A stretch of 33,290 bases of DNA from an uncultured Clostridia bacterium (lineage in GTDB: Bacteria; Bacillota; Clostridia; TANB77; CAG-508): NCBI GenBank assembly GCA_944392175.1, contig CALXVT010000015.1:1-33290 (forward strand). The letters run 5' to 3'. Of this stretch, positions 1 to 33,290 are shown piece by piece. Within the stretch, counting starts at the first letter, position 1. Every line of letters begins with the position of its first letter. The notes beneath the pieces were generated by a model. That model was not told the DNA's origin and did no database searches. It was given only the letters and a program-made list of their open reading frames with translations. A program made the position numbers and the translations under genes.

Positions 1-101
1 AATGACAAGATTAATGTTGTAAAATTATTTGTAATTTTTTTGCAAAAAGTGCGACACTTATTATTGCAATTTATATTATATACTATTTTTATCAAAAAGT
101 C

Positions 102-130
102 TTGTATTTTTTTATTTTCTATGTTATTAT
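102..130 (+). promoter_or_regulatory. Probable SigA promoter of rpmB
   Basis: TTGTAT (102-107), a 17-base spacer, and TATTAT (125-130) preceded by TG at 122-123 (extended -10). It lies about 45 bases before the rpmB start codon. Confidence 0.7.
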
Positions 131-175
131 ATTAAACAGTCAATTTATTATCTTAATTAGGAGGTGCAATAAGAT

Positions 176-373
176 ATGGCAAAATGTGCAATTTGTGAAA
201 AATCAATTTCACACGGAAATAAACTAAGCATTACACGTTCACACGTTAGTAATAGAGCTCCAAGAACTTGGAAAGCAAACTTAAGATCTGTAAAAGTTAT
301 CGAAAATGGTCAACCAAAAAGAATAAAAGTATGTGCAAAATGTCTACGTTCTGGAAAAGTAAAAAGAGCTTAA
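176..373 (+). CDS. rpmB: 50S ribosomal protein L28
   Basis: L28 is a small structural protein of the large ribosomal subunit. The 65-residue product is of normal length for the bacterial family. It has the zinc-ribbon form: Cys4 and Cys7 near the N-terminus and Cys53 and Cys56 near the C-terminus, with the characteristic basic stretch between (HVSNRAPRTWKANLR). The start is fixed by a strong AGGAGGTG at 159-166, nine bases before the ATG. The gene is monocistronic, with its own promoter (102-130) and terminator (395-424). In Bacillus subtilis rpmB lies beside spoVM in the prpC-prkC-rsgA-rpe region, and the same neighbourhood is kept here. The C+ form of L28 usually implies dependence on zinc; some genomes also carry a zinc-free copy, which cannot be judged from this window. 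Confidence 0.97.
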   Translation: MAKCAICEKSISHGNKLSITRSHVSNRAPRTWKANLRSVKVIENGQPKRIKVCAKCLRSGKVKRA

Positions 374-394
374 TTTAATTTTTTATATTTATAG

Positions 395-424
395 ATGGTA
401 TTTAGAATACCATTTATTTTTTTC
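395..424 (+). terminator. Intrinsic terminator of rpmB
   Basis: Perfect 8-bp stem ATGGTATT / AATACCAT (395-402 with 406-413), three-base loop, followed by a T-rich tract. Confidence 0.8.
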
Positions 425-494
425 TAAGGAAGTTTTATGAATTTTCTTTTAGTAATTGATACTTATAAAGTTGGTTTGCTCAACTTTTATTCTA

Positions 495-526
495 AAAAAA
501 CACCTAAATTCTTTAGGTGTTTTTTT
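495..526. terminator. Bidirectional terminator between rpmB and spoVM
   Basis: CACCTAAA (501-508) pairs with TTTAGGTG (512-519) around a three-base loop. An A-tract lies before it and a T-tract after it, so it can end transcription from both strands. On the minus strand it lies about 40 bases past the spoVM stop codon. Confidence 0.8.
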
Positions 527-567
527 ATTATTTAAATTTACAATTAAATTATTAATTGCAATATGTA

Positions 568-642
568 TTAATCTTTAATTCCAAATAAAAATTTAACTAA
601 TCCCCTTAAACATTTGGGAACTTTTTTTACAACAATTGTCAT
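568..642 (-). CDS. spoVM: SpoVM-like stage V sporulation peptide (24 aa)
   Basis: Tiny gene whose translation is MTIVVKKVPKCL followed by RGLVKFLFGIKD. It lines up with the 26-residue B. subtilis SpoVM (MKFYTIKLPKFL then GGIVRAMLGSFRKD): a short hydrophobic lead, the Lys-x-Pro-Lys core including the conserved Pro9, then an amphipathic helix ending in a Gly and charged tail. In B. subtilis SpoVM inserts into the convex outer forespore membrane and anchors SpoIVA for coat and cortex assembly. The AGGAGG at 651-656 lies eight bases before the ATG and is very strong. Location beside rpmB matches B. subtilis. It is probably co-transcribed with the 49-aa gene upstream (22-base gap) and ends before the 495-526 hairpin. 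The Cys after Pro-Lys replaces the usual Phe. Identification is by my alignment only, but sequence, size, start signal and synteny agree. Confidence 0.85.
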   Translation of the reverse strand: MTIVVKKVPKCLRGLVKFLFGIKD

Positions 643-664
643 ATTCCTCTCCTCCTCTTAAATG

Positions 665-814
665 TTAATTACAAAGCCATGATATTCCCATTATTATAAT
701 TGCTACACTAATTATAAATAACCAGCCTGATAAAGGAAGTAATAAGACAAGTAATATTCCTATTCCTAGTCCAATTAAAATAACAGCCAATGTCTTTTTT
801 AATATTCTTCCCAT
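665..814 (-). CDS. 49-aa hydrophobic membrane peptide upstream of spoVM
   Basis: Small open frame with a near-perfect AGGAGGT (821-827) six to seven bases before its ATG. The product starts MGRILKKTLAVILIG and is almost entirely hydrophobic: one helix at about residues 7-28, a Pro-x-Ser-Gly turn near 27-30, and a second helix at about 31-47, ending in a Trp-Leu-Cys-Asn tail. The basic N-terminus suggests an inside-first helical hairpin. It ends 22 bases before spoVM, so the two are likely translated from one message. I do not recognise the family. Coupling to spoVM suggests a role in the forespore or mother-cell membrane, but that is inference from position only. Confidence 0.72.
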   Translation of the reverse strand: MGRILKKTLAVILIGLGIGILLVLLLPLSGWLFIISVAIIIMGISWLCN

Positions 815-844
815 TTAATTACCTCCTTTATAACATCTTAATAT

Positions 845-873
845 ATTTTATGAAAAATAATTATATATGTGAC
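845..873 (-). promoter_or_regulatory. Possible SigE-type (mother-cell) promoter for the spoVM pair
   Basis: Reading the minus strand, GTCACATA (866-873) is followed after 13 bases by CATAAAAT (845-852). The -10-like box resembles the SigE consensus CATACAAT; the -35 match is weak. Its position before the 49-aa gene and spoVM fits sporulation control, but the DNA is A+T-rich and the match may be chance. Confidence 0.35.
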
Positions 874-896
874 TGCTTTATGTTGATATCAAAATA

Positions 897-905
897 TGTT
901 ATAAT
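897..905 (+). promoter_or_regulatory. Extended -10 promoter of nth
   Basis: TGTTATAAT at 897-905, a perfect -10 hexamer with the extended TGn motif. The -35 region 17 bases upstream is poor (TTTATG). It lies about 30 bases before the nth start. Confidence 0.6.
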
Positions 906-936
906 TTGTTTGAATTTATAGAAAGGAATGAATTAT

Positions 937-1578
937 ATGAATAAAAAAGATGCAATAGATATAATAGAAACACTAAAGAAAACTTATCCAGATGCAACTT
1001 GTAGTTTAGATTTTAAAACACCATTTGAATTAGTAATTGCTGTTATGCTATCTGCACAATGTACTGATGAAAGAGTTAATAAAACCACTCCTGAACTATT
1101 TAAAAAATATCCTACAATTGAGGAATTTGCAAATTGTGATATTAACGAGCTGGAAGAAATTATTCATCCATGTGGTTTTTATAAGAACAAAGCAAAAAAT
1201 GCTAAAGCATGTGCACAAAAGATAATATCTGATTTTAATGGAATCGTTCCTAAAACAATGGAAGAACTTACATCTCTTCCTGGAGTCGGAAGAAAAAGTG
1301 CAAATGTAATATTATTAGAAGTTTTTGGTATTGCAAATGGAATTGCTGTAGATACACATGCTAAAAGAATTTCGAATAAACTTGGATTATCTAAAGAAAA
1401 AGAGCCCACAAAAATAGAACAAGATTTATTAAAAATATTTCCTAAAGAATACTTAAAAGATGTAAATCATCTATTTGTATGGCATGGTAGAAATATATGT
1501 ACTGCAAGAAATCCTAAATGTGAAAATTGTACTATTAATAAGTATTGCAAAACTTATAAATCAAAGCATAAATGCTGA
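937..1578 (+). CDS. nth: Endonuclease III (DNA glycosylase/AP lyase)
   Basis: Base-excision repair enzyme that removes oxidised pyrimidines and cleaves the abasic site. The helix-hairpin-helix LPGVGRKSAN contains the catalytic Lys120; the catalytic Asp139 lies in AVDTHAKR. Four C-terminal cysteines spaced C-x6-C-x2-C-x5-C (188, 195, 198, 204) form the usual [4Fe-4S] cluster loop. The length of 213 residues is normal. An in-frame ATG at 928 lies directly against the ribosome-binding site (AAAGGA at 922-927); the ATG at 937 has a nine-base spacing and is preferred. The gene has its own promoter (897-905) and is followed by a separate promoter for the next gene. Confidence 0.96.
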   Translation: MNKKDAIDIIETLKKTYPDATCSLDFKTPFELVIAVMLSAQCTDERVNKTTPELFKKYPTIEEFANCDINELEEIIHPCGFYKNKAKNAKACAQKIISDFNGIVPKTMEELTSLPGVGRKSANVILLEVFGIANGIAVDTHAKRISNKLGLSKEKEPTKIEQDLLKIFPKEYLKDVNHLFVWHGRNICTARNPKCENCTINKYCKTYKSKHKC

Positions 1579-1588
1579 TACTATTTGC

Positions 1589-1617
1589 TTGACAAAAAAG
1601 TAGCTTTAATATATATT
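1589..1617 (+). promoter_or_regulatory. SigA promoter of the bactofilin-like gene
   Basis: Consensus TTGACA (1589-1594), 17-base spacer, TATATT (1612-1617). Confidence 0.8.
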
Positions 1618-1646
1618 TGCTTTAAATAATAAAAGGAGGGTTACAA

Positions 1647-2750
1647 ATGAAAAAAATTAAAAGAATATTACTAACTATTTTCTTAATAGTTATTTGTATT
1701 TCAGGTGTTGCATATGCTGATAACACAACTTCTTCTGATTTACAAGTAACAGAAAAAAATTTAAAATCAATTAATTCAGATTTATATTTAACAGGAGATT
1801 CAATTGAAGTAAATCAAAATGTTGAAGGTAATGCATTTATAATTGGTAAAGATGTTACCATATCTAGTAAAATTGATGGAAATTTAATGGTAATGGCAAA
1901 TAAAGTTCATCTTACAGAAAGTTCATATGTAGATGCAAGTATTTTTATAGTTGCAAATGATATTGAATTTGATACATTAAGTTCACATCTATATGCAGTT
2001 TGCAATAATCTTACTATATCTACTAACCATGGAGTATACAAAGATTTATATGTTTTAGGAAATAATGTAAACATATTTGGAGAAGTTGGAAGAGATGCAT
2101 ATGTTTATGCTAATTGCTTATCTCTTTCAGGTAGTAATTCTGTTGGAAAAATCAAAGGTAATTTAACTTATTCTTTACCTCAAAATGTAGATTTTCCACA
2201 AGGTAGTATTGTTGGAGAAAAGAATTTTGTAAAAAAGTTTAATACATATGTTGCACCTAGTTTTATAGATATTTTATTCCAATTTATTAATGCTATATTT
2301 GCAGCTAGTTTAATATATTTAATATTAAAATTCTTTATCGCAAAAGGATTACAAAAAGCTTCATCTTGTTTAGCACATAGTTTTTGGAAGGTATTTTTTA
2401 TTGGATTAGCATCTTTAATACTTATTCCACTAATATCTATTCTTTTAATAATTAGTAATGTTGCATCATTAATTGGATTAATTTTAATAGCAATATATGT
2501 GCTTATGTTAGTAATATCACCATATATACTTTCTTCTATTTTAGGAAGACGTATAGCAAATAATGCAAAACAAAATAAGGTACTTATTGAATATTTAATA
2601 ACTATAGCTGTAGCTCTTGTGCTATCTGCTGTTTCTATAATTCCATATATAGGATTTATTGTTGGTTTATTTATTTCTATTTTAGGATTAGGTGTAATTA
2701 TTTATAATTTATTTTTCCATAAAGAACCTCCAAAATCCTACCATGAATAA
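1647..2750 (+). CDS. Secreted bactofilin-like beta-helix domain fused to a multi-pass membrane domain
   Basis: The 367-residue product starts with a signal peptide (KKIKRILL then a hydrophobic core, likely cut after AYA at about residue 24). Residues about 40-185 show short repeats of the form 'V-x-G-N-x-x-I-x-G-K-x-V-x-I' typical of a right-handed beta-helix, as in bactofilins and other polymer-forming proteins. Residues about 200-358 contain four to six membrane segments, with a final segment near 330-357 and a short charged tail. The layout puts the beta-helix outside the membrane, unlike classical cytoplasmic bactofilins. AGGAGGG precedes the ATG. Monocistronic: promoter at 1589-1617, terminator at 2761-2789. 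Likely a cell-envelope scaffold; the exact role is unknown. Confidence 0.75.
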   Translation: MKKIKRILLTIFLIVICISGVAYADNTTSSDLQVTEKNLKSINSDLYLTGDSIEVNQNVEGNAFIIGKDVTISSKIDGNLMVMANKVHLTESSYVDASIFIVANDIEFDTLSSHLYAVCNNLTISTNHGVYKDLYVLGNNVNIFGEVGRDAYVYANCLSLSGSNSVGKIKGNLTYSLPQNVDFPQGSIVGEKNFVKKFNTYVAPSFIDILFQFINAIFAASLIYLILKFFIAKGLQKASSCLAHSFWKVFFIGLASLILIPLISILLIISNVASLIGLILIAIYVLMLVISPYILSSILGRRIANNAKQNKVLIEYLITIAVALVLSAVSIIPYIGFIVGLFISILGLGVIIYNLFFHKEPPKSYHE

Positions 2751-2760
2751 ATTCTGAAAT

Positions 2761-2789
2761 AAAGAATAGCTCTATATGAGCTATTCTTT
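2761..2789. terminator. Strong bidirectional terminator
   Basis: Perfect 12-bp stem AAAGAATAGCTC / GAGCTATTCTTT with loop TATAT (2773-2777). It serves the plus-strand gene ending at 2750 and could also serve rpe, convergent from the minus strand. Confidence 0.85.
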
Positions 2790-2802
2790 TATTGTATATT
2801 CT

Positions 2803-2847
2803 GTGCGATTGAAAACAATCTTTATATATGGCAAAGCCACTTTTCTT
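2803..2847 (+). repeat. Copy A of a duplicated two-hairpin element
   Basis: Contains GTGCGATTG, a short loop, CAATC, then ATATATGGC, AAAGCCACTTTT and TTA. GATTG/CAATC and TGGC/GCCA can each form a small hairpin; the second is followed by T residues. The element at 7164-7208 (minus strand) is closely similar over about 43 bases. Copy A sits between the terminator of the bactofilin-like gene and the 3' end of rpe. Confidence 0.6.
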
Positions 2848-3505
2848 ATTCTTTTAATTTTCTTACTGTTTCTGCATAATTCTCTGTTTTTAATAATCCT
2901 GTTCCTACAACTGCTATATCAATTCCCGCATCTTTTAATTCTTCTATTGTTTCTAAATTAATTCCACCATCAGCTTCTATATATGTATCTAAATTCTTTT
3001 CTCTAATATATTCTTTTAATATCTTTATTTTTCTTAAAGTTTCTGGAATTAATTTTTGTCCTCCTTGTCCAGGTTCTACTGTCATTACTAAGATAAAATT
3101 TAAATAAGGTAAATATTCATAAATTTCTTTTATATCTGTTTCTGGTTTTATTGCCATTCCAACTTTACAATTATTTTCTCTAATAAGATTTATTATATTT
3201 TTTATTTTTTCTTTATCTTTTACAGCTTCATAATGAAAAGTTATTACACTAGGCTCTATTGTACTATATAATTTTACATATGTTTCTACATCTTCTACCA
3301 TTAAATGAACATCTATTGGCAATAATGTTATATGTTTTAAAATATTTGAATATTTATTCATTTTATCTACTGTATTATTTTCTACAAATTTACCATCCAT
3401 TACATCTATATGAAAATAATCAATTTTAGCAACCTCTAAATTATAAAAAGTTTTTGCACTTTCTTCCTCTTCTACATTTAATACTGATGCTGATATTTCT
3501 ACCAT
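2846..3505 (-). CDS. rpe: Ribulose-phosphate 3-epimerase family protein
   Basis: Pentose-phosphate pathway enzyme interconverting ribulose 5-phosphate and xylulose 5-phosphate. The 219-residue TIM barrel shows the metal and catalytic motifs: HIDVMDGKFV (metal His and catalytic Asp), DVHLMV (metal His), VMTVEPGQGGQ in place of the usual VMSVNPGFGGQ, and EADGGI (the second catalytic Asp) with VGTGL as the phosphate grip. It starts inside the end of rsgA, sharing ATGGTAG, so the two are translationally coupled. rsgA-rpe is the conserved Firmicute order. VENNTV replaces the common VPNLT motif, and the several unusual motif residues leave open a related sugar-phosphate epimerase (for example allulose-6-phosphate), though context favours Rpe. 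Confidence 0.88.
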   Translation of the reverse strand: MVEISASVLNVEEEESAKTFYNLEVAKIDYFHIDVMDGKFVENNTVDKMNKYSNILKHITLLPIDVHLMVEDVETYVKLYSTIEPSVITFHYEAVKDKEKIKNIINLIRENNCKVGMAIKPETDIKEIYEYLPYLNFILVMTVEPGQGGQKLIPETLRKIKILKEYIREKNLDTYIEADGGINLETIEELKDAGIDIAVVGTGLLKTENYAETVRKLKE

Positions 3506-4362
3506 TTATGTTCCTCCTTATCTTTTAAATCTTCATATATTCTTATAAAGTTTTGATATCTACTTTCAGATATTTTTCCTTCAGCTACTGCCTGTTTTAT
3601 TCCGCAATTTTCTTCTTTTATATGACCACAACCAATATATTCACATTCTTTAATGTGTTCCTTAAACTCTTTAAAATATTCTGCTAAATCCTTTGATTCT
3701 ATTTCATTTATATCAAATGTTGAAAATCCTGGTGTATCTGCTATATATTCATTTTCATTTATTTTATATAAAGAAATATTAGTAGTTGTATTTTTACCTC
3801 TTTTATTTTTATTACTTATCAATCCTTCTCTTGTAATTTCCTTATTAAAGATATCATTTAATAGCGTAGATTTTCCTACTCCCGAATTTCCTGAGAATAC
3901 ACTAATATTATTTTCTAAAGCTCTTTTTAATTCTTCAATTCCCTCTTTTTCTTTTGCATTTGTTTCTATTAATTTGTATCCTACATTTTTATAAATTTCT
4001 TTTATTTCATCTACTTTTTCACAATCTAGATCTATCTTATTTATTACAATTACAGCATTTATACCAATATACTCAGCATATGCTAATTGTTTATCCAACA
4101 TTAACAAATCTGGTTTTGGATGTTTAGCTGATAATACGCATATCATTTGTGTTATATTTGAAACTTTTGGCCTTTTTATATATGTTTTCCTTGGTAGTAT
4201 TTCTTCTATTATTTTTTCTTCATGATTAAATTCTACTTCATCACCTACAGTAGGGCCGATATCTTCTAATTTTAGTTTACCTCTTGCGTTACATTCATAT
4301 ATATTTCCATTTGCCTCTATATAATATAAATTTGATATATTACTTATTATTTTCCCTTGCAT
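3499..4362 (-). CDS. rsgA: Ribosome small-subunit biogenesis GTPase RsgA
   Basis: Circularly permuted GTPase that checks late 30S subunit maturation. Residues about 1-65 form the OB fold. The G motifs come in permuted order: NKID (108-111), then the P-loop GNSGVGKS (158-165), then DTPG (209-212). A C-terminal zinc knuckle C-x4-C-x-H-x5-C (Cys240, Cys245, His247, Cys253) is complete. The length (287 aa) is normal. AGGAGG lies before the ATG, ten bases after the thioesterase gene, and the 3' end overlaps rpe by seven bases, so thioesterase-rsgA-rpe is one operon. In B. subtilis rsgA directly follows prkC; here two other genes lie between. Confidence 0.95.
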   Translation of the reverse strand: MQGKIISNISNLYYIEANGNIYECNARGKLKLEDIGPTVGDEVEFNHEEKIIEEILPRKTYIKRPKVSNITQMICVLSAKHPKPDLLMLDKQLAYAEYIGINAVIVINKIDLDCEKVDEIKEIYKNVGYKLIETNAKEKEGIEELKRALENNISVFSGNSGVGKSTLLNDIFNKEITREGLISNKNKRGKNTTTNISLYKINENEYIADTPGFSTFDINEIESKDLAEYFKEFKEHIKECEYIGCGHIKEENCGIKQAVAEGKISESRYQNFIRIYEDLKDKEEHKW

Positions 4363-4372
4363 GATTCCTCCT

Positions 4373-5107
4373 TTACTTTTTATATTTCAAATTAGCTCTT
4401 ACAATTTCTCTACCATTTTCTTTAATTAGGAAATTCACATCTGTATCTCTTAGTTTTCTATAAATCTCTAGTTTCTGTCCTTCTTTTGTTTCATTTATAT
4501 AATGTATTTCAAAATCTGTTACTTTACAATTATCTAAAAACTCTGAGCCTAACGAATTTAAAATAAACCTTATATATGCCACATTATTTGTATGATAACT
4601 AAAATCTATATCTGTTGAATGCACAATTTGTTCACTTACTTTATCATCTATTGTAAACTCATCATTTAATTTTAAGTATTTTTCTTTATTTATTCCTTCT
4701 ATTATTTGTAAATCTTTTGGATAATTTACTGTACTAATCTTTTTTATTTTTCTATTATCTAAGTCTATTGCACAAGTTTCTTGATTAGCATAAAATAATA
4801 TATTATCATCTTTATCTTTAAATTGAGTTTCTGTTCCTACACGTATTGGTTTTATATTTGTAGTAAAAACAGTTCCTTCTACAACATCTCTCCATACAGG
4901 TAAATTATTAAAATGTACTTTCGTTTTAGTTAATACCCATATAGAATTATTTTCTCGTTTTAAGATAATATTATCACTTTTTAAAAATCCAAAATATTCT
5001 GTCATCATATCCTGAATTAAATAAAACGAATCAAGTAAACTCAAACTTATTTTTCTATCACAATTTGTATATCCTATAAAAAATTTTCTTTTATATTTAT
5101 TTTCCAT
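4373..5107 (-). CDS. Acyl-ACP thioesterase (FatA/FatB family)
   Basis: Predicted to release fatty acids from acyl-carrier protein. The 244-residue protein has the double hot-dog layout of the family. The N-terminal half carries the typical WVLTKTKVHFNNLPVWRD stretch followed by a TxxxxIKP segment; the second half carries DFSYHTNNVAYIRF, corresponding to the family's catalytic Asp/His/Asn segment (D168, H172, N174, N175). An upstream in-frame GTG at 5116 lies within the ribosome-binding site AAAGGTGG, so the ATG at 5107 is the start. It is the first gene of the operon with rsgA and rpe; its extended -10 promoter is at 5132-5140. Substrate chain length cannot be read from sequence. Confidence 0.85.
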   Translation of the reverse strand: MENKYKRKFFIGYTNCDRKISLSLLDSFYLIQDMMTEYFGFLKSDNIILKRENNSIWVLTKTKVHFNNLPVWRDVVEGTVFTTNIKPIRVGTETQFKDKDDNILFYANQETCAIDLDNRKIKKISTVNYPKDLQIIEGINKEKYLKLNDEFTIDDKVSEQIVHSTDIDFSYHTNNVAYIRFILNSLGSEFLDNCKVTDFEIHYINETKEGQKLEIYRKLRDTDVNFLIKENGREIVRANLKYKK

Positions 5108-5131
5108 ATTTCCCACCTTTTTATAGAAGAT

Positions 5132-5140
5132 ATTATAACA
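5132..5140 (-). promoter_or_regulatory. Extended -10 promoter of the thioesterase-rsgA-rpe operon
   Basis: TGTTATAAT on the minus strand, about 25 bases before the thioesterase start and just past the terminator of the preceding gene. No good -35 box. Confidence 0.55.
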
Positions 5141-5170
5141 TATATTTTTGCATATAAAAATATTATTCTA

Positions 5171-5213
5171 AAAAACTATTGGGAGTGATTCTTAACCACT
5201 CCCAATAGTTTTT
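5171..5213 (-). terminator. Intrinsic terminator of the 592-aa gene
   Basis: Perfect 17-bp stem (5171-5187 with 5197-5213) with a nine-base loop, followed on the minus strand by TTTTTT-like sequence. The stem begins within the stop codon of the 592-aa gene. Confidence 0.85.
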
Positions 5214-6990
5214 ACTCTTTACTTTCTTCAAGAATTTTAGCCTTTTCTTCATCTGTCAGGCTATCCCATTCCTCTTCTGTTTTTTCCGGATCAACCTCTG
5301 TTATATTATTCGAATCTCCTTCTAAAACAGATTCTGAATTCATCTCATCTTTCTTTTGCTGGTCTTCTGACTTTTGCTGAGTAAACTCCAAATTGTCAAA
5401 TTTAGCAACATCTACTGTACCATTTTTATCATCTATAAATGATAATTTTACATTATCTCCCTCCCTTGTTATTGGAAGCTCTTCTGATAATGTACCACTG
5501 GCTACATACAACTTAGTTCTATCATCATTGATAATAATGTAATAAGTTGTATTTCCGCCTTGAATATCAGCAGAAATTCGTGTTATCTTTCCTTCTATAT
5601 TGTAAAGATAGCTTTCATCACTGCCTATTACAGTATCATTTCCTCCATTCAGTACAGCACTTATATACGCTTTTTGTAGTTGATCAATATTTTCTCCAGT
5701 TGCTACTATCGCATAATTTTCTATGTTGACCATAGCATATGCTTTAATTAATCCAGCTTTATCTTTTAATGTCATGAAATACGTAGGTATCCCTTGTACA
5801 TTAATTGGAACTGGAAGAGTTGCATTATAATTCTTTTCTTGTACTTTTCCTTCAGCACTGCCTTGTGCAGCTTCTTCTGTTGCACCTTCCATTTCAAAGA
5901 ATTTTGCTTCTTTCGTTCGAGTATTTACCATGATGAAACCTGTTGTAGCATCATCATTTCCAACAGATGTCATTCCTGTATAATAATAGCAATCACCGTC
6001 ATTATATACAGTAAGAAGCCCCGGTGTAACTTCAATTACACCATCTTTTCCAAATAATGAATTCTTAAAGCCTTGCTCGTATTTACCATAATCATCAATT
6101 TGTTCCTCAATAAAATCATCTGGCTGAATTTTATCAATCCATTCTGGAGCATCCTCTACAGAATACCATATACATTCTCCCGTTTGAGGATCACATACTA
6201 TAACTCCAGTTGCATCAGGATAATTCCATGTTCCCGTATTTTTATACGTTGTAATAGTCCAATATGGATTACCTTCTTCATCTAATTCAAATGTCATATC
6301 TGATAATCCTTCTGTCCTATATCCACAGCTCCTAATATGTCTAAATAAATCATCACCAAAATATCCAGACTTTATATACCGGAGTTGAATATCTTTTCCA
6401 TTTATCTCCTGTACTAGTTCTACATCATTCGGATCAGTTGCTGAAACTTTAACATATCCCGGAGTTGTTTTATTAGAAAACCATTTCCAAAAAAATCCCT
6501 CATGTTCCAATGGAGCTACATAAACGAGCTCTCCGTTTACCTGTTGTAAAGTAAATTTGCCTACATCCACTTGTGAGCCCAGACCTCTTTCAGCTCCAAG
6601 TTTTTTATTTGCTTGTTTCAATGCTAAATCAGCATCTACAATAGGAATTTGAGTATTATCAATTGGAATAATACTATCCTCAAAAGATGTTTCTTCAACT
6701 TCTCCTATCATTGAATATGCCTTTTTAGCATTAAAAATGTCTGAGCTAAATAATATAATGAGCAAACATACTATTGATAGTGCCGCTCCTGCAGAAATTA
6801 TATAAATATTTAATTTATATGTATTGTAGTATATTATTAGTTCAGCCAAGGCCAACTCAATAATTATGAATATGAACCATGTTATTGCACCATCTTTATA
6901 TGCTGGTGATAAATTGAACTGTATAAAATAATACAGTATAGTAAAAAATACTACAGGTAATGCAAACAACCAAATTTGAGTTTTTTTCAT
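5212..6990 (-). CDS. Large membrane-anchored protein of unknown function (592 aa)
   Basis: Not recognised. Three hydrophobic segments occupy about residues 7-25, 35-55 and 61-82. A long soluble region follows (about 95-520), rich in Gly, Tyr, Asp and aromatic residues, with stretches such as QVDVGKFTLQQVNGELVYVAPLEH that recall PepSY-like or other secreted beta-rich modules. The last 60 residues are a Glu/Lys/Asp/Ser-rich, probably disordered tail ending in EEKAKILEESKE. The start is supported by GAGGG about eight bases upstream. It has its own promoter (7115-7143), a leader of about 115 bases with alternative hairpins (7070-7107), and a strong terminator. Codon use is visibly less A+T-biased than in the neighbouring core genes. 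It separates prkC from the rsgA-rpe group that is adjacent in relatives, so it may be an acquired insertion. Confidence 0.75.
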   Translation of the reverse strand: MKKTQIWLFALPVVFFTILYYFIQFNLSPAYKDGAITWFIFIIIELALAELIIYYNTYKLNIYIISAGAALSIVCLLIILFSSDIFNAKKAYSMIGEVEETSFEDSIIPIDNTQIPIVDADLALKQANKKLGAERGLGSQVDVGKFTLQQVNGELVYVAPLEHEGFFWKWFSNKTTPGYVKVSATDPNDVELVQEINGKDIQLRYIKSGYFGDDLFRHIRSCGYRTEGLSDMTFELDEEGNPYWTITTYKNTGTWNYPDATGVIVCDPQTGECIWYSVEDAPEWIDKIQPDDFIEEQIDDYGKYEQGFKNSLFGKDGVIEVTPGLLTVYNDGDCYYYTGMTSVGNDDATTGFIMVNTRTKEAKFFEMEGATEEAAQGSAEGKVQEKNYNATLPVPINVQGIPTYFMTLKDKAGLIKAYAMVNIENYAIVATGENIDQLQKAYISAVLNGGNDTVIGSDESYLYNIEGKITRISADIQGGNTTYYIIINDDRTKLYVASGTLSEELPITREGDNVKLSFIDDKNGTVDVAKFDNLEFTQQKSEDQQKKDEMNSESVLEGDSNNITEVDPEKTEEEWDSLTDEEKAKILEESKE

Positions 6991-7069
6991 AAATTTGCCC
7001 TCTTCTTTCTTTTTGTTCTACTCGTGTTTAAGTTGCATAAATTTCTTGAATAAATAAAAAGCCTCCCTT

Positions 7070-7107
7070 CTTATAGTTAATGTACTATAAGATTTTTTAC
7101 AGTACAT
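7070..7107 (-). promoter_or_regulatory. Overlapping dyads in the leader of the 592-aa gene
   Basis: CTTATAGT (7070-7077) and ACTATAAG (7084-7091) form a perfect 8-bp inverted repeat. ATGTACT (7080-7086) and AGTACAT (7101-7107) form another. The two share bases and cannot both fold. They lie at and just after the expected transcription start, so they could be an operator or a small RNA switch. Confidence 0.5.
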
Positions 7108-7114
7108 GCATATT

Positions 7115-7143
7115 ATTATATCACAATTTGCCCTGTTCGTCAT
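7115..7143 (-). promoter_or_regulatory. Promoter of the 592-aa gene
   Basis: TGATATAAT (extended -10, hexamer at 7115-7120) with ATGACG 17 bases upstream (7138-7143). It points at the 592-aa gene. Confidence 0.65.
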
Positions 7144-7163
7144 TATGTTAATTACGTTTTTGT

Positions 7164-7208
7164 AAAAAAGTGGCTCCTCCATATGTACAGATTGCTTCTC
7201 AATCGCAC
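7164..7208 (-). repeat. Copy B of the duplicated two-hairpin element
   Basis: The minus strand reads GTGCGATTG, a loop, CAATCTGTAC, ATATGGAGG, AGCCACTTTTTTA. It matches the element at 2803-2847 over about 43 bases with few differences; GATTG/CAATC can pair. It lies in the gene-free stretch between prkC and the 592-aa gene. Confidence 0.6.
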
Positions 7209-7210
7209 GG

Positions 7211-7259
7211 GTATATGTAACTTAACCTTGTTGTATACGTAAAAATTTGGCGATTTTTC
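7211..7259 (-). repeat. Dispersed intergenic repeat, copy 1
   Basis: The minus strand contains AAAAATCGCCAAATTTTT followed by GTATACAACAAGGTTAAGTT. It resembles 24664-24705 (AAAAATCTGCCGATTTT, then ATATAACAAGGTTAGGAT). The A/T-rich arms can form a hairpin around GCC. Function unknown. Confidence 0.4.
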
Positions 7260-7271
7260 ATATACAAGAAC

Positions 7272-7322
7272 AAAAGGGGCATGATTAAAGTTTTATGACC
7301 TTTTAAATAACTTACATGCCCC
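7272..7322 (-). terminator. Hairpin with T-tract in the prkC / 592-aa gene intergenic region
   Basis: GGGGCATG (7276-7283) pairs with CATGCCCC (7315-7322); TAA(A)GTT / AACTTA can extend the stem inward. On the minus strand the stem is followed by TTTTGTTCTT, so it could end a small transcript or read-through from prkC. Confidence 0.45.
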
Positions 7323-7462
7323 GTCTTTCCATAGTATAACTTATCTGTAGCTTGCTTTGCTTCTCACAACTAAGAAATGTTCGTCGCCAAAATTGCACAG
7401 CAATTTTGTGTGAAATTTATTTATATAATTGGGATGTTCGGAGAACTTTCCTATTATATAAA
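7323..7462. other. Gene-free stretch with a perfect hairpin at 7388-7408
   Basis: Part of the 512-base gap between prkC and the 592-aa gene. I find no convincing reading frame. CAAAATTGC / GCAATTTTG (7388-7396 with 7400-7408, loop ACA) is a perfect 9-bp hairpin. The G+C level is higher than in other gaps here, and the segment could belong to a structured RNA ending at 7272. I could not match it to a known class. Confidence 0.4.
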
Positions 7463-7491
7463 AAAGAAGTAAGTATATTACCTACTTCTTT
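7463..7491 (-). terminator. Terminator of the rlmN-prpC-prkC operon
   Basis: AAAGAAGTA (7463-7471) pairs with TACTTCTTT (7483-7491); the minus strand then reads TTTTTTATAT. It begins 12 bases past the prkC stop codon. Confidence 0.75.
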
Positions 7492-7502
7492 AAAAAATTC
7501 TA

Positions 7503-9482
7503 TTAGCTAAATGTTACTGTATTATTTCCTGATTTTACTTCATAATTAGGTTTCTCTGTAGAATATATAGTTTCCTTTGTCTCAGAATCTATTATTTCTA
7601 AAGTAATTGTTAATTTGCTACCAACTTTTCCAGATAATTTTATATCATTGAAATTAGTATTACTTTTACTTACATTTCCTCTAGTTTCATTATTAACTTT
7701 TACTGTTACCGTACCAACTTCTGAATCTTCATCATCGCCTTCTGATGGAGCATATTTTTTTATAATTTCATTAACATTTACAACTACATTTATTTCTTTA
7801 GTTTCTGCAACTTTATTTACTGTAATCGTAATTGTTGTTCCTTCTTCTACTTCTTCTCCTGCATCCTTGTTTTGTCTTAATACAACTCCATTGTCTTTAG
7901 AGTCATCTTCGTCATTAACAACATTTACTTCTAAGTTTGCAGATTCTAATAAATCTTTAGCTTCTTGTTCTGTTTTACCAACTAAACTTGGTACTTTTAC
8001 CATTACTATTCCTGAACCTTTACTTACAACAATTTTAACTACACTTCCTGCATCAATTTCTGTATTTGGATCAATATCTTGACTTATAACAATTCCAGCT
8101 TCTACTTCTTCATCATTTTCTTCTGTTATTTCTGCTGTTAAATTAGCTTCTTCCAACGCTTTTTCTGCTTCTTCTCTTGTCATACCTTCTACTTTTGGAA
8201 CAGTAGTTTTTTCAGTTCCTTTACTAACTACAACAGTTATTTCACTTCTTTCTTTAACCATATAGTTTTCTTGATATTCAGGATCTTGTGATATTATTTT
8301 TCCAGCTTCTACATCTGGGCTAAATTCTTCTGATCCTATAACAAGTTTTAAATTCAATTCTTCAGCAGTTTGTTCAGCCTCTTCCTTTGTCATATTAACA
8401 AAGTTTGGAAGTTCTACATCATCAGGAAATGCCATATTAAATATTAAACTAGAAACTCCAAATACTAAAAAGAATAATAATATCGCTCCTAATATTCCAG
8501 ATAAAACTTTATGTTTTAAAATTAATTCTTTAAATTTATTTGGTTTCTTCCCATTTTGTTCTCTAGCTTTTCTTTCTGCTTCTTGAATTTCTTGAGTCGA
8601 AATTCTTTGTGTAGCGGCATTCATATCTTCTCCAATTTGTACAAAATTTGCTTCAGGACTTTTTAATGCTTCATTTAAATCTTTTAACATTTCTGTTGCT
8701 GATTGATATCTTAAATTAGTATCTTTTTGCATTGCCTTCATTATAATATCATTTACTGATTGAGGAATACTTGGATTTAATTCTTTAGGTTCTACTGGTT
8801 TTTCTTGCATATGCTTTAATGCTACTGATACAGGCGTATCAGCATCAAATGGAACTCTTCCTGTAAGCATTTCATACATAACTACACCTAAAGAATATAA
8901 ATCAGATTTTGCATCTGTATATCCTCCTCTAGCATGTTCAGGTGAAAAATAATGAACTGAACCTATAGTAGTTCCAAATGCTGTAATAGTAGAATTAGAT
9001 ACTGCTTTTGCAATACCAAAATCTGTTACTTTAGCAACACCATCTTCTGTAATTATTATATTATGTGGTTTTATATCTCTATGTACAATATTATTTTTAT
9101 GTGCCATTTCTAAAGCTGATGCTATTTGAATAACTATATTTAAAGACCATTTCCAAGGTAAAGGTCCTTTTTCTTCTGTTATTATTTCTTTTAAAGTCTT
9201 TCCTTTTATTAATTCCATTACAATATAATAAAGGCTTCCTTCATTACCTACGTCGAATATTGATACAATATTAGGATGTGTAAGACTGGCTGCTGATTGA
9301 GCTTCTATTCTAAATCTTTTTATAAACTCTTCATCAGTAGTAAATTCATCTCTTAACACTTTAATAGCTACATATCTATTTAATACACTGTCTTTACTTT
9401 TATAAACAGTGGCCATTCCACCATTACCTATTTTCTCAATTATTTCATATCTGTTACCTAATATCTTCCCCTCAAGGTTCAT
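7503..9482 (-). CDS. prkC: PASTA-domain Ser/Thr protein kinase PrkC (Stk1)
   Basis: Membrane kinase that in relatives binds muropeptides or lipid II outside the cell and phosphorylates growth, wall and spore-germination proteins. The 659-residue product has an N-terminal kinase: Gly-loop GNGGM (19-23), Lys41 in VAIKVL, HRDIKPHN with Asp136, DFG at 154-156, and SVHYFSPEHARG at the activation-segment end. A membrane helix lies at about 327-349, followed by three PASTA repeats (about 355-425, 426-492, 493-562), each with the Val/Pro start and EEAE-type helix. An extra beta-rich domain of about 95 residues ends the protein. It follows prpC by 14 bases, with AAGGAGAG as the ribosome-binding site. 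Complete and unremarkable except for the C-terminal extension after PASTA 3. Confidence 0.96.
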   Translation of the reverse strand: MNLEGKILGNRYEIIEKIGNGGMATVYKSKDSVLNRYVAIKVLRDEFTTDEEFIKRFRIEAQSAASLTHPNIVSIFDVGNEGSLYYIVMELIKGKTLKEIITEEKGPLPWKWSLNIVIQIASALEMAHKNNIVHRDIKPHNIIITEDGVAKVTDFGIAKAVSNSTITAFGTTIGSVHYFSPEHARGGYTDAKSDLYSLGVVMYEMLTGRVPFDADTPVSVALKHMQEKPVEPKELNPSIPQSVNDIIMKAMQKDTNLRYQSATEMLKDLNEALKSPEANFVQIGEDMNAATQRISTQEIQEAERKAREQNGKKPNKFKELILKHKVLSGILGAILLFFLVFGVSSLIFNMAFPDDVELPNFVNMTKEEAEQTAEELNLKLVIGSEEFSPDVEAGKIISQDPEYQENYMVKERSEITVVVSKGTEKTTVPKVEGMTREEAEKALEEANLTAEITEENDEEVEAGIVISQDIDPNTEIDAGSVVKIVVSKGSGIVMVKVPSLVGKTEQEAKDLLESANLEVNVVNDEDDSKDNGVVLRQNKDAGEEVEEGTTITITVNKVAETKEINVVVNVNEIIKKYAPSEGDDEDSEVGTVTVKVNNETRGNVSKSNTNFNDIKLSGKVGSKLTITLEIIDSETKETIYSTEKPNYEVKSGNNTVTFS

Positions 9483-9496
9483 ATTTTCATCTCTCC

Positions 9497-10228
9497 TTAA
9501 TCATTATATACAATAACAACAGTTATGTTATCATATCCTCCTCTATTGTTTGCTAAGTCGATTAGCTTTGTATGAGCATTATCAAGATCTTTTGTTACAA
9601 TATCATATATTTCTTGGTCTGTTACCATATTTGTTAATCCATCTGAAGTTAATACAATTGCATCTCCTTTTAAGAAACCTTTAGTAGTTACATCTGGCTC
9701 TACATATGGAGTACATCCTAGGGCTTTCATTAACATATTTTTCTTTGGATGATGTTCTGCTTCTTCTCTAGTTATAGTTCCTTCTTTAACTAATTTTTCT
9801 ACATAACTGTGGTCAGTTGTAAGTTTCCTTATAATGTTTTTTCTGACTCTATATATTCTACTATCTCCTACATGACCTATATATATTTTATTCCCATATG
9901 ACAAACATAATTCCAAAGTTGTTCCCATTCCTTCTAATTCTGGATCCTCTTTAGATTTTTCAAATACAACCATATTGGCATATTCCATACTACTTCTTAT
10001 TAATTCTTCTATATTTATTCTATCATGTGGTATACTAGAAAAATTATTAGTTAAATATTTTCTAGCTGACTCTATTGCAAGTTTACTAGCAATTTCGCCA
10101 CCATTATATCCTCCCATACCATCTGCCAACATATATATTCTTAAGCTTTCATTTTCCTCTGGTACATAATATGCATCCTCGTTTAATTCTCTTGCCTTAC
10201 CTAAATCAGATTTAGCAAAAATCTTCAT
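9497..10228 (-). CDS. prpC: PP2C-family protein phosphatase PrpC (Stp)
   Basis: Metal-dependent Ser/Thr phosphatase that reverses PrkC phosphorylation. Motifs in order: SDLGKARELNEDAY, ADGMGGYNGGEIAS (metal Asp and Gly), GMGTTLE, GHVGDSRIY, LTTDHSYV, LTSDGLTNMV (metal Asp), and GGYDNITVVIV (last metal Asp). The length of 243 aa is typical. It lies 10 bases after rlmN and 14 bases before prkC, giving the standard operon; pairing with the kinase fixes the role. Confidence 0.96.
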   Translation of the reverse strand: MKIFAKSDLGKARELNEDAYYVPEENESLRIYMLADGMGGYNGGEIASKLAIESARKYLTNNFSSIPHDRINIEELIRSSMEYANMVVFEKSKEDPELEGMGTTLELCLSYGNKIYIGHVGDSRIYRVRKNIIRKLTTDHSYVEKLVKEGTITREEAEHHPKKNMLMKALGCTPYVEPDVTTKGFLKGDAIVLTSDGLTNMVTDQEIYDIVTKDLDNAHTKLIDLANNRGGYDNITVVIVYND

Positions 10229-10238
10229 TATCTCACCT

Positions 10239-11267
10239 CTATTTTTTATTTATACTTTTTCTCCTTAACTGACCGCATGCAGCTTCTATATCTGAACCTA
10301 ATTCTCTTCTTATAGTTGCTACAATTCCATGTTCATTTAAATAATCCCTAAATTTTATTATATTTTTATCGGTTGACTTTACAAATTTTCCGTTCTCTAT
10401 TTTATTAATTGGTATCAAATTCACATGTGCAAGCATTCCATGCAATAATTTTACTAATTCCTTAGCATCTTCCAGATTATCATTATTATCTTTAGCCAAA
10501 GCATATTCAAATGAAATTCTTTTATTTGTTTTTTCTATATAATATTTGCATGCCTTCATTAATTCTTCTATTGGATATGCATTATTTACGGGCATCATAC
10601 TACTTCTTTTTTCATTATTTGTAGCATGTAAAGAAATTGATAATGTACATTGTATATGTTTATCTGCCAAGTCATATATTTTTGGAACTACTCCACTAGT
10701 TGATATACTAATATGTCTAGCACCTATATTTAATCCTTTTGGATTATTTAATATTCCTATAGCATTTATAACATTATCATAATTATCAAATGGTTCACCT
10801 ATTCCCATAAAAACAATATTTGAAATTTTAGTATTCTCATCTTGTTCTACAGCTAATATTTGTTCTACAATTTCTCCCGAAGTTAAATTTCTTATAAAAG
10901 GAATTCCTGTAGATGCACAAAACTTGCATCCCATTTTACATCCTATTTGTGATGAAACACATAAAGTTTTACCATGATGATATTGCATTAATACTGTTTC
11001 TATCATGTTTCCATCTAATACATCAAATAAATATTTTTTGGTTCCATCTTTTGATTCTAATTTTTTTACAATTTTAAAATTACATATGCTATATTCTTGT
11101 TTTAATTTTTCTCGTAATTCTTTTGATAAATTTGTCATTTCATCAAATTCTTTTACTTTATCCCTATATAGCCATGTAAATACTTGTTCCGCTCTATATG
11201 GTTTTTCATTCATATATTTAAATTCATTTTTTAATTCATCTAAATTATAATCTTTAATATTCTTCAT
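10239..11267 (-). CDS. rlmN: Dual-specificity 23S rRNA/tRNA methyltransferase RlmN
   Basis: Radical-SAM enzyme making 2-methyladenosine at A2503 of 23S rRNA and A37 of some tRNAs. The 342-residue protein has the radical-SAM triad CKMGCKFC (Cys110, Cys114, Cys117) and the C-terminal methyl-carrier Cys331 in AACGQLRRKS. IVFMGIGEPFDNYDN is the SAM-binding GEP motif, and SISLHATNNEKRS is family-typical. It is the first gene of rlmN-prpC-prkC, with AGGAG before the ATG and a promoter at 11294-11322. Confidence 0.96.
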   Translation of the reverse strand: MKNIKDYNLDELKNEFKYMNEKPYRAEQVFTWLYRDKVKEFDEMTNLSKELREKLKQEYSICNFKIVKKLESKDGTKKYLFDVLDGNMIETVLMQYHHGKTLCVSSQIGCKMGCKFCASTGIPFIRNLTSGEIVEQILAVEQDENTKISNIVFMGIGEPFDNYDNVINAIGILNNPKGLNIGARHISISTSGVVPKIYDLADKHIQCTLSISLHATNNEKRSSMMPVNNAYPIEELMKACKYYIEKTNKRISFEYALAKDNNDNLEDAKELVKLLHGMLAHVNLIPINKIENGKFVKSTDKNIIKFRDYLNEHGIVATIRRELGSDIEAACGQLRRKSINKK

Positions 11268-11293
11268 GTCTACTCCTATTATTTATACGCTTA

Positions 11294-11322
11294 TATATAT
11301 CACAATTTACTATTTTTTTCAA
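11294..11322 (-). promoter_or_regulatory. SigA promoter of rlmN-prpC-prkC
   Basis: TTGAAA (11317-11322), 17-base spacer, TATATA (11294-11299) with an extended TG. It lies about 30 bases before rlmN. Confidence 0.75.
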
Positions 11323-11390
11323 TGTTATAATATAAATTATATTGATTTTTACGAGCATAATTAGAATTTACATTATTAGAATTATGTTTA

Positions 11391-11446
11391 AAACAAGCCA
11401 AAAGGCGGGAACCTTATTATAGGTTTCCCCGCCTTTTGGCTTGTTT
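11391..11446 (-). terminator. Very long intrinsic terminator of the 437-aa gene
   Basis: A perfect 19-bp stem (11391-11409 with 11428-11446), a two-base bulge, and a further 5 bp (AACCT / AGGTT) around a six-base loop. The G+C-rich core GGCGGG is unusual for this DNA. It lies just past the stop codon. Confidence 0.85.
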
Positions 11447-11457
11447 ATAAAATTAGG

Positions 11458-12771
11458 TTAGGCTGTAATGTCCAGCTTAACCTTTCCAGCAATCTGGTCA
11501 CGTTTTGCAATGTACCTAAATACACGCATCACTTCCAATCTGCTGGAATATTTCTTGAGTTCACCGGCTGTAGTTTCAGTTTTTTCGGGAAAATACTGAT
11601 CTACAAATGCCTGCGTTCCGAGTACGCAGTTTCCGGCGCTATGACTGTCATTTATAGTAATAATCAAGTTATCCGGAATTGCTTCCAGAAGTTTTTCATC
11701 ATTGACCTTTGACCGCCAAGCTCTTGCTACGTAAAATACGTCTTCTCTTATTTTACGAGCAATTCCCTTTTTCACCTCCGCATACTGCTGTTTCTTATTC
11801 AGGAAAAACAGTAATTTTGGATCGGTAATTTCGAATTCCACGTATTTCGTGAAATTCAAATTTTCTTTAAGAAAGGCTTTAAATCCTTCCTTATCTGCGT
11901 CGGGAATGAACCGAGCAACTCGCTCAATTTCTTTGTCGTATGCAGTCTCAGAATTTTCCCATCCGACAATATGTGCTTCACTTTCGTAAAGTCTATATGC
12001 CATATTGGGACCTCCTACCTTCCAGCCTGCAATAGAGTCTGTAAGAGCTTCGCAGGGATCTTCCGGCAGTATTTCTGTTGCATATAGTGCTGACCCACCT
12101 ATGCGGGTCGTACGCACTATTGTTCCATCCTTGCATTTGGCAAGGTGGAACAACTCATAAATCCTTTCTCCCGGATAGCTTATAATACTCTCCGAAAAGA
12201 GATCGGTCACGAACTCCCATGGATTGTAACTCCATCCGAAAAAGTCATAGAATTTAAGTTTTACAACTTTTTCATATCTTGAACAGTTCTCTCGTACATC
12301 TACGAAAGTCTTTTTCAAGATACGAGGCTGCTCTTCGAGCGCCTGACCCGTCAAGAGCTTAGAAAGCACTTCACACATATTATTATAATAATGACAATAT
12401 ATTAAAGTGTTTCTTCCTACTCTCAAGACTACTGGATTGTTCTCCAGTAGTCCCTTTTTATCCTCTATGTGACTCTGGTAAGGGAGCATAATGCTCACAT
12501 CATCTGAAAGTTTTACCGGATACTGCCACTCATTGTATGTAGTATCTACCCGGTAATAACCCACGCGTATAAGCTCTCCACAGTTTTTTATGTGGCCTGT
12601 TTCAGAACATCCGGACATAGAGCGGTAGTATAACCGCCCGCCACACATATTGTAGATTTTTTCGTAGTCATACTCGTAATCGAGTAATTCTACGTTTCCA
12701 TCTTCTGTCGGAGCCATGAATAGGTATGTATCTCCGGATCTCCAACCTAATGAGATGTTTCTTTTGGCCAT
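11458..12771 (-). CDS. Unrecognised 437-aa protein, probably acquired
   Basis: Not recognised. The start is ATG at 12771 behind GGAAAGG; an in-frame GTG at 12795 lies upstream of that site and is unlikely. The soluble protein (no signal peptide or membrane segment) begins MAKRNISLGWRSGDTY. It is rich in Tyr, Trp and Cys. Segments worth searching are LKFYDFFGWSYNPWEFVTD, TRIGGSALYATEILPED, and near the end NDSHSAGNCVLGTQAF, a Ser/Gly-Asn-Cys-Gly-Thr motif that looks like an active or binding site. The gene is visibly richer in G+C than its neighbours and uses codons such as CGC, CCG and GGC that are rare nearby. It has its own promoter, a leader of about 170 bases and a very strong terminator, and separates clpX from rlmN. 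It could be a mobile cargo or phage-type gene; no function is claimed. Confidence 0.75.
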   Translation of the reverse strand: MAKRNISLGWRSGDTYLFMAPTEDGNVELLDYEYDYEKIYNMCGGRLYYRSMSGCSETGHIKNCGELIRVGYYRVDTTYNEWQYPVKLSDDVSIMLPYQSHIEDKKGLLENNPVVLRVGRNTLIYCHYYNNMCEVLSKLLTGQALEEQPRILKKTFVDVRENCSRYEKVVKLKFYDFFGWSYNPWEFVTDLFSESIISYPGERIYELFHLAKCKDGTIVRTTRIGGSALYATEILPEDPCEALTDSIAGWKVGGPNMAYRLYESEAHIVGWENSETAYDKEIERVARFIPDADKEGFKAFLKENLNFTKYVEFEITDPKLLFFLNKKQQYAEVKKGIARKIREDVFYVARAWRSKVNDEKLLEAIPDNLIITINDSHSAGNCVLGTQAFVDQYFPEKTETTAGELKKYSSRLEVMRVFRYIAKRDQIAGKVKLDITA

Positions 12772-12942
12772 AATTTTCCTTTCCCTACTACTCACTTAAG
12801 TGGAGTTCGTTCCCAAAACATAAAGTCGGCAAACCTTATGTTCCTGCTTCATTAGCGGGGCATTCCTTCTGTTTTTTATTTTTGTACAAGGAAAAATTCT
12901 CTCAAGAAATTCTATAAACTTTTCAATGTACATTTTTCACAT
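12772..12942 (-). promoter_or_regulatory. Long structured leader of the 437-aa gene
   Basis: About 170 bases between the expected transcription start and the ATG. AACATAA / TTATGTT can form a hairpin around GGTTTGCCGAC (near 12820-12845), and CACTTAAGTG is palindromic close to the start. The G+C level is high for this genome. I cannot assign a known riboswitch class. Confidence 0.45.
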
Positions 12943-12948
12943 ACATAT

Positions 12949-12977
12949 ATAATACCATAATTTTAGAGTGAAGTCAA
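12949..12977 (-). promoter_or_regulatory. SigA promoter of the 437-aa gene
   Basis: TTGACT (12972-12977), 17-base spacer, TATTAT (12949-12954) with TG at the extended position. The rest of the gap up to 13088 shows nothing further. Confidence 0.75.
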
Positions 12978-13088
12978 AAAAATCAGCTCAGGCTATTGAC
13001 TTATATATATCTGGTGTGATAAAATATCTTGTTTGCATTTAAACTCGATTATATGCGATAAATTAGAATTTTCATATTATAAGAGAAA

Positions 13089-13112
13089 AAGGAAGATTTA
13101 AAAATCTTCCTT
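13089..13112 (-). terminator. Terminator of clpP-clpX
   Basis: AAGGAAGATTT / AAATCTTCCTT stem (13089-13099 with 13102-13112), directly after the clpX stop; the minus strand continues TTTTTCTCTT. Confidence 0.8.
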
Positions 13113-14432
13113 CTATGCTGGTTCACTTTCATTTGTTTCTATTTTTCTTCTTTTTATTGTAGGCTTTTTAACTTCTTTATTTTCATTAATAATTACCTCT
13201 GGTTTTGCCAAACCTAATACTGTATCTTTTGTTACAATACATTTTTCTATTTTTGAATTTGATGGAATATCGTACATAATATCCCTCATAATTTCTTCAA
13301 TTATAGAACGTAAACCTCTTGCTCCAGTTTTTCTTTCTATTGCTTTATCTACAATAGCTTCTATAGCATCATCATTAAATTCTAGTTCTACATCATCCAT
13401 AGCTAATAATTTTTTGTATTGTTTTACTAAAGCATTTTTAGGTTTAGTTAGTATATTTATTAATGCATTTTTATCTAATTCTTCTAGTGTTGTAACTATA
13501 GGTAATCTTCCTACAAATTCTGGAATTAAACCAAACTTTAATAAGTCCTGTGGTAATAATTCTTTAAATATTTCTGTTTTTGACTTTTTAGCCATTTCCT
13601 TTTGCTCTACTCCAAAGCCTATAGTCTTTTTACCTGTTCTTTGATCTATTATTTTTTCTAGTCCTTCAAACGCTCCACCACAAATAAATAATATATTTTC
13701 TGTATTTATTTGTATTAGCTCTTGGTGAGGATGTTTTCTTCCTCCTTGTGGTGGTACAGATGCAGTTGTTCCTTCTACAATTTTAAGTAATGCTTGTTGC
13801 ACACCTTCTCCACTTACATCTCTTGTTATAGATGGATTCTCAGATTTTCTTGATATTTTATCTATTTCGTCTATATATATAATTCCTCTTTCTGCTTTTT
13901 CTATATCATAATCTGCAGCTTGAATTAATTTTAATAAAATATTTTCTACATCTTCACCTACATAACCTGCTTCTGTTAATGTTGTCGCATCAGCTATAGC
14001 GAATGGAACATTTAATATTTTAGCTAAAGTTTGTGCAAGTAGTGTTTTTCCACATCCAGTTGGACCTAAAAGTAATATATTACTCTTTTTTATCTCTACA
14101 TCATCGTCATTTTTACTTTTTTCTTCGTTATTAATTCTTTTATAATGATTATATACTGCAACAGAAAGTGTCTTTTTAGCGTTTTCTTGACCTATTACAT
14201 ATTCATCTAATATTTTTTTAATTTCTGCTGGTGTTGGAACTTTATCTTCTTCAACTGTTGTATATGTTTCATCATCATCTTCATAATATTCGTTTTCAAG
14301 TATATTTGCACATACTTGAATACATTCATTACAAATATACACTCCTGGGCCTGCAACTATCTTATCTACACTATCTTGAGTTTTACCACAAAATGAGCAT
14401 CTAATATTTTTAGTATTTTCGTTTTTTTGCAT
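13113..14432 (-). CDS. clpX: ATP-dependent unfoldase ClpX
   Basis: AAA+ ring that unfolds substrates and feeds them to ClpP. The N-terminal zinc-binding domain has paired cysteines (CSFCGK, then CNECIQVC). Walker A is GPTGCGKT, the pore loop is GYVGED, Walker B is [10 protein letters not shown], the ClpP-docking loop is IGFG, and [13 protein letters not shown] carries sensor 2. The length of 439 aa is normal. A GTG nine bases upstream (14441) overlaps the ribosome-binding site; ATG at 14432 has AAGGAG at good spacing. It follows clpP by 37 bases in the usual tig-clpP-clpX order. Confidence 0.97.
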
Positions 14433-14469
14433 ATAGAACACTCCTTCTTTTTAATTTATCTTTAGCTCA

Positions 14470-15081
14470 TTATTTTCTTTTATCCATTATTCCATCTATT
14501 AATCCATATTCAAGTGCTTCTTCTGCTGTCATATAATGATCTCTTTCTGTATCTCTGTTAATTACATCTATTGGTTGACCTGTTCTTTCACTTAATAATT
14601 TGTTTAATTTTTCTCTTGTTTTAATCATGTGGTCTGAATAGATTTTAATTTCTGTAGCTTGACCAGAAATTCCTCCACCTTGACCACCTATTAAAGGTTG
14701 ATGAATTAATATTTCTGAATTTGGTGTAGCAAATCTTTTACCTTTTTCACCATTTGCTAATAATACTGCACCAAAACTTGCTGCTAAACCAACACATATT
14801 GTTGATACTGGGCATGAAATATAGTTCATTGTATCTACAATAGCCATTCCATCTGTTATTGATCCTCCTGGGCTATTTATGTATAAATGTATTTCTTTTT
14901 CTGGATCTTCTGATTCTAGGAATAATAATTGTGCTATTACAACACTTGCTGATGAACTATCAACTTGTTCTCCTAAGAATATAATTCTATCTTTTAATAA
15001 TCTTGAAAATATATCGTATGATCTTTCACCTCTGCTACTTTGTTCTATAACATAAGGTACTAAGCTATCTCTTTCTTTCAT
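14470..15081 (-). CDS. clpP: ATP-dependent Clp protease proteolytic subunit
   Basis: Serine peptidase forming the double-heptamer chamber served by ClpX. The catalytic triad is present: Ser102 in [11 protein letters not shown] (usually GMAASMGAFLL), His127 in LIHQPLIGG, Asp177 in NRDTERD. The length (203 aa) and ends are typical. GAGGAGG precedes the ATG. A separate promoter (15111-15139) lies between tig and clpP. No CtsR-type heat-shock operator was seen in this interval. Confidence 0.97.
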
Positions 15082-15110
15082 AATAATTCCTCCTCTTGAA
15101 AACTTACATT

Positions 15111-15139
15111 ATTGTATATCATATTTAAAGTAAATGCAA
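15111..15139 (-). promoter_or_regulatory. Promoter of clpP-clpX
   Basis: TTGCAT (15134-15139), 17-base spacer, TACAAT (15111-15116), 30 bases before clpP. Confidence 0.65.
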
Positions 15140-15154
15140 ACTTTTTAGAAAAAA

Positions 15155-15221
15155 AGAAGGAGTTTTTATGTAATAAGATTTTTACTAAAACACCTACTAC
15201 AAAAAATATTTAACTCCTTCT
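15155..15221 (-). terminator. Long-loop terminator of tig
   Basis: AGAAGGAGTT (15155-15164) pairs with AACTCCTTCT (15212-15221) across a loop of 47 bases; the minus strand continues with TTTTTTTC. The loop is unusually long. Confidence 0.55.
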
Positions 15222-15227
15222 CTTGTT

Positions 15228-16511
15228 TTATTTTATTTTTGCATTTTTTACTACAAATTCTATTGCTTTTTCTGTTTCTAAGCTTCCTTTTATGTAATTC
15301 TTTAATGCTTCATTTTCTTGTAATTCTTTCACATCCCTACCATAGTTTTTAGCCATTTCTTCTAATTTTTCTGTAACATCCTTTTCGTCTGCTTCTATTT
15401 TTTCAGCTTTAACTATTGCTTCAATTACTAATCTTGATTTAACAGCTTCTTTAGCTTGTTCTTCATAATCTTTTCTAAATTCTTGTTTTGTTTTTCCAAT
15501 CATTTGTAAATAACTATCTAATGTTAAACCTTGATATTGTAATCTAGATTTCATATCATTTTCCATGTTATCTATTTCTGTTTCTATCATTCCTGATGGA
15601 ATATCTAATTCTGTATTGTCACATACTGCTTTTACTGCTGCATCTTGTGTTTCATATTTTTCTCTATCTGCATTTTCTTTTTCTAATTTTTCTTTAATGC
15701 TTGCTTTTAATTCATCTAATGAATCAAATTCACTAACATCTTTTGCAAAGTCATCATCTAATTTTGGTAATTCTTTGTTTTTAATTTCGTTAACTTTTAC
15801 TTTAAATACAGCATCTTTTCCAGCTAATTCTTTTGAAAAATATTCTTCTGGGAATTTTACTTTAATATCTTTTTCTTCATCTTTTTTCATTCCAATTATT
15901 TGATCTTCAAATCCTGGAATAAAAGTATTGCTTCCTATTTCTAGTTCATATCCTTCTGCTTTTCCACCTTCAAATGGTTTGTCATCAACAAATCCTTCGA
16001 AGTCTATTACAGCAATATTTCCTTTTTCTACTGGTTTATCTTCTACTGTAACAATTCTTGCATTGTGTTCTTGCATGTGTCCTAATTCATGATCTATATC
16101 TTCATCTTTTACAGTATACTCTATTTTTTTAAGTTCTATACCTTTATATTTTCCTAATTCTACTTCAGGTTTTGTTTGAACTGTAGCTGTAAATATTAAA
16201 TCTTTTCCTTTTTCCATTTGTTTAATATCAAATTCTGGATAGCTTACAGCTGTGATTTCGTTTTCTTTTAATTCTTTATCATATTCTTCTTTTAGGATTT
16301 CATTAAAAGCATCTTCATAAAAAATATTTGCTCCATAATAGTTCTCTACTATTTTTAATGGTGCTTTACCTTTTCTAAATCCTGGTATATTAAAATATTT
16401 AGCTGTTTGAGCATATACTTTTTTAATTGCATTTTCAAATTTTTCAGCTTCTACTGTGAATTCTACTTTTAATTCGTTTTTGTTATCTGTTTTTTCTACT
16501 TTAATACTCAT
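15228..16511 (-). CDS. tig: Trigger factor (ribosome-associated chaperone / prolyl isomerase)
   Basis: Binds at the ribosome exit tunnel and helps nascent chains fold. The N-terminal domain holds the ribosome-binding signature GFRKGKAP. A FKBP-type isomerase domain spans about residues 155-240 (with GNIAVIDFEGFVDDKPFEGG and IPGFEDQIIGM), followed by the helical substrate-binding C-terminal domain. The length of 427 aa is standard. The gene is preceded by a strong promoter (16589-16616) and an unusual 5' leader with repeated ACGAAA motifs. Confidence 0.96.
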   Translation of the reverse strand: MSIKVEKTDNKNELKVEFTVEAEKFENAIKKVYAQTAKYFNIPGFRKGKAPLKIVENYYGANIFYEDAFNEILKEEYDKELKENEITAVSYPEFDIKQMEKGKDLIFTATVQTKPEVELGKYKGIELKKIEYTVKDEDIDHELGHMQEHNARIVTVEDKPVEKGNIAVIDFEGFVDDKPFEGGKAEGYELEIGSNTFIPGFEDQIIGMKKDEEKDIKVKFPEEYFSKELAGKDAVFKVKVNEIKNKELPKLDDDFAKDVSEFDSLDELKASIKEKLEKENADREKYETQDAAVKAVCDNTELDIPSGMIETEIDNMENDMKSRLQYQGLTLDSYLQMIGKTKQEFRKDYEEQAKEAVKSRLVIEAIVKAEKIEADEKDVTEKLEEMAKNYGRDVKELQENEALKNYIKGSLETEKAIEFVVKNAKIK

Positions 16512-16588
16512 TTATTTCAATCCTTTCGTTTTATTGTAATTGCTTCGTTTTGGTAATATTTTCGTTTACCACATTTTCGTGCTTTCAT

Positions 16589-16616
16589 ATTATATCACAA
16601 ATTATGTGAATTGCAA
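16589..16616 (-). promoter_or_regulatory. SigA promoter of tig
   Basis: TTGCAA (16611-16616), 16-base spacer, TATAAT (16589-16594) with extended TG. Confidence 0.75.
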
Positions 16617-16661
16617 GCAATTTAGGTATAAATATTACAATTATTTTACAAATTTATTATT

Positions 16662-17351
16662 TTAATATAACTTAATAAGTTTAAATCCTGTATAGTCACA
16701 ACTTATCATTATATATTCTATACCATCAATAATATTTTCTATAACAAATCTATGTGCAGGTCCATGTAAATGGCCATATAAACATTTTTCTACATTATAA
16801 TTTTCCATTAGTCTTACAAAATCTGAAATTTCATCTGTTTTTAATGGTGGATAATGCATACATACAATTATTTTTTTATTTTTCCCATATTTATTCACAC
16901 CATCTTCTAATGATAGTTTTAATCTTTGAACTTCTCTATTATATATTTTTTCTGTCTCTTTTTCACCATCATTAAAATTCCAGCCCCTTGTTCCACATAT
17001 TATTTTATCTTCAAATTCATAACTATTATTATAAATAAAGTCTATGTCTGTAAAGCCTATTTCTTTTACATATTTCCTCATTTTAGTTACTGTAGTCCAC
17101 CAATAGTCATGATTTCCTTTTAATAATAGTTTTTTGCCTGGTAGATTGTGTATAAATTCAAAATCTTTATATGTATCTTCTAATTGCATTGACCATGAAA
17201 AATCTCCACCTAATATTACTAAATCCTCTTCTTTTACTTTTGATAACCAATCTTCTTTTATTTTTTCTTCGTAATCTTTCCAACCAAATATATCCATTGG
17301 TTTATCTGCATTAAAAGATAAATGTAAATCTGATATTGCATATATCGACAT
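16662..17351 (-). CDS. Calcineurin-like metallophosphoesterase
   Basis: Phosphoesterase of 229 residues with the full two-metal motif set: SDLHLS (Asp8, His10), ILGGDFSW, KGNHDYWW, CMHYPP and YGHLHG. The layout resembles YkuE/YpbG-type proteins of unknown substrate in Firmicutes; no signal peptide, so cytoplasmic. It follows tsaD by 16 bases and is likely co-transcribed with it. Whether it acts on nucleotides, lipids or proteins cannot be told. Confidence 0.88.
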   Translation of the reverse strand: MSIYAISDLHLSFNADKPMDIFGWKDYEEKIKEDWLSKVKEEDLVILGGDFSWSMQLEDTYKDFEFIHNLPGKKLLLKGNHDYWWTTVTKMRKYVKEIGFTDIDFIYNNSYEFEDKIICGTRGWNFNDGEKETEKIYNREVQRLKLSLEDGVNKYGKNKKIIVCMHYPPLKTDEISDFVRLMENYNVEKCLYGHLHGPAHRFVIENIIDGIEYIMISCDYTGFKLIKLY

Positions 17352-17367
17352 TTTTCTTCCTCTTTCT

Positions 17368-18357
17368 TTATAATTTTAAATTTGGTACTGCATTTAATGT
17401 TAAATCTGAAATATTTCCTTTTATAAAATTATAGTATCCAGCAGATGCAATCATCGCAGCATTGTCAGTACATAATTTTAATTCTGGATAATATATTTCT
17501 ATATTTTTTTCATTTTGCAATTTGCTAAATTCTTGTCTTATATAACTATTTGCAGAAACTCCTCCTGCTAAAGCAATTTTAGTTATTCCAGTTTCTTTAA
17601 TAGCTTTTCTTGTATGTTCTATTAAAATTTCTGCAATATTTTTTTCAAAACTTGCAGCTAGATTAGCTTTATTTATATCAGGCATTTTATGATGTAAATT
17701 TATTACTGCAGTTTTTAGTCCGCTAAAACTAAAATCCAATCCATCAACATGAACTTTTGGAAGTTCTATATTTGGCACTCCTTGTTTTGCCAAATTATCC
17801 ATTTTAGGCCCTCCTGGATAACCTAGACCTATGACTCTTGCAACTTTATCAAAAGCTTCTCCTACTGCATCATCTCTTGTTTTACCTAATATTTCAAATT
17901 CTGTATAATCTTTAACTAAAACAAGTTGTGTATTTCCACCAGAAATTAAAAGTGTCAAAAATGGTGGTTTTAAATCTTTGTATGTAATATAGTTGGCAGC
18001 AATATGACCTTCAATATGGTTTGTTGCAATTAAAGGTTTCCCTGATGCATAGCTTAAAGCTTTTGCATATGCAACACCAACTAATAGTGCTCCAACTAAT
18101 CCTGGTCCATATGTACAAGCAATTCCATCTATCTCATCTAACTTTATATTGGCTTGTTTTATTGCTTCTTTCATTACTGGTGAAATATTTTCTACATGAT
18201 TTCTAGAAGCAATTTCTGGAACAACTCCCCCGTATAGTTCATGAATACTAATTTGTGTGTTTATAACATTTGATAAAACTTCTCTTCCATTTTTTACAAC
18301 AGCTACAGAAGTTTCATCACAACTTGATTCTATTCCTAAAATTAATGTATCTTTCAT
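17368..18357 (-). CDS. tsaD: tRNA N6-threonylcarbamoyladenosine synthase subunit TsaD
   Basis: Catalytic subunit that transfers threonylcarbamoyl to A37 of ANN-decoding tRNAs, working with TsaB and TsaE. The ASKHA fold shows [14 protein letters not shown] at the N-terminus, the metal-binding [18 protein letters not shown], and [10 protein letters not shown] near the end. The length of 329 aa is slightly short of the usual 335-345 but nothing is missing. AAGGAG lies 13 bases before the ATG, a rather long spacing. It has its own promoter (18387-18415). Confidence 0.96.
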
Positions 18358-18386
18358 TACTTATATTTCGCTCCTTTTCGACTAAA

Positions 18387-18415
18387 AGTATAACATTTAT
18401 TTGCCCATAAGTAAA
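18387..18415 (-). promoter_or_regulatory. SigA promoter of tsaD
   Basis: TTTACT (18410-18415), 17-base spacer, TATACT (18387-18392) with extended TG. The -35 box abuts the terminator hairpin at 18415-18442. Confidence 0.7.
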
Positions 18416-18442
18416 GGGATTTGTGGATGTCCACAAATCCCT
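18415..18442. terminator. Terminator hairpin downstream of the M50 protease gene
   Basis: Near-perfect 13-bp inverted repeat AGGGATTTGTGGA / TCCACAAATCCCT with only two bases between. T residues flank both sides. Confidence 0.65.
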
Positions 18443-18510
18443 ATTTTTATTATTGTATAGGAAAAATCATCGGATTTTTACAATATATAATAAGTTCCAA
18501 GCTACCTTCC

Positions 18511-19239
18511 TTATCCTATCCCGAATATTGCAAAAGCTATTCCTAATATAAAATCTGAAATTCCTCCAATAATTGGTGATGTTATTCTTGAAGCTATTGG
18601 TGTTAACCAAATAACTATAAATGCTATATAAAAAATGTTTTGGTGTTCTATAAACCATCTTCTTGCATTTATTGGTAAAAAATGTGCTAATATTTTCGAA
18701 CCATCCAATGGTGGTAACGGAATTAAATTAAATACTCCAAGTCCAATATTTATCATTATAATATCTGCTAATATAAGTCCAACTACTCCATTTGCGGATA
18801 TCCATATTGATGGCACAAACTTTGTGAGCGCTGCTAGTACTAATGAAAATACTATTGCAAGTATAAAATTCATTATTGGTCCTGCAGCAGATACTATTGC
18901 TTCTGCTGCACTCATAGAAACTCTACCTTTAAAATTTCTAGGATTTATTTCTACTGGTTTTCCCCAACCAATATGTGCAAATATAAGCATTATTATTCCT
19001 ATTGGATCTAAATGTGATAATGGATTTAAGCTAAGTCTTCCTTGCATTCTTGGAGTTTCGTCACCTAATTTTACTGCAGCTAAAGCATGTGCATATTCAT
19101 GAAATGTTATTGCGATTAGAACTCCTGGAAGGCTTAATAATAAACTAAATAAATTAAATCCCCCTGACATAAGATTTGTCACTAACATTATTAATAATAT
19201 AATATATAAATAACTACTTCCTCCTGGAATAAAAAACAT
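18511..19239 (-). CDS. Site-2-protease (M50) family membrane metalloprotease
   Basis: Intramembrane zinc protease. The 242-residue product has the zinc motif FHEYAH (His47, Glu48, His51) in a membrane helix and the third ligand in NLIPLPPLDGSK (Asp179). About five to six hydrophobic segments; no PDZ domain, so it belongs to the short YwhC-like group rather than RseP/RasP. The start has GAGGAGAG upstream. It is the last gene of the operon with the 583-aa protein (26-base gap) and the interrupted gene. Substrate unknown. Confidence 0.88.
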   Translation of the reverse strand: MFFIPGGSSYLYIILLIMLVTNLMSGGFNLFSLLLSLPGVLIAITFHEYAHALAAVKLGDETPRMQGRLSLNPLSHLDPIGIIMLIFAHIGWGKPVEINPRNFKGRVSMSAAEAIVSAAGPIMNFILAIVFSLVLAALTKFVPSIWISANGVVGLILADIIMINIGLGVFNLIPLPPLDGSKILAHFLPINARRWFIEHQNIFYIAFIVIWLTPIASRITSPIIGGISDFILGIAFAIFGIG

Positions 19240-19265
19240 TAAACTTCTCTCCTCGTTTATAATTT

Positions 19266-21017
19266 CTATTTTGTATCTGGAACAAAAGTCCCGTCACTTG
19301 ATTCTGAAATATATATAATACCTATTTTTGAATATATTGAATCATCATATCTTTCAATGTTATCTACCGATTTATTGGCAAATTCATTTAATATACCAGA
19401 ACCTGAATAAATCAATTTAATTTGTGTCCCATCAAAATAGTAGCTATTATATTGCATCATTCCATCACTATTTTTTTGTGCACAAGTAAATAAATTCCTT
19501 CCTAAAATAATCGGCTCCTGTTCAGCTGATGTTGTTAAAAATGTTAAATTTTTATCTAATATTTGATATTGATTTAAATTTTTATCATATATAACATAAA
19601 AATTATTATATACTTTTAAATATGGATATTCAAGTATGTATTGTTCAACTTCTTTATTTACAGCATAAGTTCTGTTATTGTTTTTATTTAGCATTATATT
19701 AAAAGTTGCACTTGTATCTTGTATTATATAATCATTTTGTATTGTATATTTTTTCCCTGTAAAATCAAAATATCCCGTACTTTCACCATCATAAAAAGGT
19801 ATTTCACCATATGTATATAGCAATACTCTCTCTATTAGATTATTTGATTCATCATAATAAGGTGAATAAATTAAATTTTCACAATCTAATTTCATCCTTT
19901 TATTAGTTTTAAGATCTATCAAATAATAATTTCTTTCATGTGTATAAAATTTTTGAATAAGATTATATGCATTATTATATAAATTAATATCTTTTGATGC
20001 CGATAAATCTTCTAATTTTACATTATTTAAATAAGTATTAGCAAGCTCAGTATTTTCATAAGGTAAATTAGTTAATTCTATTTGAATAACCTTGTCATTA
20101 TTATATCCTGAATTCCAAAAATACATATATTCTGAAGTTGTATCATTTTCAAAATCTTGCACATTACTCATTTGATATCTATATAATGCAAACTCATATG
20201 CTTTATCCTCATTAAAATCAAGATTTTTATCACTAAATTGAATTCCAAATTTCTTCTTATTAAAAATGTATCCAAAAAAGTCTGAGGCAACCTTATATGA
20301 ATCATTTTCATCTCCGAATATATTTGAACACAATTCAAAAAGAATATCACCTTTACAATCAATAATTAATAATTTACCATCTTTATTTTTTGCAAATCCT
20401 AATGGTATATCTTTATTATCTATTTTTATAGTTGTTTCATAATTTGCAATAGTATAATCTTTTTCTGCAATTTTATTCGCATTTTCATCTATAAAAACTG
20501 TTTTATCATCATCTGTTTCATATGTATATGTTTTTACATATTCAGCTTTTTTAATTTTTTCAAGTGCATTTTCTAAATTATTTATATTTATGTTATTCAT
20601 AATGACTGGTACTAAAATAATTCCACATTCTATAATAGCTATAATAACAAAAAATATTATAATTGCTTTACTTCCAGATTCTTCTAATTTTTTATTGAAA
20701 ACTAGATTAATTATAGATAATACTATACTAATAATTGCTGTAAAAATAAAAATTATTATTTCTCCATTTATGGAAATTCCAAATCCAATTGCCATAATAA
20801 TTCCTAAAATTATTTGTATAAAACCTATTCGTAAGTTTTTACCCGCTAAATTTGCTATACCTAATATTATATTAATTGCTGATATTAAATAAAAACTAAC
20901 TTCTAGAAATAAGAAAGTTTTTTGATATATAATAAAATCTTTAATAATTATAGCTATAGCAATAATTATTATTTCAAATATATTTAATAAATTTGTATAT
21001 TTGTTTAACTTTTTCAT
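19266..21017 (-). CDS. Polytopic membrane protein with large extracytoplasmic domain, unknown function
   Basis: Not recognised. About five membrane helices fill residues 10-140, mostly Ile/Leu/Phe. The remaining 440 residues are Asn-, Tyr- and Asp-rich and contain repeated short strands such as TYAVNKEVEQYILEYPYLKV and DKNLNQYQILDKNLTFL, resembling beta-propeller or WG-like repeats, probably outside the cell. GGGAG lies before the ATG; the upstream gene ends 12 bases away and the M50 protease follows, so all three form one operon. The pairing suggests an envelope-sensing or secreted-protein handling role, but this is inference. Confidence 0.75.
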   Translation of the reverse strand: MKKLNKYTNLLNIFEIIIIAIAIIIKDFIIYQKTFLFLEVSFYLISAINIILGIANLAGKNLRIGFIQIILGIIMAIGFGISINGEIIIFIFTAIISIVLSIINLVFNKKLEESGSKAIIIFFVIIAIIECGIILVPVIMNNININNLENALEKIKKAEYVKTYTYETDDDKTVFIDENANKIAEKDYTIANYETTIKIDNKDIPLGFAKNKDGKLLIIDCKGDILFELCSNIFGDENDSYKVASDFFGYIFNKKKFGIQFSDKNLDFNEDKAYEFALYRYQMSNVQDFENDTTSEYMYFWNSGYNNDKVIQIELTNLPYENTELANTYLNNVKLEDLSASKDINLYNNAYNLIQKFYTHERNYYLIDLKTNKRMKLDCENLIYSPYYDESNNLIERVLLYTYGEIPFYDGESTGYFDFTGKKYTIQNDYIIQDTSATFNIMLNKNNNRTYAVNKEVEQYILEYPYLKVYNNFYVIYDKNLNQYQILDKNLTFLTTSAEQEPIILGRNLFTCAQKNSDGMMQYNSYYFDGTQIKLIYSGSGILNEFANKSVDNIERYDDSIYSKIGIIYISESSDGTFVPDTK

Positions 21018-21029
21018 ATTTTTCTCCCT

Positions 21030-22283
21030 TTATTCTCTTGGATCATCTTCTTTTGTTTGTTCTTTCATTTCTATTCTTGGTCTGTTTTCTTCTTTTTGTT
21101 TCATTTGGCTTCTTGCCTCATTTACAATGTCTATTGTAGAGTCATTTAAAGGAAATTCCATGAAATAATCTTCTGGAACTTTAAAATCCACACCTATATC
21201 TTTAATAAATTTTGTATGATTACTCCAATCCTTTGTATCAGTTTGGGCTGCATTTAAATAACTAGGGAATTTATCGATCCCCGGAAGTGGCTTTGGCACT
21301 TCATCAATTTCTTCTTTTCCATCTACTATATTTATTTCAGGTACATAAATTTCCTTTCCCTCTGCATCAAATGTAGCAATTAGATTTCCTTCTTTATCAA
21401 ATAATTCTACAATAACTTCTTGTGATTTTCCATCAATAGTTTCCCTGTATACCATATTCCAATCTATTTTTTTATAATACGTACTATTATTTTCCTTATT
21501 TACACGTTCTTCATATATTTTATGCATTTGTCCATTTTCTATATCTTTAATATTTTGTTCAATTTTTTAGCAAAACTTTGTATCTCCCTCTTTATATGTT
21601 TCTTCTATAATTTTAAAATTCCCTATAACATTCTCGTCTGTATCGATTATTGGCCCTACTTCTTTTGTATATTTTCTTTTATTTTCATAATCCGTATATT
21701 CTTCTTGATAAGAATCTTTATCTGGATTTCTTACTTCTTCATTCATTTTGACTCCAAACTTATCAACAATTTTTGTATCAAAATGATAATTAACTAATTT
21801 TGTATGTTTAAACATCTCATTTTCAACCATAGATAATACTTCTATTCCATTAATTGCATAATATGAATTTTTATTTCCATTTGGAGCAATTTTTTCTTTA
21901 AAATCAACTTTTTTGTTTCCAATTTGTACACTATCTTCTTTTGTCCAATCTTGTACCATATCTTTTAAATGTAAGCTTATATCTTCGATAATAGGTGGCT
22001 TTTGTTCTTCTTGATTTTGTTGAGCCTCAGTTTGTTTTTCAGCTTCTGCTTGTTTTTCAGCTTCTGCTTCTTTTTGAGCTTCTTTATCTAATCTTTTTTC
22101 TTCAGCTTCCATTTCTTTTAATTCATCTTCTAAATTTTCTATTCTTTTCTGTGCTTTAGCTAGTTCTTCAGTATTATCTGGCTTTACTTTAAATAATCCT
22201 TTTAGTCCATTTATTAAAGCACTAAGAATTCTACTAAATATATTCTTTTTTACAACAATTAAATCTTTATCTTCTTTGCTCAT
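21030..22283 (-). pseudogene. Coiled-coil protein interrupted by an in-frame TAA stop
   Basis: Two open stretches lie in the same frame. The first (22283 to 21567) starts at ATG 22283 behind GGAGG and gives 238 residues ending GDTKFC; a longer TTG start at 22298 is unlikely because it lies within the Shine-Dalgarno site. The second continues after one TAA (21567-21569) for 13 more codons before the next ATG at 21527 and then 164 codons to a normal stop. That ATG has no ribosome-binding site. Read through, the protein would be about 417 residues: a basic N-terminus, a coiled coil with AEAEKQ-type repeats (about 40-95), then a beta-rich region that continues without break across the stop. I recognise no family. 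It is either a nonsense-broken gene, a sequencing error or a read-through site. First in the operon with the 583-aa and M50 genes. Confidence 0.65.
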
Positions 22284-22315
22284 TCGTGTTTCCTCCAACT
22301 TCTTTTGTAAATTTA

Positions 22316-22343
22316 TTTTAATATATCATATTTTATATTAAAA
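22316..22343 (-). promoter_or_regulatory. Promoter with overlapping inverted repeat for the envelope operon
   Basis: TTTTAATAT (22316-22324) and ATATTAAAA (22335-22343) form a perfect 9-bp inverted repeat. It covers an extended -10 (TGATATATT, hexamer at 22320-22325). A repressor site is possible; chance is also plausible in such A+T-rich DNA. The rest of the gap to 22491 shows nothing else. Confidence 0.45.
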
Positions 22344-22491
22344 TAAAACATTTTTTATTAAATCTTTATATTTACCTCTGTGTATTATTTCATAAGTGCA
22401 ATAATATAACTTGATATATATAATTGTTTTTTTGATAATATAATTATATAGGAAATTATAAACCTACTTTCTTATTTATCTATTAATTATA

Positions 22492-22531
22492 GAAAGAGAT
22501 AGACTTTATAAATATAAAGTCTATCTCTTTC
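22492..22531 (-). terminator. Terminator of lysS-cdd
   Basis: Perfect 18-bp stem (22492-22509 with 22514-22531) and a four-base loop, just past the cdd stop. A uniform T-tract is lacking. Confidence 0.7.
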
Positions 22532-22541
22532 ATATATAATT

Positions 22542-22931
22542 CTATATTTTAAATCCGTATGGTAATATTTCTTTCATTGTATATTCATTTACTTTATTTC
22601 CATCCAATGTATATATTTTAAAATCATCATCCACAAATTCGCTCATAAACTGTCTACAATATCCACAAGGCATACATTCTTCAATTGGTTCCTCGCCTTT
22701 TTTAGCTCCTACAACGGTTATACTTTCAAATTCTCTTTCACCTTCTGAAAGTGCTTTTGCAAAAGCTGTACGTTCACCATAAATTCCTTGTATTCCATGA
22801 TTCTCTATATTACATCCGGTATATAATTTTCCACTTTTAGTTCTAAGAGTAGTACCTACTAAGAAATTACTATATGGAGAATATGAATTAAGTCTAGCCT
22901 TTTTGGCCATTTCAATATCTTCTTTATGCAT
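22542..22931 (-). CDS. cdd: Cytidine deaminase with an altered zinc-ligand motif
   Basis: Pyrimidine salvage: deaminates (deoxy)cytidine to (deoxy)uridine. The 129-residue length, the YSPYSNFLVG start, GCNIENHG, and PCGYCRQF (zinc ligands Cys89 and Cys92) all fit the small tetrameric family. However, the family motif C-A-E-R, with the third zinc ligand Cys and catalytic Glu, reads YGERTAF here: Tyr51 stands at the Cys position and Gly52 replaces Ala, while Glu53 is kept. The codons are TAT GGT instead of the expected TGT GCT-type. Zinc binding may be lost or altered. It follows lysS by 24 bases with AAGGAGG before its ATG. Confidence 0.88.
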   Translation of the reverse strand: MHKEDIEMAKKARLNSYSPYSNFLVGTTLRTKSGKLYTGCNIENHGIQGIYGERTAFAKALSEGEREFESITVVGAKKGEEPIEECMPCGYCRQFMSEFVDDDFKIYTLDGNKVNEYTMKEILPYGFKI

Positions 22932-22955
22932 TCTATTTCCTCCTTAATATAATTA

Positions 22956-24443
22956 TTAATTTAAAGGTTTCATTGTTGGGAATAATAATACATCTCTTAT
23001 TGATGCAGCATCTGTTAATAACATTACAAATCTATCTACTCCTATTCCTAAACCTCCTGTTGGTGGTAAACCAATCTCAAGTGCATTAATGTAATCCTCA
23101 TCCATCATTCCTGCTTCATCATCACCAGCGTCTCTTGCTTCAACTTGTTTTTTAAATCTTTCATATTGATCAATTGGATCATTTAATTCTGAGAATGCAT
23201 TACCATATTCTCTACCACCTATAAATAATTCAAATCTTTCTGTAAGTCTTGGATCTGCTTGTTTTCTTTTTGCAAGTGGTGAAATTTCTACTGGATAATC
23301 ATATACAAATGTAGGTTGTATTAATGTTTCCTCAACATATTCATCAAAGAATAAGCTGACAACATCGCCTCTTGTTTCCTTTGTTTTATCAGGAATTTCT
23401 ATTCCTCTTTCTTTTGCTAAAGCTACAGCTTCTTCATCTGTATTAATAGTATTAAAATCTATTCCAGTTACTTCTTTAATAGAATCTATCATTGTAATTC
23501 TTTTAAATTTTGGTGTCAAATCAATATCTTGTCCTTGATATGTTATTTTAGTTGTTCCTAATACTCTTTTTGAAACTTCTGAAAATAATTCTTCTGTTAT
23601 ATCCATCATATCATTATAATCTTGATATGCAGCGTATAATTCTATAGAAGTAAATTCTGGATTATGTCTTATATCCATTCCTTCATTTCTAAATATTCTA
23701 CCCATTTCATAAACTTTATCATATCCACCAACAATTAATCTTTTTAAGTTTAATTCTGTTGCAATTCTTAAATACATATCTATATTTAATGCATTATGAT
23801 GTGTTATAAATGGTTTAGCTGTAGCTCCTCCAGAAATTGTATTAAGCATTGGTGTATCTACTTCTAAAAATCCTTTTTCATCTAAAATATTTCTTATTTC
23901 TTTTATTATTTTACTTCTTAATTCAAAAGTTTTCTTAACTTCTGGATTAACAATTAAATCTACATATCTTTGTCTATATCTTAAATCTGGATCTTTTAAT
24001 CCATGAAATTTTTCTGGTAATGGTCTTAATGATTTAGAAAGAAGTGTTACTTCTTTAGCATGTACAGAAATTTCACCTGTTTTTGTTTTGAAAACAAAAC
24101 CTTTTATTCCTATAAAATCACCTATATCATATGTTTTGAATGCTTTGTAACTTTCCTCTCCTAAGTCATTTATGCTTACATAACTTTGTATTTTTTCATC
24201 ACTATCTTGTATAGTACAGAAAGATGCTTTTCCCATTATTCTTTTTGCAATAATTCTTCCTGCAACAGATACATCTTTTTGATCATATTCATCAAAATTC
24301 GCTTTTATTTGACCTGCTGTTTCTGTTCTATCATATTTTGTAATTGCAAATGGATCTTTTCCTTTACTTCTTAATTCATCTAATTTTTCTCTTCTAACTT
24401 TCATTAATTGATTTATATCTACTTCTTGATTATTATTTTCCAT
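22956..24443 (-). CDS. lysS: Lysyl-tRNA synthetase, class II
   Basis: Charges tRNA-Lys. The 495-residue protein has an N-terminal OB-fold anticodon-binding domain (about 55-165, with [18 protein letters not shown]) and the class II core: motif 2 as [18 protein letters not shown], motif 3 as [12 protein letters not shown]. The frame is open up to 24488, but that upstream ATG overlaps the promoter -10; the ATG at 24443 has GGGAG six bases before it and gives the usual MENNNQEVD-type start. No T-box leader was seen. It forms an operon with cdd. Confidence 0.97.
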
Positions 24444-24476
24444 TAAAATCTCCCTTTCTACTTTTAAACTAGGCAT

Positions 24477-24505
24477 ATTATATAACATTTTTGTAATATT
24501 GTAAA
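24477..24505 (-). promoter_or_regulatory. SigA promoter of lysS-cdd
   Basis: TTTACA (24500-24505), 17-base spacer, perfect TATAAT (24477-24482). Confidence 0.8.
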
Positions 24506-24663
24506 CCTGTATTTATTCATTCAAGTGTTGGCATAATATACTTGATTTTCTTTTTTATAATTTAATTTTAGTAATGTGCTAGCAAATAATAAATGCATTT
24601 TGTCAATTGTTTTTTCATATCAATTGCGAAAAACTAATCTCTTGATTTGCTTGTCTATACATA

Positions 24664-24705
24664 GGTATCCTAACCTTGTTATATTTGCAAAATCGGCAGA
24701 TTTTT
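24664..24705 (-). repeat. Dispersed intergenic repeat, copy 2
   Basis: The minus strand reads AAAAATCTGCCGATTTT then ATATAACAAGGTTAGGAT, similar to 7211-7259. AAAATC / GATTTT forms a short hairpin. The rest of the gap (24506-24663) holds only A+T-rich sequence with no gene. Confidence 0.4.
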
Positions 24706-24717
24706 ATTGAACACTAA

Positions 24718-24750
24718 AAAAGCAAAAGTATTTTTAATACTCTTGCTTTT
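24718..24750 (-). terminator. Terminator of the 24749-26839 operon
   Basis: 15-bp stem (24718-24732 with 24736-24750, one G-U pair) with a three-base loop, starting in the stop codon. The minus strand continues TTTTTAG. Confidence 0.75.
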
Positions 24751-26207
24751 ACAAATCAACAACAACATATAATACATCATTAATATATTTAATTTGTATC
24801 TCTTCATCACTTGGATTCTCAAAATTTTCATCTACTATTTTCTTATCTGCAACCACTTTTTGTAATTTATCACTTTCATCCATATAAGTAGCTAATAATT
24901 GTTTAAAATTCCTATCTAATAAATAACATGAATTTCTAATAACAATATCTGAATATTTTCTTTCTCTTAACCTATCTCCATTTAATGTATAATATATTGC
25001 ATATTTTTTGACTTCAATCCCCTTATTTTCTATTTTTTCTACTTCTGTCTCTATTCTATTAACAAAATTTTTATCTATTTCGTTTGAATATTTAAAATCT
25101 TTAGTTTTATCAAATGTATTAATAATATTAACTATAAAATATGATATTAATATAATAGTAATCAAAGTCCTAAAAATTTTAGTTTTTTCATATATATTAG
25201 TATTACATAATATATAAATAAATAATGCGCTTATACATTCACCAATAGGTAAAGTTGTTCTTCCCATAAAACTGAACGGAATCATTATTATATTACTTAA
25301 TGCGTATACATTAAATAATACAAATAATTCTATAGACTTATCTACTTTTTTGTATTTAATACCATAAATAAATACAATAATAATTAGAATAAAATTAATA
25401 ATAAACCATAGATAATTATAAAAAAATCCTAAATTATTGGTATATATTTCGATTACTCTTTTTAATCTACTAATTAATCGTGTCTTTGTTAGTATTCCAT
25501 TTACTCGGTTTGTCATATTTAATTTTGTGAAAAATGGTACTAAAAGAACTATAAGAATATTTATTAATGCAACACTAATTATAATTACTGCCGCTGGCAA
25601 TATTTTTTTAATAAATTCTTTATTTAACTTTTTATTTTCTAATAAGCATACCAAAAATGCTGTAACCACATAAACAGTTATAGTTCCATTATAAAATAGT
25701 ACGCCAAGCAAAGCATATATAAAACCCTTTTTTCTATTTTGTTTTATAATTGTATGTTTAATTGATAATACATAAAATAAAATACTTATGGATATAGCAA
25801 AGGATTCAATAAATTGCATAACATCAACTTGCATAAAATTAAAAACATATAAAAAACTAATTAAAAACATTAAAATTTTTAATCCTTTTTTTTCAACTTT
25901 TTTATAGTACTGAATAATTTCATACAATTTTAGCACAATTATTGAACAAATAAGAACCGCAAGACTTAATGCAATAAAATAAGTAATTTCATAAGGTGGA
26001 TTAATAAGTCCCAGCGGTCCGTATTATTAATGCTAGAAATAATCTTCCATCTCTAATATAAGCATCCTTCAAAGCATAATCCGTATATCCTTGTGATTCA
26101 ATCCTATATGTATCTAAGGAATAATACCCTTGAAAAAATAATAAATAACTAATTATTCCAATTACTAATGAACATACTATAATTATAACTTTTTCCTTCG
26201 TTTTCAT
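24749..26207 (-). pseudogene. Frameshifted multi-pass membrane protein, GtrII-glucosyltransferase-like
   Basis: A first frame from ATG 26207 (AGAGGA upstream) encodes about 65 residues with a membrane helix and SLDTYRIESQGYTDYALKDA, followed by RDGRLFLALIIRTAG, then shifts into a stop at 26001. Removing one G from GGG at 26010-26012 joins it in frame with GLINPPYEITYFIALS and the long second frame (ending 24749), giving about 485 residues. The total length of 1459 bases is one base more than a multiple of three, as expected. The joined protein has about ten to eleven helices and a soluble C-terminal tail. The Asp-Gly-Arg motif after the first helix and overall layout recall GtrII-type glucosyltransferases of surface glycans, from memory only. 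It follows the 205-aa gene by 14 bases. Confidence 0.65.
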
Positions 26208-26221
26208 ATTAAATTTCCTCT

Positions 26222-26839
26222 TTACATAGAATGCTTTCCTTTGTTTCTTGCTTTTCTTTCAATTTTTCCTGTTTCTTCTATTTCTTCAGCATTTTTATAA
26301 AATTCATCTAAAGCTTTTTGATGTCTAAAATTCATTGTGTTTTGAGTCACTTTATCTTCTTTTGCTTCTTCATTTTCTTTTTTATCTTCTAATATCTTAT
26401 TTTCTAAATTAGAAATTTTTTCTTCTAACTCTTTATTATTTCTTTGTATTTCTTCAATTTTTTTCTTGTCTTCCATTTCTTGAACAGCTTTAGGATGTTC
26501 TTCTAAAGCTTCTTCCTTCAACTTTTTAACAGCAACTGGCTCATCTTCCACTTGAGTTTTCTTTTCTTTTGTAATTTGTTCTACAACATTATTACCCTCT
26601 TCATAATAAACCTCATCTAATTCTTTGCTTTTTTTATATAAAGAAACAGCTAATATTATTGAAATAAGAGTTTGTAAAGCTATTACTCCTATTATTCCAA
26701 TATATATTATGCCTTTTTCCGCATCTTGAAAATCTATCTTAGCAAAACTCAAATCCATCCCATAAGAAATTGAATTTTGCATAACAATCATTAATACTAA
26801 AATAAATAAAAATACAATTAATCCTTTTTTCTTTTGCAT
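26222..26839 (-). CDS. Membrane-anchored coiled-coil protein, unknown function
   Basis: Not recognised. 205 residues: a signal-like helix at about 5-25, a second membrane helix at about 44-68 (IGIIGVIALQTLISIILA), and a charged Lys/Glu-rich cytoplasmic or extracellular region from 75 to the end, with a coiled coil near 120-165 (IEEIQRNNKELEEKISNLEN). The ATG is preceded by AGGGGG. Promoter at 26872-26900; it is co-transcribed with the frameshifted GtrII-like gene. It may act as an anchoring or regulatory partner, with no direct evidence. Confidence 0.7.
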   Translation of the reverse strand: MQKKKGLIVFLFILVLMIVMQNSISYGMDLSFAKIDFQDAEKGIIYIGIIGVIALQTLISIILAVSLYKKSKELDEVYYEEGNNVVEQITKEKKTQVEDEPVAVKKLKEEALEEHPKAVQEMEDKKKIEEIQRNNKELEEKISNLENKILEDKKENEEAKEDKVTQNTMNFRHQKALDEFYKNAEEIEETGKIERKARNKGKHSM

Positions 26840-26871
26840 TTTATATGCCCCCTATTTTTTTGTATGATTTT

Positions 26872-26900
26872 AGTATATTATAATGAATAAATTTAGTCAA
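26872..26900 (-). promoter_or_regulatory. SigA promoter of the 205-aa gene
   Basis: TTGACT (26895-26900), 17-base spacer, TATACT (26872-26877), about 35 bases before the ATG. Confidence 0.75.
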
Positions 26901-26922
26901 GAAAAAGAGTTTATAAAATAAT

Positions 26923-28335
26923 CTATATTCTTAAAACCTCGCCAACATAAATATTGTTAATATTTTTTATACTATTTAAATTTGCTATTTGTTGAACTGT
27001 TACATTATACATTCTTGCAATTTTAAATAAAGTATCTCCTTTTTTTACAGTATATAAATTATGACCAGAATCATAATTACCAACTTCTATATTAATAGGT
27101 ATTCTTATTTTTTGATTAATATATATTCTATTTACATTTCGTATGCCATTAATTCTAGCCAATGTGTTTACAGTAGTTTTATATTTATTTGCAATTTTCC
27201 ATAAATTATCTCCACGCTTAATTATATATGTTGAGTATTTATATCTTATATTTTCTGTTCCTCTAAAAATTATTAATTTTTGTCCTGGATAAATCATATT
27301 TGGATTTCTAATATTATTGTTTTTTACAATATTTGTAACTGTTGTATTATATTGTCTTGCAATCTTCCATAAATTATCTCCCCTCTTTACAATATATATT
27401 GTATTATTTGTATTATCACTTCCTGTAGAAACAGTATTGTTCTTAGTTGGAATTAATAATGTATCCCCTATGTAAATTTTATTTGGATTTTGAATTTTAT
27501 TTATTTTTACTATTTCATTAACCGTTGTATTATATTTTTGTGCAATTTTATATAAAGTATCTCCTCTTCTTATCCTGTAACTTATATATGAATTACTATT
27601 TTCATCTGTGTTTTCAGGCTTAGTTGTATCAGGTATCACTTCTGTATTACTTAAAAGCACATCTTCTGTAAATTTATTTCTATCTACATTTCCATTAATT
27701 CCATCAACTCTTCCAGTATCAGTATATTGAAAACCCACCCATGTATTCCATTTACCATTACTAGACGGCTCCTCTACACCATATTGTGCAATCCATAATT
27801 CATATTTGTCAGCTATTTCCTTGCTAAAAATATTTCGTGCATTTGATGTATCACTATATATTATCATTTCCTTATTTGTTAATCTCTGTGTACTTTCTAA
27901 AAATCTTAAAGATATTTCATTTATTTCTTCAGTAGTTAAATTTCCAAACACTTCAAAATCCATTGCCAATTTACAATCAGGAGATGTACCTGCAATTGTT
28001 TTAGCAAAATGTGATGCCTCTTCTTCTGCTTCTTGAACAGTTCTTGCTGTAACATAATGATAAAAACCTACATTTAAGTTATTTCTTTTAGCTTCTCTAT
28101 AATTTCTGCTAAAGTATGGATCTATACTATTAGAACCTTCTGATGCTTTTATGTACACATATTCAATTCCACTATTTCTTACTCTTTCGAAATCAATCTC
28201 CCCTTGCCATCCACTAACATCTATTCCTTCATATGTTCTACCAGAAGGTTCTATTGCATAAATTTCTATTTTTAATTCTAATAAAACTAAAATACAAATA
28301 CATAATATGTAAAAAACCTTAATAATATTTTTCAT
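26923..28335 (-). CDS. Secreted GH25 muramidase with four LysM repeats
   Basis: Wall hydrolase cleaving the glycan chain of peptidoglycan. A signal peptide covers about residues 1-28. The GH25 domain (about 36-225) has EGIDVSGWQG (Asp39) and LAMDFEVFG (Asp126, Glu128 of the DxE motif), plus FYHYV and WIAQYG. A Thr/Asn-rich linker follows, then four LysM repeats at about 252-296, 313-356, 369-413 and 427-470, each with the YxVKRGDxLWKIA core. It ends in the last LysM with no further domain. Length and layout suit a lysozyme held to the wall by LysM. The start region is enclosed by the inverted repeat at 28315-28382. No clear separate promoter was found, so it may be read from the upstream operon. 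Confidence 0.93.
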   Translation of the reverse strand: MKNIIKVFYILCICILVLLELKIEIYAIEPSGRTYEGIDVSGWQGEIDFERVRNSGIEYVYIKASEGSNSIDPYFSRNYREAKRNNLNVGFYHYVTARTVQEAEEEASHFAKTIAGTSPDCKLAMDFEVFGNLTTEEINEISLRFLESTQRLTNKEMIIYSDTSNARNIFSKEIADKYELWIAQYGVEEPSSNGKWNTWVGFQYTDTGRVDGINGNVDRNKFTEDVLLSNTEVIPDTTKPENTDENSNSYISYRIRRGDTLYKIAQKYNTTVNEIVKINKIQNPNKIYIGDTLLIPTKNNTVSTGSDNTNNTIYIVKRGDNLWKIARQYNTTVTNIVKNNNIRNPNMIYPGQKLIIFRGTENIRYKYSTYIIKRGDNLWKIANKYKTTVNTLARINGIRNVNRIYINQKIRIPINIEVGNYDSGHNLYTVKKGDTLFKIARMYNVTVQQIANLNSIKNINNIYVGEVLRI

Positions 28336-28382
28336 AAACTCACCTACTTATGACATTTTATGAACTAAATATTATTAAGGTT
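28315..28382 (-). repeat. 16-bp inverted repeat enclosing the start of the GH25 gene
   Basis: AACCTTAATAATATTT (28315-28330) and AAATATTATTAAGGTT (28367-28382) pair perfectly around 36 bases that hold the ribosome-binding site and the ATG. On the message the second arm is followed by TTTTTTAC, so it resembles a terminator or attenuator reaching into codon 7 of the gene. Confidence 0.6.
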
Positions 28383-28408
28383 CTTTTTTAATTTTGTTAT
28401 ATTTATTA

Positions 28409-28984
28409 TTACATATGTAATCTTTTCTTTGTTTCTATCCACATAGCTCTACCACATAAAATGATTGTTAGTAATAGTGAAAAAGCTGCAATACTAGAAG
28501 AAACAATAGTTAAAACTTTGTTTTGTATAATTCCCATAAACATCAAAATTAATGGAATCATACTAAATAAAAATGTTAAAACATGATACATTGCATATTT
28601 CATATATCTTTTTCTACTTACTATTGTTAAAATCATTAATGTAGAATTTGCTACTATTACTACTATTGGTATTGAAACATTTAAAGACCAACCACTAAAA
28701 CCAATAAAGTAATCTATTGCAATTATTAAAAGTGAAACTAATAAACATTGTACAAAAACATTTGATGCTATATTTATATTTCTTTTTTTAGTATATATAA
28801 TTGTTCCATATACATATAAAATTCCAGCTACACATAATAATGACCAATGATTTGTTTTGTCTACTAAAACATTTATTAATAACAACACATCAATTAAAAT
28901 TATTGAAATTGCGATACTAATTATTAAAATTATATTATTTCTTTTTACATGATTTAATTTTGGATATAACATATTACACACCAT
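28409..28984 (-). CDS. Six-helix membrane protein, DUF6320-like
   Basis: 191 residues with about six membrane helices (18-40, 47-65, 78-97, 102-123, 131-153, 157-180) and a basic C-terminal tail. Similarity to DUF6320 is recalled from memory; members I know of carry an N-terminal zinc ribbon followed by a Pro-rich YPxxP segment, and here only the MLYPKLN remnant of that region is present. It overlaps the acyltransferase-like gene by 11 bases (ATGGTGTGTAA), so it is translationally coupled. Met5 at 28972 is an alternative start. Function unknown; likely membrane partner of the adjacent transferase and hydrolase. Confidence 0.7.
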   Translation of the reverse strand: MVCNMLYPKLNHVKRNNIILIISIAISIILIDVLLLINVLVDKTNHWSLLCVAGILYVYGTIIYTKKRNINIASNVFVQCLLVSLLIIAIDYFIGFSGWSLNVSIPIVVIVANSTLMILTIVSRKRYMKYAMYHVLTFLFSMIPLILMFMGIIQNKVLTIVSSSIAAFSLLLTIILCGRAMWIETKKRLHM

Positions 28985-30245
28985 TACTTTCTCTTTTTAC
29001 TTTAATTCCTTGCTCTATTAATATTTTTTCAAATTTATCTTCTACATTAATATCTCTTAAAACAGATGTAAATGTAAAAAACATTTTGTCTTCAAAAGAA
29101 CAAGTTGAACATTTTATTTTTTCTACTCGTTCTGGAGCAATTAAAAATAAAAACTGATCTATATATTTTTGATATTCTGCAATTATACCAATTCTTCCTA
29201 TATTTGAAAATGTCGTTGTTGTATATTTTCTAATTTCTAAATAACTTAATCTGACAAATATCTGCTTTAAAAACAATGGAATAATTTTTATAAAGAAATT
29301 ATTTCCCAGTTTTACATTTAATGACATTGTTTTAGATATTTCTTCTGGTTTTAATAATTCTTCAAAATCATTTTTTACCAATTTTAAAATAGTATCAAAA
29401 TTATCTAAATCTATTTCATCTACATCAGCAGAAACGGTTATATATGAGAAAAAGTTACTTAGAGTTTTAGATTTAAAATATTTTTTTAAATCTACTGGTA
29501 CACATATTTTTATTGGTCGATTATTTTTTTGTTTTTTCATATTTCCTTTATATATAGCTTGTATTAAAACTGCTGTTAAATATTGTGTCATAGTAACATT
29601 TTTTATTTTTGTTTGCTCTTTTAAATCTGTTAAATTAATTACTTCGTGTGTAGCTCTAACAGCTTCAAATGGTATCTTTTTTCCCTTTAGCAAATATGCT
29701 TTTTTACTTATCTCATTACTTTTAGCTTTTTTGTTATAATTTTTTAAATAACTGTCTTCTACATTAACATCTATTTTTCTGCTGGTTCTTAAGTTATTTT
29801 TAAAATCATTTGAATGAGCAATTTCTATATACTGATATACAATTTCTTTAAAAAATTGTATTCCACTATTTCCATCTGTTAATGAATGAAAAATATCTAT
29901 ATTTATTTTAGAATCAAAATATGTAACTTTAAATAAATAATCATTATTTGTTGCTGGATCTATATATTTACATGGATAATCCTTTTCTTCTTCTATTACT
30001 ATTTTTTTATCATTGTATTCAAAATAATACCAAAAAAATCCTTGTTTTAATCTTACTTTAAAAAATTCATATTTTTCTAAAGCTCTATTTACTGCTTTTT
30101 CTAATAATCTAGGGCTTATTTTTTCTTTCATTACAGCAGATATTCTAAACACACTACTGTATTTTTTACTAGATGATAGAGGAAAAATTTTTGCTGAATT
30201 ATCTAATTTTCTCCACATCAATTCTTTTCTTTCTTTTCTTCTCAT
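28974..30245 (-). CDS. Alcohol-acetyltransferase / condensation-fold acyltransferase
   Basis: 423 residues of the HxxxD acyltransferase superfamily: FHSLTDGNSG holds the catalytic His120 and Asp124-Gly125. The early ISPRLLEKAVNRALEKYEFFKVRL and the later FSNIGRIG (equivalent to the DFGWG-like structural motif) are also family-typical. Members move acyl groups from CoA or carrier protein onto alcohols or amines; the substrate is unknown. A strong GGAGG precedes the ATG at 30245. It lies between the hydrolase (13-base gap) and the DUF6320-like gene (overlap), indicating a joint function in making or modifying an acylated lipid or metabolite. Confidence 0.8.
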   Translation of the reverse strand: MRRKERKELMWRKLDNSAKIFPLSSSKKYSSVFRISAVMKEKISPRLLEKAVNRALEKYEFFKVRLKQGFFWYYFEYNDKKIVIEEEKDYPCKYIDPATNNDYLFKVTYFDSKINIDIFHSLTDGNSGIQFFKEIVYQYIEIAHSNDFKNNLRTSRKIDVNVEDSYLKNYNKKAKSNEISKKAYLLKGKKIPFEAVRATHEVINLTDLKEQTKIKNVTMTQYLTAVLIQAIYKGNMKKQKNNRPIKICVPVDLKKYFKSKTLSNFFSYITVSADVDEIDLDNFDTILKLVKNDFEELLKPEEISKTMSLNVKLGNNFFIKIIPLFLKQIFVRLSYLEIRKYTTTTFSNIGRIGIIAEYQKYIDQFLFLIAPERVEKIKCSTCSFEDKMFFTFTSVLRDINVEDKFEKILIEQGIKVKRESNGV

Positions 30246-30258
30246 TAATAGCCTCCAA

Positions 30259-31167
30259 TTAATTATTTTTTAATAATTCTATCATTTGATTATATGGTTC
30301 TTGAACTAATGTGTCATTTTCTTTATCTTTATATTTATATAATAACCATACATGTGTTGCACCTTCTGTTTCATAAACATTTATTGTTGTTCCAACATTT
30401 TTAGCTCTTTCTTGTAAAATCTTTACATCTGGATTTAAAATATCATTTGTTCCTGTAAAAATAGAAACATTTTTTAATTTATCTAAAGGACCATCTAACG
30501 GATTTACTAGATAACTATCTATTCCGTCTTTTCCTGCATAGTTTTCTCCCGATAATTTTAATGCAGATTTATTAAGTTCAGGATCATTTGGTTCTACATT
30601 TTCTATTTCTGGATTGTTTAATCTTACATCCAACCAAGGAGAAATTAGTATTGTTTGATTTGGCATTTGTATATTTTCTTCTCCTACTTTTTCTAATAGA
30701 GCAAGTGATAAACCGCCTCCTGCTGAATCTCCCATTACAACAAAATTGGATGGATTTATATTTTCTATTATTTGTTTATATAAAGTTTCCATCATATTGA
30801 TTGTATCTTTATAATTATATTTTGGTGTAAGTGGATAATCTGGCACTATTATTGTACAACCCAACTGATTTATTATATCAGAGCAAGTTTTCCAATGTTC
30901 TTTTTCTAAATCTCCTACATATGAACCACCATGAACATACATTATTACTAATTCATTTGTAACTCCATTTTTTGGAGTTATTGTATAAACTGGTCTATTC
31001 TCCACTTCTTCTTTAGAAATATTATATTCATCTTTCATATATCCTGGAACTCTGGCTTTAACATCACCTTTAAATAAATATACAATTAATATTACAGCAC
31101 ATATTGTTCCAATTAATATTATTGCTAATAGTATTTTTACTAATAGTAATAATTTGCTTGTAGTCAT
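30259..31167 (-). CDS. Membrane-anchored alpha/beta hydrolase (esterase/lipase family)
   Basis: 302 residues. An N-terminal membrane helix (about 7-31) places the enzyme on the outer side or membrane surface. The hydrolase has the oxyanion motif YVHGGS (79-82), the nucleophile elbow GDSAGG (Ser148), Asp242 in GTNDILNPD and His272 in GATHVW, so the triad is complete. It belongs to the hormone-sensitive-lipase-like group. Its coupling to the acyltransferase suggests the pair forms and cleaves the same class of ester. Promoter at 31220-31246; AAAGGAAG before the ATG. Confidence 0.85.
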   Translation of the reverse strand: MTTSKLLLLVKILLAIILIGTICAVILIVYLFKGDVKARVPGYMKDEYNISKEEVENRPVYTITPKNGVTNELVIMYVHGGSYVGDLEKEHWKTCSDIINQLGCTIIVPDYPLTPKYNYKDTINMMETLYKQIIENINPSNFVVMGDSAGGGLSLALLEKVGEENIQMPNQTILISPWLDVRLNNPEIENVEPNDPELNKSALKLSGENYAGKDGIDSYLVNPLDGPLDKLKNVSIFTGTNDILNPDVKILQERAKNVGTTINVYETEGATHVWLLYKYKDKENDTLVQEPYNQMIELLKNN

Positions 31168-31219
31168 TTTTCTTCCTTTCTTTTTTCACTAAAATTTTAT
31201 TGTTTTTCTTACATAATAT

Positions 31220-31246
31220 ATTCTATCATATTTTATTTTTTGACAA
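31220..31246 (-). promoter_or_regulatory. Probable promoter of the hydrolase operon
   Basis: TTGTCA (31241-31246), a short 15-base spacer, TAGAAT (31220-31225) with extended TG. Confidence 0.45.
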
Positions 31247-31251
31247 AAGAT

Positions 31252-31287
31252 TTCCCCCATAAATTCTTTTTTGAATTTATGAGGGAA
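31252..31287 (-). terminator. Terminator of the 195-aa gene
   Basis: 15-bp stem (31252-31266 with 31273-31287, one G-U pair) with a six-base loop, then TCTTTTGT on the minus strand. Confidence 0.75.
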
Positions 31288-31308
31288 CTAGCAGAGGTTA
31301 GTTTCTAT

Positions 31309-31896
31309 TTAATCATCTTTGTGAGCCAATTCTTTTAAAATTGGCCAAACTTCAGTTGGTGCATCTTCGATGAAGTTATCGCCATCACCTAAAAAGTATG
31401 CACGCGCCACAAGTTCAGGCTTTTCAAAGTCTTCTGATACCATGTTATATATTTTAATAGACTCCGTTGTAGGTTCATCATTTTCATCTGTTGCAGGATA
31501 TATACTTCCATTAGCATAAAAGTATATCTTTTTAAGTTCCTGCAAAGAAAACTCTTTAGCAAGTTTTCTTTGTCCGATTTCAATATCTAACAAAGTAGAT
31601 AATTCTTCGCCTACTTCAAGGTGAGTAAATAACCTATTCGTTTTTAAACCACTTGATGGATTTATAAAAAAATCAAAATCCCGTCCTCTAGGATCAGCCC
31701 ATATTAAATCTTCCGGTTCCAAAATAACAGATTCTCCCAAGCTCTTTGGAACAAAAATCATTGTCACTTTTTTACCTGTAAGATCTTTTTCTATAATAGG
31801 ATATAAATCTACTACTCTCCCATCTTCTTCGAAAAAGATATAAGTCCTTTTTAACCGTTCAAAATCTCTTTTGGCAAGCTCTGAAAGTTTTATCAT
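31309..31896 (-). CDS. Unrecognised 195-aa cytoplasmic protein
   Basis: Not recognised. No signal or membrane segment; acidic overall. A beta-rich start (YIFFEEDGRVVDLYP) is followed by WADPRGRDFDFFINPSSGL and a helical LGDGDNFIEDAP end. AGGAGGT lies seven bases before the ATG. It is monocistronic with a near-consensus promoter and a strong terminator. G+C looks somewhat higher than in the adjacent operon, similar to the 592-aa and 437-aa genes, which suggests a different history. Confidence 0.72.
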   Translation of the reverse strand: MIKLSELAKRDFERLKRTYIFFEEDGRVVDLYPIIEKDLTGKKVTMIFVPKSLGESVILEPEDLIWADPRGRDFDFFINPSSGLKTNRLFTHLEVGEELSTLLDIEIGQRKLAKEFSLQELKKIYFYANGSIYPATDENDEPTTESIKIYNMVSEDFEKPELVARAYFLGDGDNFIEDAPTEVWPILKELAHKDD

Positions 31897-31950
31897 ATCT
31901 TAACCTCCTATAATACCTCTGCTTTTTTTAATCAACCTGTTACAATGCCT

Positions 31951-31979
31951 ATTATATTATCTTTTCGAAATTATGTCAA
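31951..31979 (-). promoter_or_regulatory. Near-consensus SigA promoter of the 195-aa gene
   Basis: TTGACA (31974-31979), 17-base spacer, TATAAT (31951-31956): both hexamers perfect. Confidence 0.85.
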
Positions 31980-31982
31980 CGT

Positions 31983-32012
31983 AAAAGGCCTACAACTATA
32001 TGTAGGCCTTTT
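31983..32012. terminator. Terminator of the 371-aa gene
   Basis: Perfect 12-bp stem AAAAGGCCTACA / TGTAGGCCTTTT with loop ACTATA, six bases past the gene end. Confidence 0.8.
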
Positions 32013-32018
32013 TTACTA

Positions 32019-33134
32019 TTATTGAAAATCTTCTATATCTGAAACATTTAAAGCAAAATATGGTAAAGTTTTATCTTTTTCTCTAACAAATACTACAAAT
32101 TCTTTGTCAAAATTAAAATTTCTTATATCTTCTAGTTCTTCTATTCCATTTTGCTGTACACTCATTCCAGCTTCACTTACTACCTGTCCTCCCGTTTTGT
32201 CCAAACTAAAATCTATTGTTTGTAGTGCTTTGTCTATTTTCATTTTATTTCCGTCTATATCTTCAAATTCTTTATTCTCTAAATCTGTAAATTCTTTTTC
32301 TGTATCAATACTTAAATTTGGAATTTTTAATTCTTCTACATCAGTTAGCGCTTTATTTCCTTGATAATTTTTACTTTCTGTAGTTATTTTTTCATAAACT
32401 TGATTAAAATTCTTCATTTTATTAGTCATAGCGATGATTACTTCATCACCTTGTTTAGTTTCTAATAAAATTGCTTTATCATTTTCATTGTTATAATAAA
32501 GAACTTGTACTTGGCTTCTAGCTCCTTCATTCATATTAGCATTTAATCCAAAATATTTAGTATCTGTTCCTTTTCCCGCAAAGCTACCTTTATTTAAATC
32601 ATCAAAAGCTTGATTAAATTCAAATTTCTTATTAAGCATTGCATACGCAAAATATCTTATTCCGTTACTTTCTTCCCAATTGAATTGATTTAAGAAATTA
32701 CTAGTATAATCAAATTTTTCTTTAAGTGCATTTTCTATTTCTTCTTTAAGTCCTCCTGTCATTACTCCAGATTTAATATAATAGTCATCTGATGATATCA
32801 TATCAGTATTAAATTCTGATGTGTTCAAATTTTTTACCATTTCCAATTGTGGCGAAAATTCTATATCTTGTTTAACTATATTATCTTTAAAATCTGTCCA
32901 TGCTAATTGAAATGATCCACACCACATTGTGTTACCATTAATTTTATCTTCTAATGTTGGTACAATATTAATCTCTGGTTCTTCTGCTGCTAATGCTGGG
33001 GCAATATTATTTTCTATAATATCTTTTGCTTTTTCTGCTATTTCCTCATTATATTTTCCGATTAAAAAAACTATTGCAACTACAATTATTATTAATACTA
33101 TAAATAATATTAAATTTATTTTTTTATTTTCCAT
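32019..33134 (-). CDS. Membrane-anchored protein with possible serpin-like fold
   Basis: 371 residues from the ATG at 33134, which has AAAGGAG upstream; the frame is open to 33212 but that part overlaps the promoter. A membrane helix lies at about 7-25, followed by an extracytoplasmic domain. The C-terminal third reads like a serpin: LKIPNLSIDTEKEF, then FSLDKTGGQVVSEAGM where serpins have the reactive-loop hinge, then FNFDKEFVVFVREKDK where serpins have the conserved F-x-x-D-x-P-F strand. The loop residues are not small and lack the EEGTEAAA hinge, so it may not inhibit proteases. Similarity is by eye only. Monocistronic with its own promoter and terminator. Confidence 0.7.
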   Translation of the reverse strand: MENKKINLILFIVLIIIVVAIVFLIGKYNEEIAEKAKDIIENNIAPALAAEEPEINIVPTLEDKINGNTMWCGSFQLAWTDFKDNIVKQDIEFSPQLEMVKNLNTSEFNTDMISSDDYYIKSGVMTGGLKEEIENALKEKFDYTSNFLNQFNWEESNGIRYFAYAMLNKKFEFNQAFDDLNKGSFAGKGTDTKYFGLNANMNEGARSQVQVLYYNNENDKAILLETKQGDEVIIAMTNKMKNFNQVYEKITTESKNYQGNKALTDVEELKIPNLSIDTEKEFTDLENKEFEDIDGNKMKIDKALQTIDFSLDKTGGQVVSEAGMSVQQNGIEELEDIRNFNFDKEFVVFVREKDKTLPYFALNVSDIEDFQ

Positions 33135-33155
33135 AGCAACCGCTCCTTTTGCAAC

Positions 33156-33184
33156 ATTATATATAAAATTAATGTTTTTTACAA
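33156..33184 (-). promoter_or_regulatory. SigA promoter of the 371-aa gene
   Basis: TTGTAA (33179-33184), 17-base spacer, TATAAT (33156-33161), 22 bases before the ATG. Confidence 0.75.
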
Positions 33185-33290
33185 TAATTATTTTAGATAT
33201 TCTTCTAGACATATTGTAGGTTAGTCAATCATATGTCACACTTTTTTGAAAAATATATACTTTGAGTACTCTATATTGTTATAACCGATT

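Follow-up and report, generated by a model that had tools for sequence, protein, structure and literature searches.

The window, that is, the whole stretch of 33,290 nucleotides analysed here, carries on its minus strand a cytidine deaminase gene (cdd) in which the codon for the first zinc-ligand cysteine reads as tyrosine, and it is judged moderately probable, based on comparison with relatives, that this represents a recent missense allele crippling an otherwise ordinary cytidine deaminase. What is seen is one private missense substitution, confined to a single draft assembly, and no new enzyme type; the activity has probably been lost, provided that the letter is real. The gene and the codons on which the argument turns are the following, G010 being the genome that carries the closest homolog.

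22542..22931, minus strand: cdd, homologue of the homotetrameric-type cytidine deaminases (CDAs), 129 aa plus stop (ORF translation, family profiles and AlphaFold2 model)
22779..22781, minus strand: codon 51, TAT (Tyr), the two nearest relatives having TGT here (Cys, first zinc ligand) (sequence and alignment)
22773..22775, minus strand: codon 53, catalytic Glu, intact (invariant alignment column)
22665..22667, minus strand: codon 89, zinc-ligand Cys of PCGYC, intact (invariant column in 29 sequences)
22656..22658, minus strand: codon 92, zinc-ligand Cys of PCGYC, intact (invariant column in 29 sequences)
22683..22685, minus strand: codon 83, ATT (Ile), where the two nearest relatives have Thr; the sole other replacement relative to G010

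The translation of the minus-strand ORF at 22542-22931 (...CNIENHGIQGIYGERTAFAKAL...ECMPCGYCRQF...) truly contains Y-G-E-R, within the motif I-Y-G-E-R, so that Tyr51 stands where C(A/G)ER has its first zinc-ligand Cys. An earlier note on this DNA had claimed Y-G-E-R together with a retained catalytic Glu and retained PCGxC ligands, and the reading of codon 51 as TAT and the presence of Glu53, Cys89 and Cys92 bear this out. The same note described CAER as having become YGER; the Cys to Tyr change is real and its codon lies within 22771-22791, but the Gly is no change, as CGER is normal for the clade (L010, L011, L017, L022 and L057). The motif as published, C(A/G)E(R/C/T), likewise allows Gly after the ligand position (PMC9897663, in excerpt). 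A double change is thus ruled out by the closest relatives, and in the alignment Cys to Tyr is the only unusual change in the motif.

In all other respects the protein resembles its family. The ORF is intact, with neither stop nor frameshift, the N-x-E-N motif ahead of the zinc helix is present (N41-I-E43-N44), and Glu53 and Arg54 are kept, both of them invariant in the 29-sequence alignment. The protein is matched by the Pfam profile dCMP_cyt_deam_1 (PF00383; 43.5 bits, cut-off 25) and by the NCBIfam cytidine deaminase profile NF004064 (104.5, cut-off 74); for TIGR01354 it scores slightly below the cut-off (111.6 vs 113.65), which the sister gene of G010 exceeds with 117.2. The gene is an ordinary cytidine deaminase of a Clostridia clade, of the subtype NIENHGIQxxC(A/G)ER. 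In this subtype (22779-22805 in the window; L010-L028) the loop from N-x-E-N to the ligand Cys lacks one residue that the common subtype has.

The AlphaFold2 model of the protein displays the CDA fold with a mean pLDDT of 93.4 and a pTM of 0.88, and its length of about 130 aa fits the family; AlphaFold2 is not sensitive to a single substitution. By sequence, the proteins of known structure that match best are EfCDA and the Bacillus CDAs. EfCDA (8x6u, 8x6y) is the best PDB match in both sequence and fold (Z 21.6, rmsd 1.5 over 124) and, as read from an alignment shifted by one residue in that stretch, has Cys at the ligand position where cdd has Tyr. The model also shares its fold with Bacillus subtilis CDA (1jtk; Z 21.3, rmsd 1.6 over 124) and with its Cys53His/Arg56Gln mutant (1ux1; Z 21.4, rmsd 1.5 over 124). 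The B. subtilis enzyme is about 41% identical to the cdd product and shares with it the catalytic Glu and PCxxC, whereas it has Cys (the engineered His in 1ux1) at the ligand position and a loop before the motif that is one residue longer. The closest homolog, the cdd of G010 (contig CALYAJ010000006.1, L010), belongs to the same genus, is 98% identical over 129 aa, also lies beside lysS and has the same HGIQ loop and the same Gly-Glu-Arg, in this case as CGER; it differs in having Cys51 and Thr83 in place of Tyr and Ile.

How unusual the tyrosine is was examined by scans of genome collections. Cys occupied the position of codon 51 in 69/69 relatives, which were retrieved with peptide patterns that excluded this codon and thus did not select for Cys. 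The subtype motif with codon 51 left free gave 32 matches in 31 of 390 family genomes, namely 30 with Cys, cdd itself with Tyr, and one match without Cys (L109) that proved to be no deaminase; with Tyr fixed, the motif was found in one of the 390 genomes, the genome of cdd itself, so that no Tyr-bearing clade was found among them. For the commoner subtype, whose loop is one residue longer, the motif matched 194 of 391 genomes class-wide, chance matches included; when 30 loci from these matches were checked, 28 were CDAs by tblastn and all 28 had Cys. The sequence sets (69 relatives, subtype and commoner subtype) overlap in part. One class-wide match with Tyr in the column (G550:C6) is no CDA, as its ORF reads differently and, judged from the sequence, presumably encodes a nitroreductase; among the other matches listed, those without Cys resembled chance matches when judged by eye. 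The motif, searched as exact DNA with each of the two codons, had no match in the viral collection, and searches of open-licence literature brought up no report of a natural Tyr-bearing or inactive bacterial CDA. As read from these alignments, Tyr51 is private to one assembly, with Cys in both the nearest relative (98% aa identity, same genus) and the next (88%).

The pattern of substitutions dates the change. Relative to the sister gene of G010, cdd shows 14 synonymous and 2 replacement differences (C51Y and T83I; pN/pS 0.035). Polarisation with G005 as outgroup assigns 8 synonymous changes and both replacements to the cdd branch and 3 synonymous changes to the sister branch, and leaves 3 of the 14 synonymous differences unassigned. 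Neutral evolution along the whole cdd branch (8 synonymous) would be expected to yield about 33 replacements against the 2 observed, and with C51Y set aside the neutral share of the branch is at most about 14% at 95%, a constant rate being assumed. These counts indicate that cdd is a gene kept under purifying selection almost until the present, a pattern that rules out an old pseudogene. Two readings follow: a very recent loss of the Cys, or a letter that reflects a strain variant or an error. cdd shows no additional signs of decay. The Ile at codon 83 is also found in relatives L019 and L025, evidencing a variable position.

The catalytic Glu serves as the proton shuttle in homotetrameric CDAs. 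His can bind zinc, whereas Tyr, whose phenol is neutral, coordinates it far less well and is bulkier than Cys. The zinc of these enzymes is held by one Cys of the second helix and two of the third and, in the homolog CDA_F14, activity was abolished by EDTA, double and triple mutants of the zinc Cys to His were dead, and Cys53His combined with Arg56Gln left only some activity (PMC9897663, in excerpt). It is proposed that a single G-to-A change in one lineage converted the first zinc-ligand Cys (codon 51) to Tyr, while the fold and the remainder of the active site would have been kept. Once the N-terminus of the second helix lacks its thiolate, the catalytic zinc would be weakly held or absent, the bulky Tyr would lie in the metal pocket and little if any deamination would remain. 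The substitution would be recent enough to have left no time for additional decay. As Tyr donates less well to zinc than His and takes up more room than Cys, the protein is predicted to carry little or no zinc and to show little or no activity, and both have probably been lost. "Dead" may nevertheless be too strong a word, given the residual activity of the homolog in which a single ligand was changed (Cys53His with Arg56Gln). As to the earlier suggestion that the enzyme may have lost, or changed, its activity, a probable loss is well supported by both the 69/69 Cys and the published zinc-Cys mutants, while a change of activity finds no support, the Tyr being private to one assembly and accompanied by no compensating change.

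The most serious competitor to a crippling allele, less probable but with a real claim, is that TAT is not fixed: the letter would stem from an error in the consensus or the assembly, or from a strain variant in the minority that the assembler picked, in a population that encodes the normal Cys enzyme. A fragmented assembly of 68 contigs, 92.6% complete with 3.8% contamination, the draft is probably a metagenome-assembled genome, as are those of the nearest relatives; the change affects one base at a site that has Cys in every relative examined, in a gene otherwise under strong purifying selection, and an assembly error or a minority allele would give an identical picture. Against it, the 427-aa ORF at 15228-16511 differs from its G010 counterpart by 19 synonymous and 0 replacement differences, and a 243-aa and a 191-aa ORF by 2 and 1 replacements, respectively; such well-conserved ORFs, with 0-2 replacements, suggest a low base-error rate in the window. 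Other ORFs of the window, such as lysS and 21567-22283, are more diverged from G010. The uninterrupted reading frame of cdd likewise speaks against an error.

Far less probable is a pseudoenzyme or altered metal site that serves some purpose while lacking the third thiolate, such as a part in tetramers or the binding of nucleosides. Inactive deaminase homologs with roles of their own do exist, as ADAT3 beside ADAT2, and the ORF, ribosome-binding site and predicted fold of cdd are intact; however, no Tyr-bearing clade was found (1/390 genomes) and T83I alone accompanies Tyr51, which is no compensation. His45, the one nearby candidate in the motif for a substitute ligand, was rejected, as it is common to the Cys-bearing relatives of the subtype. 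It is very doubtful that the Tyr-for-thiolate protein keeps a role, whether by binding nucleosides without zinc or through a metal site of two Cys whose chemistry is slow or altered; if it did, it would do so in a lineage that probably lives on salvaged pyrimidines (OMP decarboxylase not found). Least likely of all is a working cytidine deaminase in which Tyr51 or a rearranged neighbour holds zinc adequately, for although the doubly substituted CDA_F14 kept some activity and the crystal structure of the equivalent B. subtilis mutant (1ux1) has an unchanged fold, Tyr occurs in none of the other CDA homologs examined and is a rare, weak zinc ligand in hydrolases.

The features flanking cdd are the following:

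22939..22944, minus strand: AGGAGG, a good ribosome-binding site for cdd (seen in the sequence)
22956..24488, minus strand: lysS, upstream of cdd with a gap of 24 bp (spacing and strand; order the same in G010, G005 and L015)
22492..22531, minus strand: perfect AT-rich 18-bp hairpin directly after cdd (fold)

The gene at 22956..24488 is taken to be lysS from the earlier note and from our reading of its protein. The operon with lysS proposed in that note agrees with the 24-bp spacing, the common strand and an order kept in three relatives, and the two genes probably share a transcript. lysS precedes cdd in three of the nine other sources compared (G010, G005 and L015); the remaining six gave no lysS match, some of them with little upstream DNA available for comparison. 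The hairpin is a possible transcript end, although a scan for consensus terminators did not call it. The lysS protein is only 79% identical to its G010 copy, vs 98% for the adjacent cdd, with the gene order kept, and this divergence possibly reflects allele replacement by recombination. Elsewhere in the window, three stretches (5168-7796, 11324-13085 and 24511-26220) have no aligned counterpart in G010; they lie between blocks otherwise collinear with that genome, where only about 330, 6 and 100 bases, respectively, stand in their place; they may be insertions in the window or losses in G010.

A search for a second cytidine deaminase, a check proposed in the earlier note, was run with PF00383 on the 92.6% complete draft and found none; the other three hits of the genome are, judged from their sequences, presumably TadA-, guanine-deaminase- and dCMP-deaminase-like. 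The distribution of T-CDA in the genus is patchy according to TIGR01354: in a set of 14 genomes, several of them incomplete drafts, 3 score over the cut-off, the genome of cdd just under it, 2 have only weaker matches and 8 have none. As most members of the genus seem to do without the enzyme, its loss is tolerable. OMP decarboxylase (pyrF) was not found in the draft that carries cdd and exceeds the cut-off in 2/14 genomes of the genus, with a weak match in a third, while CTP synthase, pyrimidine nucleoside phosphorylase, a protein of the PRK/uridine-kinase family and UPRT are present in the genome of cdd. This gene content suggests that the lineage is probably auxotrophic for pyrimidines and dependent on salvage; the cell keeps other pyrimidine salvage genes besides cdd.

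If the mutation is real, a salvage enzyme has been caught at the start of its decay in a lineage apparently devoid of de novo pyrimidine synthesis. Automatic annotation will name the gene cytidine deaminase while the allele is unlikely to work, so the presence of cdd is no good reason to include cytidine-to-uridine salvage in a metabolic model of this draft genome.

A separate observation concerns the same genome outside the window, where a 678-aa ORF (G000:C3, L158, 1495-3531, minus strand) encodes a fusion of a permease and a phosphoribosyltransferase. A literature search for a fusion between a permease and uracil phosphoribosyltransferase found no report. Residues 17-393 correspond to a uracil/xanthine permease (Pfam Xan_ur_permease) and residues 475-677 to a uracil phosphoribosyltransferase, and such a predicted transporter-enzyme would trap uracil as UMP on entry.
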